Source: Engelhardtia mirabilis
GTDB taxonomy: Bacteria > Planctomycetota > UBA1135 > GCA-002686595
Assembly (NCBI GenBank): GCA_007751255.1
Contig: CP036296.1
Coordinates: forward strand, 4,154,001 to 4,218,000
Length of the DNA stretch: 64,000 bases
Reading direction: 5' to 3'
Shown here: piece after piece, positions 1 to 64,000 of the stretch
Layout of the letters: every line of letters starts with the position of its first letter
Position numbering within the stretch: position 1 is the first letter of the stretch
Notes under the pieces: model-generated
Seen by the model: the letters and a program-made list of their open reading frames with translations, nothing else
What the model was told of the DNA's origin: nothing
The model's database searches: none
Made by a program: the position numbers and the translations under genes

Positions 1-1032
<1,032 letters not shown>

Positions 1033-1094
1033 TCCGAGCCTGCGCCTGATCCCGTACTTCCGAACACACGAAACAAGCTGAAGAGAAACCACCC

Positions 1095-2699
<1,605 letters not shown>

Positions 2700-2806
2700 C
2701 CCTCGAGAACCGCGACGCGACGCGAGCGGTTCACCGCTGATACCCGCCGGGGCGGGGCCCGGGCGCACTCGGGTCCCTGGCTCCGGCCGGGGGTCCGCGC
2801 ACAAGA

Positions 2807-2837
2807 GAGGGCGGCGACTTCGAAGGTCGCCGCCCTC
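2807..2837 (+). terminator. Hairpin between groEL and dnaJ
   Basis: A perfect 12-bp stem (2807-2818 with 2826-2837) encloses a 7-base loop, TTCGAAG. No U-tract follows, so this could be a weak terminator, an mRNA 3'-end stabiliser or a processing site. It lies 107 bases after the second groEL stop and 34 bases before dnaJ. Confidence 0.55.
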
Positions 2838-2871
2838 GATCCGTCCCACCCCCCGACAGCGACAGACGACG

Positions 2872-4008
2872 ATGAGCGAGAAGCGCGATTACTACGAGGT
2901 GCTCGGGATCGAGCGCAACGCCGGCGCCGACGACATCAAGCGCGCCTATCGCAAGTTGGCGATGCAGTACCACCCGGATCGCAACCCCGACGATCCGGAC
3001 GCGGAACGCAAGTTCAAGGAGGCCGCGGAGGCCTACGACATCCTCGGCGACGCCCAGAAGCGCGGTCAGTACGACCAGTTCGGTCATGCGGCCTTCTCCG
3101 GCGGCGCGGCCGGCGGCCAGCGCTTCTCGAACCTCGAGGACATCTTCGACGCCTTCGGGGACATCTTCGGCGGTGGTGGCGGCGGTGGCTTCTTCGGCGA
3201 CCTCTTCGGGGGCGGCCGCAGGCGCCAGCGTGGACCGCGCCGCGGACGCGACCTGAAGATCGTGCTCGAGATGACCCTCGAGGAGATCGACAGCGGCGTC
3301 GAGCGGACCATCTCGCTCAAGCGACACGAGCACTGCGACTCCTGCAACGGCAACGGGGGCAAGGACGGCGCCGCCCCCACGACCTGTCCCACCTGCGCCG
3401 GGGCCGGGCGCGTCCAGCGCACCCAGGGCTTCTTCGCGGTGCAGACTGCATGCCCCACCTGCCAGGGGCGCGGACAGGCGATCAGCGACCCCTGCACGGT
3501 CTGCAGCGGTAGCGGGCGCAAGACGGTCGAGAGCGAGGTCGTGATCCAGGTCCCGGCGGGCATCGAGGACGGTATGCGGATCCGCGTGTCAGGCGCCGGT
3601 GACACCGGTGATCCGGGGGCGCCCCGCGGCGACCTCTACTGCATCGTGCGTGAGGCCGAGCACGCGGTCTTCCAGCGCGGCGGCGCGGATCTGATCACCG
3701 AGATCCCCTTTGGCTTCTCGCAACTGGCCCTGGGCGATCGGGTCGAGATTCCGACCCTGCGCGGCAAGGCCGACATGAACATCCCGGCCGGCACCCAGCC
3801 CGGACGGGTCTTCCGAATGCGCGGACAGGGCCTGCCGCACTTGGAAGGCTCGGGCCGCGGCGATCAATTGGTGCGGGTCTTCGTCGAGGTCCCGAAGAAG
3901 CTCACCGACCGTCAGAAGGACCTGTTGCGGGAGTTCGCGGAGATCGAGGGTGAGAGCACCGGCTCCCGCACGATCCTCGAGCGCATTACGGACTACTTCA
4001 ACGGTTGA
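2872..4008 (+). CDS. dnaJ: Molecular chaperone DnaJ
   Basis: DnaJ (Hsp40) delivers clients to DnaK and stimulates its ATPase. The 378-residue product has the full type I layout. There is a J domain at about 1-70 with HPD at 34-36, then a Gly/Phe-rich linker with a poly-Gly run at about 100-115. Four zinc repeats (CDSCNGNG, CPTCAGAG, CPTCQGRG, CTVCSGSG) span about 155-215, and the C-terminal beta domains follow. Length matches the family. The start is the ATG before SEKRDYYEVLG. grpE follows after about 100 bases; dnaK is not in the window, so the usual grpE-dnaK-dnaJ order is not kept. Confidence 0.97.
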   Translation: MSEKRDYYEVLGIERNAGADDIKRAYRKLAMQYHPDRNPDDPDAERKFKEAAEAYDILGDAQKRGQYDQFGHAAFSGGAAGGQRFSNLEDIFDAFGDIFGGGGGGGFFGDLFGGGRRRQRGPRRGRDLKIVLEMTLEEIDSGVERTISLKRHEHCDSCNGNGGKDGAAPTTCPTCAGAGRVQRTQGFFAVQTACPTCQGRGQAISDPCTVCSGSGRKTVESEVVIQVPAGIEDGMRIRVSGAGDTGDPGAPRGDLYCIVREAEHAVFQRGGADLITEIPFGFSQLALGDRVEIPTLRGKADMNIPAGTQPGRVFRMRGQGLPHLEGSGRGDQLVRVFVEVPKKLTDRQKDLLREFAEIEGESTGSRTILERITDYFNG

Positions 4009-4111
4009 GCGGGACCCGGCGGCGCAGCAAGAGAACGAGTACGGCGCGACAGACCAGCCTCGGGGAGGCCCGATCGGGACCAACTGGCCCGCTCGGAACG
4101 ATCGAAGCACG

Positions 4112-4720
4112 ATGACCAAGAACCATCCTGACACCACCAACGGCGAGATCCCGGTCGACGAGCTCGAGCCGCTGGAGCGCGAGCCCCACTCGGTCGAGGA
4201 CCCCGCAGCCCCCGAGTCGGCGCAGGAGTCTGGGGATGACAGCCTGGAGTCCCTGCGCGCCCAGCGGGACGAGTACCTGGGTCACTGGCAGCGCGCCCAG
4301 GCGGACTACCAGAACCTCAAGCGGCGGTCCTCGACCGACGTGGAGAACCGACTGCGCCGCACGATGGAGCCCCTGCTCCGGAACCTGCTGCTGGTCATCG
4401 ACCACCTGGACATGGCCCTGATGAGCCCGGCGCAGAGCCAGGACGCCCAGAACTTGGCCATGGGCGTCGAGTTGGTCCGCCGGCAGATGGCCACGGCGCT
4501 CGAGGAGAGCGACGTCGAGCCCATCGCCGACGGGGGCAGCTTCGATCCCGAACTGCACCAGGCCGTGGCGCGCGTGCAGGACCCGGACGCCGAGCCCAAT
4601 ACGGTCCTCGAGACGGTCCGCCGCGGCTACACCTGGCGCGGCCGGGTCCTTCGCCACGCAGAAGTGCGCGTCGCTGCCGAAGCAGGCGGCGATTCGAGCG
4701 ATCCCGACTCCGAGGGCTGA
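4112..4720 (+). CDS. grpE: Nucleotide exchange factor GrpE
   Basis: GrpE releases ADP from DnaK. The 202-residue protein has an acidic disordered N-terminus of about 45 residues. A long coiled-coil follows, beginning near SLRAQRDEYLGHWQRAQADY, with the family motif YQNLKRR. The beta domain contains SFDPELHQAV and a terminal GYTWRGRVLRHAEVRVA. I chose the ATG at 4112 because the in-frame open sequence upstream overlaps the dnaJ end and does not look like GrpE. It lies about 100 bases after dnaJ and ahead of the FmdB-like gene, so it is probably part of a heat-shock operon. Confidence 0.95.
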   Translation: MTKNHPDTTNGEIPVDELEPLEREPHSVEDPAAPESAQESGDDSLESLRAQRDEYLGHWQRAQADYQNLKRRSSTDVENRLRRTMEPLLRNLLLVIDHLDMALMSPAQSQDAQNLAMGVELVRRQMATALEESDVEPIADGGSFDPELHQAVARVQDPDAEPNTVLETVRRGYTWRGRVLRHAEVRVAAEAGGDSSDPDSEG

Positions 4721-4791
4721 GCGAGCGCTCGCCAGTCGTCCCGCCCGCTCACTCGCTCCCCATCCGTCCCAACAGCACCGCTCCCATCAAG

Positions 4792-5181
4792 ATGCCGACC
4801 TACGCCTATGTCTGCGGCGCCTGTGAGGCGCGCGTGGAGTTCTTCCAATCGATGCGGGAAGGACCCAAGCGCAAGTGCCCACAGTGCGGAAAGCTGCGGC
4901 TCCAACGCCAGATCGGCGGCGGTGCGGGCTTCATCTTCAAGGGGGCGGGCTTCTACCAGACGGACTACCGCTCGGACTCCTACAAGCAGCGGGAGGCAGC
5001 GGAGAAGGGTGCGGAGTCCTCCGCCCCGGATTCCGCGGCGGCAGGGACCTCGGCGGCGCAATCGAAGGCCGCGGAGCCCAAGGCGAGCGGCTCGACCGAA
5101 CCCGGTTCGGGCAAGTCGAAGACCGCCGGAAAGGCAGGCTCGGGCAAGGACTCGCCCGCTTCGGGTGGTGACGCCGCCTGA
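4792..5181 (+). CDS. FmdB-family zinc-ribbon protein
   Basis: This 129-residue protein starts MPTYAYVCGAC, the hallmark of the FmdB putative regulatory family. Two CxxC pairs (Cys8/Cys11 and Cys29/Cys32) form a zinc ribbon, and the family motif GGGAGFIFKGAGFYQTDY follows. From about residue 65 the chain is a low-complexity, Ala/Ser/Gly/Lys-rich tail that is probably disordered. FmdB proteins are widespread but poorly understood; they have been linked to regulation of amidase/formamidase genes. Its position after dnaJ and grpE suggests co-expression with the chaperones. Confidence 0.88.
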   Translation: MPTYAYVCGACEARVEFFQSMREGPKRKCPQCGKLRLQRQIGGGAGFIFKGAGFYQTDYRSDSYKQREAAEKGAESSAPDSAAAGTSAAQSKAAEPKASGSTEPGSGKSKTAGKAGSGKDSPASGGDAA

Positions 5182-5296
5182 GAACGGGCGATCGGAGGCA
5201 CGGGCGATCGTGGCGCCGGTAAGCACGAGTGCCCGTGGAGGCTGCTCGCCTGCGTGAGCGCGCCGTGCTCCTGGCTGTGATACAAACGGTGCCGCG

Positions 5297-6463
5297 ATGA
5301 GCGACGTGAGTCAGCAAACCGAGACCGGCCAGACGACACCGAAGCCCTCGGGCGGGCGCAAGTACGAGCGCGAGGTGGCGAACTTCGTGGCGCTCACGGG
5401 TGACCTGGCCGCGGGGAGGCTGGAGTGGTCGTCGAGGCCCTACTACCTCGAGTACTCCACCAACAGCGCCTGCAACCTGCGCTGCATCATGTGCAGCCAG
5501 GTGGAGAACCCGCCGGTGGTCTCGACCCCCCTGGACCTGCAGGAGGACCTACTTGACGCGCTCCTGCCCCTGACCACGATCTGGACGCCGAGCGCCACCA
5601 GCGAGCCGCTCCTGAACAACTTCAAGCGGCTGCGACCGATGCTGGAGAAGCACCAGGTCGCCCTCGACATCATCACCAACGCGATGCTGCTGACCCCGGC
5701 GGTCTTGGAGGGCATGCTGCCCTTCCTGCACCGGTTGACCCTCTCGGTCGACAGCCACAAGCCCGAGGTGTTCGAGAAGCTGCGGGCGCCGGCGGACTTC
5801 GCCACGGTGATCGAGCACTCGCGCCACGCCACGCGCGTCTGCCGCGAACACGGGATCCCCGTGGTCTACCACATGGTCCTGGCCCACGAGTGCCTGCCGG
5901 ACCTCGAGGACTACGTGGACTTCGTGGCGGACCTGGGCGGCTCGCGCATCACCGTCCTGGAGCTCTTGCCCAACAGCCCGCAGTTCCAGGAGCTCGACCC
6001 CTTCCAGCGTGACGGCGAGCAGCACGTGGCCGCGCGCCTGGAGTCCATGCGGGCGCGGGCCGAAGAGCGCGGAGTCGGGATCTTCTTCGAAGTCCGCGAG
6101 CCCCTGGGCGGTGAGTACAACTACGCGCCCGTGGCGAGCCGCATCAACTCGGGCACGGTGCTGGAGATGATGCACGGCGAGCTGGGCATCCAACACGAGG
6201 GCTTCTGCCCGATGGTCGCCGGCTACTTCAAGGTCGAGCCGGACGGGCGGGCCTACCCCTGCTGTCGCGCCCCCGTGGAACTCGAGCTCGGCAACGTGCT
6301 CGAGGAGGGCTTCGAGGGCGTGTGGAACGGTGAGAAGATGCAGAAGCTTCGCAAGCGCATGTTCGAGCGCGACTACCCCCAGCCCTGCGTCGGTTGCGCG
6401 GTGCTCGAGGGCCCGCGCTGGCGCGCGGAGGCCCGGCGACGCGAGGCGGGCGAGACCGAATGA
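5297..6463 (+). CDS. Radical SAM/SPASM domain protein
   Basis: The 388-residue product has the radical SAM cluster motif CNLRCIMC (Cys59, Cys63, Cys66), which binds the 4Fe-4S cluster that cleaves S-adenosylmethionine. The C-terminal third carries further cysteines (YPCCRAP near 322, then QPCVGCAV), arranged like a SPASM domain with extra Fe-S clusters. Members modify peptides or other substrates; no precursor peptide is obvious nearby, so the substrate is unknown. It is a single gene followed by a hairpin and a convergent HAD gene. Confidence 0.9.
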   Translation: MSDVSQQTETGQTTPKPSGGRKYEREVANFVALTGDLAAGRLEWSSRPYYLEYSTNSACNLRCIMCSQVENPPVVSTPLDLQEDLLDALLPLTTIWTPSATSEPLLNNFKRLRPMLEKHQVALDIITNAMLLTPAVLEGMLPFLHRLTLSVDSHKPEVFEKLRAPADFATVIEHSRHATRVCREHGIPVVYHMVLAHECLPDLEDYVDFVADLGGSRITVLELLPNSPQFQELDPFQRDGEQHVAARLESMRARAEERGVGIFFEVREPLGGEYNYAPVASRINSGTVLEMMHGELGIQHEGFCPMVAGYFKVEPDGRAYPCCRAPVELELGNVLEEGFEGVWNGEKMQKLRKRMFERDYPQPCVGCAVLEGPRWRAEARRREAGETE

Positions 6464-6472
6464 CCCGGGTCA

Positions 6473-6504
6473 GGCGGACGTCAGGTGCCAGGAACCCGTC
6501 CGCC
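6473..6504. terminator. Hairpin between convergent genes
   Basis: GGCGGACG (6473-6480) pairs perfectly with CGTCCGCC (6497-6504) around a 16-base loop in the 59-base gap between the radical SAM gene and the convergent HAD gene. It could terminate from both sides. No U-tract is present. Confidence 0.5.
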
Positions 6505-6522
6505 GCCTGAGCGGGGGCGGGA

Positions 6523-7356
6523 TCAGAACAGCTCGGCGATCAGGTCGGCGATCGCATCGCTGTCACAGGATCCGATCGAGCGGTGAGCGGATGCCCTGGC
6601 CTCCGTCATCGACTCCCCCATCGCCACCGCCAGTCCGGCGCGCTCGAACATGGGGATGTCATTGGTCGCGTCGCCCACGGCGACCACCCGCGCGGGGTCG
6701 ATCCCGCGCTCCTCCCACAGCCAGCGAATGGCTTCGCCCTTCCCCCGGCAGGGGGGCTGCACGTCCACCACCTGGTAGGCGCTGCTGCGCTGGTGGGCGA
6801 GCCAGTTGAGCGGGAAGTCGGTCAGGTAGATCGGTCGATCGATCACGGCCTCGAGCTCCCGGGCCAGGCTGCCCGAGTCGCGACTCGAGCGGCAGTAGAT
6901 CGAGATGCGGATCAGGTACTCGGTCGGCAGGTCGGCGCGCTCGACCAGCTCGAGCCCTTCCAAGCCACGCAGGGCGTCGAGTTCCTGGGGATCGGCGGGT
7001 CGCGAGGCGAACTTGCGGTGGTTCTGCATGACCGAAGTCAAGAGCTCGCGCTCGGCCGCGAAGGCCAAGGTCCGCTGCACCGCGACATCGGAGATCAGCC
7101 GCTCTTCGAGCAGCTTGTCGCTGCGCGGGCACCACAGGCCAGCCCCGTTGTAGACCACGCAGGGCAGCTCGATCTGCAGCTCACGCGCGATCTGGACCGT
7201 GCCGAGCTCGGAGCGGCCGGTCGCGATCATCACCGGCACGCCCCGTGCGACGAGGCCCCGTACGGCGTCGCCCACCCGCGGGCGCACGTGGCCGTCCTCG
7301 CCGACAAGGGTCCCGTCGAGGTCGAAGACGATCGCGTCGTAGGTCGGCTCGGACAT
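6523..7356 (-). CDS. Cof-type HAD hydrolase (sugar-phosphate phosphatase-like)
   Basis: The 277-residue protein begins SEPTYDAIVFDLDGTLVG, with the HAD nucleophile Asp12 and general acid Asp14. It ends with motif IV as VVAVGDATNDIPMF, followed by the Cof-family pattern GLAVAMGES. The central cap is of the C2B type expected for the Cof family, which dephosphorylates sugar phosphates, flavin mononucleotide and similar small molecules. The exact substrate cannot be told. I chose the ATG directly before SEPTYD; the frame extends 13 codons further upstream with other possible starts. The gene converges on the radical SAM gene. Confidence 0.9.
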   Translation of the reverse strand: MSEPTYDAIVFDLDGTLVGEDGHVRPRVGDAVRGLVARGVPVMIATGRSELGTVQIARELQIELPCVVYNGAGLWCPRSDKLLEERLISDVAVQRTLAFAAERELLTSVMQNHRKFASRPADPQELDALRGLEGLELVERADLPTEYLIRISIYCRSSRDSGSLARELEAVIDRPIYLTDFPLNWLAHQRSSAYQVVDVQPPCRGKGEAIRWLWEERGIDPARVVAVGDATNDIPMFERAGLAVAMGESMTEARASAHRSIGSCDSDAIADLIAELF

Positions 7357-7410
7357 CGGCCGGGGCATGGTACTGGGGCGCGCCGCCGGGATCACCCGTG
7401 CGGCGCGCCC

Positions 7411-7437
7411 CGTCGGCCCCGTCGGCCCCGTCGGCCC
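7411..7437. repeat. 9-bp tandem repeat, three copies
   Basis: CGTCGGCCC is repeated three times exactly. It lies 12 bases beyond the stop codon of the upstream minus-strand gene, which ends at 7450, and before the start of the HAD gene. Confidence 0.8.
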
Positions 7438-7449
7438 TGGTGGCCGGGG

Positions 7450-10400
7450 TCAGGGGATCGTCAAGGTCACCGGCTGTCGGACCTCCGCCTCGACTTCGAC
7501 CGACTGGCTCGCGACCGTGTTGCTGGCTCCGTCCGGACCGAAGGAACTGACCGACAGCTCCCAGGTCCCAGGCCGCAGGCCGACGAGCAGCAGTTCGCCG
7601 CTCTCGGAGACGAACTCGCGACGGGGCTCGGGCGCGTCGTCCTCGTTGCCCTGCCAGCGCGCGGCGACCATGCAGACCCCAAAGGGCCGCCCATCGCTGT
7701 CGACCAGGTCCAGGGCAATGGCTCCCGCCGGCGCGATCTCGATGTCGACGCCGTCGCGACGCTCTCCCGCGGGGACCTCGAAGACGTCGCTCTCACCTTC
7801 CTCGCCCAGCTCGGGCTTGGCCTCGACTCGAATCGGCCGGTCGGCGGCCACTCCGCGCAGCTCGTACTTGCCGTCCGCGTCGGTTCGCACGGACACCGCT
7901 TGGTCCGGACCACCGAAGGTCACCATTCCGCCCGACCCACCGCCCGAATCGAAGGTCACAAGGCTAACGGCGCGCATCGACCCGACGACCTGGGGTCCGC
8001 CCGTCGCCTGCTGCACTTCCTTGGCCTCGACTACGACCCCAGCCATGGGCTCGCCGTGCTTGTCGACGATGCGCCCCGCAACGACCGTCAAGGGCAGGTC
8101 CAGGTCGAGCCGCTCCTGCGGATCGGAGAGCTCCGTCTCCAAGGTGTAGGGCATGGCCCGCGTGGCGTGGGTGACCTCGATCTCGTACTCGCCGGGCTGG
8201 ATACCCTCGATCTCGTAGCGACCATCGGCGTCGGTGCGCGCCGAGGGTCCGCCCATGCCGGGCAGCCTCAGCATCGGGGAGCTGGCGTCGCCGGCCTTCG
8301 AGAGTGAAACGGTGGCGCCGATCAGGGGCGACCCGGACTCCGAGATCCGGCCGCGCAGCACCGTCAGCGTTGGCGAGACCAGGGTCAGGTCCGCCACTTC
8401 CCCGGCGACGACGGAAACGACGATCCAACTCTCGTCGGGCGCCGATTCGTCCACACTGGCGAAAACGAAGTTGCCCAACCCGCCGCCGGTGGAGCGCGAC
8501 GTGTTGATCCTGAAGCGGTGTTCACCGGGCTCCAGGTTCTGGAAGGCGATCTGTCCCTCGGCGTCGGAGACCTCCCCGCCGCCGCCGAAGGAGCCGCCGA
8601 TGATCCGCATGCCCTCGAACCCGCCGTCGCTGGGTGAACGGTGTTCGACCCTGGCCCCGGGGAGCGGGGTGCCGGCCTCGTCGACGACCAATACGCGCAC
8701 TGCGCCGCCCTCGTCGAGGGCCACCTCGTAGGCTTCGCCACCGGACTCCAACTCGACGGGCTTCTGGTTCAGTCGAGCGAAGCCGTCGGCGGTCACCGTC
8801 AACTCGACCTGGCCCTCGAGCGCCGTCAAGCGCGCGATTCCATCGGCGTCCGTGACCGCCGAGCGCCTCTCGCCACCCCAATCGATCGATTGGGTCGCAC
8901 CGGAATCGTCGACCGAGATCGACAGGGACATGGAGCGCGTGGCCCCCTCGGGCTGGGGCGGAGACCAGGGCGACACGTTCACCCTCGCGCCTTCGATCGG
9001 TTGTCCGTCACGCCCATCGACGACGCGCACGAGCATCACTTCGGCGCTCTCGAGGCGCAGGTCCCCGAGGTCTCGGCCCTGGCCCGGCTGGAGCACTCCC
9101 AGCTCGAGCTTCAATATCTCGTAGCCCACGGCTTCGATCGACAGGGTCGGCTGCACACCGGCCGCCCCCGCGTTCGCGCTCATGTTCTCGATTCGCGCTA
9201 GACCGCCGGGGTGATGGTTGGGCCGCTCTGAATCCGGCCCCTGCGCCGTCTCGTAGATGAATTGGCCGCTGGCCTTGGCCTCGAAGTCCTCGATCGGCTG
9301 CCCCGTGTTGTCGTCGACGACTCGGAAGCTGACCGACGAGCCGACGCTGTACTCCAGGATCAGGCCACCGTCGCCTCCGCGCGCGATGACCGCCTGGGAG
9401 CGCGGCTCCGCGTAGCCGAAGCGGAAGTCCCGGGAGCGATCGCTTCGAACCTTGGCCGACTCGCGCACCTGGACCCGATAGACCGCGTCCGGCACCAGGC
9501 CCGGGAGCGCGAAGCTACCGTCCGCCGCCGGCGCCAACTCGCGGCTGTGGCCCAGTTGCTCTTGGTCGACGGAGCGTGCCTGGACCACCAGGTCCCCCGC
9601 GAGACCAGCGGGTAGACCCACGATCTGACCGCTGATGGTCGCACCGCTGGAAAGCTGGAACTCGAGCCCGCTCGTGGTCGAGCCCGGTCCCGCGGAGTCG
9701 CCTTCGAACATGGCCGGCGGGTGCAACTCCGAGTTCACCACCAGGGCCCATGCGCCGCCCTCGATGCGGTCGACGACGAAGGCGCCGCCGCCGTCCGTGA
9801 TCGCCAGGGGCTCCCGATCGAGCAGTGCACCGATGGTGAACCAGTCCTTGCTGAGCGGGAAGATCCGCGCGCCGGCGACCCCTGCGCCGCCCGCGTCGAT
9901 GACCCGACCGCTGAGGATCGCGCCGCGGGCGGAGGTGACGTCTCCCAGGTCCAGTCGACCGCCGGCCGGGACTGCGAGGTCGGTCCGACGCACGGGCGCG
10001 TGTCCCTGCGCGCCGACCTCGAGCGTCCACACGCGTCCCCCGAGTCCGTCGATCTCGAAACGGCCGTCGGCGCCACTGCTAGCCTCGCGCGGCTCCTGAC
10101 CCATGGCGAAGGCGTTGCCGCGGATGACCAGCTCGGCATCGGCCACGGGCGAGCCGAGATCGTCGACGATGCGCCCCACGAGTCGCCCGGAGGAGGCCTG
10201 GGCCTCGGGCTCGGTCGGCGAGACCGTCGGCGCGAGCTCGGTACTGACGACCGCACGGTTGTCGACGCTGCGCCCCTCGGCCGACTCTTCTCCGACGGCG
10301 CGCAGGGTCGTGTCCGCGCGCGGTCCGGCGGCGCTCACGGGCGCGGAAGGCGCAGCTCCGCCACCCGCGGGTGACACGGCAGTGGACGACCTGGCCCCCA

Positions 10401-10524
10401 GCAGAAACCAGCCCACCGCCGCGAGCAGGGCCAGGGCGCCGAAGACCAGGACAAGGACCGTCAGGGCGTTGCCTCGGCGGCGGACGGGGGGCCGCAGGGC
10501 CCAGGGGTTGCGGGTGGTGAACAT
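7450..10524 (-). CDS. Large membrane-anchored protein with carboxypeptidase-regulatory-like repeats
   Basis: This 1024-residue protein starts MFTTRNPWALRPPVRRRG, followed by one transmembrane helix (about 20-38). A Ser/Ala-rich linker comes next, then a long series of beta-sandwich units of the carboxypeptidase regulatory-like kind. Their repeated signature has the form GRVVD..G.PV.GA.V, with DADGRYEI or DGRFEIDGL turns. I count at least six such units. Such units bind sugars or act as spacers in surface proteins; no enzymatic domain is seen. The open frame continues far upstream to 11400, but that part overlaps the lipoprotein gene on the other strand, so I start at ATG 10524. It is probably an envelope scaffold; its role is unknown. 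Confidence 0.82.
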   Translation of the reverse strand: MFTTRNPWALRPPVRRRGNALTVLVLVFGALALLAAVGWFLLGARSSTAVSPAGGGAAPSAPVSAAGPRADTTLRAVGEESAEGRSVDNRAVVSTELAPTVSPTEPEAQASSGRLVGRIVDDLGSPVADAELVIRGNAFAMGQEPREASSGADGRFEIDGLGGRVWTLEVGAQGHAPVRRTDLAVPAGGRLDLGDVTSARGAILSGRVIDAGGAGVAGARIFPLSKDWFTIGALLDREPLAITDGGGAFVVDRIEGGAWALVVNSELHPPAMFEGDSAGPGSTTSGLEFQLSSGATISGQIVGLPAGLAGDLVVQARSVDQEQLGHSRELAPAADGSFALPGLVPDAVYRVQVRESAKVRSDRSRDFRFGYAEPRSQAVIARGGDGGLILEYSVGSSVSFRVVDDNTGQPIEDFEAKASGQFIYETAQGPDSERPNHHPGGLARIENMSANAGAAGVQPTLSIEAVGYEILKLELGVLQPGQGRDLGDLRLESAEVMLVRVVDGRDGQPIEGARVNVSPWSPPQPEGATRSMSLSISVDDSGATQSIDWGGERRSAVTDADGIARLTALEGQVELTVTADGFARLNQKPVELESGGEAYEVALDEGGAVRVLVVDEAGTPLPGARVEHRSPSDGGFEGMRIIGGSFGGGGEVSDAEGQIAFQNLEPGEHRFRINTSRSTGGGLGNFVFASVDESAPDESWIVVSVVAGEVADLTLVSPTLTVLRGRISESGSPLIGATVSLSKAGDASSPMLRLPGMGGPSARTDADGRYEIEGIQPGEYEIEVTHATRAMPYTLETELSDPQERLDLDLPLTVVAGRIVDKHGEPMAGVVVEAKEVQQATGGPQVVGSMRAVSLVTFDSGGGSGGMVTFGGPDQAVSVRTDADGKYELRGVAADRPIRVEAKPELGEEGESDVFEVPAGERRDGVDIEIAPAGAIALDLVDSDGRPFGVCMVAARWQGNEDDAPEPRREFVSESGELLLVGLRPGTWELSVSSFGPDGASNTVASQSVEVEAEVRQPVTLTIP

Positions 10525-10776
10525 CGCAAGAAGGCGCGCCCAAGGGGCGTCCCGGGGGGTCTCGATCGGAGGTCCGAGGTATCGGCCCGGACCGCCGCGG
10601 GGTGGGGTCGGGGCCCGGGCGGGCCCATCAACTACCGCGGTAGAAGATCCTACGCCCGTGCTTGCGCTGATGTTGGCCCGGAATTTCCGAACGGACCGAG
10701 CGGTGCTGGCAACTGGCCCGTCACGGCGGGACTGCGCCCGTGCGGCCGGCCCCCCGCCCGTGTCAGAATCCCGCCC

Positions 10777-11430
10777 ATGATCCGTCGCCTGACCGCGCCC
10801 CTCGCCGTGACCGTGGCCCTCCTGGCCGGCGGCTGCGCCACCTCCAAGCTGCAGTACGACCCCACCGTCATCATCGATACCCGCGGCGGTCGTGAGCTGG
10901 GCGTCTCGACCAACTACGGCATCGTCTTCCTGGGTCGCACGGCCCGCGCCGGAGATGTCGACGTGGCCGTGTGGTTCGGCGATGGCCCCAGCATCGAGCA
11001 GAGCGTGATCGAGCCGGTGGGCGGCGGCCTCTACACCGTCGACACCGAGATCCGCGTGCCCTCGATCCCGCTCGGATTCACGGACCCCGCGGACGGCCAG
11101 CCGGTTTGGATCCAAGGGCGCGATGTCAACGGTCGTTGGCGCATGGAGACCCAGGTCGTGCGTCACCCCACGGTCGACGGGATCCTGCTCGCGGTGCCCG
11201 ACGCCCTGGTCAGGTCCACCGACCAGACCGGCGCGGGAGTCTTCGTCTACGACGAGAAGGGTCGCGCGCGGGTCCTCGGCCTGGTCTCGGGGCGCCTGAT
11301 GCTCGAGACCACCGAGGGCACCGAGTCGTACCTGACCGTGGTCGGCCCGGAGTCCCTGTGGCGCCTTGTCAGCTACCGCCGCGACCCGGACGTGCGGCAC
11401 CGTGTGCCGTACCGCGACGACGTGCTCTGA
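10777..11430 (+). CDS. Hypothetical lipoprotein
   Basis: This 217-residue protein has a lipoprotein signal peptide with lipobox LAGGC (Cys20), so it is probably attached to a membrane after processing. The mature part begins ATSKLQYDPTVII and is rich in predicted beta strands. I recognise no known domain. It is transcribed divergently from the large repeat protein, across a 252-base gap that must hold both promoters, and it ends 19 bases before the convergent trkH stop. Confidence 0.75.
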   Translation: MIRRLTAPLAVTVALLAGGCATSKLQYDPTVIIDTRGGRELGVSTNYGIVFLGRTARAGDVDVAVWFGDGPSIEQSVIEPVGGGLYTVDTEIRVPSIPLGFTDPADGQPVWIQGRDVNGRWRMETQVVRHPTVDGILLAVPDALVRSTDQTGAGVFVYDEKGRARVLGLVSGRLMLETTEGTESYLTVVGPESLWRLVSYRRDPDVRHRVPYRDDVL

Positions 11431-11449
11431 TCGCCTCCGGCCCGGGTCC

Positions 11450-12967
11450 TCAACTGCGCCAGAAGCGCGGCAGGAACAGGACGACGAGGGCGTAGAACTC
11501 CAGTCGCCCGAGGATCATGAAGATCGAGCACAGCAGCTTCGCCAGGTCCGGCATGTCCGCGAAGGTCTGAGCCGGTCCGACCGCGGCGAGACCCGGACCG
11601 ATGTTGTTGAGCGTGCCCAGCACGGCGGTCGAGGCCGAGATCAGATCCACGTCCAGGGCGGTCAAGGCAATGGTGCCCGCGATCATCACCAGGGACCACA
11701 GGCCGAAGTAGCCGGTGACCATCGCGATCGTGGGCTCGTCCAAGGTCTGGCCGTCGATGCGGACTTGGTGCAGGGCGCGCGGACGTGAGAAGTGTTGCAC
11801 GCTGCGCAGCGCCACCTTGGCGACGATCAGGACGCGCACGACCTTGATCCCACCGGCCGTCGACCCGGCGCAGCCGCCGATCGCGGCCAAGAGCATCAGG
11901 ACCGCGCGACACAGGTCGGGCCAACGGTCGAAGTCGGCGGTGCCGAAGCCCGTGCTGGTCTGGATCGAGACGACCGAGAACATCGAGTCGCGCAGGCACA
12001 GGCTCAGGTGCGAGTAGTCCGGCAGACCGTCGGCCGCCCCTGCTACGCCGTTGGATCCGCCCCAGAACCACAACACCGATGTGATCAGCACCGTCGCCGC
12101 GGCCATGATCCCGGCGTAGACACGAATCTCCGTCGAACCGCGCACCGTGTCCCAGGCCGAACGCCAGCCGCGCCGCAGGATCGAGTCGTACAGCGCGAAG
12201 TTGATCCCGGCCAGGAACATGAAGACGATCAGAACGGCCTCGAAGGCCCAGGACCCGAAGTAGCCCGCGCTGGCCGAGTGGTTCGAGAACCCCCCCGTGG
12301 CGATGGTGCCGAAGGCGTGCAGGGTCGCGTCGTAGAGCCCCACTCCGGTCATCGTCAGGACGCCGATCTGGATCACGGTCAGGCCCACATAGACCCGCGC
12401 CAGGCTCAGGGCGCTGTCGCGCACGCGGGTGTGGGCCGCCTCGCGCGAGACGCCCGGCACTTCCGAGCGGAACAGGCTGCGCCCGCCGGTCGGGAAGAAC
12501 ACCACGAACACCAGCACGATGCCGACGCCGCCCAGCCAGTGCAGGAAGCTGCGCCAGAAGAGGACACCGCGATTCAGCGCGTCCAGATGCTCCGCGGGCA
12601 GGATGGTCGAGCCTGTGGTGGTGATGCCCGAGGCCGACTCGAAGAAGGCATCCACCGGACTGGCGATGGCGCCGGCGAGGACGAAGGGTATGGCCCCCAG
12701 CACCGACGCGGCGACCCACGACAAGCCCACCGCGGCCAGTCCCTCGCGGCGGAAGAAGTCCGGGCGACCCTCGGAGGTCAGGGCGCGGCCGCGGTAGATC
12801 GCCGAGAGGCCCAGACCCAGGAGCACGGCGATCAGCGCCGACAGCAGGAAGGCCAGGGCGTCGTCGCGCTCGGAGTAGTATTCGGCCACCGCCGCCGGGA
12901 CCAGTTGGAACAGGCCCATCAGCAGGATCACGCGACCCAGCAGCCAAGCGACTGCGCCGAGGTTCAA
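11450..12967 (-). CDS. trkH: Potassium uptake protein TrkH family
   Basis: The 505-residue integral membrane protein is the K+-translocating subunit of the Trk/Ktr system. It is strongly hydrophobic throughout and contains the four pore-loop filter segments: GITTTGSTIL, IATGGFSNHS, QTSTGFGTADF and LNNIGPGLAAVGP. Each carries the glycine that lines the filter. Further family marks are LHWLGGVGIVL and GGCAGSTAGGIKVVR. It lies 84 bases downstream of trkA on the same strand, so the gating RCK protein and the channel are likely co-expressed. Length is normal for TrkH. Confidence 0.95.
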   Translation of the reverse strand: MNLGAVAWLLGRVILLMGLFQLVPAAVAEYYSERDDALAFLLSALIAVLLGLGLSAIYRGRALTSEGRPDFFRREGLAAVGLSWVAASVLGAIPFVLAGAIASPVDAFFESASGITTTGSTILPAEHLDALNRGVLFWRSFLHWLGGVGIVLVFVVFFPTGGRSLFRSEVPGVSREAAHTRVRDSALSLARVYVGLTVIQIGVLTMTGVGLYDATLHAFGTIATGGFSNHSASAGYFGSWAFEAVLIVFMFLAGINFALYDSILRRGWRSAWDTVRGSTEIRVYAGIMAAATVLITSVLWFWGGSNGVAGAADGLPDYSHLSLCLRDSMFSVVSIQTSTGFGTADFDRWPDLCRAVLMLLAAIGGCAGSTAGGIKVVRVLIVAKVALRSVQHFSRPRALHQVRIDGQTLDEPTIAMVTGYFGLWSLVMIAGTIALTALDVDLISASTAVLGTLNNIGPGLAAVGPAQTFADMPDLAKLLCSIFMILGRLEFYALVVLFLPRFWRS

Positions 12968-13020
12968 AGTCGCACCCCGCGATCCGACGGGAGCTGCGCG
13001 GCTCGCGCCGGCGGCTGGCC

Positions 13021-13062
13021 GTCAATCCAGGGCCCGTCAATCCAGGGCCCGTCAATCCAGGG
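13021..13062 (-). repeat. 15-bp tandem repeat across the trkA stop codon
   Basis: The unit GTCAATCCAGGGCCC occurs twice exactly, followed by a third copy of its first 12 bases. On the coding strand each copy contains CTG GAT TGA. Because the period is a multiple of three, trkA is followed by two further in-frame TGA stops in the same local context. Confidence 0.9.
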
Positions 13063-14416
13063 CATAGCCATCGCTGACTCCGAAGAACTCGCTCAGTTCT
13101 TCGACGCTCTCCGCAAGACTGAAGACGATCAGCCGGTCGCCGTTGCGAATGGTCGTCTCGCCGCGGGGGATCGTCACGTCGTCACCGTGGACGACGGCGC
13201 CGACCACCACGCCCTTGGGCAGGCCCAGGTGCTTGAGCTTGACGTCGCTCTTGCCGCCGGGCAGGCGGGCCTCGATCTCGATCACTTCGCCGCGACCTTC
13301 GGCCACCACGGCGATCGACATCACCGCCTCCGAACGCACGAAGCGCAGGATCCGGTTGGCACACAGGATGCGCGGCGAGATGGCGAAGTCGACTCCCATC
13401 ACGTCGTAGATATCGCGGTAGGACGGCTTGTCGAGCAGTGCCACGGTGCGCTCGGCGCCGTAGGACTTGGCCAGCTGACAGGCGATCAGGTTGTCCTCGT
13501 CGTCGGCGGTCGCGCCGATGAACACGTTGACCTTGTCGAAGCGCTCCTCGCGCAACAGGTCCGTGTCGGTGGCGTCACCGACCAACACCATCACGTTCTC
13601 GGGGAAGCGCGCGGCGATCGTCCGGGCCCGGTCCGGGTCGCGCTCGAGGATGCGGATCGAGAGGCCCGGCAGCTCCGACAGACGCATGGCGAGCTGGCTG
13701 CCCACCCGGCCGCCCCCCATGATCACCACCGAGCGCCGACCCAGGCGCCTGGCGCCGGTCAGGAACTCGAACTGATCGAGAGCCGCGCTGCGACCGATCA
13801 GGTAGACCTGGTCGCCCTTCTCGAGCCGGTCGTCACCGTGGGCGGCGAAGAAGCTCTTCTTGCGGGCGATGGCCGCTACGACGACGTTGTCGGGCAGGTC
13901 CAACTTCGAAAGGGCCGCACTGGTCAGCTCCCCCGACTCGCTGATCCGCACGCGTCGCAACTGGACCCGACCGTCGGCGAAGGACTCGACCTCCAGGGCG
14001 TGCTGCTCGCGGACCGTGCGGATGATCTCCTGGGCCGACAGCTCGTCGGTGGACAGGGCCACGTCGAAACCCAGGGCCTGCTTGTAGAAGAACGAGTAGC
14101 CCTGCAGACGCCAGGTGTCCTTGAGACGCAAGATCACCCGCTTGGAGCCCATCCTGCGCGCCAGGGGCGAGGCCACCATGTTGATGTGGTCGTTGTCCGT
14201 GACGGCGATGAACAGGTCGGCGGTGCTGGCCCCGGCGCTGGCCAGGACCGAGGCCTGGGTGCCGTCCCCCTCGAGGGCCTGCACGTCCAGGGTCTCCCGC
14301 AGCCGGCGGATCTTGCCCGGGTCGCTGTCGATCACGCTCACGCGATGCGACTCACGCGCCAGGATGTCGGCCAGGTGGAAGCCCACCTCACCGGCGCCGA
14401 CGATGACGATGTCCAT
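13052..14416 (-). CDS. trkA: Trk system potassium transporter TrkA (RCK protein)
   Basis: TrkA is the peripheral NAD(H)-binding ring that gates TrkH. The 454-residue protein has two Rossmann/RCK halves. The first starts MDIVIVGAGEVGFHLAD with the GxGxxG nucleotide motif; the second starts near residue 230 with VVIMGGGRVGSQLA. Each is followed by a TrkA_C-like beta domain with segments such as VVGAVVHGDDVTIPRG. Length matches classical two-RCK TrkA. The stop codon lies inside a short tandem repeat. The start is 62 bases from the divergent amidotransferase gene. Confidence 0.95.
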   Translation of the reverse strand: MDIVIVGAGEVGFHLADILARESHRVSVIDSDPGKIRRLRETLDVQALEGDGTQASVLASAGASTADLFIAVTDNDHINMVASPLARRMGSKRVILRLKDTWRLQGYSFFYKQALGFDVALSTDELSAQEIIRTVREQHALEVESFADGRVQLRRVRISESGELTSAALSKLDLPDNVVVAAIARKKSFFAAHGDDRLEKGDQVYLIGRSAALDQFEFLTGARRLGRRSVVIMGGGRVGSQLAMRLSELPGLSIRILERDPDRARTIAARFPENVMVLVGDATDTDLLREERFDKVNVFIGATADDEDNLIACQLAKSYGAERTVALLDKPSYRDIYDVMGVDFAISPRILCANRILRFVRSEAVMSIAVVAEGRGEVIEIEARLPGGKSDVKLKHLGLPKGVVVGAVVHGDDVTIPRGETTIRNGDRLIVFSLAESVEELSEFFGVSDGYALD

Positions 14417-14478
14417 GGGCGCACGATACGCTTCCCGCGCCGGCCGTCGCCAGGGCCCCGGCCGACCTCCGTGCCGCT

Positions 14479-15081
14479 TTGATCCTGCTCCTCGACCATC
14501 GCGACTCGTTCACCTTCAACGTCGCCCAGGGCCTGCTCGCCCTCGGCGCGAAGGTGGAGGTCGTCAGACTCGATGGACTCGAGCCAGCCGAGCTGCTGGC
14601 GCGCAAGCCCACCGGTGTGGTCCTCGGTCCTGGCCCAGGGCATCCGGCGGCGGCGCACGCAACTGCGGCCCTGGTCCGGATGGCTCCGCCCGATCTACCG
14701 CTGCTCGGAATCTGCCTCGGGCACCAGGTCTTGGCACAGGTCCACGGTGCGCGGGTGGTCCGCGCGCCGCGCCCGGAACACGGGCGCGCCGACCGCATCG
14801 ACCACGACGGCCGGGGGTTGTTCCTGGACCTGCCCTCGACCCTCGAGGTCGGCCGGTACCACTCCCTCGCCGTCGACCCAGCGAGCCTCCCCGCCGAGCT
14901 GGAGCTGGCCGCGTGGTCCTCCGACGGCTGTCCGATGGCCCTGCGCCACCGGCACCTGCCCCACGACGGCCTGCAGTTCCACCCGGATTCGATCCTCAGC
15001 GAGTGTGGCCAAGACCTGTTCGCGCGCTGGCTCGAGCGGGTCGGGGACGCCCGTCAGCCGCGGCGTTCGACTTCGAGGTAG
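14479..15081 (+). CDS. Class I glutamine amidotransferase (TrpG/PabA-like)
   Basis: This 200-residue protein has the layout of anthranilate or aminodeoxychorismate synthase component II, which frees ammonia from glutamine for a partner synthase. It starts ILLLDHRDSFTFNVAQGL, carries GPGPGHP and has the nucleophile elbow GICLGHQ (Cys79). The usual FHPES motif reads FHPDS (His168, Asp170), so the triad glutamate is replaced by aspartate. The start is a TTG; no in-frame ATG exists upstream. No component I (TrpE/PabB) gene is nearby. The 3' end overlaps a convergent methyltransferase remnant by 28 bases. TrpG and PabA cannot be told apart here. Confidence 0.85.
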   Translation: MILLLDHRDSFTFNVAQGLLALGAKVEVVRLDGLEPAELLARKPTGVVLGPGPGHPAAAHATAALVRMAPPDLPLLGICLGHQVLAQVHGARVVRAPRPEHGRADRIDHDGRGLFLDLPSTLEVGRYHSLAVDPASLPAELELAAWSSDGCPMALRHRHLPHDGLQFHPDSILSECGQDLFARWLERVGDARQPRRSTSR

Positions 15082-15416
15082 GCGACGACTCCGAAGGGGT
15101 CCGCGTGGACCCGCGTGCGGGCGACCTCGTCCGGTGCCAGGGTGCTGGCCAGCTCGGCCAGGTCGCGCTCGTCGCGGCAGATCAGTTCCCAGCCCATGAA
15201 GGTCTCCATGTAGCCGGCGTCCGCCACGGTCGGCAGGAAGTTGCTGATCCGGCTGCGGACGGCAGCCCGATCGCCCCACACGATCGGTCGACTGCCGCCG
15301 TTGATCTTCGGAACGCGGCCCGTGGTCGAAAGCGAACTCGTCACGGCCGACCTCGATCGAAACGAGCATCGCGAACACGCGGCACGATGCCCTGAAGGCG
15401 CCCGCGCCTCGAACAC
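15054..15416 (-). pseudogene. C-terminal remnant of a SAM-dependent methyltransferase
   Basis: About 66 residues (15054-15257) look like the C-terminal end of the class I methyltransferase family annotated in extracellular-factor (hydroxypalmitate methyl ester) biosynthesis. The pattern is NFLPTVADAGYMETFMGWEL followed by ICRDERDLAEL and a closing AYLEVERR. The first 50 or so residues of the open frame (Arg/Ser-rich) do not resemble the methyltransferase core. I see no SAM-binding motif upstream in any frame. I read this as a truncated remnant; the family call rests on my memory of the motif. Confidence 0.45.
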
Positions 15417-15708
15417 GTCATGCCTTCATCACGCTCGTCGACCCGCAGCGGAGCGTGCCGAGCCTCGATCCGCTCGCGCCCTCGGCTCGGGGGTCTGCCC
15501 ACCCGACCACGGGGACACGGGACGGGGCCCACGGGCTTCGACATGGGCCGGTTCCCGGCCCGGAGAGTCAACGCCAACTCCCTGTCGTAGGGCGCTGCCC
15601 ACGAGCCTGCGCCGTTCTGCGAACAGCCCCGAGCGAAGGCGCCAGGGCGGCGACGTGGCGGCGTCGACCTCGCCCTGTGCAGCTTCGGCCGGGCTCTGAT
15701 CCAGGACA
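15417..15708. other. Non-coding stretch between remnant and kinase gene
   Basis: These 292 bases hold no convincing gene. Open frames exist on both strands but give Arg/Pro/Ala-rich, shadow-like translations. The area may be decayed sequence of the methyltransferase locus; no recognisable domain is left. Confidence 0.5.
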
Positions 15709-16422
15709 CTAGTCCCGTCCAAGCGGAGCGGTCCAGGTGGGCCAAGGGCCACTGCTCGGGCGGCGCTCCTCGCCGTCGCGGGTGCGCAGGATGCACCGCG
15801 TGACGAAGTTGTAGAGGGGCTTGCCCGTGCGGCGCCAAACGGCTGCCAAGGGCGATCGACGACGCTGGGTCCCGCGGGCCCGCTCCTGCTCGGTCTTCGG
15901 TCGACCGCGGCGCTCGTAGCGCAGCCGATGCTTGTGGACGTGGCGCAGGTCGTCGCCGCATCTCGAGTGGAAGCTGCGGCCAGCTCGCCGCGGGTGGACA
16001 CTGGCCAACTGGAAGTCGATCAGCGCCGGTCGCCCGTTCTCGAGGACCAGAATGTTCTGCTCCTTGTGGAGGTCGTTGTGGCAGACGCCGCGCTCGTGGA
16101 GCCGACCCACCAGCTGCTCCAGCAGTTCGAAGAAGTCGCGGGGCAGGGCCGTCGCCCGGTGCAGGGGCTGGCCGGCGAGGTAGGTTCGCAGACCGCAGGC
16201 GCGGCTCTGCTCGCCCATCAGAACGGGCACCGCGTCGAGACCCTGCAAGCACTCCAGGGCACGTCGCTCACGGGCCAGGAGAACCTGCGCCACCAGGCGC
16301 GAGGCGGGCACGGACCCGCCGCAGGCCACGCGACGCACCAGCGCCGGATCACCCGGCACGAGCTCGACGCGGCCGAGTCCGTCGCGCTTGAGCACCTGCG
16401 TCGCTTGCCCGGGGTCGTCCAC
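15709..16422 (-). CDS. Small RIO/Kdo-kinase-like protein kinase
   Basis: The 237-residue protein has the core of the small RIO/lipopolysaccharide-kinase branch of the protein-kinase fold. The catalytic loop is HNDLHKEQNILV (the aspartate and asparagine are the catalytic and metal ligands), followed by ALIDFQLAS in place of DFG. An upstream REXXAL segment (ARERRALECL) could serve as the C-helix. The C-terminus is Arg-rich, as in WaaP/KdkA-like kinases that act at the membrane on lipid-linked sugars. The substrate is unknown; sugar or protein phosphorylation is possible. Its start lies only 20 bases from the divergent SGNH gene. Confidence 0.75.
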   Translation of the reverse strand: MDDPGQATQVLKRDGLGRVELVPGDPALVRRVACGGSVPASRLVAQVLLARERRALECLQGLDAVPVLMGEQSRACGLRTYLAGQPLHRATALPRDFFELLEQLVGRLHERGVCHNDLHKEQNILVLENGRPALIDFQLASVHPRRAGRSFHSRCGDDLRHVHKHRLRYERRGRPKTEQERARGTQRRRSPLAAVWRRTGKPLYNFVTRCILRTRDGEERRPSSGPWPTWTAPLGRD

Positions 16423-16442
16423 GGGCCGTATTCTCCGCGGGC

Positions 16443-17711
16443 ATGAGCCCCGGTGACAGCCCCGACCCTGGCCCCGCGGGCGAGGCGCGCGTCCGCCGCG
16501 GTCGACGGACGCTGCACAAGCTGCTGCTGTCGGTTGCCGTGGCGCTGGGGACCTTGATCCTCGCCGGGGTCGCGCTCGAGGTCGGCCTGCGCCTCTCCGG
16601 TGACCGCGACGCGGCCCTGGAAGCGGGCCTCAACCGCACCCACCGGCGCTGGGCGGAGCTGCTGCAATCGGACTTCTACGAGGAAGTCGACGATCCGGTA
16701 CGCCGCTACGCCATGCGCCCTGGGGCCGTGACCCAGGTCGACGGTTGGACCTTTCGCGCCAACTCCCACCGCAGCCGGGGCGAGGAGTTCCCGACCGAGA
16801 AGCCCGCGGGCGAACGGCGCCTCTTGGCCCTGGGCGATTCCTTCTGCTTCGGCATGTGGTGCGACGAGGACGAGACCGTCGTGGCGCGCCTGGCCGCCAA
16901 GGCCACCGCGGCCGAGCGCGCGGCCGGCAGCGACGTCACCTGGCGCGGGGTCAACATGGGCGTGCCCGGCTACCACACGGGGCAGCAACTGCGCGCCCTG
17001 GAGCAGGACGGTCTGGCCATCGATCCGGACGTGGTGCTGCTGTACTTCAACACCAACGACATCCTGGCCGACGGCTTCTTCTACGACGAGGACCTGCGGA
17101 TCCTGTACGGGGATGCCATGCCCCTGCCGGCGGGGCTGCGTCGGCTGATGTTCTCGAGTCACCTCTACGACTGGATCGAGCGGCGTTACGAGGCCCGGCT
17201 GACTCGCGGCCCGTCGCCCCACCTCTCCGACCGGAGCCCCTGGTCCCACAATCGCCCCGAGAATCGCGAGGCGACCCGTGCGGCCATCGCGCGCATCGCG
17301 CAGATCTGTCGCGAGCGCCACATCCCGCTGTTCGTGATCCACCAGCCGCTGATGAGCTGGATGGGCGACGCCCGCGACCCGAACTGGCAAATCCTGCCCT
17401 TGGTGGAATTCGCGGACGGGATCTTCGAAGAGGAGGGTCTACCGACCTTCAACATGCTGGGCTGGATGCGCGGCAACCTCGACGGGATCGACCGCGGACC
17501 CGAGGGCGAGGGACCCGCGCGCGAGTTCCAACTGGAGCAGTACTTCGCCGACGAGGCCGTCCAGGCCTACCTGGCCAAGTTGGCCGAGGGCAACGCGCCC
17601 GCCAACGTCGAGCTGCCCCGGGACCCGGACTTCCACCTGAACGGCGACGGCTACGGCGCCCTCGCAGAGCTCGTCTACCCGCGCATGCGCGCCGCCGGAA
17701 TCCTGCCTTGA
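16443..17711 (+). CDS. Membrane-anchored SGNH/GDSL hydrolase-like protein
   Basis: The 422-residue protein has a cytoplasmic Arg-rich N-terminus, one signal-anchor helix (LLLSVAVALGTLILAGVALE), and an extracytoplasmic SGNH domain. Block I is LLALGDSFCFGMW with the nucleophile serine. The oxyanion glycine lies in GVPGYHTGQQL, the Asn block reads YFNTNDI, and the catalytic Asp/His pair is probably DPDFHLNGDGY near the C-terminus. Such proteins act as esterases or O-acyltransferases on cell-surface glycans. Its stop overlaps the TTG start of an ABC ATPase gene, which suggests a joint job with an exporter. Confidence 0.85.
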   Translation: MSPGDSPDPGPAGEARVRRGRRTLHKLLLSVAVALGTLILAGVALEVGLRLSGDRDAALEAGLNRTHRRWAELLQSDFYEEVDDPVRRYAMRPGAVTQVDGWTFRANSHRSRGEEFPTEKPAGERRLLALGDSFCFGMWCDEDETVVARLAAKATAAERAAGSDVTWRGVNMGVPGYHTGQQLRALEQDGLAIDPDVVLLYFNTNDILADGFFYDEDLRILYGDAMPLPAGLRRLMFSSHLYDWIERRYEARLTRGPSPHLSDRSPWSHNRPENREATRAAIARIAQICRERHIPLFVIHQPLMSWMGDARDPNWQILPLVEFADGIFEEEGLPTFNMLGWMRGNLDGIDRGPEGEGPAREFQLEQYFADEAVQAYLAKLAEGNAPANVELPRDPDFHLNGDGYGALAELVYPRMRAAGILP

Positions 17712-18658
17712 CCACCACCACCCAACCGAGCGCGCCCGGGTTCACGGGCGTCTCGACCTCCCTGCGAGGTCTGACGCGCCACTTCGGCGACAAGATCGCC
17801 GTGCAACCCCTCGATCTCGACCTCGAGCCGGGCTCGATCGTCGGTTTGATCGGCCCCAACGGCAGCGGCAAGTCGACCCTGATGCGGATGGTCGTCGGCC
17901 TGCTGCGCCCCAGCGGCGGCTCGGCCACGGTGGCCGGGGTGCGCCTGCACGGCGACGGCACCGCCGTGCGCGCGCGCTGCACCTTCGCGCCCGGAGAGCT
18001 CGGCTTCTACGGCGAGCTGCGCTGCGAGGCACACCTGAAGTGGCTGCTCAAGGGCCGCGAGCGCTCCTCCGTGGCGCGCGGCATCGAGCTGCTCGAGCGC
18101 CTGGGCCTGCCGCGCCGCGGCCGGGTGCGCTCGTTCAGCCACGGGATGAAGCGACAACTGCTGTTCGCCGCGGCCCTGGCTCCCGACGTGCCCCTGCGGA
18201 TCCTGGACGAGCCCACCGAGGGCCTGGACCCCAGCAAGCGCGGCGAGGTCATGGACCTGTTGCGCGAGGACGCCAGCCCCGGGCGCACGACCCTGCTCTC
18301 CTCCCACCACCTGGGCGAGGTCGACCATTCCTGCGACCGGCTCCTGTTCCTGTCCGCGGGCCGCTTGATCGCCGACGAGAGCGCGGTCGACCTGGCTGCC
18401 CGCGCGCGTCGCCTGGTGCGCGTCGAGTGGCCCGACGAGCCGCCGGCGGACCTCGAGTCCGCGGCCCGCTCCAACGGCGCCGTGGCGGTCATGGCCCACG
18501 GCTCGCGCACCACGATCGAGCTCGACAGCGACGATCCGCGCCCGATCCTGGGCCTCGTCGCACAGCGCACCGACTGGCCGCGCCCGGCCAAGGTCGAGTA
18601 CGGCCAGCTTTCCCTGCGCGAGCTCTACCGCGACCTCTACGGCGTGGAAGGCCTCTGA
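17708..18658 (+). CDS. ABC-2 type transporter ATP-binding protein
   Basis: The 316-residue ATPase energises the permease encoded 6 bases downstream. It has Walker A GPNGSGKST (49-57), an ABC signature variant SFSHGMKRQ, Walker B as LRILDEPTEGLDP, and the H-loop in LLSSHHLGEV. The start is TTG at 17708, giving a 4-base TTGA overlap with the SGNH gene. No later ATG gives the full N-terminus. It resembles the ATPases of ABC-2 exporters and of the GldA/NatA type. The substrate is unknown. Confidence 0.92.
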   Translation: MTTTTQPSAPGFTGVSTSLRGLTRHFGDKIAVQPLDLDLEPGSIVGLIGPNGSGKSTLMRMVVGLLRPSGGSATVAGVRLHGDGTAVRARCTFAPGELGFYGELRCEAHLKWLLKGRERSSVARGIELLERLGLPRRGRVRSFSHGMKRQLLFAAALAPDVPLRILDEPTEGLDPSKRGEVMDLLREDASPGRTTLLSSHHLGEVDHSCDRLLFLSAGRLIADESAVDLAARARRLVRVEWPDEPPADLESAARSNGAVAVMAHGSRTTIELDSDDPRPILGLVAQRTDWPRPAKVEYGQLSLRELYRDLYGVEGL

Positions 18659-18664
18659 TCCCCC

Positions 18665-19447
18665 ATGCCCTACGTCTGGCGCTCGGCCTTCTTTCGCGGC
18701 CTGATCTTCTCCCTGTTCCTGCTCGCGCACCTCTCGGTGACGATCGGCTTCTACCCCAAGTTCCTGGACGAGATGAGCGCCCTGGTGCGCCTCGCCAGCA
18801 ACCTCGGTAGCCAATTCAAGATCCTCTCCGACGCCACGACCCAGAGCGACTGGGGCTACATGGCGGTGCAGCAGTTCTTCAAGTTCGGCGCGACCACCGG
18901 CACCTTCGTGGCCGTGTTGTTCGCCTCCGGCGCCGTGGCCGGCGAGTCCGAGCGGCGCACCCTGGAGGTCTGGCTGGCCCGCCCCCAACCGCGCTGGCGC
19001 GTGCTGCTCGAGCGCTACCTCGCGGGCGCCTTGGCGATCCTGGTGCCCTTCGTCGTGACCAGCGCCATGGGCCCCTGGATCGCCCACGTGCTGGACGTTC
19101 CGCTCGAGCCCGTCACCGACGATCCGTGGCTGTGGGCCTCGGCCGGCCTGCACTCGGCCCTGTTCCTGTTGATCATCTATGGCCTCGCGTTCCTGTGCTC
19201 CACGCGGGCGCAGAACGTGATTCGCCTGATCTTGACCCTGCTCTTGATCGGGATCGCCCTCTACGCCGCCTACTTCGTGCCGGGCGTCAACGACTGGTCG
19301 CCCTACGAGTACGTGGACCCCAAGGCCTTCGAGAACATCCGCGACAACGGCGGGGTGTTGATGAACCGCGTGGTGCCCTTCAGCGTGATCAACATCGTGC
19401 TGCTGATCGCGTCGTTGCTCAGCTTCGAGCGGCGCCTGCCGTCGTGA
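18665..19447 (+). CDS. ABC-2 type transporter permease
   Basis: The 260-residue membrane protein has about six hydrophobic segments. The hallmark of ABC-2 permeases is SGAVAGESERRTLEVWLARP, an exporter loop that ends the second transmembrane segment. It partners the ATPase just upstream. The 3' end overlaps the convergent TPR gene by 29 bases. A NosY-like or exopolysaccharide-export role is possible; the sequence does not decide. Confidence 0.9.
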   Translation: MPYVWRSAFFRGLIFSLFLLAHLSVTIGFYPKFLDEMSALVRLASNLGSQFKILSDATTQSDWGYMAVQQFFKFGATTGTFVAVLFASGAVAGESERRTLEVWLARPQPRWRVLLERYLAGALAILVPFVVTSAMGPWIAHVLDVPLEPVTDDPWLWASAGLHSALFLLIIYGLAFLCSTRAQNVIRLILTLLLIGIALYAAYFVPGVNDWSPYEYVDPKAFENIRDNGGVLMNRVVPFSVINIVLLIASLLSFERRLPS

Positions 19448-20132
19448 GCCCGGCCCACCAAGCTTTCAGCGCCCAACCGCGAGCCTCGCTGCGTTGGAAC
19501 TTCGGAGCCTCGTCGGCGAGCTGGCGGGCTGACGCGAAGGCGGTCTTGGCCTCGGCCGACCTGCCCAAGGCCACCAGGGCGCGGCCCCGGCGGTAGGCGG
19601 CCTCGGGCGAGGGGCCGTGGTTGCGGTCGACCCGCTCGAGCAGCTCCAGGGACCCCGCCGGGTCGCCGCTGGCCAGGGTCGCCTCGGCCAGGCGCATCAG
19701 GGCTCCGCCGTAGGCGTACTCCTCGTCCCGCTCGACCACGGCGCGGAGCTCCGCGACCGCGGGCTGGGGCGACCCGCTGGCCAGGCGCGCGCAGCCCAGC
19801 CGATAGGGCCACTCGATCGCCTCCGGATCGCCACGACGCGCCTCCTCGAGGGGTTCGATCGACGCACGCACGCGACCGCGGGCCAGGAGCGCGGCGCCGA
19901 GCTTGCCGCGACCATGGGGCGTGTTCACCCGGCGCAGATCCGCAAGGCTGGCCCCATCGCGAGTGCGCGCCTCGCGCGACGCGACCAGGCGCTTGGCGAG
20001 GGCCGAGACGATCAGGAAGCAGGCCAGGAATCCGAGCAGCGACGAAGCCCTGACCAGGCCCCCGATCAGGGGCACCACGGACAGGACGTTGTAGAGCACG
20101 AATGCTCCGAGGAAGATGCCGACGAGCTGCAC
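19419..20132 (-). CDS. Membrane-anchored TPR-repeat protein
   Basis: The 237-residue protein has two N-terminal hydrophobic segments (IFLGAFVLYNVLSVVPLI and SSLLGFLACFLIVSALA), followed by three to four tetratricopeptide repeats from about residue 75. Examples are GKLGAALLARGRVRASIEPL and AAYRRGRALVALGRSAEAKT. TPRs form protein-docking superhelices. The start is GTG at 20132. No function can be assigned beyond a scaffold at the inner membrane. Confidence 0.8.
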   Translation of the reverse strand: MQLVGIFLGAFVLYNVLSVVPLIGGLVRASSLLGFLACFLIVSALAKRLVASREARTRDGASLADLRRVNTPHGRGKLGAALLARGRVRASIEPLEEARRGDPEAIEWPYRLGCARLASGSPQPAVAELRAVVERDEEYAYGGALMRLAEATLASGDPAGSLELLERVDRNHGPSPEAAYRRGRALVALGRSAEAKTAFASARQLADEAPKFQRSEARGWALKAWWAGLTTAGAARS

Positions 20133-20300
20133 GAGGGGCCCATGTTACCCCTCGTCGGCAGCAATCCTCGACCGTGCAGCCTTGCCCGGGCCGCGCCCCG
20201 CGGGCACAAAGAGTCCTTGGAGACGCACCAGCCGCGCCCCACCTTGACCCGAGGCCACTCCGAGCGCAGAGCTCGCCACGGCCTCCCGCCGCAACTTGCG

Positions 20301-21632
20301 GTGGCGCGCGAGTTCGCCCGTGCCCTCGGGGCGCTGCTCCTCGGCCCCCTGCGTCTGGTGGCCTACTTCCTGACCCGGCGTCGGCTCGAGGCCGAGGTCC
20401 TCGGCGACCTCAGGAGCGGCTCCCCGCCGGATGACCCGCCCGCGCTGAGTCCCCCCGCGCCGGAGCTCGACCGCGGCCGCCCGCTGCGAGTGTTCATCTC
20501 CTGCGCCGAGCCCTCCGGCGAGCTGCATGCGCGGCACCTGATCGATGCGCTGTGCGAGGTCGCGGCAGAGCACGGCCTCGCCACCCCGACCTTGACCGGC
20601 CTGGGCGGCGAACGCCTGGACGAGAAGGGCGTGCGCCGGGTCGGCGATCCCGTGGCCAAGTCGGCCATGGGCTTCGGGGTGGTCGCGGCCCTGCCCTTCT
20701 ACCTGCGCCTGCTGACCGACGCCGCCCGCGAGCTGCGCGACGGTCGGCCGAACCTGATGATCGCCGTGGATTCGCCGGCCCTGCACGTGCCGTTGGGTCA
20801 CATCGCGCGGGGCTACGGCGTTCCCGTCGTGCACTTCGTCACGCCACAGTACTGGGGTTGGGCGCCCTGGCGCGTGGGCGGCTACCGCGCGGCCGTGGAC
20901 CTGGCCCTGTCGATCCTGCCCTTCGAGCCGCCCTGGTTCGATCGGCACCGGGTGCGCACCGCCCACGTGGGGCATCCGATCCAGGACGCCCTGGCCCGCG
21001 TACCCGCCAATCCCGACCCTGACCGCTGCTCGACCCTGGCCCTGTTGCCGGGCAGCCGCAACTCGGTCCTGCGGCGCAACCTGCCCTGGATGCTGGGCGT
21101 CGTGGCAGAGCTGCGACAGCAGTTCCCCGAGCTGCGCGTGGCGCTGCCCCACGACCGCACCGAGTTGGAGCCCACCGTTCGGGAACTGGTCGAACAGGCC
21201 GGGGCCACCGATTGGGTCGACCTGCGGTTCGGTTCCCTGCACGCGACCCTGCGCGACTGCCGTGCGGCCTTCTCGGTCTCGGGCACGGTCCTGCTCGACC
21301 TCTTGCACCACCGCCTGCCGACGGCCGTCGTCTACCGCGTCGATTCGAAGCTCGAGGCTTGGCTGGCCCAGCACGTGCTGACCGTGCCCTTCTTCGCCTC
21401 GACGAACCTACTGGTCGGGCGCGAGGTCTGCCCCGAATGGTGCTTCGCGGGCGACGGGCCGAGAGGCGACGTGCTCGAAGCGCTGAGGACCCTCTGGGTC
21501 GACGGACCCGAGCGCAGCGCCGCCCGCGAGGGACTGGATCTGGCCGCGTCGCGGCTGGGCCAGCCCGGCGCCAATCGCCGCGCCGCCCATTGGGCCCTGG
21601 CCGAGGCGGGTCGGGAGCGAGCCGATGTCTGA
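20301..21632 (+). CDS. lpxB: Lipid-A-disaccharide synthase
   Basis: LpxB joins UDP-2,3-diacylglucosamine and lipid X to make the lipid A disaccharide at the inner membrane. The conserved core starts near residue 65 with ISCAEPSGELHARHLIDAL. It contains GVPVVHFVTPQYWGWAPWR, HVGHPIQD and ALLPGSRNSVL, all typical of the glycosyltransferase 19 family. I place the start at GTG 20301, giving 443 residues with a hydrophobic N-terminal stretch. An ATG at 20142 is also in frame, but the extra 53 residues look non-native. LpxB is usually about 385 residues, so some N-terminal extension is present. The stop overlaps the sigma-factor start. No other lpx gene is in the window. Confidence 0.88.
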   Translation: MAREFARALGALLLGPLRLVAYFLTRRRLEAEVLGDLRSGSPPDDPPALSPPAPELDRGRPLRVFISCAEPSGELHARHLIDALCEVAAEHGLATPTLTGLGGERLDEKGVRRVGDPVAKSAMGFGVVAALPFYLRLLTDAARELRDGRPNLMIAVDSPALHVPLGHIARGYGVPVVHFVTPQYWGWAPWRVGGYRAAVDLALSILPFEPPWFDRHRVRTAHVGHPIQDALARVPANPDPDRCSTLALLPGSRNSVLRRNLPWMLGVVAELRQQFPELRVALPHDRTELEPTVRELVEQAGATDWVDLRFGSLHATLRDCRAAFSVSGTVLLDLLHHRLPTAVVYRVDSKLEAWLAQHVLTVPFFASTNLLVGREVCPEWCFAGDGPRGDVLEALRTLWVDGPERSAAREGLDLAASRLGQPGANRRAAHWALAEAGRERADV

Positions 21633-22368
21633 GGCCCCCGAGCAGTCCGATGGGAGCCAGATCCCCGCGCCCGGACCGAAGGAGTCCGCGATGGAGCCGA
21701 GGCAGCCCATGAATAGGCGCAACGAGGCGGCGTATGAGCCGCCCTCGATGGAATGCCAGGTAACCCGATTGATGACCGCGGCCAAGGCTGGCGACCGCCA
21801 CGCGTTCGACGAGCTCGTGGCTCAACTGCGCGGGCGCGCCTTCCAGGTCGCCTCGTCCATGGTCGGCTCGCGCGACGACGCCCTCGACCTCTCCCAGGAG
21901 ACCTTCATGAAGGTCTACCGGGCGCGCGAGACCTTCCGCGAGGACCAGCCGTTCCTGCCCTGGTTCCACCGCATCCTGCGCAACACCTGCTTCAGCTTCC
22001 TGCGCAAGACCAAGCGCCTCAAGCGCTCCTCGCTCGACGCCCACGACGAGGACGAGAGTCCCTGGGAGATCGTCGACGAGGGACCCTCGCCCAGCCGCGG
22101 CGCCGAGATCGAAGAGGTCCGCACCCTGTTCGAGCGCGCGATGTCGGAGATGAAGCCTCGCGACCGCGAGATCCTGACCCTGCGCCACACCCAGGAGCTC
22201 TCCTACCGCGAGATCGCCGAGGCCCTGTCGATCCCCGAGGGGACGGTGATGTCGCGCCTGTTCCACGCGCGCCGACGACTGCGCGACCAGCTCGGTCCGC
22301 TGCTCGGCGAGACCGAAGACCCGACTCCCGTGGCGGCCCCCCCCGAACGCCCCAGGCCTCCGAGATGA
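21625..22368 (+). CDS. ECF-type RNA polymerase sigma factor
   Basis: The 247-residue sigma-70 factor has region 2 (AFDELVAQLRGRAFQVASSM and DDALDLSQETFMKVYRARE) and region 4 (PRDREILTLRHTQELSYREI, then IPEGTVMSRLFHARRRLR). This is the extracytoplasmic-function layout. An N-terminal extension of about 45 residues rich in Pro/Glu/Met precedes region 2. The ATG overlaps the lpxB stop by 8 bases, and the gene's own stop overlaps the next start as ATGA. It is thus translationally coupled to a membrane protein that is probably its anti-sigma factor. Confidence 0.92.
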   Translation: MSEAPEQSDGSQIPAPGPKESAMEPRQPMNRRNEAAYEPPSMECQVTRLMTAAKAGDRHAFDELVAQLRGRAFQVASSMVGSRDDALDLSQETFMKVYRARETFREDQPFLPWFHRILRNTCFSFLRKTKRLKRSSLDAHDEDESPWEIVDEGPSPSRGAEIEEVRTLFERAMSEMKPRDREILTLRHTQELSYREIAEALSIPEGTVMSRLFHARRRLRDQLGPLLGETEDPTPVAAPPERPRPPR

Positions 22369-22808
22369 GCTCCCAAGAGCACCCCACGCCCGACCAGTTG
22401 AAGGCCATGGCCTACGTCGACGGGGAACTCCCCGCCGGTGAGTGGGCCGAGTTCGAGTCGCGCTTGCGACGCGAGCCGAGCCTCGCGCGGGAGGTCGCCG
22501 AACTGCAAGGCTTGGCCCTCCTCGCCAGGCAGATGGCCCCGCCCGAACCCCAGGACCACGAGTGGGAGCGCCTGCGCGCCGATCCCTGGCACCGCTTGTT
22601 CACCCGTGGCGGCCTGGCCCTGCTGCTCGGTGGCCTGGGCACCGAGGCCGCGCTGCTCTTGCTCGGAATCCAGAACGAAGTCGGCGAGCACGCCCTGCTG
22701 TTCAGCGGCGGCGCGGGCTTGGCCGGCTTCGTCATGCTGCTCGCGGCCGCCCTGCGCTGGCGCACGCGCAACCTGCCCTTCGACCCCTACGTCCACGTGC
22801 GCCGGTGA
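22365..22808 (+). CDS. Putative membrane anti-sigma factor without zinc motif
   Basis: The 147-residue protein begins with a segment resembling the anti-sigma domain (LKAMAYVDGELPAGEWAEFE), where zinc-binding members have His/Cys ligands. Here the HxxxCxxC motif is missing, so it would be a zinc-free version. Two transmembrane segments follow (about 75-95 and 105-125), with a short Arg-rich C-terminal tail. The ATGA overlap with the sigma gene supports a partner role. The function is inferred from context plus the short N-terminal match. Confidence 0.72.
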   Translation: MSSQEHPTPDQLKAMAYVDGELPAGEWAEFESRLRREPSLAREVAELQGLALLARQMAPPEPQDHEWERLRADPWHRLFTRGGLALLLGGLGTEAALLLLGIQNEVGEHALLFSGGAGLAGFVMLLAAALRWRTRNLPFDPYVHVRR

Positions 22809-22821
22809 GCGCCCGCCAGGC

Positions 22822-23142
22822 ATGCTGATCACCACCACTCCGGCTATCGCGGATCGCGAGATCGCGCAGACGATCGGGCTCGTGCGCGGCAGCGCCGTGC
22901 GCGCCAGCCACCTCGGTCGCGACATCTGGGCCTTCATGAAGAACCTCGTCGGGGGCGAGATCGACGACTACACGAAGCTGATGGCCGAGGCCCGCGAGCA
23001 GGCCATCGACCGCATGGTGGCCGAGGCCAGAGCCCAGGGCGCGGACGCGGTCGTCGGCCTGCGCTTCGCCAATTCGACCATCGCGTCGGGCGCGGCCGAG
23101 GTCCTGGCCTACGGCACAGCGGTGAGGCTGGCCCAGAGGTGA
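22822..23142 (+). CDS. YbjQ/UPF0145 family protein
   Basis: This 106-residue protein matches the YbjQ family of pentameric small proteins, often annotated as heavy-metal-binding-like. It has MLITTTPAIADREIAQTIGL at the start, VRGSAVRASHLGRDI next, and GADAVVGLRFANSTI near the end. The biochemical role of the family is not established. It follows the anti-sigma gene by 13 bases. Its TGA stop is the first of ten closely spaced stop codons in a 17-bp tandem repeat. Confidence 0.9.
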   Translation: MLITTTPAIADREIAQTIGLVRGSAVRASHLGRDIWAFMKNLVGGEIDDYTKLMAEAREQAIDRMVAEARAQGADAVVGLRFANSTIASGAAEVLAYGTAVRLAQR

Positions 23143-23223
23143 CGCTGACCGGGCGGTGACGCTGACCGGGCGGTGACGCTGACCGGGCGGTGACGCTGAC
23201 CGGGCAGTAAGGCTGACCGAGCA
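23139..23223 (+). repeat. 17-bp tandem repeat, five copies, starting on the ybjQ stop codon
   Basis: The unit GTGACGCTGACCGGGCG is repeated five times head to tail. Units 1-3 are identical, the fourth differs at the last base and the fifth differs at four positions. Each unit holds two stop codons, and the 17-base period shifts frame each time, so all three frames are closed within three units. The first TGA (23140) ends the ybjQ-like gene. Confidence 0.95.
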
Positions 23224-23277
23224 GTGACAGGCGGTCCAATCGCCGGGGAGCGCAAGAGTCGCTACGCTCGGCCGTAC

Positions 23278-24468
23278 ATGGTTCAGCCCTGCTCCCCGAA
23301 TTGGCCGCGGCGTCGGTCGCTGCCCCCCTTGCACGCGCTCGCGGCCGTCGGGCTCGCGGGCATCGCGGCCGCCTGCGCCCCGGCGCCGGCACAGCCGGGG
23401 TCGTCGGCGGGCGAAGTCGCGACGGACGCGCCGGTCCAGGCCGGCGAGCAATCGACCGCACCCGCGCCGTCCCCTGCGGGCATGGTCTGGGTCCCGCCGG
23501 GACGCTTCAACATGGGCTGGGACGGCCCCGAGGCGCGCGCGGACGAGCGGCCTGGCCACCCGGTCCAACTCGACGGGTTCTGGATCGACAGCACCGAGGT
23601 CACCAACGCGCAGTTCGCGCAGTTCGTCGATGCCACCGGCTACGTGACCATCGCGGAGCGGGCGCCGGATTGGGAGGAGCTCAAGGCTCAACTCCCGCCC
23701 GGAACGCCCGAGCCGCCGCCCGGGGTGCTGGTCCCCGGATCCCTGGTCTTCACGCCGCCCTCCCATGCCGTCTACCTCGACGACGTGAGCCAGTGGTGGA
23801 CCTGGACCCCCGGCGCGTCGTGGCGTCATCCCGAGGGTCCGGGCAGCTCGATCGAAGGCCGAGAGCGGTATCCGGTGGTGCACGTGGCCTGGGACGACGC
23901 GGTGTCCTTTGCCGCCTGGGCCGGCAAGCGCCTGCCGACCGAGGCCGAATGGGAGCGCGCCGCTCGCTTCGGTCACGACGGCCAGCGCTTCGCCTGGGGC
24001 GACGAACTCGAGCCCGGCGGCCGGCACCTGGCCAACATCTGGCAGGGGAAGTTCCCCCACCACAACGAGGCCCTCGACGGCTTCGTCGGCGCAGCGCCGG
24101 TGGGCAGCTTCCCGCCCTCGGAGCTGGGCCTGTTCGACATGTCCGGGAACGTGTGGGAGTGGACCGCGGATCGCTTCGACCCCGGCACCTACGGCCGGCG
24201 CGTGGCCGAGACCGAGCCGGGGACCTGCTGCTCCAACCCCACGGGACCGGCCCGCGCGGCCGATCCGCGCAACCCGTTGACGCCCGACAGCCGCGTGCAG
24301 AAGGGCGGCTCGTTCCTGTGCCACGCCAGCTACTGCTCCAGCTACCGGCCCAGCGCCAAGATGGCCTCCTCCCCCGACTCGGGCCTGAGCCACCTCGGGT
24401 TCCGCTGCGTGACGACGCCACAGCTGTGGGCGGCGCGCCCCGCGGCGGGGGGACAGCCGCAGCGCTGA
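23278..24468 (+). CDS. Formylglycine-generating enzyme family lipoprotein
   Basis: The 396-residue protein has a signal peptide with lipobox-like GIAAAC (Cys33) and one FGE/SUMF domain. Family marks are GMVWVPPGRFNMGWD, STEVTNAQFAQFVDATGY, RLPTEAEWERAAR, MSGNVWEWTADRF and the closing LGFRCV. The copper-binding active-site pair is complete: KGGSFLCHASYC gives Cys348 and Cys353. True formylglycine-generating enzymes convert a sulfatase cysteine into the catalytic formylglycine; many bacterial homologues lack these cysteines. No sulfatase is in the window. I chose ATG 23278 because it gives a good signal peptide; an earlier in-frame start exists at 23224. Confidence 0.9.
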   Translation: MVQPCSPNWPRRRSLPPLHALAAVGLAGIAAACAPAPAQPGSSAGEVATDAPVQAGEQSTAPAPSPAGMVWVPPGRFNMGWDGPEARADERPGHPVQLDGFWIDSTEVTNAQFAQFVDATGYVTIAERAPDWEELKAQLPPGTPEPPPGVLVPGSLVFTPPSHAVYLDDVSQWWTWTPGASWRHPEGPGSSIEGRERYPVVHVAWDDAVSFAAWAGKRLPTEAEWERAARFGHDGQRFAWGDELEPGGRHLANIWQGKFPHHNEALDGFVGAAPVGSFPPSELGLFDMSGNVWEWTADRFDPGTYGRRVAETEPGTCCSNPTGPARAADPRNPLTPDSRVQKGGSFLCHASYCSSYRPSAKMASSPDSGLSHLGFRCVTTPQLWAARPAAGGQPQR

Positions 24469-24730
24469 ACGCCACCGCCGCGGCGGCGCCAGAGTGGGGA
24501 CGGGGCCTGCTACCCGAATCGGTGCGATCGCGCGACGGCATCCCGATTGAGCTCGGCCGGCCCCGGCGGGGAAGGGTGGCAGACGCCCCCGAACCGAGGA
24601 CCCGGTCGCCCCACAAATCGCGCGCGGGAGGGGTTGAACCCGATCGACGATCGGGCGTTGATGTCGGACTCCGGGATCCCAGCTCCCGCCCCTTCCCAAC
24701 GACGCCGGCCCTCCGCCGTACCCGCAGACG

Positions 24731-26557
24731 ATGATCGCCGCCCTGCTCCTCGCCGCCCTCGCCAGCCCGACCCTGTCCTCAGCCGCTGCGCCCGCCGGTC
24801 TTCCGACCGCTGGCGCGCCGCCGCAGGGGGCGGTCGAGGCCACGGCCGAGGGCCTGAAGTCCGAGATCGACGCATCCCTGCGTTGGCTCCGCGCCCAGCA
24901 GGACCTGACCACTGGGGCCTACGGCGACGTTGAAACCACGGCCTGGGTGGTGCGCGCCTTCATCGGCAGCCCGCGGGGCTACCACGTCTCGGACGGGCCC
25001 TTCCTGACCAAGGCGCTCGACGCCCTGCTCACCAGGCAACGCCCGGACGGCGCCGTGGCCGACGCCGACGCCGCCCCGCACCAGGTGCTCGCCCAGACCC
25101 TGGCGGTGGCCCAGACCCTGTCCCTGATCGACGAGGAGCCGGCCCTCGCCATGTTCGGACGCGCGCGGGCCTTCCTCGGTCTGGCGTCGGTCGAGGCACC
25201 GCACCCCGCGGCCACGGACGCCGCGACGGCGGCGCGCATGGCGAACAACCTGCTCGCCCAACGGGACAAGGCGGGCTTCTGGGAGGGCTACGGCGGTCGC
25301 ACCCTGACCACGGCCAAGAACGTCTGGGAGCTCTCCGGCTACCACGACGCGGTCAAGGCCGCCGAGCCCAAGGCCGCGCCAGTCGAGCCCGTGCCCCTGC
25401 CCGCCGCCCGGAGCGTCGACAACGAGCAGGCGCGCCAGGGCCTGGCCCGCGGCGCCGGTTTCCTCGTCGCGAATTCCAATGCAGACGGCCTGTGGGGCGC
25501 GCTGGGTCAGACCGACCCGGGTATCACCGCAATGGTCGTGGGTGCGCTCCTGACGACGCCCGAGCCGCGCGGGGTCGAGGTCGAGTCGGCGATCAACAAG
25601 GGCCTCGACTACCTGCGCGGATTGAAGCAGAAGGATGGTTCGATCCACGCGGGCGCCATGGCGAACTACGTGACGTCGGCTTCCGTCCTGGCGCTGACGC
25701 GTGCCGGCCGCACCCAGGACGTGCCCCTGGTCGAGGGGGCGCGCGAGTTCCTGCTGGCACTGCAGGCGGACGAGGGTGAGGGCTATGGACCGTCGGATCG
25801 CTACTACGGCGGCGTCGGCTACGGCGGCGACGAACGCCCCGACCTCTCCAACCTCCAGCTCGCCCTGGAGGCCTTGGCAGCGGCCGGCGTCGAAGAGGGC
25901 GACGAGGCCTACAAGAAGGCCCTGATCTTCCTGCAGCGCACCCAGAACCGCAGCGAGAGCAACGACCTCGTGCTGGTCGTCGACGGGGACACGGTGCGGC
26001 CCGGCAACGACGGCGGCGCGGGCTACGCGCCGGGCGAGTCGAAAGCCGGCTTCGTCGAGCTGGCGGACGGGACCAAGATCCCGCGCTCCTACGGCTCGAT
26101 GACCTATGCCCTGCTGCGCGGCTACCTCTTTGCCGGCCTGCCGAAGGACGACCCGCGTGTCGAGATGGCTTGGAAGTGGCTCACGGAGAACTACACCCTC
26201 GACATCAACCCGGGCTTCGCCATCGGTAGCGATCCGTCAGCGCCCTACCAGGGCCTCTACTACTACTTCTATTCCATGTCCAAGGCCCTCGACACCTATG
26301 GTCAAGAGCAGGTGGTGGACGGCGCGGGCGTGGCGCACGACTGGCGCGAGGAGCTGGCCGGCCGTTTGACGGCGATGCAGCGCCTCGACGGATCGTGGAT
26401 CAACGCCAACAGCCCGCGATGGTGGGAGGGCAACCCGGTCCTGGCCACGGCCTACGCCATGCTGGCCCTCGAGGTCACGGCGCGCGGCTTGACGACGCCG
26501 GGGGCCCCCGCCGCGGGGAACGCGGGCGACGGACACACCGATCACGAACACCGCTGA
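24731..26557 (+). CDS. Exported squalene-cyclase/prenyltransferase-fold protein
   Basis: The 608-residue protein has an N-terminal signal peptide (MIAALLLAALASPTLSSAAA) and repeated helical-barrel segments of the prenyltransferase/squalene-oxidase kind. Examples are SLRWLRAQQDLTTGAYGDVE, LDYLRGLKQKDGSIHAGAMA and LTAMQRLDGSWINANSPRWW. A YGGVGYGGDERPDLSNLQ segment is typical of exported members in this phylum. I see no DXDD motif, so cyclase chemistry is unlikely; a binding or structural role is inferred. It lies 25 bases upstream of the PGRP amidase gene on the same strand. Confidence 0.8.
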   Translation: MIAALLLAALASPTLSSAAAPAGLPTAGAPPQGAVEATAEGLKSEIDASLRWLRAQQDLTTGAYGDVETTAWVVRAFIGSPRGYHVSDGPFLTKALDALLTRQRPDGAVADADAAPHQVLAQTLAVAQTLSLIDEEPALAMFGRARAFLGLASVEAPHPAATDAATAARMANNLLAQRDKAGFWEGYGGRTLTTAKNVWELSGYHDAVKAAEPKAAPVEPVPLPAARSVDNEQARQGLARGAGFLVANSNADGLWGALGQTDPGITAMVVGALLTTPEPRGVEVESAINKGLDYLRGLKQKDGSIHAGAMANYVTSASVLALTRAGRTQDVPLVEGAREFLLALQADEGEGYGPSDRYYGGVGYGGDERPDLSNLQLALEALAAAGVEEGDEAYKKALIFLQRTQNRSESNDLVLVVDGDTVRPGNDGGAGYAPGESKAGFVELADGTKIPRSYGSMTYALLRGYLFAGLPKDDPRVEMAWKWLTENYTLDINPGFAIGSDPSAPYQGLYYYFYSMSKALDTYGQEQVVDGAGVAHDWREELAGRLTAMQRLDGSWINANSPRWWEGNPVLATAYAMLALEVTARGLTTPGAPAAGNAGDGHTDHEHR

Positions 26558-26582
26558 CCGATCGCGGCGTAGGATCGCCGGC

Positions 26583-28268
26583 ATGAAGCTGGAGATCCTC
26601 GCCGCTGTCCACCTGGCCGCTGTCCGCCTCGTCGTCCCTGTCCGCCTCGCGGCTGTCGGTGTTGCCACGGCGACCTTCGCGTCGGCCGTCTTGGCCGCCC
26701 CCGCGGTGGCGCAAGGCCTGCCGATCGCAACCACTCCCCTCGAGGGGCTGCGCCTGGCCGCGGGCGAGTCGATCGAGTTGGAGTTGGACGCGCCCCTGCC
26801 GGCGCGCTCCCTCGGCCTTTGGTGGCGGGGGGATCTCGGGGAGGCCTGGTTCGAGTTGCTGGATCCGAACGGAGCGGGGCTCGGGGTCCAGCCGATCGTC
26901 GCCGCCCACGACCTCGCCCCCGATGTCGTCGGTCTGGACCGGCCCGCCGGCGCCGCATCGGTGTCCGGGCTCACCCACGCCTACGGAGGCCCGGCGGCGG
27001 GCGCGCGATTGACCCTGGTTGGCCCGACCACGTTGAGCGGCCTGACCGTCGTCTGGATCGGCCCGGGAGCCACGCCGCTGCAGCCGACGCCCCTACCCGT
27101 CGCGGCCGGCGCGGGCTATCCGAAGCCCTTCATCTACGACCGCGCGAGCTGGGGAGCCCTCGCGCCCCAGTGCGGCGTGAGCTACTGCAACACGACCCAC
27201 GTGGCCCTGCACCACTCGGCCTCGTCGGCGGACTTCCAGGCCTCGACCTGGTCCCAAGCGGCGGCGAACGTCCAGTCGATCCAGGCCTACCACATGTTCA
27301 CCAACGGCTGGTGTGACGTTGGCTACAACTACCTGATCTCCAAGCAGGGCTGGATCTTCGAGGGGCGCGCCGGCGGCGACGACGTCAAGGGCGCCCACGA
27401 CGGCAAGAACTGCGGTTCGATGGGCGTGTGCGTGATGGGCTACTTCCATCCGCCGGTGAACAACGCCCCCACTGCGGCGCTGCTCGAGGCCTTCGGCGAG
27501 TTGGCCGCCTGGAAGTGCGATCAGCAGGGCATCGATCCCACGGGCTCGGCCTTCTACGCGGGCCTGGGTGCCGTCGAGCAGACGCTCTACGGCCACCGCG
27601 ACGTGAGTGCCACCGCCTGCCCCGGCGACTCGCTCTACGCCGAGCTGCCCGCGCTGCGTGCGGACGTGGACGGCAAGTTGAGCGGAGGCGTCGGCACCAG
27701 CGGCACGCTCAAGGGCGTGCTCTACGACGCGACCCTCGGCATCGGCGCGCGCATCGCGGGCGGCACCGTGGCCCTGTCAGACGGGACCTTCACGACCTCC
27801 GCGTCGGACGGCTACTGGGAGTTCCCCCTGCCGGCCGGCACCTATCCGGTGGCCGCCACCGCGCCGGGTTACCGCGTGGCCCACTCCAGCGAGACGGTCA
27901 CCGGCGGTGACGTGTGGGAGAGCCTCGGCCTGGTGCCGAGCCCGGGCTCGCCGACCCTGGTGGTCACGCCACTCGCCGGCAGTAGTTTCGCCAGCTCCAC
28001 GGGCGCGTCACCGAGCAGCGCCGTGTGGTTGGGCTACGCGGGCGTGCCGGGCATCCCGCCGGTGCCCTTCGGCGCTGCGGGTGACCTGTGGCCGCACCTG
28101 GCCACCCTGCAGACCGTCTACCTCGGCAGCGTCGGCGGATCGGGCGTCTTGAACGTGAACCTGCAGGTCAGCGGCGCGCCCTCTGGGCTGACCCTGCACT
28201 TGCAGTGCTACGTGCTGACCGCCGGCCAGGCGCGCCTGACGAACGGCGCGGCCTGGCAGGCGCCCTGA
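26583..28268 (+). CDS. Secreted peptidoglycan-recognition/N-acetylmuramoyl-L-alanine amidase
   Basis: The 561-residue protein cleaves, or at least binds, the amide bond between muramic acid and the stem peptide. After an Ala/Val-rich signal peptide and a beta-rich N-terminal module (about 45-175) comes the PGRP/Amidase_2 domain. It has FIYDRASWGA, VALHHSAS (His211), YNYLISKQGWIFEGR and LYGHRDVSATACPG (His338, Cys346), so the three zinc ligands are present. A carboxypeptidase-regulatory-like unit (about 375-450) and a C-terminal beta domain follow. The signal-peptide region has internally repetitive DNA. Its stop abuts the convergent gene with no gap. Confidence 0.88.
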   Translation: MKLEILAAVHLAAVRLVVPVRLAAVGVATATFASAVLAAPAVAQGLPIATTPLEGLRLAAGESIELELDAPLPARSLGLWWRGDLGEAWFELLDPNGAGLGVQPIVAAHDLAPDVVGLDRPAGAASVSGLTHAYGGPAAGARLTLVGPTTLSGLTVVWIGPGATPLQPTPLPVAAGAGYPKPFIYDRASWGALAPQCGVSYCNTTHVALHHSASSADFQASTWSQAAANVQSIQAYHMFTNGWCDVGYNYLISKQGWIFEGRAGGDDVKGAHDGKNCGSMGVCVMGYFHPPVNNAPTAALLEAFGELAAWKCDQQGIDPTGSAFYAGLGAVEQTLYGHRDVSATACPGDSLYAELPALRADVDGKLSGGVGTSGTLKGVLYDATLGIGARIAGGTVALSDGTFTTSASDGYWEFPLPAGTYPVAATAPGYRVAHSSETVTGGDVWESLGLVPSPGSPTLVVTPLAGSSFASSTGASPSSAVWLGYAGVPGIPPVPFGAAGDLWPHLATLQTVYLGSVGGSGVLNVNLQVSGAPSGLTLHLQCYVLTAGQARLTNGAAWQAP

Positions 28269-30725
28269 TCACTGCTGCTCGATGGGGACGAGCTCGAGGT
28301 CGCCGTAGAAGCCGACGTGGTCCTGGAGCGGTCCACCCAGGCTGACCTCGGTCGGCGTGAGAGAAAGTCCCGCGGACTCCAGCGAGGGCAGGGGCACCTG
28401 CCCCAGCACCGCCGCCAACTGGGGCACCAGGAAGCCGGCCAGGAAGTCGAGCCCCACCTGCAGCACGGTCAAGTCCCCGCCGGGGAAGGACCCCACCACC
28501 AAGCCGGTGACCTGCTCACCCGTCAGAGCCGCGGACAAGGTCCCGTCGGCCTGGATCGTGAGGCCCAGGTCGGCGCTGGCGTCGAGCACCAGGCGCAACA
28601 CCGGAATCGGCGCATCGGCCCCGGCCACGCGGAACTCGACCACCAGACCGGCCAGGTCGATCGTGCCCAAGTTCGCGCTCCCGGGTGTCGCGCGCACGCG
28701 CGGCGCCAGGCTGCCCTCCGCGCGCATCTCGACCGGCGTGCCGACCGGAAAGCGATCGAAGCCGGCGCCGGGGAACAGCACCTGGAGGGCGTCGACGGTG
28801 AGCTGCTCGCCAGGTTGGCCCCCGAGCAGGGCCGGATCGACCAACTCCGCCAGGTCGCCGTCCAACAGCCCCGCGGCGGTCGAGGCGCAGAGCACCAGGT
28901 TCAGGAAGCCCGCCGAGGCCGCCAGGCCCGCGGTGTAGACCTGGCCGTTCGGGCTCAGGGCACCGAAGGCCGGACCGCTGCCGAAGGTCGCCGGGTAGAC
29001 CGTCACCACCGGCGAGCCAGGCTCCGAGGACAGGGCCGCCGCGGCGCCGTTCATCCGTAAGGTGACCCCGCCCGACGTCTGCTGGACGCTGGCGAAGTCG
29101 GCGTCGATCTGCACGTCGACCTCGAGCGTCTCGAACAGGTTGCCGCTGAGCTCGTAGGAGTTGAGGATCTCCTCGATCGCCGGCCCCATCTCGGCGCTGA
29201 GTGAATCGGCCACCGCGCTCTCCACTTGCTCCTTGACCCAGTCCTCGATGATGAAGAGCTCGGCCACGGAGCCGAGGAAGCCGTCGAGGTCGAAGTTGAA
29301 GCCGTTCCGCACCACAGTCGGGTTCTGCAGATCGACGACGATCTCACCGTTCTGCACCGACAGCACCATCAGGGCCGAGAGGTCCGTCGAGCTGGAGTCG
29401 ATCGATCCGGTCAGGTTGTAGGGGATCTCGAGCAGGTCGCCCCAGACGTCGAAGGTGGCGTGGACGTTCTTGACCTTGACCAAGCCGAGCAGACTGCCCG
29501 ACTGGGGCACGAGCTGCAGGTCGATGTCCTGGCCGAAGCTGACCGAGGTGAACTTGACCGTGGCCGAGAAGATGGTGAAGCCCCACAGCCCCTCGTTGTT
29601 CGCGACTTGGGTCGCCGGCAGGCCGAGCAGCAGAGCATCCAGATCCGCCGCCAGCAGCTCCTGTTCGCCGGCCTGGGCGACCATCTGCAAGCCCGCCGGA
29701 GCGAGGTGCGCCGAGAGCTGACCCGCCGCGCCGGCCGTGAGCGGGAGGGCCAGGCCCTGGCCGACGGTCACGCGCTTGCGCGCCACCTGGCCACCCGCAG
29801 TGGTCAACTCGAACAGCAGCGGCTCGAAGGCCGCCGCGGGATCGAAGGCGACGAACTGTGACGCGAAGGCGCCGCCCGGTCCCAGGGCGAGTGCGTTGCC
29901 GTCGAGCGTCAAGCCTGCACCGGCTACGGGTCCGGCGACGAGGCCCGACACGTTCAGGCCCGGCCCCGCGACCCAGGTGCCGTCGAGAGCCGGCGTGGTG
30001 TCGAGCCGGAAGGCCTGCACGAGGGTCTCGTCCACCGTCTCGACGCCACCCGCGCTGACCCGCAACCGCGCGCCGTAGGTTCCCGGCAGGTCGGGCACCA
30101 GCACGCCGAAGAGGCCGTCGGCGTTGGCGATCGTCGCGCCGCTGCCGGGGGGCGCGGAGGTCAGCTCCCACAGCAGTGTGGTTCCGGCGGGGACCAGGCC
30201 GTCGGGGTCCGCTGCGTCGCCGCCGTCGAGCACGACGGCCGCCTCGACGAAGGTGGCCTGGTCCTGACCGGCGCCGACGGGCGGCACCACCGTGAGCAGC
30301 GCGCCTGGCGTCACAGCGAGCCCGAGCGGTTCGGCCGCGTCGAGCACCAGGCCCGCGAAGTGCACCTGGAGCCCGCTCAACACCGGCGCGTCAGGCACGA
30401 TGCCCAGGGTCGCCAGGACTCCGGCGCCGTCGGTGCTGCCGAGCACCAGTTGGCCCAGCGCCGGCGTCAGGCCCAGCGGTACCGCGACCCCCGCGATCGT
30501 CGTGGGGCCCGGATCCACGTCGTAGTAGATGGCCGCGATCGAGCCCGGCGCTCCGCTGACCTGGGCCACGAAGGACGTTCCGTACGTGACCTCGATCGAC
30601 GAGGCCCCGTCGAGGGTCAGATCCGCGCCCCAGGCCGGCCCGCTCAGGGCCAAGCAGCCAAGTGTGGTGAGCGACCGGGTCCGGAACGAGCGACGCCATG
30701 CGGTCGGGGGGGTGTGGCTGTGCAT
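28269..30725 (-). CDS. Large exported protein with possible BPI/TULIP-like region
   Basis: The 818-residue protein has a signal peptide (about 1-33, ending GPAWG) and several beta-rich modules in its first half. From about residue 380 there is a region alternating amphipathic strands with a long helix: ATFDVWGDLLEIPYNLTGSI, FLGSVAELFIIEDWVKEQVE and AGFLVPQLAAVLGQVPLPSL. This looks like the lipid-binding BPI/LBP (TULIP) fold, but the call is from pattern memory only. It is convergent with the amidase gene and divergent from the second SGNH gene. No catalytic motif is seen. Confidence 0.6.
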   Translation of the reverse strand: MHSHTPPTAWRRSFRTRSLTTLGCLALSGPAWGADLTLDGASSIEVTYGTSFVAQVSGAPGSIAAIYYDVDPGPTTIAGVAVPLGLTPALGQLVLGSTDGAGVLATLGIVPDAPVLSGLQVHFAGLVLDAAEPLGLAVTPGALLTVVPPVGAGQDQATFVEAAVVLDGGDAADPDGLVPAGTTLLWELTSAPPGSGATIANADGLFGVLVPDLPGTYGARLRVSAGGVETVDETLVQAFRLDTTPALDGTWVAGPGLNVSGLVAGPVAGAGLTLDGNALALGPGGAFASQFVAFDPAAAFEPLLFELTTAGGQVARKRVTVGQGLALPLTAGAAGQLSAHLAPAGLQMVAQAGEQELLAADLDALLLGLPATQVANNEGLWGFTIFSATVKFTSVSFGQDIDLQLVPQSGSLLGLVKVKNVHATFDVWGDLLEIPYNLTGSIDSSSTDLSALMVLSVQNGEIVVDLQNPTVVRNGFNFDLDGFLGSVAELFIIEDWVKEQVESAVADSLSAEMGPAIEEILNSYELSGNLFETLEVDVQIDADFASVQQTSGGVTLRMNGAAAALSSEPGSPVVTVYPATFGSGPAFGALSPNGQVYTAGLAASAGFLNLVLCASTAAGLLDGDLAELVDPALLGGQPGEQLTVDALQVLFPGAGFDRFPVGTPVEMRAEGSLAPRVRATPGSANLGTIDLAGLVVEFRVAGADAPIPVLRLVLDASADLGLTIQADGTLSAALTGEQVTGLVVGSFPGGDLTVLQVGLDFLAGFLVPQLAAVLGQVPLPSLESAGLSLTPTEVSLGGPLQDHVGFYGDLELVPIEQQ

Positions 30726-30848
30726 GGGCCCAACGATAGCGCCGCGCTCCGCCGACGACCGACTCGCGGGGTCGATCGACCTGCACTACCCTCCCTGATT
30801 CGCCGTGAAACCGTATAGATGGCGCCCCAGCCCCGCATCATCTCCCCC

Positions 30849-31970
30849 ATGACCGATCGACCGACCCCCTCGAAGGCCCGTCGCGCCCTGCTCGTCTCCT
30901 CCATCTCCTTGGCGGTGATGGTCCTCGGCAGCGAGCTGCTGCTGCGCGTCGTCGGCTTCAGCAACGAAGAACCCGACCCGGTCTACGCCGTCTGGGGCAA
31001 CGAACTCGATGCCCAGATGAAGAGCGGGCGCGGCCTGCACCAGATCACCATCGGGACCCTCTGGGAGCCGCGGCCCGGCGCCGAGATCCCCATGGCCCCG
31101 GGCGAGTTCGTCAACAGCGCGGGCTTCCGAGGGCCCGAGCGCGAGGTCGCCAAGCCCGACGGCGTGGTGCGCGTGCTGACCCTCGGCGACTCGTCCTCGT
31201 TCGGGATGAAGGTCGCCTACGACGAGTGCTACACGGCTCAACTGGAACAGAACCTGCGCGGCGCCGGCCTCGACGCCGAGACCATCGCCGGCGGCGTGAT
31301 CGGCTACACCATCGCCCAGGGCCTGGAGCGCTTCCGCAAGCTGTCGGTCTACTCGCCCGACGTGGTCGTCCTGGCCTTCGGCGCCGTCAACGAGCTCTAT
31401 CCCGCCCAGGGGCTGCCCGACCGCCCGAAGATCGCCCATCAGAAGGGCGTCGGTTTCTCCAAGACCGACGTGCTGCGCGCCAACTCCAAGCTGGTGCAAC
31501 TCGCCCACTACGTGCGCGACGACCTGCTCGGCGGCCGCGAGGCCGATCGGATCGCCAAGTACGAGGCCTGGGTCAAGGCCGAGCAACACGTGGGCGGCCA
31601 GGGCGCCCTCGACTGGCCCGGAACCCGTCGCGTTGCCCCCGAGGACTTCGGCGCCTACCTGGACGAGTTCGTGGGCGAGATCCGCGCCGCGGGCGCGATC
31701 CCGGTGCTGCTGTCGATGCCCAGGCAGCGGGTGTACGAGGTCGAGTCGCCCTTCTGCCTGAAGTACACCAAGCAGCTCGAGGCCGCCGCCGAGCGCCTGG
31801 ACGTGCCGCTCGTGGACGGGCGCGACCTGTTCAAGTGGGACGAGGTCGAGCGCCCGGACCCCGACCAGTTGTTCCTCGACCACTTCCATCCCTCGGCGGA
31901 GGGTCATCAGATCCTGGCCGGCGGACTGGCGCCGGTCGTGCTCGAAGCCCTCGCTGGAACGCGCGACTGA
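30849..31970 (+). CDS. Second membrane-anchored SGNH/GDSL hydrolase-like protein
   Basis: The 373-residue protein has a signal-anchor helix (LLVSSISLAVMVLGSELLL) and an SGNH domain with block I as VLTLGDSSSFGM, a Gly block as GGVIGYTIAQGL, and a C-terminal Asp/His block as DHFHPSAEGH. The Asn block reads FGAVNEL, with Glu where Asp is more common. It is a distant paralogue of the SGNH protein at 16.4 kb. A role in acyl transfer or deacylation of surface polymers is inferred. I chose ATG 30849; ATG 30819 is in frame as well. Confidence 0.82.
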   Translation: MTDRPTPSKARRALLVSSISLAVMVLGSELLLRVVGFSNEEPDPVYAVWGNELDAQMKSGRGLHQITIGTLWEPRPGAEIPMAPGEFVNSAGFRGPEREVAKPDGVVRVLTLGDSSSFGMKVAYDECYTAQLEQNLRGAGLDAETIAGGVIGYTIAQGLERFRKLSVYSPDVVVLAFGAVNELYPAQGLPDRPKIAHQKGVGFSKTDVLRANSKLVQLAHYVRDDLLGGREADRIAKYEAWVKAEQHVGGQGALDWPGTRRVAPEDFGAYLDEFVGEIRAAGAIPVLLSMPRQRVYEVESPFCLKYTKQLEAAAERLDVPLVDGRDLFKWDEVERPDPDQLFLDHFHPSAEGHQILAGGLAPVVLEALAGTRD

Positions 31971-32024
31971 GGGGAGCGCGGCGCGGCCGCGCCCCCCCTC
32001 GCCGCGCCTGCTCGATCGCCGCGC

Positions 32025-35000
32025 CTACTTGCCCGCGTCGATGTCGGCCAAGAGCGCTGCGACCGCCGCTTCGAGCTGGGCGTCGACGCCAGCGGCTTCG
32101 TCGGTCGGCGTGCGCGGCACGTCCACGTCGGGCAGCGCACCGTGGTGCTCCATGTCCGTGCCGTCGGGCAGGTACCAGCCGCGGAACGGACGGCGCACGA
32201 CGGTGCCGTCGATCAACTGCGCGGCGCCGGTGGAGATGACGCCGCCGAAGGTCTGGGTGCCGATCAAGCGCCCGCGACCGATGGTCCGGATCGAGTGGGC
32301 GAAGATCTCCGCGTTCGAGAAGGAGTTCTCGTTGATCAACACGGCGATCGGACGCGAGTAGCCGTAGATCAGGCGCCGATCGCGCGGGTAGGCGTCGGTC
32401 GGAACGCTGGCCGGATCCGCGCCGCGGGGCACGGTGAAGGCGTGGTTCGGCGCCGTCAGCGAGGCCAACAGGATGTCGGTGGTCGACCCACCGCCGTTGT
32501 CCCGCACGTCGATCAAGAGCCCGTCCTTGCCGTGGGCGGCAGCGTAGAGGTCGCGCTCGAAGTCGCGCACGTAGCGCATGCTCATGCCGCGGATGTGGAG
32601 GTAGCCCAGGCGTCCGCCCGAGAGGCGCTCGACGTCGTCGCGCCTGGCGAGCACGTCATGCTCGTAGCGCAGGTCGCGCTCGGCTGTGTAGGACATCGGC
32701 TCGATCACGAGCTGTCGCACGGTGCCGTCGACACCGCGCACGCCCAGGAGCAGCTCGGCTCCCTCGGTCCCCTCGAGCACCGTGTAGAGGTCCCGCTCTG
32801 GCAGGCTGCCCAGGGGCGCCAGGGCCCGACCCGCCATCGACACGATCACCTCGCCGGCCTCGATGCGGCTCGCCTCCCGGTCGGCCGGACCACCGAGGAT
32901 CACCTCGGTGACCTCGAAGCCGCCCACGACGGGCTCGATGTCGACGCCCAGGTAGCCGGTGTCCTGGGAGGGCGCGCGGAAGGCATCGCCGCCGAAGATG
33001 CCCAGGTGCGAGCCGTCCAACTCGCCGAAGAGCATCGTGCCCACGCGATTGAACTCGTCCGAGGTCCGTGTGCCCTGCGCCAGGGTCAGGTAGCGCTGGG
33101 TCAACGCACCCCAGTCCAGGCCCTTGAGGGTCGGGTGGTAGAAGGCGAATTCCAGCACGCCGGCCGCCTCGAGGAACTTCTGACGTTGCTGGGCCGCAAT
33201 CTCGAAGCGCGCGCGCGCGTCGATGTCGAAGGTCTCGGCCTTGCCGCCGTCGGCCTTGACGCGCTTGGCCTGACCGCCCTCGACGAAGGCGATCTGCTTG
33301 CCGTCCGGGCTGAAGCGCACGTTGCCGGGACTGCCGCCGACGACCTTCTCGCGCTCGTCCCCATCGGCACCGATCGACCACAGACCGCTGTCCTCGCCCA
33401 CGGAGCCCGTGAACACGACCTTGGAGCCACCGGGGCTGATGCCGAGGTTCGACTCGGAGCCGGGCAAGCTGGTCAGGCGCCGGGCGCGTAGCCAGGCGTC
33501 GTCGAGGTCCAGCTCGAAGGGCTCGGGCTGCTCGGTGTCCTCGTCGATGGCGCCACGCTTGGCGAAGGCCTTCTCGGCCTCTTCGAAGTGCTCGGCGAGC
33601 TCGTACTGGGAGAGGCCCTCGAGGGAGCGATCCAGGTAGACGCGCCACACGTCCCACTCGAAGTTCTCACCGGCGCGCTCGGACAGGAACACCAGCACCT
33701 TGCCGTCCGCCGACAGGCGCGGCTCGTGGTCGATGTCCGGATGGCGCGTGACGTTGACCGGCTCGAAGGTCCAGTCGACGGCGTCCGCCGGCCCCACGTC
33801 GCCGATCCACACGTCGCCGTTGAAGTCCAGGTCGCTGACCGCATAGACCAGGTGGCGGGAGTCGGCGGCCCACTCGACCTCGGGCTCGTCCCAGTTCCCG
33901 AGCAGGGTGCGCGAGGCGCCACTGGCCAGGTCCATCAGCACCATGTCGCCGCGCTCGCGCAGGTACAGCAGCGAGCGACCGTCGGGCGAGGGCAGGGGGT
34001 GCCAGAGGTGGACGTCGGGATCGAGCACCAGGGGCTCGACGGTGAAGGTCAAGGCTTGGGCCCAGCGCTCGCCGGGGGTCGGGCCCTCGGGCTCGTCGTC
34101 TTCGTCGGACTCCGCCTCGTCCCCATCCCCTTCATCCTCGGTCGTCGCGTCCGATTCCGGCTCGGTGCCCTCGACGTCCACGTCGACCTCCGTATCCGAA
34201 GACGTATCGCCGGCTTCCGACTCCGCCGCTTCGTCGTCGGACTCCTCCGCCGCGCTCTCCGGGGCCTCCGCGGGCTCGAGGTCCTGGCGCGCCAGGGCCA
34301 CACGCGCGGTGTAGATGCCCTTGCGGCCACTCTCGTCGGAGACGAAGTAGAGGGTCGCGCCGTCCGGCGACCAGGCCACGTCCGCCTCTCGCGAGACGCT
34401 GTCGGTGATGCGCCGCGTGGGCCGATCCTCCGCGGTGGCGCGCACCAGGACCTCACCGCGGGCGACCACCGCGACCGTGGCCCCGTCGGGCGAGACGGCG
34501 CTCTCGTCCACCTCGCGCGCGAGGTCCACGACGTCGACGTCCGCCTCGCTGTCGTCTACGGACAGGGCGATGGCCACGACCCGGGGAGCCGCGTCCGCCT
34601 GGCCGAGGTCGAGGGTGTAGATCCGATCCCAGACGGCGAAGGCCGCGTGCTTGCCGTCGACCGAGACGTCCAGGTCGCGCACGCCGTGGCCGATGGTCGG
34701 CTCGCCGGGCGCCGGGACGAAATTCGTCAGGGCTTCGGTGCGGCCCGCGGCGTCGGTGCGCCAGACCTGGTTCGAGCCGCTGCGGCTGGACACGAAGACC
34801 AGGCCGCCGTCCGGGGTCGGAAAGCCGGCGTGCTCGCTCGCGTCGGAGGGCGCCAGGACCTCGAAGGCGCCGCTGGCGAGGTCGAGGGACCACAGTTCGG
34901 GCGCTCCGGGGCCGCGGTAGCGCGGGCGCTCGTAGAGGTCGCGGCCGCGGCGGAAGACCACGCGCCCGTCCGCGCCCTGGTGGGGCTCGGAGCCGAAGGC

Positions 35001-35567
35001 GTCGGTCAAGCGCGTGATCGGCCCGCCATCGATGCCGACCCGGAACATGCGCGAGGCGCGGTAGAGCCCCGGCTCGCGGGAGCTGGCGAAGAGCAGCGCG
35101 CTCCCGTCGCCCGTGAAGCCACCCAGGGACTCGCTGCGGTCGGTGCTCGTGACTCGCCGCGGCTCACCGGCGATCAAGCGGCCGCCCTGCTGCTCCAGGT
35201 CCACCACGTAGAGGTTCGTGGCGCCGTCGCGATTGGACTCGAAGGCCAGGCGGCGCCCGTCGGGCGCGAAGGCCGAGCGGCCCTCGCGCGCGGGGTGTGC
35301 GGTCAGCCGCGAGGCCACGCCACCGGCGGCGGGCACCGCCCAGAGGTCGCCGGCGTGGCTGAAGGCGATCCACTGACCGGTCGGATCGATGGAGGGGAAC
35401 TGCGGCAGGCCCGGGGCCCGCAGCACGTCCGTCCGCGCGTTGGCGCGGGGCTCGAACACCGTCGGCTCGACGTCGGCGACGACCGCCGCGGGCTGCGGCA
35501 GGGCGCAGGCGGCGGTCAGGGCGGGCGAGAGCAGGAGCAGGCCGAGCAGGGTTCGCGTGGGTTCCAT
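32025..35567 (-). CDS. Tricorn-like S41 family protease, lipoprotein
   Basis: The 1180-residue protein has a signal peptide with lipobox LTAAC near residue 21. Two beta-propeller sections follow, with TolB/Tricorn-type repeats such as IAFSHAGDLWAVPAAGG and AWSPDGATLYFVSDESGRKG. Then come a core domain, a PDZ-like region (GYLGVDIEPVVGGFEVTEVI) and the S41 catalytic domain with IDVRDNGGGSTTD. The likely nucleophile is in NENSFSNAE near residue 1079. This is the layout of Tricorn, which degrades oligopeptides. A 60-residue run made almost only of Glu/Asp/Ser (about 435-497) interrupts the propeller area. It is divergent from an M1 aminopeptidase gene, so both may act in extracytoplasmic peptide breakdown. 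Confidence 0.9.
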   Translation of the reverse strand: MEPTRTLLGLLLLSPALTAACALPQPAAVVADVEPTVFEPRANARTDVLRAPGLPQFPSIDPTGQWIAFSHAGDLWAVPAAGGVASRLTAHPAREGRSAFAPDGRRLAFESNRDGATNLYVVDLEQQGGRLIAGEPRRVTSTDRSESLGGFTGDGSALLFASSREPGLYRASRMFRVGIDGGPITRLTDAFGSEPHQGADGRVVFRRGRDLYERPRYRGPGAPELWSLDLASGAFEVLAPSDASEHAGFPTPDGGLVFVSSRSGSNQVWRTDAAGRTEALTNFVPAPGEPTIGHGVRDLDVSVDGKHAAFAVWDRIYTLDLGQADAAPRVVAIALSVDDSEADVDVVDLAREVDESAVSPDGATVAVVARGEVLVRATAEDRPTRRITDSVSREADVAWSPDGATLYFVSDESGRKGIYTARVALARQDLEPAEAPESAAEESDDEAAESEAGDTSSDTEVDVDVEGTEPESDATTEDEGDGDEAESDEDDEPEGPTPGERWAQALTFTVEPLVLDPDVHLWHPLPSPDGRSLLYLRERGDMVLMDLASGASRTLLGNWDEPEVEWAADSRHLVYAVSDLDFNGDVWIGDVGPADAVDWTFEPVNVTRHPDIDHEPRLSADGKVLVFLSERAGENFEWDVWRVYLDRSLEGLSQYELAEHFEEAEKAFAKRGAIDEDTEQPEPFELDLDDAWLRARRLTSLPGSESNLGISPGGSKVVFTGSVGEDSGLWSIGADGDEREKVVGGSPGNVRFSPDGKQIAFVEGGQAKRVKADGGKAETFDIDARARFEIAAQQRQKFLEAAGVLEFAFYHPTLKGLDWGALTQRYLTLAQGTRTSDEFNRVGTMLFGELDGSHLGIFGGDAFRAPSQDTGYLGVDIEPVVGGFEVTEVILGGPADREASRIEAGEVIVSMAGRALAPLGSLPERDLYTVLEGTEGAELLLGVRGVDGTVRQLVIEPMSYTAERDLRYEHDVLARRDDVERLSGGRLGYLHIRGMSMRYVRDFERDLYAAAHGKDGLLIDVRDNGGGSTTDILLASLTAPNHAFTVPRGADPASVPTDAYPRDRRLIYGYSRPIAVLINENSFSNAEIFAHSIRTIGRGRLIGTQTFGGVISTGAAQLIDGTVVRRPFRGWYLPDGTDMEHHGALPDVDVPRTPTDEAAGVDAQLEAAVAALLADIDAGK

Positions 35568-35717
35568 AGGGGTCGCTGGGTGTTTTCGGAGCGGGAGGGC
35601 GCCGCCGGGCGGGGCGCGATCCTACCGCCAGGCCATGGGAGGCTGGACCGCAGTGCCGGAGCCGAGGAAGATCTCCCCTCGCTACCCCCCGGTACGCGCC
35701 CTCGACCCCCAGCCACC

Positions 35718-38147
35718 GTGATCGCCGTGCAATCAGTCTCCCTCCCGCGTCCCCTCGCCCTCCGTCGCCTGGTCCTGACCGCCGCCGCCGCCGTCGCGGT
35801 CCAGGGCTTCGCCATCGCCCAGGGCGTCGGCGAAGCGCCGCCCGCGCGCTCGGGCAAGGACGTGTTCCGCCAACTCGAGGAGGTCCTGCCGACCCCCAAC
35901 GCCTACCGCAACGCATCGGGTGCACCGGGGCACGAGTACTGGCAGCAGAAGGTCGACTACGCCATCGAGATCAGCCTCGACGAGGACAGCCGTCGCTTCA
36001 CAGGCTCGGAGCGGATCACCTACACCAACAACTCGCCCGACGAGCTGCGCTACCTCTGGGTCCAGCTCGAGAACAACCTGTACTCGCCCGACAGCCACGG
36101 CGCCCTCGTGGAGGAGAACTCGGGGCTCGCGAAGGAGGGCTTCGGAACGATGCGCGCGATGCTGGCGCGCGACGAGTTCGAGGGCGGCATCGACGTGCTG
36201 GCCGTGCGCGACGGCGCCGGCGCGGCCCTCACGCACACGGTCGTCGACACGATGATGCGGGTGGACCTGCCCCAACCGCTGGCCTCCGGGGCCCGGACCG
36301 AGTTCGAGATCGACTGGACCTTCGTCATGAACGACTCCAGGGAGGTCTGGGCACGGGCCGCCGCCGAGTACTTCGAGGACGACGGCAACTGGATCTTCGA
36401 GGTGGCCCACTGGTTCCCGCGCCTGGCGGCCTACACCGACGTCAACGGCTGGCAACACAAGCAGTTCCTGGGCCGCGGCGAGTTCACGCTCGAGTTCGGG
36501 GACTACCAGGTCGAGATCACCGTGCCCGCCGACCACGTGGTGGCGGCCACCGGGGTGCTGCAGAACCCGGACGAGGTGCTGACGGCGCAGCAGCGCCAGC
36601 GACTGGCCGAGGCCGAGCGCTCCGACGCGCCGGTACTGGTCATCACGCCGGCCGAAGCCGACGCCAACGAGCAGGAGCGCGCGGACGGCACGGCCACCTG
36701 GAAGTTCGCCGCCGAGAACGTGCGCGACTTCGCCTGGGCCAGCTCACGCAAGTTCGCCTGGGACGCGATGGGCGTGGACATCGACGGCCGCCGCGTGCTG
36801 GCCATGTCCTACTTCCCGGGCGAGGGTGAGCCCCTGTGGAGCCGCTACTCGACCCACGCCGTGGCCCACACCCTCGAGGTCTACTCCAAGTTCGCGGTGC
36901 CCTACCCCTGGCCGGTGGCGATCAGCGTCAACGGGCCCGTGGGCGGCATGGAGTACCCGATGATCTGCTTCAACGGGCCGCGACCCGAGGAGGACGGGAC
37001 CTACTCGGCGCGCACCAAGTACGGCCTGATCTCCGTGGTCATCCACGAGGTCGGCCACAACTGGTTCCCGATGTATATCAACTCGGACGAGCGCCAGTGG
37101 ACCTGGATGGACGAGGGGCTGAACACCTTCGTCCAGTACTTGGCCGAGCAGGAGTGGGAGCCGGACTACCCCTCGCGCCGCGGCGAGCCGCGCAACATCA
37201 CCGGGTACATGTCGAGCGCCAACCAGGTGCCGATCATGACCAACTCGGAGACCCTGCTGCAGTTCGGCAACAACGCCTACGCCAAGCCGGCCACGGCCCT
37301 GAACGTGCTGCGCGAGACGGTCATGGGGCGCGAGCTGTTCGACTTCGCCTTCGGCGAGTACGCCCGGCGCTGGGCCTCCAAGCGGCCCCAGCCCGCGGAC
37401 CTGTTCCGCACCATGGAGGACGCCTCCGCGGTCGACCTGGACTGGTTCTGGCGCGGCTGGTTCTACACCACCGACCACGTCAACCTGGGGATCGTAGGCG
37501 TCGAGGAGTTCACCCTGGACCCCGGTGACCCGCAGATCGCCAAGGCGCGCGACCGCGCCGAGGACGAGGCCCGGCCCGAGACCCTGGGCGAGCAGCGCAA
37601 CGCGGCCCTGGCCAAGCGCTCGGATCGCTATCCGGAGCTGCTCGACTTCTACAACAGCTACGACGAGTTCGCCGTCACCTATCAGGACGAGCAGGCCTAC
37701 GCAGACCTGATCGAGGGCCTCGACCCCTGGGAGCGGGAGCTGATCGAGCGCGAGATGCCGTACTTCACCGCGGTCACCATCGCCAACCACGGCGGGCTGG
37801 TGATGCCGGTGATTCTCGAACTGCACCTGGAGGGTGGTCTGGTCCAGGAGGTCCGGATCCCCGCCGAGATCTGGCGCCAGAACGACCTGCGCGTGACCAA
37901 GCTGCTGATGACCGAGGCGCGCATCGAGAGCATCGTGCTCGACCCCCACGAGGAGACCGCCGACGTCGACACGTCCGACAACCACTTCCCGCAGCAGCCC
38001 GTGCGCACGCGCTTCGAGCTGTTCAAGGACAAGGACAAGCAGAACCCGATGCAGCTCGAGCGCGCGGCCGAGAAGGCCCGTGCGGAAGCGGCGGAGGGCG
38101 CTGAAGCGGTCGACGACGGCGGTGAAGGCGCGGTCGGCGGGCGGTGA
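35718..38147 (+). CDS. M1 family zinc metallopeptidase (aminopeptidase)
   Basis: The 809-residue protein has a signal peptide (RPLALRRLVLTAAAAVAVQG, cleavage after FAIAQ). It has an M1 N-terminal beta saddle and the exopeptidase motif as GGMEYPM in place of GAMEN. The zinc site is HEVGH (443-447) with the third ligand in WMDEGLNTF (Glu466), the classic HExxH-x18-E spacing. M1 enzymes remove N-terminal residues from peptides. The start is taken as GTG 35718; no ATG gives the signal peptide. The gene's stop overlaps the GTG start of the DUF6702 gene, so the two are translationally coupled. Confidence 0.9.
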   Translation: MIAVQSVSLPRPLALRRLVLTAAAAVAVQGFAIAQGVGEAPPARSGKDVFRQLEEVLPTPNAYRNASGAPGHEYWQQKVDYAIEISLDEDSRRFTGSERITYTNNSPDELRYLWVQLENNLYSPDSHGALVEENSGLAKEGFGTMRAMLARDEFEGGIDVLAVRDGAGAALTHTVVDTMMRVDLPQPLASGARTEFEIDWTFVMNDSREVWARAAAEYFEDDGNWIFEVAHWFPRLAAYTDVNGWQHKQFLGRGEFTLEFGDYQVEITVPADHVVAATGVLQNPDEVLTAQQRQRLAEAERSDAPVLVITPAEADANEQERADGTATWKFAAENVRDFAWASSRKFAWDAMGVDIDGRRVLAMSYFPGEGEPLWSRYSTHAVAHTLEVYSKFAVPYPWPVAISVNGPVGGMEYPMICFNGPRPEEDGTYSARTKYGLISVVIHEVGHNWFPMYINSDERQWTWMDEGLNTFVQYLAEQEWEPDYPSRRGEPRNITGYMSSANQVPIMTNSETLLQFGNNAYAKPATALNVLRETVMGRELFDFAFGEYARRWASKRPQPADLFRTMEDASAVDLDWFWRGWFYTTDHVNLGIVGVEEFTLDPGDPQIAKARDRAEDEARPETLGEQRNAALAKRSDRYPELLDFYNSYDEFAVTYQDEQAYADLIEGLDPWERELIEREMPYFTAVTIANHGGLVMPVILELHLEGGLVQEVRIPAEIWRQNDLRVTKLLMTEARIESIVLDPHEETADVDTSDNHFPQQPVRTRFELFKDKDKQNPMQLERAAEKARAEAAEGAEAVDDGGEGAVGGR

Positions 38148-38806
38148 GCTTCGCGGGCGCCCTGGCGCTGACGAGCCTGTGGTTGGCGGAGGCGGCGGTT
38201 TTGTGCCTGGCACCGTGCGAACGCCTACCGCGTGACGAGCGTCACCCCTGGCACGAGACCCAAGCCGAGCTGGACCTGCGCCCCGAGCGGGGACTGTTCG
38301 AGGTCGCGGTCCGCATCGATGCGCTGGAGTTGGAACAGGCCCTCAGCCGGCGGGCGGGACGCCGCCTGTCCCTGGATCGCACCGACGAGGTCGCCCCCCA
38401 GCTCGAGGCCTGGACGCGCGAATCCTTCCTGGCCCGCAGCGCCGGCGGCTCTTGGGCCACGCTGAACTGGGTCGGCTTCGAGGCCGAGGTGCGCGACGCC
38501 TGGATCTTCTTCGAGTTGATCCTGCCGCCGGGGCCCGGGCCGTTGAGCCTGTCGAACCAGATGCTGTTCGAGCGCAACGCGTTCCAGTCCAACAAGCTCT
38601 TCGTGCGAGCCGAGGACTTCGGTGCCGTCCTGGTGTGCGAGCCGGGCGCCCCGTGGGCCACGTTGAGCGCCGTCGACCTGCCCCCACCCCCGGGGCCACA
38701 GGTCGGCTGGTCCGTGCGCTTGCCTCCCCTGCCGGGCACCTTCGCCGCGCGGCTCGCGGCCGAGGGCACCGACTCGCCGGCGATCCCGGGCCCCATCGGA
38801 GGCTGA
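38144..38806 (+). CDS. DUF6702 family protein
   Basis: The 220-residue protein shows the DUF6702 pattern: it starts its conserved part at HPWHETQAELDL, has EVAVRIDALELEQALSR and ends the core with SNQMLFERNAFQSNKLF. The function of the family is unknown; members are exported. The start is GTG at 38144, in a GTGA overlap with the aminopeptidase gene. The first 25 or so residues form a signal-like hydrophobic stretch (LALTSLWLAEAAVLCLAPC), part of which (AAVLCLAPCERLP) is encoded by a dispersed repeat. If the repeat inserted here, it became part of the export signal. Confidence 0.72.
   Translation: MSFAGALALTSLWLAEAAVLCLAPCERLPRDERHPWHETQAELDLRPERGLFEVAVRIDALELEQALSRRAGRRLSLDRTDEVAPQLEAWTRESFLARSAGGSWATLNWVGFEAEVRDAWIFFELILPPGPGPLSLSNQMLFERNAFQSNKLFVRAEDFGAVLVCEPGAPWATLSAVDLPPPPGPQVGWSVRLPPLPGTFAARLAAEGTDSPAIPGPIGG
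38190..38228 (+). repeat. Dispersed repeat inside the DUF6702 5' coding end
   Basis: These 39 bases match 53421-53459, part of the right arm of the giant hairpin, with one mismatch at 38217. They include the palindromic-looking core GTGCCTGGCAC. The match starts and ends sharply and lies fully in frame in the gene. Confidence 0.9.
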
Positions 38807-38825
38807 GCGGGACCGGCCTACAGGT

Positions 38826-38848
38826 CCGCGGCAACGGCGACGCCGCGG
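38826..38848. terminator. Hairpin between convergent genes
   Basis: CCGCGGC (38826-38832) pairs with GCCGCGG (38842-38848) in the 67-base gap between the DUF6702 gene and the convergent DUF4340 gene. No U-tract follows. Confidence 0.4.
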
Positions 38849-38873
38849 TCGCGGAACCGGCCAGCGATGCGCG

Positions 38874-39977
38874 CTACGAGTTGTCGGTTGCCCCGTCGGA
38901 CTCCACCTCGTCGGCCGCCGCCGGCTCCGCCAGCCAGTCCTCCCAGGTCGCGAGCAGGGCCTCGGCCTTCCAAGCGGGGAGCTGGAACGCCCAGGGCTCC
39001 CAGGCCTCGTTCCAGGACTCGGCCTGGGCCGCTGTCACGACCAACTCGGTTGTCGCGGCGCCGCCATCCGATTCCGGCTGCGGGCCCACCGGCGCCGGCG
39101 GAGCCTCGCTGGCCTCGGCGTGCAGCCGCGCCCAAGGACCGCCCCCATCACCCCCGCGCCACAGCTCGAGCACCACCGCACCGCCATCGCCGGCCTCGAA
39201 GCGCACTCGACGCAGGGGCTCGCCGACCGTGTGCTCGCCGTCGGCCCGGGTGACGTCGTCGAAGTTGATCCGCGCCGCCTGGCCGAACAGGGGCGTGAAG
39301 GGATCGGCGGGCTCCAGCTCACGCCCTTCGGGGACGCCCCCCACAGGCCGCGGGTCCCCGTCGGCGTCGCGCTCCAGCACGAGTTCGAGGTCGCCCGAGA
39401 TGACCACCCGCTGCACCTTGGCTGCGGGCAGCGCGACCAACTGCATGTCGAGCCACGTCCGAGCCCCGGCCTGGGGTCGCAGGCTCCCGCCACACAACCA
39501 GACCTGGTCCTCGCCCTCGCGGCGCAGGTAGACCGCCTCGCTGGGGCTCCACTGGCTCTTGCCGACCCACACGTCGGCCAGGACATCGCCCCCATCGGAG
39601 CGCACCTCGACGCGAGTCCCCGTGCCCTCGCCCTCGGCCGCCACTTGCAGATCTCCGTGGCGATCGGGCCGGGCCGTGCGCGGCTCGGCATCGCTCAGGC
39701 GAGCGAGGTCGATCAAGAGGTCGCGCACCGGCTCGAAGCGCGCCGGATAGCCGGACTTCGACGCGACGCGCCAGACGCCGTCGACGCGCTGCAGTTCGAC
39801 CGCGTCGTTCGGGCCCGTGACGGTGATCTCGGCGGCGTCGTTGACCTCCTCGGCGAGGGCCGGCAGGAAGGCCTCCCGGGCGCGCTCGCGATCGGCGTGC
39901 ACGCCGTCGTCATGGGTCCACCACAGGAGGCCGGCGACGGCCAGGCAGGCAATCAGGGTGAGCTGGGTGCGTGTCAT
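38874..39977 (-). CDS. DUF4340 domain protein
   Basis: This 367-residue protein has one N-terminal membrane helix (LTLIACLAVAGLLWW). DUF4340-type repeats follow, with ITVTGPNDAVELQRVDGVWR, WVGKSQWSPSEAVYLRREGE and similar segments. Such proteins are found next to Gld-type ABC transporters in many Planctomycetota and related bacteria, with the bulk in the periplasm. The C-terminal 60 residues are Trp- and Ala-rich. It is the last gene of a four-gene minus-strand operon, 9 bases after the GldG-like gene. The molecular role is unknown. Confidence 0.85.
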   Translation of the reverse strand: MTRTQLTLIACLAVAGLLWWTHDDGVHADRERAREAFLPALAEEVNDAAEITVTGPNDAVELQRVDGVWRVASKSGYPARFEPVRDLLIDLARLSDAEPRTARPDRHGDLQVAAEGEGTGTRVEVRSDGGDVLADVWVGKSQWSPSEAVYLRREGEDQVWLCGGSLRPQAGARTWLDMQLVALPAAKVQRVVISGDLELVLERDADGDPRPVGGVPEGRELEPADPFTPLFGQAARINFDDVTRADGEHTVGEPLRRVRFEAGDGGAVVLELWRGGDGGGPWARLHAEASEAPPAPVGPQPESDGGAATTELVVTAAQAESWNEAWEPWAFQLPAWKAEALLATWEDWLAEPAAADEVESDGATDNS

Positions 39978-39986
39978 GGGTCGATC

Positions 39987-41888
39987 TCAGCTGCGCGCCG
40001 CGCGTCGGCCACGCCTCCACAGGGACAGGCCCGTGAGGAGCGCGACCAGGGTCGGCATCCCCAGGACGTTGGCGAGCATCAGTCGTTGGCCCAGTCGATC
40101 GATGTCCTCCTGCAGCCCGTGCCGGACCGCGCGCAGCTCCTTGCGCGCCACCAGCATCTCCTGCTGGAGCCGATCGAGCTCGGCGGCCTGCGCGTCGGAG
40201 AGGATCATCTGGTCCTCGCCCGTCTTCTCGCGCTGCAACTCGTTGATCCGCGCCTGGGCCTCACCGATCTCCCCTTGCAGCTCGGCCTCGCGCGCCTGGT
40301 ACTTGGCCTCGGCATCGCGGCGCAGATCCTCGACCCGCTCGAAGGACCGCTGACCCGTCCCGCCGCCGCGCAGGCCCAACAGGACGCCGTCGCCACCCAG
40401 GGCCTCGACCGCGTTGAGCAGGAAGTCCCCGTTGTCCGCCAGGCGGGCGTAACCGAGCAGCATCTGCCCGAAGCGCTGCTCCTGGATCCAGTTCCTGTCC
40501 GCCAGGAGATCGGCGTCGGCGACCAGCACGATGCCACCGGCCGTTGCGGTCTCGGGCTCGCCCGAGGCCCCATCGACGTCCTCGGCCCCATCGCCTCCGG
40601 CGTCGTCAGCGGCGAAGGCACGCCCGATCTGCCCGCTCAGCCGCGCGGCGATGGTCAGCGGTCCATCCGCGGAGACCAAGGCGCTCGCGAACCCGCGCGG
40701 ATCCGGGAAGCCCGCCACCGTCGCCGAGGGCAGGGTGCCCGCGTCGTCGGACGTGGTCAGGATCGGCTCGAGCTTCACCTTCGCGCCGTCCCGCAGCCGC
40801 AAGGAGCCCGCGCTGGCGACGTTGATCGCCTCGAGCCGCGCCACGAGCGGGTCGTCGCCGGCCAGGGAATCGCCACGCAGTTGCGGCCAGGTCACCATGT
40901 CGGTCTGCTCGATCCCGCCCCGCCGATTGCGGACGGTCACGCGCTGCGCCTGCGCGCGATCGCCGACCACGCGCGACGGATCGAACTCGACGCCCCAGGC
41001 CTCGAGCAGCGGCCCCAGGTCCGAGGACTCCGGTCCCGGCATCGAACCACTGAAGGGGTCGGGCTCGCCGGCCACCGCCTCGCAGTGCGGGTCGACGAAG
41101 GCGATCAAGTCGCCCCCGCCGAAGGCGAACTCGTCGATCGCGCGCAAGAGGCCGTCGGACAGCCCCTTCGGGTGGGCCAGGACCACCACCTCGGCGTCCT
41201 CGGGCAGGGCCTCGGCGTCGGGCGCGACCAGCTCCACCTCGGCCGCCTTGCGCAGCTGCGTCAGCACCTGCCAGGGCGGCTCCGGCGGAGGCCCGCCGGA
41301 GAGCGCGGCCATCGGATCGGCCGGCCCGCCCTCCAGGGGTAGGGACGTGATCAACGCCACCTTGGTCGGCGAGGTCCGGTCGAGCGCGTAGATCAGGCGC
41401 GCGACCTCGTACTCCAAGAGGGCCTCGTCACTCGGGTCGAGGAACGGGATCGACTCGCTCTCGTCGACGGAGTTGTGGGCGACCAACCCCAGGGTCAGGG
41501 CCGCTCCGGTGCCGTCGATGGGCAAGGCCGCGAGGCCCGCGGCGGTGGCCTGGTCCTCGGCCTCGGAGAAGGGCTCGGGGTCGAGCACCTCGAGGCTGAG
41601 CTTGCCGTCCGAGGCCAACACCAGCTCCTCGAGGAACTCGCGCACGCGCTGGGCGTGGGCCCGGTAGGCGGGCAGTTCCTTGGCCGAGGTGTCGGACCAA
41701 TAGAGCTGCAGTCGCACGGGCTCCGACAGCCCGCTGACCAGCTCCCGCGTGCCCTCGTCGAGGGTGTAGAGGTGGTCGGCGGTCCAGTCCGCTCGGGCCC
41801 AGCCGAGGGTGCGATCGAACAGGGCGTTGGTGGAGAGCAGGCCGACGACGACCGCCGCCGCTCCGAACAGGACGTTGTGGCGATTCAC
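39987..41888 (-). CDS. GldG-family ABC transporter accessory protein
   Basis: The 633-residue protein has an N-terminal membrane helix (NVLFGAAAVVVGLLSTNAL) and then the GldG/IFT52-like periplasmic domain, with LYTLDEGTRELVSGLSEPVR, RVREFLEELVLASDGKLSLE and TSPTKVALITSLPLEGG. A coiled-coil of about 90 residues (KYQAREAELQGEIGEAQARI and onward) precedes a C-terminal transmembrane helix. GldG acts with GldA and GldF in Bacteroidetes gliding; in other phyla the module has no known gliding role. It sits 4 bases after the permease gene. Confidence 0.88.
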   Translation of the reverse strand: MNRHNVLFGAAAVVVGLLSTNALFDRTLGWARADWTADHLYTLDEGTRELVSGLSEPVRLQLYWSDTSAKELPAYRAHAQRVREFLEELVLASDGKLSLEVLDPEPFSEAEDQATAAGLAALPIDGTGAALTLGLVAHNSVDESESIPFLDPSDEALLEYEVARLIYALDRTSPTKVALITSLPLEGGPADPMAALSGGPPPEPPWQVLTQLRKAAEVELVAPDAEALPEDAEVVVLAHPKGLSDGLLRAIDEFAFGGGDLIAFVDPHCEAVAGEPDPFSGSMPGPESSDLGPLLEAWGVEFDPSRVVGDRAQAQRVTVRNRRGGIEQTDMVTWPQLRGDSLAGDDPLVARLEAINVASAGSLRLRDGAKVKLEPILTTSDDAGTLPSATVAGFPDPRGFASALVSADGPLTIAARLSGQIGRAFAADDAGGDGAEDVDGASGEPETATAGGIVLVADADLLADRNWIQEQRFGQMLLGYARLADNGDFLLNAVEALGGDGVLLGLRGGGTGQRSFERVEDLRRDAEAKYQAREAELQGEIGEAQARINELQREKTGEDQMILSDAQAAELDRLQQEMLVARKELRAVRHGLQEDIDRLGQRLMLANVLGMPTLVALLTGLSLWRRGRRAARS

Positions 41889-41892
41889 GTTC

Positions 41893-42741
41893 CTAATCCG
41901 CCTTCTTCCAGTCCAAGACGAGCACGTTGAGGAACAACGCCCCGGCCATCACGGCCAGGAAGTAGAGCACGTCGCGCAGGTCGACGACGCCGCGCTGCAG
42001 GGCTTCGAAGTGGGTCAACAGGCTCAGACCCGCGACCGAGTCGACCACGAATTCCGGCGCCCAGCCGGAGAGGAAGCCCAACACGAGGGGGAAGCCCGAC
42101 AGCAGCAGCCCCAGGCAGACCACCACGCAGACCACGAAGGCCACGACCTGGTTCTTCGAAAGGGCCGATAAGCAGGAGCCCACCGCGAGGAAGCTGCCCG
42201 CCATCAGGGCCGCACCGAGGTAGCTGGCCAGGATCACCCCATGGTCCGGATCCCCGAGGTAGGAGACCGTCATCCACAGGGGGAAGGTCAGGGCCAGGGC
42301 CACGCAGGCGAAGGCCCAGGCCGCCAGGAACTTGCCCAGCACCAGATCGCTCAGGCGCACCGGCAGGGTCACGAGCAACTCGACGGTGCCGATGCGGCGC
42401 TCCTCGGCCCACAGGCGCATGGCGATGGCCGGCACCAGGAACAGGTACAGCCACGGCAGGTAGCCGAAGAATGGACGCAGGTCCGCCTGGCCCCGCTCGT
42501 AGAGCCCGCCCAGTTGGAAGGTGAAGGCCCCGGTGAGGAACAGGAAGATCACCAGGAACGTCGCGGCCAGGGGCGTCGCGAAGTAGCTCGCGAACTCCCG
42601 CCGGAACACCGCAAGCAGGGGCCGGCCGACCGTAGCGGGCAGGCGCGGGGTCGAGGCCGCCGCCCGCTCCGGGCGGTCGGCGGGCGTGGCGCGCTCCGGG
42701 CGCGGGACGCTCAGCGGCCTCGAATCGGTCGTTGCGCTCAT
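41893..42741 (-). CDS. GldF-like ABC-2 permease
   Basis: The 282-residue membrane protein has six or more transmembrane helices after a 35-residue cytoplasmic lead rich in Pro/Arg. Family marks are VFRREFASYFATPLAATFLV at the first helix, AIAMRLWAEERRIGTVELLV in the exporter loop and LTHFEALQRGVVDLRDVLYF near the end. All fit the GldF/ABC-2 permeases. I chose ATG 42741 because it overlaps the ATPase gene stop as ATGA. That overlap only makes sense if translation once reached the end of the full ATPase frame, which is now broken. Confidence 0.9.
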   Translation of the reverse strand: MSATTDSRPLSVPRPERATPADRPERAAASTPRLPATVGRPLLAVFRREFASYFATPLAATFLVIFLFLTGAFTFQLGGLYERGQADLRPFFGYLPWLYLFLVPAIAMRLWAEERRIGTVELLVTLPVRLSDLVLGKFLAAWAFACVALALTFPLWMTVSYLGDPDHGVILASYLGAALMAGSFLAVGSCLSALSKNQVVAFVVCVVVCLGLLLSGFPLVLGFLSGWAPEFVVDSVAGLSLLTHFEALQRGVVDLRDVLYFLAVMAGALFLNVLVLDWKKAD

Positions 42742-42929
42742 GCGCCCACCCCCGACTCGATTCGCTCCGCACCCACGGCGGGCACGTCGCTGGTGGTCAG
42801 CTCGCGGAAGACGACATCCAGCTGCGGACGCCCTTCCATCGGCGCGCGCGCGGCGAGGTCCTCGGGGGTGCCGTCGAACACGATGCGGCCGCGGTTGACG
42901 ATCACCGCGCGCGTGCACACCGCGCCGAC
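42738..42929 (-). pseudogene. Severed 3' part of the GldA-like ATPase gene
   Basis: These 63 codons continue the ATPase frame after the TAG at 42930-42932 without any shift. They encode the expected continuation (VCTRAVIVNRGRIVFDG, then TPEDLAA) and the C-terminal tail up to a TGA that overlaps the permease start. A GTG at 42920 could restart translation. Nothing else in this part looks decayed. Confidence 0.8.
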
Positions 42930-43517
42930 CTACTCGAGGATGTGCGTCGAAAGCACCACCGCCTTGTCGGCAGCGAGGCTGCGAACCAGCTCGCGCACCT
43001 CGTGCTTCTGGTTGGGGTCCAGGCCGTCGGTGGGCTCGTCCAAGATCAGCAGTCGCGGATCGTGGAGCAGGGCCTGGGCGATGCCGACCCGGCGCCGAAA
43101 GCCCTTCGAGAGGGTCTCGATCGACTGGTGCATCACGCTCTCCAGGTGCACCGCCTCGACCACCGTGTCCATGCGCTCGCGCAGGGCCCCTCCACTCAGG
43201 CCACGCACGTCGGCGAGGAAGCGCAGGAACTCGCGCACGGTCATGTCCGGATAGCCGGGCGCGCCTTCAGGCAGGTAGCCGAGCTGGCGCTTGGCGAGCA
43301 GGGGCGCTCGGCGCAGGTCGTGGCCGCAGATCGAGACCGAGCCCGCGTCGGGCTCGAGGAAGCCCGTGACGAGCTTCATCGTCGTGGATTTGCCAGCACC
43401 GTTGGGTCCCAGGAAGCCGACCACCTCACCGGGGGCGACGGTCAGATCGATGCCGTCGACAGCCAGGATGGGGCCGAATCGCTTCCGCAGACCGCGAGCA
43501 TCCAGGATCGTGTCCAT
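42930..43517 (-). CDS. GldA-like ABC transporter ATP-binding protein, cut by an in-frame TAG
   Basis: From ATG 43517 the frame runs 195 residues and stops at TAG 42930-42932. It holds Walker A GPNGAGKST, a Q-loop region GYLPEGAPGYPDMTVREFL, signature TLSKGFRRRVGIAQ, Walker B LLILDEPTDGLDP and the H-loop in VLSTHILE. Related ATPases read HILEEVEAVC at this place, so the TAG stands where a Glu codon (GAG) is usual, one base change away. The catalytic core is complete and 63 C-terminal residues are lost. TAG ends other genes here (for example at 61322 and 32025), so it is a normal stop. Sequencing error, recent nonsense mutation or readthrough are all possible. Confidence 0.85.
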   Translation of the reverse strand: MDTILDARGLRKRFGPILAVDGIDLTVAPGEVVGFLGPNGAGKSTTMKLVTGFLEPDAGSVSICGHDLRRAPLLAKRQLGYLPEGAPGYPDMTVREFLRFLADVRGLSGGALRERMDTVVEAVHLESVMHQSIETLSKGFRRRVGIAQALLHDPRLLILDEPTDGLDPNQKHEVRELVRSLAADKAVVLSTHILE

Positions 43518-43630
43518 GGGGGCGGAGCGGTTGAAGACGGGGCGGTTCGTGAACTCGCGCGGGACTACGACCGCCGCCCGGACCCGTTGGTGGGTCGACG
43601 AAGAAGAAGTGCGCGGGGCGCCGATCGCGG

Positions 43631-44533
43631 TCATCCCGACGGCGGGCCGTCCAGGCGCGCGCGCAGGGCGCGGGCGAAGACCTCGCCCATCCGCGGCCCC
43701 TGCTCGGGATAGAGGTAGGGCTCCACCAACTCGAGCTCCATCAGCAACAGACCCCCCTCGGGTCCGCGCACCATGTCGACGCGAGCCTGCAACAGGGGTT
43801 CGTCGGTCGCGGCCGCCAGCACCGCGCGCGCGAGGGCCAGCTCCTCGGGGCTGGGCAGGTGCACCCGCTCCCGAGCGCCGAAGATCGACTGCACGCGGTA
43901 GTCCCCCGCCGCCGGCAGCTTCTGGGCGCAGTGGGAGAACTCCGGCCCGAAGAAGACGAAGGAGTACTCGCCCTCGGTCGCCACCGCCGGGAGGAAGGGC
44001 TGCAGCAGGGCCGCCCCCGGCGGAAGCTCCTCGGCCCCCGGCAGGGACTCGCCCCTGCGAACGCGAGCCTGGCGCCAGGCACAGGCGCCCACCCGCGGCT
44101 TGACCACCAGCTCGTCGCACTGGAGCTCGTCGAAGGCTGCCCCGAGCGTCCCGGCGTCTGCGCGCTCGCGCCACAGGGTCGGCACGATCGGCGCGCCGCG
44201 CTGGCCCAGGTCCGCCAGGTAGCCCTTGTCGAGGTTCCAACGCAGCACGTCGACCGGGTTGAACAGGGGCACGACGCGGGCGAACGACTCGAGTCGCGAA
44301 AGGAACGCCTGGACCTGCTCCGCGTAGTCCCAGGTCGTCCCCACCACCATGGCCTCGAAGTCCCGCGGATCGAGATCCTCCCGATCCCAGACCACCGCGC
44401 GCAGCTCGAGCCCCAGCCGCGCGCAGGCCGCGGCCATGGGCTCGAACTCGAGTTCGTGCTCCCAGTGGTCGGCGCGCCTGTCGGGTCCGCCGCCGACCAT
44501 GCAACGGGAGGTGAGGAAGGCGATCGGTCGCAT
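43631..44533 (-). CDS. ATP-grasp domain protein
   Basis: The 300-residue protein resembles the RimK/glutathione-synthetase-like ATP-grasp ligases. It has an N-terminal pre-grasp part (RPIAFLTSRC, WEHELEFEPMAAACARLG), an ATP-binding part (WNLDKGYLADLGQRGAPIVP, DELVVKPRVGACAW) and a metal-binding end (ARVDMVRGPEGGLLLMELEL). Such enzymes join a carboxylate to an amine via an acyl phosphate. The substrate is not evident. It is 113 bases upstream of the GldA-like gene on the same strand and could be a separate unit. Confidence 0.85.
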   Translation of the reverse strand: MRPIAFLTSRCMVGGGPDRRADHWEHELEFEPMAAACARLGLELRAVVWDREDLDPRDFEAMVVGTTWDYAEQVQAFLSRLESFARVVPLFNPVDVLRWNLDKGYLADLGQRGAPIVPTLWRERADAGTLGAAFDELQCDELVVKPRVGACAWRQARVRRGESLPGAEELPPGAALLQPFLPAVATEGEYSFVFFGPEFSHCAQKLPAAGDYRVQSIFGARERVHLPSPEELALARAVLAAATDEPLLQARVDMVRGPEGGLLLMELELVEPYLYPEQGPRMGEVFARALRARLDGPPSG

Positions 44534-44705
44534 GGTTCGTAGCGGCGCGAGGGCCCGGAGGACTCGCCCTCGCGCGGTCGATCAACCGCCCGAGGAACCC
44601 GGGCGGGGATTAGACCCGACCGCAGGCTCCGGCGCTGCGCCGCCGTTCGAGGGAGTCGACCGCCCTGGCGCGACCCACGATCGCGCCCGAGCCGTCGACG
44701 GGCGC

Positions 44706-46928
44706 TCAACCGCAGTGCAGGTCGCAGGCGCGCTCGAGTACCCGACGCAGGTCCTCGCGCCGATAGGGCTTCGACAGGTGGTGCTCCATGCCCGCGTCCG
44801 CCGAGCGGTGGCGATCCTCGGCACGGGCGCCGGCGGTCAAGGCCACGATCGGGGTCGATCCGTGACCGGGGAGCTGTCGAATGCGACGCGCTGCCTCGTA
44901 GCCGTCCAGGATCGGCATCTGGCAGTCCATCAGGATCACGTCGTAGGGGCCCGCCGCCGCCCTCTCCACCGCGCAAGCGCCATCCTCGACGGTCTCGAAC
45001 GAGCACCCCAGGGCGCGCAGGTGCGCGACGATCAGCCGCGTGTTGACCGGATTGTCTTCGGCGACCAGCACACGCAGCCCCGAATCGCCGGCGGGATCCA
45101 TCCTCCCCAGGGCCGGAAGGGCCACCTTGACCTGGTCCGATCGATCCGCGACCTCGCTGCACAGCAGGCCGCACAGGACGCGATGGACCGACCGCCGCAG
45201 CAGGGGCTTCACGAGCCGCGCAGCCCATCCGCCGGGCGGGTCGGGGATCTGCGCGCCACCCAGGGAGCTGGCGAGCACTACCGGAACCCGATCGAAACCC
45301 GGAAGCGCGCGCAGGCGGCACGCCAGCTCGACGCCGTCCATCCCGGGCATCTGGTGGTCGAGCACGATCGCATCGGGCGGCACGTCGCACGCTGCGAGGG
45401 CTTCCAGCGCATCGCGCGGATCGAGGTAGGAAGTGACCCTGCCGCCGATGGACTCGACGTGGCCGGTGAGGACTCTCGCATTGACCGGGTGGTCGTCGAC
45501 CACCACGACGCGCCGACCGCCGAGGTTCGGCGCCTCGTCCCCCTCCACCAGGGGCTGGTGCGCCGCAAGCAGGGGCAGAACGACGGTGAAGGTCGTTCCG
45601 ACTCCGAGCGTCGACCGCACCTCGACCGTACCGCCCATCATCTGGACCAGGTCGCGCACGATCGCGAGTCCGAGTCCGGTGCCGCCGAAACGTCGAGTCG
45701 TGCTCGAGTCAGCCTGGGAGAAGCGGTCGAAGACATGGCCCAGTCGATGCTCGGGAATCCCGATGCCCGTGTCCTTGACCTGGATCAACAGCTCGCGCGC
45801 GCCGTCGCCGGATCTGCGTTCCGTCGCGCGCACGAGCACGTGGCCCAGCTCGGTGAACTTGATCGCATTGCCGACGAGGTTGGTCAGGACCTGGCGCAAC
45901 CGTGTCGGATCCCCTTGCAGGCCGTCCGGCAGGTCCTCGGACTGCTCGACGATCAACTCGACCGTCCGACCTTCGAGGCCGGAGGCCACCGCCGCGAACG
46001 TGTCGGAGAGCAGCTCGCCGAGCGAGAAGGGGACCGACTCCAGGTTGACGCCGCCGGCCGAGAGCTTGGCCACGTCCAACACGTCGTTGACGATGGCCAA
46101 CAGGGCCTCGCCCGACCGGCCGGCGGTCTCGGCGAGCTCGCGCTGGTCGGTCGACAGCTCGCCCTCGAGCATCAGCTCCGTCATCCCGATCACCCCGTTC
46201 AAGGGTGTCCGGATCTCGTGCGACATGGTGGCCAGGAACTCGTCCTTCGCCCGCGCCCCCTCCAGGGCCTGCTCCCGCGCGCGGGTCAGATCGCGCACCT
46301 TCTCTCGCAGCAGGAGTCGCTGGGGCTCGAAGACCAACAACACCTCGAGCACGAGGGTCAACAGGATCATCGCGGCCAGGGCCCCCACGACCCGCTCCAG
46401 ACGTGCCAGACGCGCCTCGGACTCCGCTTGGTAGGTCCGAACGACGGCCTGCATCCTGGGCAGGAAAGCGCGTTCACGGTCGAGGACTGCACGAACCCGT
46501 CCGACCTCCGTGTCCGCTCCGTCCGCGCGCTCGACGATCTGCCGGGCCGCCGCGATCAACTCCGAGCGGAGCGGCTCGAGGGCCTGCAGCTGGTGGCGGA
46601 TGGCGGAGCTGGTGCCAATGTGCTCGAGAAGCACCACCTGGGCCGAATTGAACTGGCCGATCGACTGCTCGAGCTGGAGCCCAGACTCGACCGGATCCAG
46701 GTTCAGGTCGCTCCGAGACAGGGCCAGAGCCATCGCGTCCTTGGCGATCCTCTGGCTCAGCATCCGCTGCCGACCCGAGAGGTTGATCAACTCGGCGTCC
46801 GCCGCTCCCTCCTGGAGGATCATCTGCACGATCCACAGGGTGGCCAGGACGAGCGCAGCGATGAGGGCAAGTGGCAGCAGGTAGATCGGGCGGACGTTGG
46901 AAGCGGATGTTGTGGGTAGCGGAATCAC
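44706..46928 (-). CDS. Hybrid sensor histidine kinase with two receiver domains
   Basis: The 740-residue protein has two membrane helices (about 15-36 and 185-210) flanking a PilJ-type sensor domain with LINLSGRQRMLSQRIAKDAM. The H-box is FLATMSHEIRTPLNGVIGM, the N-box is VLTNLVGNAIKFTE and the G-boxes are DTGIGIPEHRLG and GGTGLGLAIV. Receiver 1 has VVVVDDHPVN with acceptor in VLDHQMPGMDG; receiver 2 has VLVAEDNPVN with LMDCQMPILDG and SKPYRRED. The start is GTG 46928. No separate response regulator lies next to it, so it is an orphan; output is unknown. Confidence 0.93.
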   Translation of the reverse strand: MIPLPTTSASNVRPIYLLPLALIAALVLATLWIVQMILQEGAADAELINLSGRQRMLSQRIAKDAMALALSRSDLNLDPVESGLQLEQSIGQFNSAQVVLLEHIGTSSAIRHQLQALEPLRSELIAAARQIVERADGADTEVGRVRAVLDRERAFLPRMQAVVRTYQAESEARLARLERVVGALAAMILLTLVLEVLLVFEPQRLLLREKVRDLTRAREQALEGARAKDEFLATMSHEIRTPLNGVIGMTELMLEGELSTDQRELAETAGRSGEALLAIVNDVLDVAKLSAGGVNLESVPFSLGELLSDTFAAVASGLEGRTVELIVEQSEDLPDGLQGDPTRLRQVLTNLVGNAIKFTELGHVLVRATERRSGDGARELLIQVKDTGIGIPEHRLGHVFDRFSQADSSTTRRFGGTGLGLAIVRDLVQMMGGTVEVRSTLGVGTTFTVVLPLLAAHQPLVEGDEAPNLGGRRVVVVDDHPVNARVLTGHVESIGGRVTSYLDPRDALEALAACDVPPDAIVLDHQMPGMDGVELACRLRALPGFDRVPVVLASSLGGAQIPDPPGGWAARLVKPLLRRSVHRVLCGLLCSEVADRSDQVKVALPALGRMDPAGDSGLRVLVAEDNPVNTRLIVAHLRALGCSFETVEDGACAVERAAAGPYDVILMDCQMPILDGYEAARRIRQLPGHGSTPIVALTAGARAEDRHRSADAGMEHHLSKPYRREDLRRVLERACDLHCG

Positions 46929-47283
46929 CGGAGTTGGGGGAAAAGCGTCTCTACAGGGATCGGCCCTGCCGCTCCCGGCCCCTGACCCGCTCCGCGGTTG
47001 CACGGCCCGATCCCCGGCCGCGAGACGAATTGGCGTGCAAGAAACCCGGACGCAACCTCCCAGGACCTGGGCCGTGTCGATCGAGCCTGACTCGAGGTCC
47101 GCCCCCTCGTCCGGCGACTCTGCCGGGGGCACCTCCCTACCGGCGATCCGCCTCGCCGGACCGACCCGAGTGCCCCTGGAGGCTGAAACGGCTCGAACTC
47201 GATCCGCGCGGACGCGGGTCGAGCTCGATCAGGTCCTCTCGACGCGTCGATACGCCGACGGTGAACTCAGGGGACGAGGGAAC
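46929..47283. other. Intergenic region upstream of the hybrid kinase gene
   Basis: These 355 bases lie between the propeller gene stop and the kinase start, both on the minus strand. They must hold the kinase promoter, but I see no clear -35/-10 pair. Near the propeller end is a repeated TGA-containing decamer. The open frame of the kinase extends through this part but reads as Arg/Ser-rich, non-native sequence. Confidence 0.5.
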
Positions 47284-47286
47284 TCA
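47267..47286 (-). repeat. Repeated stop-codon decamer at the propeller gene end
   Basis: On the coding strand CCCTGAGTTC occurs twice with a 17-base period. The first copy carries the stop TGA (47284-47286) and the second a further TGA (47267-47269) in another frame. Confidence 0.55.
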
Positions 47287-50028
47287 GGGAACCAGGGTCA
47301 GGCCCACCGCGTTGCTGGCGAACGTCACCGTTCCGAAGAAGGCGTCGGCCGCCACGAAGGCGTGGATCACCGACACTCCGGCCAGGGCCGGGTCGGTGCC
47401 GGGGGGCAGGGCGATCGAGGCGCTCCCCTCGCCGAGTCCATCGAGCAGGCCGAAGGTGCCGACGAAGGGCGCGCTGCCCGCCAGGTCGAGGGTGAACAGC
47501 AGGTAGGCGTCCAGGTTGAGCGGGATCGTCACGCCGTCGAGCACCAGGCCGGGGCTCGATCCGCTGGCCGAGCCCAGCACGAGGTAGAGCTGCCCCGCCG
47601 CCCCCGCGCCCGCATCGAGGCACAGCGACTGCACGCCGCCGGCGCTGACCGAGATCGAGTCCACGTCCACCGTCAGGGCCTGGCCGGTGCGGGCGAAGCC
47701 CAGGCCGTCGCCCCGCGGCGCGGGCACCAGCAGCACGTCGGCCGACGGCGTCGCCGCAAGGCCAGCCGGTGCCCAGCCGTTGTCGAGGCTGTGCACGATC
47801 GAGAGGCTGGCCGTGTCGACCACGTGCAGCTCGCCGGTCTCGTCGATCGAGAAGACTGAGCCGCCGATCGTGGCGGACCAGCCCCCGGTCACCACGTAGA
47901 GGTTGGCCTCGGAGGGGTCGAGCACCAGCCCGACGGGGTTGTCGGGCAGGGCCACCTCACCAGTCTTGAGACCCGAGGGCACGTCGACCACGCCGATCGA
48001 GTCGTCCAGGTATTCGAGCACCCAGACGGTCTTGCCGTCCGCGCTGACCTCCATCTCGTAGGGCCACTGCCCCACCGCGATGGTGGCCACCACCGTCGTC
48101 GTGCCCCCCACCACCCGCACGCGGGTCAGCTCGTCCGAGTCGCGGCAGGCCACGAACACGAAGCCGCTGTTCGCGGCCCAGGCCGCGCGCACCGGAAAGC
48201 TGCCCGTGGGCTCGTCGCCGAGCACCGTCCAGGTGGCCGTGTCGATCAGGGTGACGGAGTCGCTGAAGCTCCCGCACACGGCCAGGGTCGCGCCATTGGG
48301 CGACAGGCTGATCCCGCTCGACTGGGTGTACGGGAAGCTGATAGAGCCCATGTCGCCAGTGGCGAGCTTGGCCCCCGCCGTGGTCAGCGTGTTCAGGTCG
48401 ATGCGCCAGACCCCGTCGCCGCCGGAGACCACCGCCACGTAGGCGTACTGGCCGTCGGGCGAGATCTCGACCTCACTGCCGCGGGTGGAGATCGCAACGT
48501 TCGTCACGGCCAGGGTCGCGAGATCGATCACCGAGGCGAAGGTCGAGTCCAGGTTGGCGACCACGGCCTTGGAGCCGTCGGGCGTCACCGCCACGCCGCT
48601 GGGCCGGTTGCCCACCTGCACCACGCCCAGGAGCGTTCCCGTCGGCACGTCCCAGACCGAGGCCGTGTCCATCAGGATGTTGGTGGTCACCGCGCGCTGG
48701 CCGTCGAGGCTGACCGCCACGCGACGGGTCGAGTCGGCCTCGAGGCCCTGGCCCGTGTTGCCCGCGAGCAGCAGCGAGCCCGCGGCGCCTGCCGTGTCGA
48801 CCACGAGCCTGTCTTCGCCGAAGGTCGTCGCGACCATGACGGCCGTGCTCGAGGTCGGCGACACGGCGCCGAAGGCCGCGCTGACCTGATTGTTCAGATC
48901 CTTGATCTTGGAGCTAGTGGCGTACTCGAGCAGACTGCCGAAGAAGCCCACGCCGAGCACGTACTGCCCGTCCGCGGTGGTCAGCAATTGATTGACCGAG
49001 GCCGTGTTCAGGTTGGCGCCCACCGCATTCGTGGCCAGGTCGACCATCACCACCGCGTTCTGCACCGCCACGGCGGCCTTCGCGCCGGTGGGCTCGACGG
49101 CGACGGGCTCGCGCACGCTCTGGCCGATGGCGATGTCCTTGACGATCGTGGCCGAGGCCACGTCGAGCAGGGTGATCGACTGGGAAGTGCCCGTGTTGGT
49201 GATCACCGCCAGGGCGCCGTCGGGGGTCACGGCGATGCCGCGCGGCCCGTCAGAAGCCGCCAGGGTCGTGACCGCGCCGGTGGTCACATCGACCACCTCG
49301 ATCTCGTCGGCGTAGTAGTCCGGGTGGATCGCCGTGTTGCCGGCCAAGCGCAGCTGGTCGAGTCCCAGGGAGATGGCGCCGGGCTCCGGCGCGAAGGAGA
49401 GGGTCGAGGCGAAGCCCATGCCGCCGATGCGTCGCAGCTCGAGGCCGGTCGTCATGTCGAACACGACCAGCTCTTGGGTGCCCATGGCGCCGACCACCGC
49501 CAGGGCGGAGTCGTGGGTGATCCGCACCACCGCGGGCAGGTCCACGCCGCCGGTGACGGCGTACTCGGCTCCGCTGGCCAGGTCCACGAAGCTGACCGTG
49601 CCCTCGAACACGTTGGCGACGACGGCCCGCGTTCCGTCGGCGGCCACGGCCACGTCCTGGGGCGAGCCGCTGATCGGCAGCTCGCGCAGGAAGGCGCCGC
49701 TGACGGCGTCGAACTCGGTCAGGTTGGCCGAGTCCCGGTGCGCGATCAGGTAGCGCGAACCGTCGGGCGTGAAGGCGATGGCACTGGGTGCGTCGCCCTC
49801 GACTTGATCGGCGTTCTGCACGAGCTGCTGCGCGATCCCGCTGCACAGGCCGCCCAAGGCCGACGTGGGCTGGGCGCCGGCGTGGCCCAGATTCGCGAGA
49901 TCGACCTGCGCCAACTCGAGGCTGAGCAGGATCGGATCTCCGTCGGGGTCGTCGCCCGCGCTGGAGGCGAGGGGCGTCGTGATCTGCGGCAGGGTGGCGA
50001 GGAGCAGGATCAGGCTGGGCGTCGGCAT
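47284..50028 (-). CDS. Secreted YncE-type beta-propeller protein
   Basis: The 914-residue protein has a short signal peptide (MPTPSLILLLATLPQI) and about 14 propeller blades of the YncE/surface-layer kind. They carry recurring elements such as DVAVAADGTRAVVANVFEG, GIAVTPDGALAVITNTGT and GVAVTPDGSKAVVANLDST. From about residue 790 a distinct C-terminal domain follows (LYLVLGSASGSSPGLVLDGV to ASNAVGLTLVP). This domain type recurs in exported propeller proteins of the phylum and also appears, in divergent form, in the PQQ-like protein at 51-52.6 kb. No catalytic motif is seen; a surface binding role is likely. Confidence 0.85.
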   Translation of the reverse strand: MPTPSLILLLATLPQITTPLASSAGDDPDGDPILLSLELAQVDLANLGHAGAQPTSALGGLCSGIAQQLVQNADQVEGDAPSAIAFTPDGSRYLIAHRDSANLTEFDAVSGAFLRELPISGSPQDVAVAADGTRAVVANVFEGTVSFVDLASGAEYAVTGGVDLPAVVRITHDSALAVVGAMGTQELVVFDMTTGLELRRIGGMGFASTLSFAPEPGAISLGLDQLRLAGNTAIHPDYYADEIEVVDVTTGAVTTLAASDGPRGIAVTPDGALAVITNTGTSQSITLLDVASATIVKDIAIGQSVREPVAVEPTGAKAAVAVQNAVVMVDLATNAVGANLNTASVNQLLTTADGQYVLGVGFFGSLLEYATSSKIKDLNNQVSAAFGAVSPTSSTAVMVATTFGEDRLVVDTAGAAGSLLLAGNTGQGLEADSTRRVAVSLDGQRAVTTNILMDTASVWDVPTGTLLGVVQVGNRPSGVAVTPDGSKAVVANLDSTFASVIDLATLAVTNVAISTRGSEVEISPDGQYAYVAVVSGGDGVWRIDLNTLTTAGAKLATGDMGSISFPYTQSSGISLSPNGATLAVCGSFSDSVTLIDTATWTVLGDEPTGSFPVRAAWAANSGFVFVACRDSDELTRVRVVGGTTTVVATIAVGQWPYEMEVSADGKTVWVLEYLDDSIGVVDVPSGLKTGEVALPDNPVGLVLDPSEANLYVVTGGWSATIGGSVFSIDETGELHVVDTASLSIVHSLDNGWAPAGLAATPSADVLLVPAPRGDGLGFARTGQALTVDVDSISVSAGGVQSLCLDAGAGAAGQLYLVLGSASGSSPGLVLDGVTIPLNLDAYLLFTLDLAGSAPFVGTFGLLDGLGEGSASIALPPGTDPALAGVSVIHAFVAADAFFGTVTFASNAVGLTLVP

Positions 50029-50203
50029 GGGGTGGACGTCGCGGGACTGTGGACGGTTCAGGTCGGCGGCGCCGATCGAAGGGGCGGCGCGAGGTCCCGA
50101 GGTTAGCCCCTCGGCCCGAGATAGGGGGCTCTACCGCGAGGCCTGCGCTGAGCAGACGCCGGGCCGTGGCCCGTCCGCCGCCGATCCGTGGACCACAAGC
50201 GAT

Positions 50204-50839
50204 TCAGTCCGCGGAACTCGGCCGCGCGGTCTTGGAACGCCATCCGATAGCCACGCCCGCGACGGAGGCCCCGATGAAGTTGAAGACGAGATCCCAGGCC
50301 GTGTTCTCGTAGCCACCCACGCCTGTCTCCGGCAGGGCCAGGACCGCCATGAACTCGACGATCTCGTTGGCCGCTCCCAGCCCCATGCCGCCGAGCGCAC
50401 ACAGCAGCAAGAGCCCGAAGCTCGGCCGCGGATCCGCCAGGCGCGCGCGCAGCCCCTGCCAGCACAACCAGGTACACAGGCCGAAGCCGAGGGCGTGGAC
50501 GAGCTGGTCGTAGCGCAAGAGGCCGGGGACCAGCCACAGCCCGTAGAGCACTTCGTCGCCTCCATCCGCAAGCCCCAGGTCGGCCAGCCGCAGCAGCCCC
50601 CCACCCAGGTGCATCGCACCCCAGGCCACGAGCCCCCAAACAGCCCCGGGGTGCAGGCCGACGCGTCGATGCAGGGCCAGGACGCCCGCGCCGATCACGA
50701 CCAGCACGGCCACGTACATCAGGAACTCGCTGTTGTCCCGCATCCAAGCGTAGGGCGCGGCGATCAAGACGTAGCCGGCGGCCACCGCGAGGGCGGCTCG
50801 GTCGCTGGTGGTCAAGGGATGGGTCGGTGCGGCAGCCAT
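50204..50839 (-). CDS. YjdF/DUF2238-like membrane protein
   Basis: The 211-residue protein has about six transmembrane helices. Its conserved polar spots match the YjdF (DUF2238) pattern: RYDQLVHALGFG, LGAANEIVEFMAV and AWDLVFNFIGASVAGVAIGW. The function of the family is unknown. I use ATG 50839; the longer open frame reaching 52588 is a shadow of the PQQ-like gene. It is divergent from that gene with 153 bases between the starts. Confidence 0.75.
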   Translation of the reverse strand: MAAAPTHPLTTSDRAALAVAAGYVLIAAPYAWMRDNSEFLMYVAVLVVIGAGVLALHRRVGLHPGAVWGLVAWGAMHLGGGLLRLADLGLADGGDEVLYGLWLVPGLLRYDQLVHALGFGLCTWLCWQGLRARLADPRPSFGLLLLCALGGMGLGAANEIVEFMAVLALPETGVGGYENTAWDLVFNFIGASVAGVAIGWRSKTARPSSAD

Positions 50840-50992
50840 GCCCCCGGTTGTAGCGGCCCGGCCGGTGCGGGGCACGCAAGCCGGTCCTGCCCGGCTCGAC
50901 GAAGGCGGGACACCGGGCCCGCGTCCGGGGCCCCCGCTTCGGACTTCCAAGACTAGGATCGGAATCTCCCCGCCATCGCCCCCACTGCACCC

Positions 50993-52624
50993 ATGCTCCG
51001 CACTCTCCTCACGCTGCTCGCCGCCTCGACGCTGCTGACCGCCCCCGCACCGGCCCAGTCCGACTGGACCAATTATGGCGGCGGTCCCGGCCGCAACGGG
51101 CTCACCGATCGGTTCGGGCCGACGTCGTCCAGCGAGCTGTGGAGCAACGGGGCGGACTTCTCCGTGATCGCATGGCATCCCTTCCTGTGGCAAGAGCTGG
51201 TGATCACGGTGCGCGAGGCCGGCTTTCCAGGCGCCCAGGCCAACGACGCCATCGTGGCCTACCACCGCGAGACGGGGCTCGAGGTTTGGCGCACGACCCT
51301 GCCCTACGGCGGTGACTCGGGCGCCGAGTGGATCGCCTGGATCGGCGGCGTGGCCGACGGGCGCGTGATCGCCTCGCGCTCCGACAACGGACGCAAGCTG
51401 CCCCTGCAAGCCCTGGACGCGAGCACCGGTGCGCCCCTGTGGACGTCGCAGATCGCGACCTTCGCCTGGGCCCACGACGGCCTCGTGTTCCTGGACGACG
51501 GCGACTTCATCGTCGGCGACCGCGAGAGCCTCACGCGCGTCGACGGCTCTGACGGCACGACGGTGTGGAGCATCGCGCGGAGCTGCTCGGTCAGCGGCAA
51601 CTGCGGAGCGGCGCGCTTCGCGGACGCGGTCTACATCGACGAGGCCGCGCCTGGCGGCCAGGTGCTCACGCGCGTGGATGCGAACACCGGGGCCAGGCTG
51701 TATTCCTCGCCGGCGATGCCGGGCTTCACCTGCCAGAACCAACCCTTCCTCTCGCCGGACGGCCAGGTCGTCTACTACGCGCGCAGCCAGAACAACCCGA
51801 CCACGGACTTCCTCTACGCCTTCCACGACGACGGCACGCAGTTCACCGAGGTTTGGAACCGACCGATCCGCTGGACCACGCGCCACGAGCACGGGGTCGC
51901 GGCGGACGGCTCGATCTACACCTTCCTGCCCGGCGACGAGTTCGTGCGGTTGGACCCGGCGACCGGGAATGTGCTGAACACCGCGGGGATCCTGGCGCCG
52001 ATCGGAACGAACCTCTCGCCCCAGACCGCGGTCGACGCCGCCGGTCGCGTCTACGTCAGCAACGGCTGGGCCAGCAGCCCGGCGAGTGATGGCCGCGTGT
52101 GGGCCTTCGGGCCAGACCTGGGCGCGCCGCTGTTCACCCTGTTCCTCGATCGCCAGAACGCCGGGGGTCCGGCCATCGGCGGCCAGGGCGAGCTGGTCAT
52201 CGCCGACCGCAGCGCCGTGCGGGTGTTGCGTCTGCCCGGGCCCCAGGCCTCGGCCACGCCGCGTTTCGGCAGCGGCGTGAACCCGGTCGCCTTCGACGCC
52301 GTGAACCCGCCCGAGGTCTACGGCGAGTTCGAGGCCCAGGTGGCGGTCGACGCGAGCACGGCCCTGACGGTGGTGCTGGTCTCGATCGCGCCCCTCGCGG
52401 TGCCGATCCCCTTCGAGGGCGGGGAGCTGTTGGTCGCCCTGCCCTCGCCCTTCCCGATCCAGTCCGAGCCGCTCAGCTCGGGCGGGCTGCACGCTCTCGC
52501 GATCCCCGGCGATCCGGCCCTGCTGGGAGCCTTTCTGACCAGCCAGGGCGCGCGGGTGCAATTGAACGGCCCCGTGCCGAGCCTTCAACTCGGGAACGCT
52601 CTGGATCTGATCCTGGGCTTCTGA
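50993..52624 (+). CDS. Secreted PQQ-like beta-propeller protein
   Basis: The 543-residue protein has a signal peptide (LLTLLAASTLLTAPAPAQ) and propeller blades of the PQQ-binding-like kind, with GRNGLTDRFGPTSSSELWSN, YHRETGLEVWRTTLPYGGD and ALDASTGAPLWTSQIATF. The last 120 residues form a separate domain ending SLQLGNALDLILGF. This resembles the C-terminal domain of the YncE-type propeller at 47-50 kb. The protein is exported; no enzyme motif is seen. A 10-bp hairpin follows the stop. Confidence 0.85.
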   Translation: MLRTLLTLLAASTLLTAPAPAQSDWTNYGGGPGRNGLTDRFGPTSSSELWSNGADFSVIAWHPFLWQELVITVREAGFPGAQANDAIVAYHRETGLEVWRTTLPYGGDSGAEWIAWIGGVADGRVIASRSDNGRKLPLQALDASTGAPLWTSQIATFAWAHDGLVFLDDGDFIVGDRESLTRVDGSDGTTVWSIARSCSVSGNCGAARFADAVYIDEAAPGGQVLTRVDANTGARLYSSPAMPGFTCQNQPFLSPDGQVVYYARSQNNPTTDFLYAFHDDGTQFTEVWNRPIRWTTRHEHGVAADGSIYTFLPGDEFVRLDPATGNVLNTAGILAPIGTNLSPQTAVDAAGRVYVSNGWASSPASDGRVWAFGPDLGAPLFTLFLDRQNAGGPAIGGQGELVIADRSAVRVLRLPGPQASATPRFGSGVNPVAFDAVNPPEVYGEFEAQVAVDASTALTVVLVSIAPLAVPIPFEGGELLVALPSPFPIQSEPLSSGGLHALAIPGDPALLGAFLTSQGARVQLNGPVPSLQLGNALDLILGF

Positions 52625-52635
52625 TTCCGGGCGGT

Positions 52636-52661
52636 CGACGGGCGTCGCGGCACGCCCGTCG
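52636..52661. terminator. Hairpin between convergent genes
   Basis: CGACGGGCGT (52636-52645) pairs perfectly with ACGCCCGTCG (52652-52661) around a 6-base loop, 12 bases after the PQQ-like gene stop. It lies between two convergent genes and could act in both directions. Confidence 0.6.
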
Positions 52662-52699
52662 CCGCGGCGGTGGATCGCCTCGCGCGCCGTGTGGTTCCG

Positions 52700-53110
52700 T
52701 CAGCTTCGACCGTGCGCGGGCAACGATCGATCGCCCTCGTCATCCGATGCCGGCGAGCCCCCCGACCGCTGTTCGATCTGTGCTCGCAGCGACCGCGCGA
52801 AGTGCAAACCGGCGGCCTGCCACCCCACCAACGCGACGAAGATCAAGGGCAACAGGACCCCACTGATCCGCCCCACGACCACCAGCCAGTCGGGATAGTG
52901 ATCCAGATGGCTGCCCGTGAGGGTGAGGCCGAGCAAGACGAGGTTCACGCACAGGATGAGGGTCAGCAGGGCCATGCGCCGGCCCCCGCTGGCGATCACC
53001 TCGTCGATGGCCTCTGACTCGCGCCCCTCGGCGCGCAGGGCCTTGGCGCGCCAGGTGGTGCCCTGCCCGCCACAGGCCCGGGCGACGGCTTCAAAGGTCG
53101 GGTCGTCCAT
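52700..53110 (-). CDS. Small hypothetical membrane protein
   Basis: The 136-residue protein begins MDDPTFEAVARACGGQGTTW and has two transmembrane helices (MALLTLILCVNLVLLGLTL and VVVGRISGVLLPLIFVALV), with a short soluble tail. I do not recognise a family. I place the start at ATG 53110; the frame extends 55 codons upstream to 53275, but that part has no protein-like features. Confidence 0.65.
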   Translation of the reverse strand: MDDPTFEAVARACGGQGTTWRAKALRAEGRESEAIDEVIASGGRRMALLTLILCVNLVLLGLTLTGSHLDHYPDWLVVVGRISGVLLPLIFVALVGWQAAGLHFARSLRAQIEQRSGGSPASDDEGDRSLPAHGRS

Positions 53111-53326
53111 GCAGAGAGTGTGCCCGACGACCCCTGAGACCGCCACACTCGAGCCCAGCACGAGTTCCTGTCGCCCGCCAGGGGATCTGCACCCCCTCGG
53201 GAAGTTCGCGTCGGACCCCGGAGCCACGCTCACAAAGCCAGCCAAAGCTGCCGTCCGAGGGTGCTCTCGCATCAACTAGCTCTGCCCCGCCGAATCGCTC
53301 TTCGCTCGAGGACACTGTCGGCGCGC

Positions 53327-53469
53327 CCGGGAGGGCGTAGGCGTTCGTACGGTGCCAGGCACAAAACCGCCGCCTACCGCAGAGACCGCGGCCGCCGTTG
53401 GCGGCCGCGGGCTCTGCGGTAGGCGGCGGTTTTGTGCCTGGCACCGTACGAACGCCTACGCCCTCCCGG
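53327..53469. repeat. 143-bp near-perfect inverted repeat (giant hairpin)
   Basis: The left arm (53327-53384) and right arm (53412-53469) are perfect 58-bp inverted copies. Inside them, after a single A/G mismatch, 53386-53396 pairs perfectly with 53400-53410 around a GTT loop. The result is one stem of 70 positions with one mismatch. The arms contain GGTGCCAGGCAC-type sequence as seen in REP-like elements. No open transposase frame lies inside or beside it. It sits in the 504-base gap (53111-53614) upstream of modA, which otherwise holds nothing recognisable. Confidence 0.97.
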
Positions 53470-53614
53470 TTCGAGGTCGGAGCGCTGCGCCTTGCCCGTC
53501 GCTGGTAGATCACCTAGAAACCTGGCATGGGTGAGCTCGAATGCGACTGGCCGCGCGCAACCAGGATCGTCGGGCGGGGCGCCGAGCTCTCCAGCGCCTG
53601 ATCGCACCTCGTCG

Positions 53615-54361
53615 ATGAGCCTGCCCACTCCCCTCGTACTGCTGCTCGCCCTGGTTGCCGCCTCCTGCGCCCGGGGCACGGCGGCAGACCACACCACCGT
53701 CGTCTTCGCCTCGGCATCGCTGGCCGCGCCGTTCGACGAGCTGGCCCGCGCCTTCGAGCGCGCGCAACCCGGCCACGAGGTCCGACTCAACACCGCCGGC
53801 ACGCCGCAGCTCGTGCTGCAGGCTCGCGAGGGCGCACGGGTCGACGTCTTCGCCTCGGCCGATGCCCAGAGCCTCGTCAGCCTGCTCGGACCGCACGACG
53901 ACGAGATCGATCCGATCGACTTCGCCCTGAACCGCATGGCGATCGCGGTTGCTGCTGGCAATCCCCGCGGGATCAAGGGGCTTTCGGACCTCGAGCGCGA
54001 CGACCTGCTGGTGGCCCTGTGCGGTCCGGCCGTTCCCGCGGGGCGCTACGCGCGGAGCCTGCTCGAGGCCGCCGCGGTGCAGGTTCGCTCCTCCTCCGAC
54101 GAGCCCAGTGTGCGCGCACTCGTGTCCAAGGTCGCCCTGGGTGAGTTGGACGCGGGCCTGGTCTACGCCAGCGACCTGGTCGGGACCGACGCAGCGGTCG
54201 AGGCGGTGACGATCCCGACGCCACAGAACGTCGTCGCGCGCTATCCGGTGGCGATCCTGGCCCGGGGCGAGCGCGAGGGGCGCGCCCGAGCCTTCGTGGA
54301 CTTCCTGCTGTCGGAGGCGGGCGGCGCGATCCTCACGGCCCACGGCTTCGAGTTGCCGTGA
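53615..54361 (+). CDS. modA: Molybdate ABC transporter substrate-binding protein
   Basis: ModA captures molybdate (or tungstate) outside the membrane and hands it to ModB. The 248-residue product has a lipoprotein signal with VAASC (Cys18), then the family's TVVFASASLAAPFDELARAF, NTAGTPQLVLQ, DVFASAD, and a C-terminal FVDFLLSEAGGAIL. The start is ATG 53615. The stop overlaps the modB start by one base. The frame is open upstream into the giant hairpin, but only the part from 53615 looks like ModA. Confidence 0.93.
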   Translation: MSLPTPLVLLLALVAASCARGTAADHTTVVFASASLAAPFDELARAFERAQPGHEVRLNTAGTPQLVLQAREGARVDVFASADAQSLVSLLGPHDDEIDPIDFALNRMAIAVAAGNPRGIKGLSDLERDDLLVALCGPAVPAGRYARSLLEAAAVQVRSSSDEPSVRALVSKVALGELDAGLVYASDLVGTDAAVEAVTIPTPQNVVARYPVAILARGEREGRARAFVDFLLSEAGGAILTAHGFELP

Positions 54362-55152
54362 TGGACGCCCGCCGTCCCTCCGCGCGCTCGCTGCTGCTGG
54401 TCCCCGTGGGCCTGGCGGTGGCACTCTTGGCGCTCCCGCTGGTCGGCCTTCTGGCTCGTGCCCCCTGGAGCCGGCTCGCGGACAGGCTCGCGAGCGGCGC
54501 GGTGCTCGACGCCCTGCGCCTGTCGATCCTCAGCTCGACGGGCGCGGCCCTGGCCAGCCTGGTGCTCGGCCTGCCCCTCGCCCTGTGGCTCTCCCAGGGT
54601 CGCTCGCCCTGGCGCACGACCGTGCGCCTCTTGGTAGTCCTGCCGATGGTGCTGCCGCCGGTGGTCGGCGGCGTGGCGCTGCTGCTCGCCTTCGGGCGGG
54701 CCGGCGTCATCGGTGCGCCCTTGGAGCGGGTCTTCGGCCTCAGCTTGCCTTTCAGCGGAGCCGGGGTCGTCCTCGCGGCGACTTGGGTCTCCCTGCCGTT
54801 CTTCGTGCTGTCGGCCGAGGCCGGCTTGCGCGCCTTCGACCCGCGCTTCGCAGCCGCCGCCGCATCGCTCGGCGCTGGACCGTGGCGCACCTTCCGCACG
54901 GTCACCCTGCCGATGATCGCGCCGTCCCTGCGCGCCGGGCTGCTCTTGGCCTGGGCCCGCGCCCTGGGCGAGTTCGGTGCCACGATCACCTTCGCCGGCA
55001 ACCTGGAGGGCACCACGCGCACCCTGCCCCTGGCGGTCTACACCGCCCTGGAAACCGCGCCGGAAGCGGCGATCGCCCTGAGCCTGTTGTTGGTGGCGAT
55101 CTCGGCCCTGGTGCTGTTCCTGCTCCGCGATCGTTGGTTCCCCGTCGGATGA
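54361..55152 (+). CDS. modB: Molybdate ABC transporter permease
   Basis: The 263-residue membrane protein has about six helices and the permease coupling motif near LRAFDPRFAAAAASLGAGPW (the EAA loop), followed by ARALGEFGATITFAGNLEG, which is diagnostic for ModB. It forms the channel for molybdate import. GTG 54358 and ATG 54361 are alternative starts. The stop overlaps the modC ATG as ATGA, so modABC is one translationally coupled operon. Confidence 0.95.
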   Translation: MDARRPSARSLLLVPVGLAVALLALPLVGLLARAPWSRLADRLASGAVLDALRLSILSSTGAALASLVLGLPLALWLSQGRSPWRTTVRLLVVLPMVLPPVVGGVALLLAFGRAGVIGAPLERVFGLSLPFSGAGVVLAATWVSLPFFVLSAEAGLRAFDPRFAAAAASLGAGPWRTFRTVTLPMIAPSLRAGLLLAWARALGEFGATITFAGNLEGTTRTLPLAVYTALETAPEAAIALSLLLVAISALVLFLLRDRWFPVG

Positions 55153-56201
55153 GCCTCGTCGCCGACTTCACCCTCGCGCGCGGCGACTTCGCGCTCGAGT
55201 TCGCGGCCACCGTCGAGCGCGGCGAGACCCTGGCCCTGGTCGGTCCCAACGGCGCCGGCAAGAGCTCGTGCCTGCAGGCTCTGGGCGGATTGATCCCGAT
55301 CGACGCGGGCAGCGTCGAGCTCGACGGCAGACAACTGGAGCGTGGCGGATCGCGCCAGTCCCTGGCGCCCGACCAGCGCCGGGTGGGTTTCGTGTTTCAG
55401 GACCTGTTGCTGTTCCCGCACCTGAGCGTGGTCGAGAACGTGGCCTACGGCCCACGCTCGCGCGGGCTCGATCGGCGCAGTGCTCGCAGTCGAGCGACCG
55501 AGTGGCTCGAGCGGGTGGGCCTCTCCGAGTTCGCCGAACGACGCCCCGGCGAGCTCTCCGGTGGCCAGGCGCAACGGGTGGCCCTGGCCCGCGCCCTGGC
55601 CTGCGAACCCGCGCTGCTGCTGCTGGACGAACCTCTCTCGGCGGTGGACGCCAGCGCGCGGGCCGAGCTGCGCCGCGAGCTGCGCCAGCACCTCGACGCC
55701 TTCGATGGGGTGCGGTTGATCGTGGCCCACGACGCCATCGACGCCTTCGCCCTGGCCGATCGCGTGGCGGTGCTCGAGGGCGGGCGCGTGGTGCAGACGG
55801 GCACCACCCCGCAGATCTGTGGCCATCCCCGCTCGACCTACGTGGCCGACCTCGTCGGCTTGAACCTGTTCCGTGGCACGGCCAGCGCGGGGCACCTGAG
55901 CCTGCCCGGGGGCGCGGAGCTGGTGGTGGCCTCGGTGCCCGACGGGCCGACCCTGGCGGTGCTCCACCCGCGCGCCGTGGCCCTGTTCCGCGAGCGCCCA
56001 CAGGGTTCTCCGCGCAACGTCTGGCGGTCCACCGTGGCGGCGGTCGAGCCGGCCATCGACCGCCTGCGGGTGCGCTTCGACGCGCCGGTGCCGCTGGTGG
56101 CCGAGGTGACCCACGGCGCGGCGCAGGAGCTGGGGCTCGGGCCGGGGGCCGCCCTGTGGATCGCGGTCAAGGCGACCGAGATCAGCGCCTACTCGGGCTG
56201 A
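55149..56201 (+). CDS. modC: Molybdate ABC transporter ATP-binding protein
   Basis: The 350-residue ATPase drives molybdate import. It has Walker A GPNGAGKSS, Q-loop VGFVFQDLLLFPHL, signature LSGGQAQRVALARAL, Walker B LLLLDEPLSAVD and the H-loop VAHD. The last 70 residues form a molybdate-binding TOBE/Mop domain (NVWRSTVAAVEPAIDRLRVR to ALWIAVKATEISAYS). That domain separates ModC from generic importer ATPases. No ModE regulator gene is in the window. Confidence 0.95.
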   Translation: MSLVADFTLARGDFALEFAATVERGETLALVGPNGAGKSSCLQALGGLIPIDAGSVELDGRQLERGGSRQSLAPDQRRVGFVFQDLLLFPHLSVVENVAYGPRSRGLDRRSARSRATEWLERVGLSEFAERRPGELSGGQAQRVALARALACEPALLLLDEPLSAVDASARAELRRELRQHLDAFDGVRLIVAHDAIDAFALADRVAVLEGGRVVQTGTTPQICGHPRSTYVADLVGLNLFRGTASAGHLSLPGGAELVVASVPDGPTLAVLHPRAVALFRERPQGSPRNVWRSTVAAVEPAIDRLRVRFDAPVPLVAEVTHGAAQELGLGPGAALWIAVKATEISAYSG

Positions 56202-56271
56202 GGCTGCGCGCCCGGCCGATTGGTCCGGCGGCACGGGGACCCTCTGCGCGCGCCCGGGCTATCGTGCCGCC

Positions 56272-57507
56272 ATGGCCGAACTTCCGGAACCTGCACTCCA
56301 GGCCCTGATCGGCGCCGCCCTGCGCGGCCGCGCGCCCCAGGTCGAGACGCTGCTCGCGATGCACCCCGGCGCGGCGTCGCGAAACGTCCACGCCGCGGCG
56401 GTGCTCCTGGATGCCGAGGGGCTGGCGCTGCTGCTCGAGGCGGGTCCCGACTCGGCGCAGCGCGCGGGTCCCGGCGGCGCGACGCCCCTGGCCCTGGTGG
56501 GCGCCTCGCGCATGGAGGACGACCAGCGCGCGGCCGCCGCGGCCAAGGTCCTGCTCTCCGCCGGCGCCGACCCCAACGACGGACGGGCCCTCTTCGCGGC
56601 CCTCGAAGGCGAGCGCACGTCCCTGCTCGACGCGCTGATCGCCGGCGGCGGCGATCCGACCTCGAGCGACAACCCCCGGAGGGTGAGCCTCTTGCACTGG
56701 GCCGTCGACCTGTGCTGGAAGCCCGGTCCGGTCCGTCGACTGCTCGAGGGTGGCGCGAACCCCGATGCGCGCTGGGGCCCACTCGACGAGACGTTGCTGC
56801 ACGTGGCCGTACGTCGCCGGCGGTTGGACGGCGTGCGGATGCTGGTCGAGTTCGGCGCGACGGTCGACGCCCCCACCAAGGGCGGCGACACGGCCTGGCG
56901 CCACGCGCTCCGACGCCCCTTCCCGGAGGTCGCCGAGTTCCTGGCGAGCCAGGGTGCGAGCACGCAGCTCCGGCCGGCGGACGAGTTGGCCGTGGCCCTG
57001 CTGCAGGTCGACCTCGGGCGCGCCGCCCATGTCGCCGACGCCCACCCGGACCTCGTCGCGAGCCTGAATGTCGAGGAGGCGCGGTTGCTCGGCGACCTGG
57101 CCGGCCAGGGCAAGCTGGCGGCGGTCGAGTTCCTGCTGGACCGCGGCGCGGACATCGAGGCGCGCGGCTTGGACGGCGGCACGCCCCTCGAACAGTGCGG
57201 CTGGTTCGCCCAGCCGGACGTGGCGCGGCTCTTGATCGCGCGCGGCGCCGACATCCACGCCAGCGGCTGTGACCACGAATCGACCCCACTGGGTTGGGCC
57301 GTGCACGGCTCGCGCTACTCGGGCGGCGCCGACGGCAATCAGGCCGCCTACCTCGAGCTGGTCGATCTGCTGCTCGATGCGGGTGCAACCGTGGACCTGC
57401 CGGGCGATCCTCCCAACGTCCCGGGCCAGCGCCTGTATCGCGACGCGACGGAGACGATCCGCGCGCGCCTGCGAGAGCGCGCGTTCCCCGACGGCGTGCC
57501 GCTCTGA
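56272..57507 (+). CDS. Ankyrin-repeat protein
   Basis: The 411-residue protein is made of ankyrin repeats. Typical turns are GGATPLALVGASRMEDD, VSLLHWAVDLCWKPGPVRRL, ETLLHVAVRRRRLDGVRMLV, LAAVEFLLDRGADIEARGLD and STPLGWAVHG. No signal peptide is visible, so it is probably cytosolic. Ankyrin repeats bind other proteins; no partner is suggested by the neighbours. It stands alone 70 bases after modC. Confidence 0.85.
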   Translation: MAELPEPALQALIGAALRGRAPQVETLLAMHPGAASRNVHAAAVLLDAEGLALLLEAGPDSAQRAGPGGATPLALVGASRMEDDQRAAAAAKVLLSAGADPNDGRALFAALEGERTSLLDALIAGGGDPTSSDNPRRVSLLHWAVDLCWKPGPVRRLLEGGANPDARWGPLDETLLHVAVRRRRLDGVRMLVEFGATVDAPTKGGDTAWRHALRRPFPEVAEFLASQGASTQLRPADELAVALLQVDLGRAAHVADAHPDLVASLNVEEARLLGDLAGQGKLAAVEFLLDRGADIEARGLDGGTPLEQCGWFAQPDVARLLIARGADIHASGCDHESTPLGWAVHGSRYSGGADGNQAAYLELVDLLLDAGATVDLPGDPPNVPGQRLYRDATETIRARLRERAFPDGVPL

Positions 57508-57568
57508 GACGGGGGCGGACCCGCCGGGGAGCGAATCCCGGGCGGGCCCACACCGAACAGGCAGGCGC

Positions 57569-59212
57569 TCAGCCAGCCAGGTCCAAGCCCTTGCAGAAGC
57601 AGGAGCCGGGGATGACCACGTCCGAGCGTTTCCAGGCCGCGTCGAAGCGCTCCTGAACGCGGGCCGCCTCGGCCGTGCGCCCCTGGCCGCGCAGGCACTC
57701 GGCCAGGCCGTGCAAGGCCCAGCCGTTCTCCGGGTAGCGGCGCAGGTTCTCGCGGTAGACCGCTTCGGCCTCGACGTAGTGGCCCTGCTCGGTCAACAGC
57801 GCGCCCAGGGCGTGGCGCACCGGCTCCATCCAACCCCAGGGCTCGTCGTAATTGAGCCGTTCGTCGTAGGCGACGGCGTCGCGCAGGGACGCGAAGGCCT
57901 GGTCGTAGTCACCGCGGCGGTAGGCGATCTCGCCTTCCAGCACCCGGTCGGCGACCTCCAGCACGTTGGCCACGGGGTTCTGGAACAGGAAGCGCGACTC
58001 GGGCACGGCCGCGCGCGCAGCGCGGAAGGCGAGTTGCTCACGCTGCGCCTCTTCGACGCGGCCGAGCGACGCCAGCGCGACTCCGCGGGCGTAGCGCCAC
58101 ACGGCGCGGGCCGCCTGCCGATCCGCGGCGGGCTCGGGCTCCGCGAGCAGTTCCTCCCACAGGCCGAAGCGCACCATCACGTGGTACGGCGTCGCCGTGA
58201 AGACTTCGAACAGGTCGGGCATCTGCTCGATCAAGCTGTCGGGGATCTCCCGCACCAGTTGCCGCGCGTACTCGAGCGCCAGGTCGCGTCGCCCGTCCCA
58301 CATCGCCCCGTAGGCGACGAAGTGGTAGTTGTGGATGCGGTAGGCCGTGTAGAGGTTCTCGCGGCCAGCGAAGTCGGCGTAGGCGTCGTCGACCTCCACC
58401 GCGCGCAGGTTGACGCGCACGACGTCGTCGTAGCGCCCGGTCCAGGTGTAGATGTGGCTGGGCATGTGGACCAGGTGACCGAGGCCCGGGGTGAGCGACT
58501 CGAGCGAGCGGGCCGCGGGGATGGCACGCCCGACCTCGGGGCCGGCTTCCATGGCGTGGATATAGAGATGGCACAGGGCCGGGTGGTCGGGCCAACGCTG
58601 TAGGCCCTGCTCGAGCACCGGACGGATCCGAGCCAGCTCCGGCGCCGGCTCGCCCTCGTGCGACCAAAGGGCCCAGGGGCGCAGCTGCATCAGCGCTTCG
58701 GCCGTGAGCGCCGCCACCTCGGGATCGTCAGGGTAGGCGCCGTGCACGGTCTCCATGGCCTCGGCGTACGCGGCCTCGAGCTCAGCTCGGTCCTGCGGCG
58801 CGGGCCAGGTGAAGCGCTTCGACATGGCGTCGATCAGGGCGCGCTCCACCGCGGTGGCGGAGTCCGCCAGCTCGACCGCCCGCGCGATGGCGTCGAAGGC
58901 GGCGTGGCTGGCCTCGTCGGACATGAACGGGCTGTTGTAGTTGGTGCCCTGGGCGTAGGCCTGGCCCCACCAGGCCATCGCGCACTCGGGATCGGCGTCG
59001 ACCGCCTGGCGGAAGCACGCCAGGGCCTCCTCGTGGTTGAAGCCGAAGCACAGCCCCAGCCCGCGGTCGAACCACAGCTGGGCCTCGGGCGAGTCGGTGG
59101 ACACCGTGCGATGCACGACCCCCACGTCGTAGTAGAGCGGCGCGCTGGCCTCGAAGCGCGGGCTGTTGCAAGCGGCCAGGGCGAGGGCGGAACAGAGCAG
59201 GAAGAGTCTCAT
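57569..59212 (-). CDS. TPR-repeat lipoprotein
   Basis: The 547-residue protein has a signal peptide with lipobox LALAAC (Cys15) and many tetratricopeptide-like helices. Examples are FGFNHEEALACFRQAVDADP, AQREQLAFRAARAAVPESR and YRENLRRYPENGWALHGLAE. The central part (HLYIHAMEAGPEVGRAIPAA, LGHLVHMPSHIYTWTGRYDD) matches a family of exported TPR proteins seen in Planctomycetota and Bacteroidota. Its role is unknown. The start is ATG 59212. It converges on the ankyrin gene. Confidence 0.82.
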   Translation of the reverse strand: MRLFLLCSALALAACNSPRFEASAPLYYDVGVVHRTVSTDSPEAQLWFDRGLGLCFGFNHEEALACFRQAVDADPECAMAWWGQAYAQGTNYNSPFMSDEASHAAFDAIARAVELADSATAVERALIDAMSKRFTWPAPQDRAELEAAYAEAMETVHGAYPDDPEVAALTAEALMQLRPWALWSHEGEPAPELARIRPVLEQGLQRWPDHPALCHLYIHAMEAGPEVGRAIPAARSLESLTPGLGHLVHMPSHIYTWTGRYDDVVRVNLRAVEVDDAYADFAGRENLYTAYRIHNYHFVAYGAMWDGRRDLALEYARQLVREIPDSLIEQMPDLFEVFTATPYHVMVRFGLWEELLAEPEPAADRQAARAVWRYARGVALASLGRVEEAQREQLAFRAARAAVPESRFLFQNPVANVLEVADRVLEGEIAYRRGDYDQAFASLRDAVAYDERLNYDEPWGWMEPVRHALGALLTEQGHYVEAEAVYRENLRRYPENGWALHGLAECLRGQGRTAEAARVQERFDAAWKRSDVVIPGSCFCKGLDLAG

Positions 59213-59381
59213 CGGCGGGCACCGTGCGGTCGGGTTCGGGGTGATGTGAGGTCGAGCCTCACCACCCATGGCGCAAAGCGCCATGGCCGGGTGCCACACA
59301 GGACTCGCCACGCGCCAAATTCCTCGCCGGAGCGGCCGTCACAGGCCAGGGCCTGGCCTGCGACGGCTCCACCCGAGTCGG

Positions 59382-60494
59382 TCAGGCGCTGACTTCTTCC
59401 CGGTACACCGGGTAGTCCGTGTAGCCCGTGGCCGGGTCCTCGCTGAGGTACCAGGTCGAGGGATCGGACTCCGCCAGGGGCAAGCCCAGTTCGAGGCGTT
59501 GCACCAGATCGGGGTTGGCGATGAAGGGGCGACCGAAGGCGATCAGATCGGCGGCGCCGCTGTCCACCGCCGCCTCCGCCTGCTCCAGGTCGTAGCCGCA
59601 ATTGCCCATCAGGGTCCCGTGGAAGACGCCGCGGAAGTCCTTCAGGGTCAACGGCTCGCCGAGACCGTGGAAGCCGAAGGCCAGCCCGTCCATGACGTGC
59701 AGGTACGCCAGGCCGAAACGATCCAGCTGGCCCGCCGCGTAGAGGAAGGTCTCGCGGAAGTCCGGCGACCCCATGTCGTTGAACACGCCGTTCGGCGACA
59801 GGCGCACACCCACGCGGCCCGCCGGGAAGACCTGGGTCACGGCCTCGACGACCTCGCGCAGCAGGCGGTAGCGGTTCTCGAGGCTGCCGCCGTAGGCGTC
59901 CGTGCGGTGGTTCGTGCGCGACTGGAGGAACTCGTCCAACAGGTACCCGTTGGCCGAATGCACCTCGACGCCGTCGAAGCCCGCAGCGAGGGCGCGACGG
60001 GCCGCGGACACGTAGTCGGCCACGATGCCCGGCAGCTCCTCCTGCTCCAGCGCGCGGGGCGTTTCGTGGGGTTGCTTGCCTAGCGGTGTGTGCACGCCCT
60101 CGCCCTCCATGCGGATGGCCGAGGGCGCGACCGGCAACTCGCCGGCGTGGAAGCTCGAGTGGGAAGCACGGCCGGTATGCCAGAGCTGGAGGAAGATGCG
60201 GCCGCCACGGGCGTGGACGGCATCGACCACCTGTCGCCAAGCTTGCCCCTGCTCGTCGGTGTAGATGCCGGGCGAACCGACCCAACCGTTGCCCTGGGCC
60301 GAGACGGTGGTGGCTTCGGTCAGGACCAGTCCGGCGCCCGATCGTTGGGCGTAGTACTCCGCCATGACCGGGTTGGCGAGGCGCTCGGACCCCGCCCGGC
60401 CGCGGGTCATGGGCGCCAGGACGATGCGATTCGAGAGCGGAAGGTCGCCCAGGGTCACGGAACCAAAAAGAGCGCGGTCGGGGTTGGAGGTCAT
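59382..60494 (-). CDS. Old Yellow Enzyme family alkene reductase (NemA-like)
   Basis: The 370-residue flavoprotein reduces activated C=C bonds with NAD(P)H and FMN. It has IVLAPMTRGRAGSERLANPV at the FMN end, QLWHTGRASH, the active-site segment GFDGVEVHSANGYLLDEFLQ and the motif TDAYGGSLENRYRLL. The C-terminal LIAFGRPFIANPDLVQRLE is the phosphate-binding part. It is very close to the NemA/morphinone-reductase branch, which detoxifies electrophiles. The ATG is at 60494; a palindrome about 65 bases upstream may be an operator. Confidence 0.93.
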   Translation of the reverse strand: MTSNPDRALFGSVTLGDLPLSNRIVLAPMTRGRAGSERLANPVMAEYYAQRSGAGLVLTEATTVSAQGNGWVGSPGIYTDEQGQAWRQVVDAVHARGGRIFLQLWHTGRASHSSFHAGELPVAPSAIRMEGEGVHTPLGKQPHETPRALEQEELPGIVADYVSAARRALAAGFDGVEVHSANGYLLDEFLQSRTNHRTDAYGGSLENRYRLLREVVEAVTQVFPAGRVGVRLSPNGVFNDMGSPDFRETFLYAAGQLDRFGLAYLHVMDGLAFGFHGLGEPLTLKDFRGVFHGTLMGNCGYDLEQAEAAVDSGAADLIAFGRPFIANPDLVQRLELGLPLAESDPSTWYLSEDPATGYTDYPVYREEVSA

Positions 60495-60558
60495 GGGCGA
60501 GAGTCGGTCGGGGGTCGCGTGGTGTGGGCAGTCGGAACGTCCGACCGGACAGGCTTCT

Positions 60559-60572
60559 AGACCGATCGGTCT
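60559..60572. promoter_or_regulatory. 14-bp palindrome upstream of the Old Yellow Enzyme gene
   Basis: AGACCGATCGGTCT is a perfect palindrome 65 bases before the alkene reductase start. It looks like the operators of TetR-family repressors that control NemA-type reductases; that likeness is from memory. No repressor gene is next to it in the window. Confidence 0.6.
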
Positions 60573-61000
60573 CGATCGAAAGGGGGAATCCGGGGTTCCG
60601 GGTAGCGTCACGGGGCCCAGGGGGCGGTTCGGGCTCGCGACCGGCGGTCCGGAGCGGTGCCAATTCCGGCTCGGGGGCGGCCATCGCTCGGCGAGATTCA
60701 GGTCCCACACGACCCGCTGAGGAGTCACTCCCGGGGGCCGCGACACGCCCGGGACATGGAAGCGGCCGACAGGAAGAATGGACTTCCGGTGGATCAAACT
60801 TCCAGGGCATCGGAATCCGGGGCTCCTGGGCGCTATGATCTCCGCTCGATCCGAATTCTCCCGATCGGTTGCCAACGCAGCCGCCGGAAGCGTTCGGGTC
60901 ATGTCCCGCCCGCCTGCCCCGCCCGCTCCGAGTCTCGGGTCGTCCGGTCAGCCGAGCACTTCAGTACCACGACCCTCAGACCGAGCAACAGAACCTGACC
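60573..61000. other. Intergenic region upstream of the RRM gene
   Basis: These 428 bases separate the reductase operator and the RRM gene. TATGAT at 60834-60839 could be a -10 element for the RRM gene, with a 5' leader of about 155 bases; no good -35 is seen. Open frames here give shadow-like translations. Confidence 0.45.
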
Positions 61001-61324
61001 ATGGGTAAGCGACTTTTTGTCGGCAACCTGTCCTGGGATACCACCGAGGACGACCTGCGCGCGGCTTTCGAAGCCGGCGGACGCACTGTCACCGACTGCC
61101 ATATCGTCTCCGACCGTGAGACCGGCCGCCCCCGCGGCTTCGCCTTCGTCGAGATGGGCAACGACCAAGAGGCCCAATCGGCCATCGAAGAAATGGACGG
61201 CCAGAACCTTGACGGCCGCGACCTCCGCGTCAACGAGGCGCAAGAGCGTCAGTCCCGCGGTGGCGGGGGTGGCGGCGGCGGCGGTGGCCGTGGTGGCGGA
61301 GGCGGCGGCGGCGGCCGCTGGTAG
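61001..61324 (+). CDS. Glycine-rich RRM RNA-binding protein
   Basis: The 107-residue protein is a single RNA recognition motif followed by a Gly/Arg tail. RNP2 is KRLFVGNLSW and RNP1 is RPRGFAFVEM. The tail, from about residue 85, is nearly all Gly with a few Arg, ending RW. Such proteins resemble the cold-induced Rbp proteins of cyanobacteria and act on mRNA structure or stability. The start is ATG 61001. Right after the TAG stop lies a 14-base-period repeat. A basic small protein and a DEAD-box helicase follow. Confidence 0.93.
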   Translation: MGKRLFVGNLSWDTTEDDLRAAFEAGGRTVTDCHIVSDRETGRPRGFAFVEMGNDQEAQSAIEEMDGQNLDGRDLRVNEAQERQSRGGGGGGGGGGRGGGGGGGGRW

Positions 61325-61419
61325 GACTGCTCCAGTAGCCCTGATCGGCTAGGACTACTTCGGTAGCCCCATTCGGCCAGGACCACTTCAGCAGCCCGGT
61401 TCCAGCAGCCCCGACGCCA
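61322..61419 (+). repeat. 14-nt-period repeat starting on the RRM stop codon
   Basis: From the TAG stop at 61322 on, 14-base units follow without gap: TAGGACTGCTCCAG, TAGCCCTGATCGGC, TAGGACTACTTCGG, TAGCCCCATTCGGC, then two units with CAG in place of TAG and one weaker unit. Odd and even units form a 28-base higher period. The four TAG codons fall in all three frames. CTAC-TTCG-GTAG in the third and fourth units could form a small UUCG hairpin in the mRNA. Confidence 0.9.
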
Positions 61420-61572
61420 ACAACCGGGTCGACTCACCGTATTCGATCCGGTTGTTCGCCCGAGAAGACGATTGTGCGCGGCCCCGCTCCAACTGGAAGG
61501 GCCGGGCCGACCACAACCAGAGCGGGATCCAGTCGACTCGGATGGATCCCACCCGAACAACCGGGCCGGTCG

Positions 61573-61923
61573 ATGCCTTCGCAATCTGCGAGTGCATCCC
61601 ATGACCGGCCCGGTCCAAGATCCGCACCTCGCCCGCGCGGCCCTTGCTCGCTTCACCTCTCCGACCGCGTTGCGACGTGGTCCCGCCTTCCTTACGAGGT
61701 CAAAGTCATCGGAAAGAAACCCGGACAATCCGTCGAGAAGCGTCGACGGGAACGTGAGAAGCACCTGAAGCGTCAGGACAAGGCTGCTCGCAGACGCGAC
61801 TACAAGGAAGAGAAGGAGCGTCGCAAGGAAGCGGGCGAAGAAGAGGTCATCATCAACCCGCTCGACGTGCACCTCGACACGGACATTCCGATCGAGGAGC
61901 CCGGGAACCTCGTCGACGACTGA
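61573..61923 (+). CDS. Small highly charged protein of unknown function
   Basis: The recognisable part is the last 75 residues: VKVIGKKPGQSVEKRRRERE, then a Lys/Arg-rich helix (HLKRQDKAARRRDYKEEKER), and an acidic end (LDVHLDTDIPIEEPGNLVDD). The basic-helix-plus-acidic-tail pattern suggests RNA or ribosome binding, and I recall similar small proteins in other Planctomycetota. No ATG, GTG or TTG lies directly before VKVIGKK. I give ATG 61573 only as the nearest in-frame ATG; the residues between look non-native. It lies between an RRM gene and an RNA helicase gene. Confidence 0.5.
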   Translation: MPSQSASASHDRPGPRSAPRPRGPCSLHLSDRVATWSRLPYEVKVIGKKPGQSVEKRRREREKHLKRQDKAARRRDYKEEKERRKEAGEEEVIINPLDVHLDTDIPIEEPGNLVDD

Positions 61924-62037
61924 GCGCGCCCGCTGATCAGGGCGATGAAGACAGAGTGAGCACGCTGCTCGGCGGCTCGCCGGCCCCCTCCGGACCGGAC
62001 CGTAGTTCCGAGCAGGCAGAGATTCCGAGGTAGATTC

Positions 62038-62059
62038 AGGGCAGCGTATGCGCTGCCCT
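62038..62059 (+). terminator. Hairpin upstream of the helicase gene
   Basis: AGGGCAGCG (62038-62046) pairs perfectly with CGCTGCCCT (62051-62059) around the tetraloop TATG. It lies 114 bases after the small protein gene and 130 bases before the helicase start. It could be a terminator or a leader structure. Confidence 0.5.
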
Positions 62060-62189
62060 ATGGCCGTCCGACGGTCCCGTGCGGGATCCGGAGCCAGGCC
62101 CGAGGTTGTGGATCGGGAGGGGCGCCACTACGCTAGTTCGCCCTTTTGTCCGGAAGAGCCCGGACTCGCTCCCCGACCAAGGCCTCTCC

Positions 62190-64000
62190 GTGACCGAACC
62201 GATCCTGGACCCCCGTATCGCTGAACCCCTGCGCGCTGCCCTGCTGCGGCGCGGGTTCGACTCCCTGACGACGGTCCAGGAGGCAGCCTTGCAGGCTTGC
62301 GGTGAGAACCGCGATCTGCAGATCTCCTCCCAGACCGGGTCCGGCAAGACCGTGGCCTTGGGTCTGGTGGCAGCGCCCGTACTGCTGGCCTCGCCCGACG
62401 CTCCCTTCCCCCCGGTCATCGAGCCTGAACCGGATGCCGGTTCGGACGTTTTCTCCGAGACGGAGGGGACTCCGGAGGCGTCTGAGCTGGCTGCGGTCCA
62501 GTCCGAGGCAGCCGATGCCGAAGCGGCGACGTCCGATGAAATCGGCGAGCGTGCGGACGACGATTCGGTCGACGGGGCGATCGAGCCGGCAGCCGAGGTC
62601 GATGCAGACAGCGAGAACTCCAACGAACAGGAGCTGGCGGCGTCCCAAGCACCGGCCCAGCGCCAGGACGACGCGCCCCGCAAGTCCTCGCGTCCCCGCG
62701 GACCCCAGGTCCTGGTCATCGTCCCCACCCGCGAGTTGGCGGCTCAGGTCCGCAGCGAGCTCGAGTGGCTCTACGCCGACGTCCCCGGCGTGACCCTCGA
62801 CTGCGTCACGGGCGGCACCAACCTCTGGCGCGAGCGCGAGCGCCTGCGTCGCCCGCCGCGCGTCCTGGTCGGCACCCCCGGCCGCCTGCTCGACCACCTC
62901 ACCAGCGAGGCCCTGGTCCTCGACCAGGTCTGCCACCTGATCCTCGACGAGGCCGACCAGATGCTCGACCTGGGCTTCCGCGAGGAGCTCGAGGCGATCA
63001 TCGAGGCGACGCCGGACCATCGCCGCACCCACATGGTCTCGGCGACCCTGCCGGACGGCATTCGGCGCCTCGCCGAGCGCTACCAGCACAACCCACTGCA
63101 CGTCGAAGGCACCCGCCTGGGCGTGGCCAACGCGGATATCGAGCACATCGCCTGCCGCGTCCACGAGCGCGACCGCTACTCGGCCCTGGTCAACCTGCTG
63201 CTCGTGTCGGGCACCGAGCGCACGCTCGTCTTCGTCAACACGCGGGTCGAGACCAGCGAGTTGGCCGAGAAGCTCTCCGACGACGGCTTCGCCGCCCTGC
63301 CCCTCAGCGGCGAGCTGGCCCAGGCCCAGCGCACGCGCACCTTGGCCGCGTTCCGCTCCGGCGCCGTCCCGATCCTCGTCGCCACGGACGTGGCCGCGCG
63401 CGGCCTGGACGTGCCCGAGGTCGCGACGGTCGTGCACACCGCCCCCTGCCGCGACGCCGAGGTCTACACCCACCGCAGCGGTCGCACCGGCCGCGCCGGC
63501 AAGAAGGGCGTGAGCATCTCGATGGTCCCCCACCGCCGTCAGAAGCGGATGGAGTTCCTGCTGCGCGATGCGGGCATCGACGTCGAATGGCGTCCGATCC
63601 CCAGCGCCGACGACGTGCGCCGCGTGGTCGAGGAGCGCGCCCGCGAGGCCACCGCCAAGGCCCTGGCCGAGGCCCCGACGCCGACGGAAGAACAGCTCGT
63701 CGACGCGCGCGCCATGCTGGAAGACCGTGAGCCTGCCGAGCTGGTCGCGGTCCTCTTGCAGATGGCGCGTCCGTCCAAGTCACCGGACGCCCGCGACATC
63801 GGCCAGGCCGACAACGACTCGGACGACCGCGGAACCCTGCGCCCCCAGCGTCGCAACGACGGCCGCGCGCCGTTCCAGCGCGAGGACCGCCAGTCCTTCC
63901 AGCACGACGCCCACCGCGGCGCGCCCAAGGACACGGTCAGCTTCCGGATCAACTGGGGCTTCGCCGCCGGTGCCAATCCCAAGCGCCTCTTGGCCCACAT
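62190..64000 (+). CDS. DEAD-box RNA helicase (3' end outside window)
   Basis: The frame from GTG 62190 stays open to the window end (603 codons). Motifs are the Q motif (GFDSLTTVQEAAL), I SQTGSGKT, Ia VPTRELAAQV, Ib VGTPGRLLDHL, II LDEADQMLDLGF, III VSATLP, V ATDVAARGLDVPEV and VI HRSGRTGRAG. Between motifs I and Ia (about residues 70-168) there is an acidic insert of about 100 residues, mostly Glu/Asp/Ala/Ser. DEAD-box proteins normally have about 25 residues here. The helicase unwinds short RNA duplexes and probably works in cold adaptation or ribosome assembly, given the neighbours. The C-terminal part is basic and cut off. Confidence 0.93.
   Translation, partial: MTEPILDPRIAEPLRAALLRRGFDSLTTVQEAALQACGENRDLQISSQTGSGKTVALGLVAAPVLLASPDAPFPPVIEPEPDAGSDVFSETEGTPEASELAAVQSEAADAEAATSDEIGERADDDSVDGAIEPAAEVDADSENSNEQELAASQAPAQRQDDAPRKSSRPRGPQVLVIVPTRELAAQVRSELEWLYADVPGVTLDCVTGGTNLWRERERLRRPPRVLVGTPGRLLDHLTSEALVLDQVCHLILDEADQMLDLGFREELEAIIEATPDHRRTHMVSATLPDGIRRLAERYQHNPLHVEGTRLGVANADIEHIACRVHERDRYSALVNLLLVSGTERTLVFVNTRVETSELAEKLSDDGFAALPLSGELAQAQRTRTLAAFRSGAVPILVATDVAARGLDVPEVATVVHTAPCRDAEVYTHRSGRTGRAGKKGVSISMVPHRRQKRMEFLLRDAGIDVEWRPIPSADDVRRVVEERAREATAKALAEAPTPTEEQLVDARAMLEDREPAELVAVLLQMARPSKSPDARDIGQADNDSDDRGTLRPQRRNDGRAPFQREDRQSFQHDAHRGAPKDTVSFRINWGFAAGANPKRLLAH

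Follow-up and report, generated by a model that had tools for sequence, protein, structure and literature searches.

The near-perfect hairpin that lies upstream of modA in the window, i.e., in the whole 64,000-nt stretch of DNA analysed here, is best read as a REPIN-type, non-autonomous mobile repeat, with a likely RAYT/TIRYT HUH enzyme and with a second arm that would be made by folding back on the first, a reading to which we give a probability of about 0.73. The dispersion of the repeat, its tag and the linkage of that tag to transposase genes, the symmetry of the arms within each copy, the locus-specific stem ends of most copies, and the similar inner stems of neighbouring copies of a second family, B, are directly supported by the data.

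The inverted repeat has the 70-position stem, single mismatch and GTT loop given in the original prediction: two arms of 70 nt each (53327-53396 and 53400-53469) are separated by a 3-nt loop, and the mismatch is at arm position 59. With independent bases, about 8e-29 such repeats would be expected by chance in 7 Mb. As single-stranded DNA the hairpin folds at -112 kcal/mol (z -22), which was equalled by none of 200 shuffles. A search of Rfam with 53000-54000 gave nothing at the gathering score, the top matches being microRNA-type and to the stem. The features of this locus, and of a second one in the window, are the following:

53327-53469, no strand: whole hairpin, the paired (head-to-head) form of family A (repeat and folding)
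53327-53336, plus strand: outer left stem X, locus-specific flank (extends past the shared unit)
53337-53377, plus strand: conserved 41-nt A unit, left (BLAST, core matches, pairs)
53346-53359, plus strand: left tag CGTACGGTGCCAGG (genome-wide tag matches)
53378-53396, plus strand: inner stem Y, which varies among copies (mismatch within versus between copies)
53397-53399, no strand: loop GTT (inverted-repeat alignment)
53400-53418, minus strand: inner stem Y', complementary to Y save one mismatch (inverted-repeat alignment)
53419-53459, minus strand: right A unit, inverted (BLAST, pairs)
53437-53450, minus strand: right tag CGTACGGTGCCAGG (genome-wide tag matches)
53460-53469, minus strand: outer right stem X', complementary to X (flank extension)
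38190-38228, minus strand: single A unit (half-element), 38/39 nt, inside predicted ORF 38144-38806

The flank extension of the focal copy is 13 nt if GTA is counted in. The three ORFs downstream match SBP_bac_11, BPD_transp_1, and ABC_tran plus TOBE in Pfam, and hence the assignment to modABC was right; the likely start of modA is at 53615, leaving a gap of 145 bases to the hairpin. On the other side lies a small predicted ORF on the minus strand, for which Pfam gave no match; the region is divergent by our gene calls, which come from a home-made codon-score finder. No T-run follows the stem on either side. The partial copy that had been noted at 38.19 kb was confirmed as this half-element; it lies in frame near the start of its ORF and is possibly an intragenic REP-like insertion.

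Searching the host genome (6.95 Mb, two contigs) with the focal arm gave at least 75 BLAST matches, 40 of the 103 candidates being scored, and an 18-nt A core with up to two mismatches matched 106 times against none for the reversed control. By contrast with the 103 candidates of the host, the same arm gave 0-2 in each of 60 relatives, which all belong to other genera and of which 36 belong to the same family; the A unit is nearly absent from these 36 genomes. The half-unit is thus dispersed, as had been proposed, and its many copies, some of them paired, are what the prediction had named as support for a mobile repeat. Among 67 A loci (63 stretches plus the window), 38 are head-to-head pairs, the doubled form that the prediction had postulated for the focal locus, and 29 are single units, although one of the latter (L119) has a damaged partner unit and is really a pair. 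With four further stretches added after this analysis (L232-L235), of which L234 is a full A pair, family A comprises at least 40 paired elements and about 30 single units. The pairs have the layout X-A-Y-loop-Y'-A'-X', in which the 41-nt A unit is conserved, while X and Y vary across most copies yet stay complementary. The 39 A hairpins measured have stems of 23-71 bp, 12 of them perfect, with 54 mismatches in 2248 pairs; five of the 38 pairs are short members with a span of 44-62. Two of the 67 loci lie inside predicted ORFs (the L137 pair and the single unit of the window), the L087 element overlaps an ORF by 54 nt, 12 overlap a gene end by 3-4 nt, and the remainder are intergenic. A predicted gene stops at base 4 of the A unit in 11 of the 67 elements, its stop codon being supplied by the GTAG with which A often starts; of 66 arms, 37 keep its first G, 54 the T, 50 the A and 60 the last G, and these bases are paired.

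A second family, B, was found beside a transposase gene and comprises 41 hairpins with stems of 37-83 bp, of which 28 are without mismatch (17 mismatches in 2596 pairs). Together A and B make 81 hairpins, with stems of at least 37 bp in 78. The two families have a tag in common, CGTACGGTGNC; the pattern CGTACGGTGNCNGG has 178 matches in the host genome and its reversed control none, and the portion shared by A, B and the elements of relatives is CGTACGGTG. On reading the B cores and the elements of relatives, we did not see GTAG at the corresponding place. Two B hairpins, L224 (G000:C1:6128440-6128950) and L219, have outer arms that resemble outer A (altered in L219), as if one element had inserted into or recombined with the other. 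Searches of genome_contigs with a 20-base pattern and of viral_contigs with a 17-base pattern, from which the host genome may be excluded, gave two matches and one match, respectively, all single units without a long hairpin and probably due to chance. No description of the tag or of the repeat family was found among the titles and abstract openings of the literature searched.

For a MITE/REP element the prediction had advised looking for a Y1/RAYT gene elsewhere in the genome, and one intact Y1-type (RAYT-like, HUH) gene was detected (G000:C1:4713646-4714662, 339 aa), sitting between two B hairpins of 76-77 bp and flanked by 156-nt copies, one on each side, that are 97% complementary. Its product scores 53.9 bits with the NCBI RAYT model NF047646 (cut-off 80) and 16.7 with PF01797 (cut-off 23), below both cut-offs; at looser thresholds, NF047646 matches 11 of 11 homologues (E<=0.001) and PF01797 10 of 11 (E<=0.01). 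The HUH histidines H60/H62, Y119 and N123 are present in all 30 aligned homologues, and P124 is present in the host protein, with a conservation among the 30 of less than 90%; the protein therefore carries the HUH and Y---NP motifs of RAYT/TnpAREP. A profile built from 11 members had TnpA_REP (4ER8) as its best match in PDB (E 0.0026), and its C-terminus weakly matched three PDB DnaA sequences (E 0.23-0.24); Pfam named no DnaA-like or HTH domain in this C-terminal part. For the A/B group, the likeliest enzyme is a HUH single-strand transposase of the RAYT/TIRYT type, with a tail that may be DnaA-like. The elements flanking the gene are B and not A; A is tied to the transposase only by architecture and by the tag that it has in common with B. 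Two direct copies of 300 nt, 92% alike (L143, 1925-2224 and 4265-4564), enclose the gene and its two hairpins. A transposase-like fragment elsewhere (G000:C1:6466861-6467127; L136, about 3662-3928), with 38% identity over 86 residues and a short A pair about 1.2 kb away, is perhaps the remnant of another RAYT.

Homologues of the transposase (E<=1e-5) occur in 38 of 81 genomes of the family, the host included. TACGGT, which was taken from the element itself, is concentrated around the 29 homologous genes of relatives: the flanks up to 200 nt from these genes (11,188 nt) hold 16 occurrences, and the other 97,235 nt of their loci also hold 16 (p 2e-8), a density about nine times higher near the genes. 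It is present at 11 of the 29 and absent at 18. TACGGWG, picked after viewing the enriched 7-mers in the same data, is found at 18 of 30 transposase loci; in six of them the left-hand copy is in forward and the right-hand copy in inverted orientation. Within the sequence examined, three of the 30 loci have a strong hairpin (the host's included; one lies at a stretch end). One or more tag matches occur in 58 of the 154 genomes of the order, but in most of them matches to the reversed control are about equally common. A clear excess of tag over control is seen in the host genome (178 vs 0), G037 (67 vs 3) and G078 (9 vs 0), and four further genomes (G001, G003, G029 and G034) have 3-4 tags vs 0. 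Hairpins are associated with the tag at 2/2 places in G029, 1/1 in G034, 2/3 in G078 and 10/15 in G037, where 15 of the 67 tag places were examined and, besides the 10 hairpins, four ended at a contig end and one had none. In G078, inverted tags flank the transposase at the third place, and a closely similar element forms the hairpins at the other two. In G037 the matches to the transposase are all weak (33% and 28% identity), which, with its many tags, is no simple fit to a link between tag and enzyme.

How the arms came to be alike can be judged by comparing mismatch within and between copies. In A, the unit differs by 3.8% within a copy and 11.2% between copies, and the inner stretch by 9% and 57%, respectively (33 of 38 pairs, five short pairs being dropped). 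In B, the values are 0% and 10.4% for the core (41 of 41) and 1% and 55% for the inner stem (35 of 41). Drift of whole copies predicts arms that differ within a copy at least as much as between copies; since the opposite is seen, either sequence was copied between the two arms, with every insertion or many times later, or copies with unlike arms were lost. Part of the effect may reflect the search itself, as copies were recognised by motifs or by pairing in both arms and symmetrical ones were thereby favoured. The original prediction held that such DNA must be either very recent or kept by selection; this omitted a third option, that the arms were made or kept identical by copying, which the data favour. 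The pattern suggests that one arm was remade from the other.

The stem ends also run on into the flanks. Beyond the shared unit, pairing continues for a mean of 7.1 nt in A pairs against 1.7 nt in a cross-locus control (32 of 38 pairs), and for 5.7 against 2.5 nt in singles (26 of 29), the six pairs and three singles without an exact anchor being dropped; in neither group did any of 5000 permutations reach the observed mean. The extension is at most 3 nt or absent in 7 of the 32 pairs and 10 of the 26 singles, and begins right at the unit end, with at least 5 nt, in 25 of the 32 pairs. It is not accounted for by selection acting on the element alone.

Among B copies, five of 820 pairs lie less than 5 kb apart (0.45-2.8 kb), separated either by the transposase gene or by one to three predicted genes, and these rank 1-5 in inner-stem similarity. 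It follows that the inner stem moves along with the element and often over short distances, although local duplication or conversion may also have produced this similarity. The pattern is clear for B and not for A, in which some distant copies have a common Y (similarity 0.95 over 432 kb). The neighbouring B hairpins at L203 and at L209 have a nearly equal inner stem and reverse-complement loops (AAA/TTT and GTT/AAC). Capture of a host terminator as inner stem Y was set aside for B, given the same Y in neighbouring copies. A composite transposon between neighbouring B copies is likewise unsupported: apart from the transposase, nothing transposase-like was seen on reading the first 60 residues of the intervening genes.

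Taken together, the A element consists of two inverted REP-like units around a short inner stem and probably belongs, with B and the elements of same-order relatives, to one larger group of long hairpins marked by CGTACGGTGNC. The transposase would nick the element and move it as single-stranded DNA, and the second arm would be remade by folding back on the first, perhaps through hairpin-primed synthesis, which could continue for some bases of flank, thereby creating X'. A more specific, replicative mode is conceivable but doubtful: the elements would propagate as half-elements, a DnaA-tailed HUH transposase making its nick at the tag and the folded 3' end priming the second arm with synthesis into the target. 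If this is true, each insertion leaves a near-perfect palindrome whose outermost base pairs come from the new site, and such replicative single-strand transposition explains both the identity of the arms and the complementarity of the flanks. The accessible part of PMC8266576 states that replication could be primed by the 3'-OH that cleavage by these enzymes leaves. Roughly eighty perfect or near-perfect hairpins in one genome record their own making in their symmetry, flank extension and local clustering, and the fold-back idea could be tested with a single enzyme and few oligonucleotides. That palindromes survive here through loss of SbcCD was not established. The best match to the SbcD model, at 25.4 bits (cut-off 77.65), is a Metallophos protein (L195, 460-1863; G000:C1, near 834.7 kb), which we take to resemble YhaO; the genome thus has no match over the cut-off, and this may bear on its tolerance of long palindromes.

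The main rival for the second-arm step is template switching without the transposase. The same mobile element would have entered pre-existing hairpins, e.g., terminators, and the identity of the arms would have been kept by quasipalindrome correction, an account to which we assign a real though minority chance. Short hairpins are indeed more frequent in 122 element-free intergenic regions than after shuffling (64 vs 27; arms of at least 7, spacer 3-12), the perfecting of stems and the inversion of loops by template switching are documented (PMC8794818, accessible part), and the reverse-complement loops in two neighbouring B pairs fit such a process. However, an extension beginning at the unit end would need targets that are nearly loopless, and only three hairpins with arms of at least 9 and a spacer of 0-2 occur in the 122 regions. 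Further, divergent pairs, where no terminator is expected, extend at least as far as the others: the mean, on our home-made gene calls, is 9.0 in divergent (n=6, two of the eight divergent pairs being among those dropped), 7.4 in tandem (n=14) and 5.8 in convergent settings (n=12), although these numbers are small.

It is improbable that the hairpins are a host RNA or DNA signal, such as a terminator, a processing site or a nucleoid-protein site, spread by selection rather than by mobility. A is mostly intergenic with its pairing kept, and convergent regions are in excess, holding 26 of the 67 elements as against 33 of 174 background regions of at least 60 nt (element-bearing ones included). 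Yet the remaining elements comprise 31 in tandem and 10 in divergent regions, the latter being 8 of the 38 pairs, the focal one included, and 2 of the 29 singles; and dozens of copies have the A sequence in common beyond what pairing demands, in contrast to its near absence from the 36 family members searched. Because of the divergent sites and the lack of a T-run beside the focal stem, the terminator reading was set aside, and the transcription roadblock before modA that had been suggested is unsupported by these genome-wide settings.

We consider it very unlikely that a DDE transposase moves A as an ordinary MITE by way of terminal inverted repeats: inverted-repeat ends, small size and many copies would suit it, but the flanks adjoining the element are themselves inverted complements, and in relatives the tag adjoins HUH/Y1 genes. 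An assembly artefact, about which the original prediction had been concerned, has next to no probability, because the hairpins measured on one 6.9-Mb contig, 39 of A and 41 of B, mostly differ in their inner stems, and there are similar hairpins in G029 (a single-contig genome), G034, G037 and G078, even if fold-back chimaeras can yield long perfect palindromes and a contig end lies near the tag in four G037 stretches. Overall, the original interpretation is partly supported.

The non-autonomous, fold-back repeat that we favour can be compared with several known systems, as described in the accessible parts of the papers cited. Like the REPINs of Pseudomonas and others, in which compensatory changes in the hairpins are reported (PMC3116915), A has two inverted conserved units in one hairpin, a variable complementary spacer, many extragenic copies and a RAYT-like gene in the genome. 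Unlike in REPINs, the stems here are as long as 70-83 bp, many copies having no more than one mismatch, and continue into the locus-specific flank, the tag is CGTACGGTGNC without a strict GTAG foot, and the C-terminal part of the transposase is large. With the GTAG REPs, which form head-to-head dimers (PMC3733652), A shares the frequent initial GTAG and the head-to-head arrangement, but its GTAG is only partly kept and is base-paired; A is therefore not a member of this group, whose foot is unpaired. Template-switch mutation likewise yields perfect stems, compensatory changes and inverted loops, but as a replication error in host sequence, whereas the element here is dispersed, tagged and present in many copies (PMC8794818).

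The closest enzymes are those of TIRYT (PMC3733652) and of TnpAREP subclass 2.1 (PMC6006769), which similarly have a RAYT-like gene and long flanking inverted repeats, together with a C-terminus resembling DnaA, to which the tail here may correspond; in the host genome, too, the gene lies between long inverted repeats. Around TIRYT genes, dispersed copies of the terminal inverted repeat (TIR) are described, some of them self-complementary (PMC3733652). The TIR motif GGGGWSAS is not clearly enriched in our flanks, with 4 in 11,589 nt vs 21 in 100,880 nt elsewhere at the 30 loci (0.35 vs 0.21 per kb; 4 of 30 loci). The tails of subclass 2.1 are DnaA-like or HTH, and the survey reports, in its accessible part, no REP-like sequences near these genes (PMC6006769), unlike the two amplified families with 81 hairpins in one genome found here. 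The candidate enzyme would accordingly resemble a subclass for which that survey found no REP, and we read the hairpin family as a new combination, in which REPIN-like repeats go with a RAYT of TIRYT-like type.
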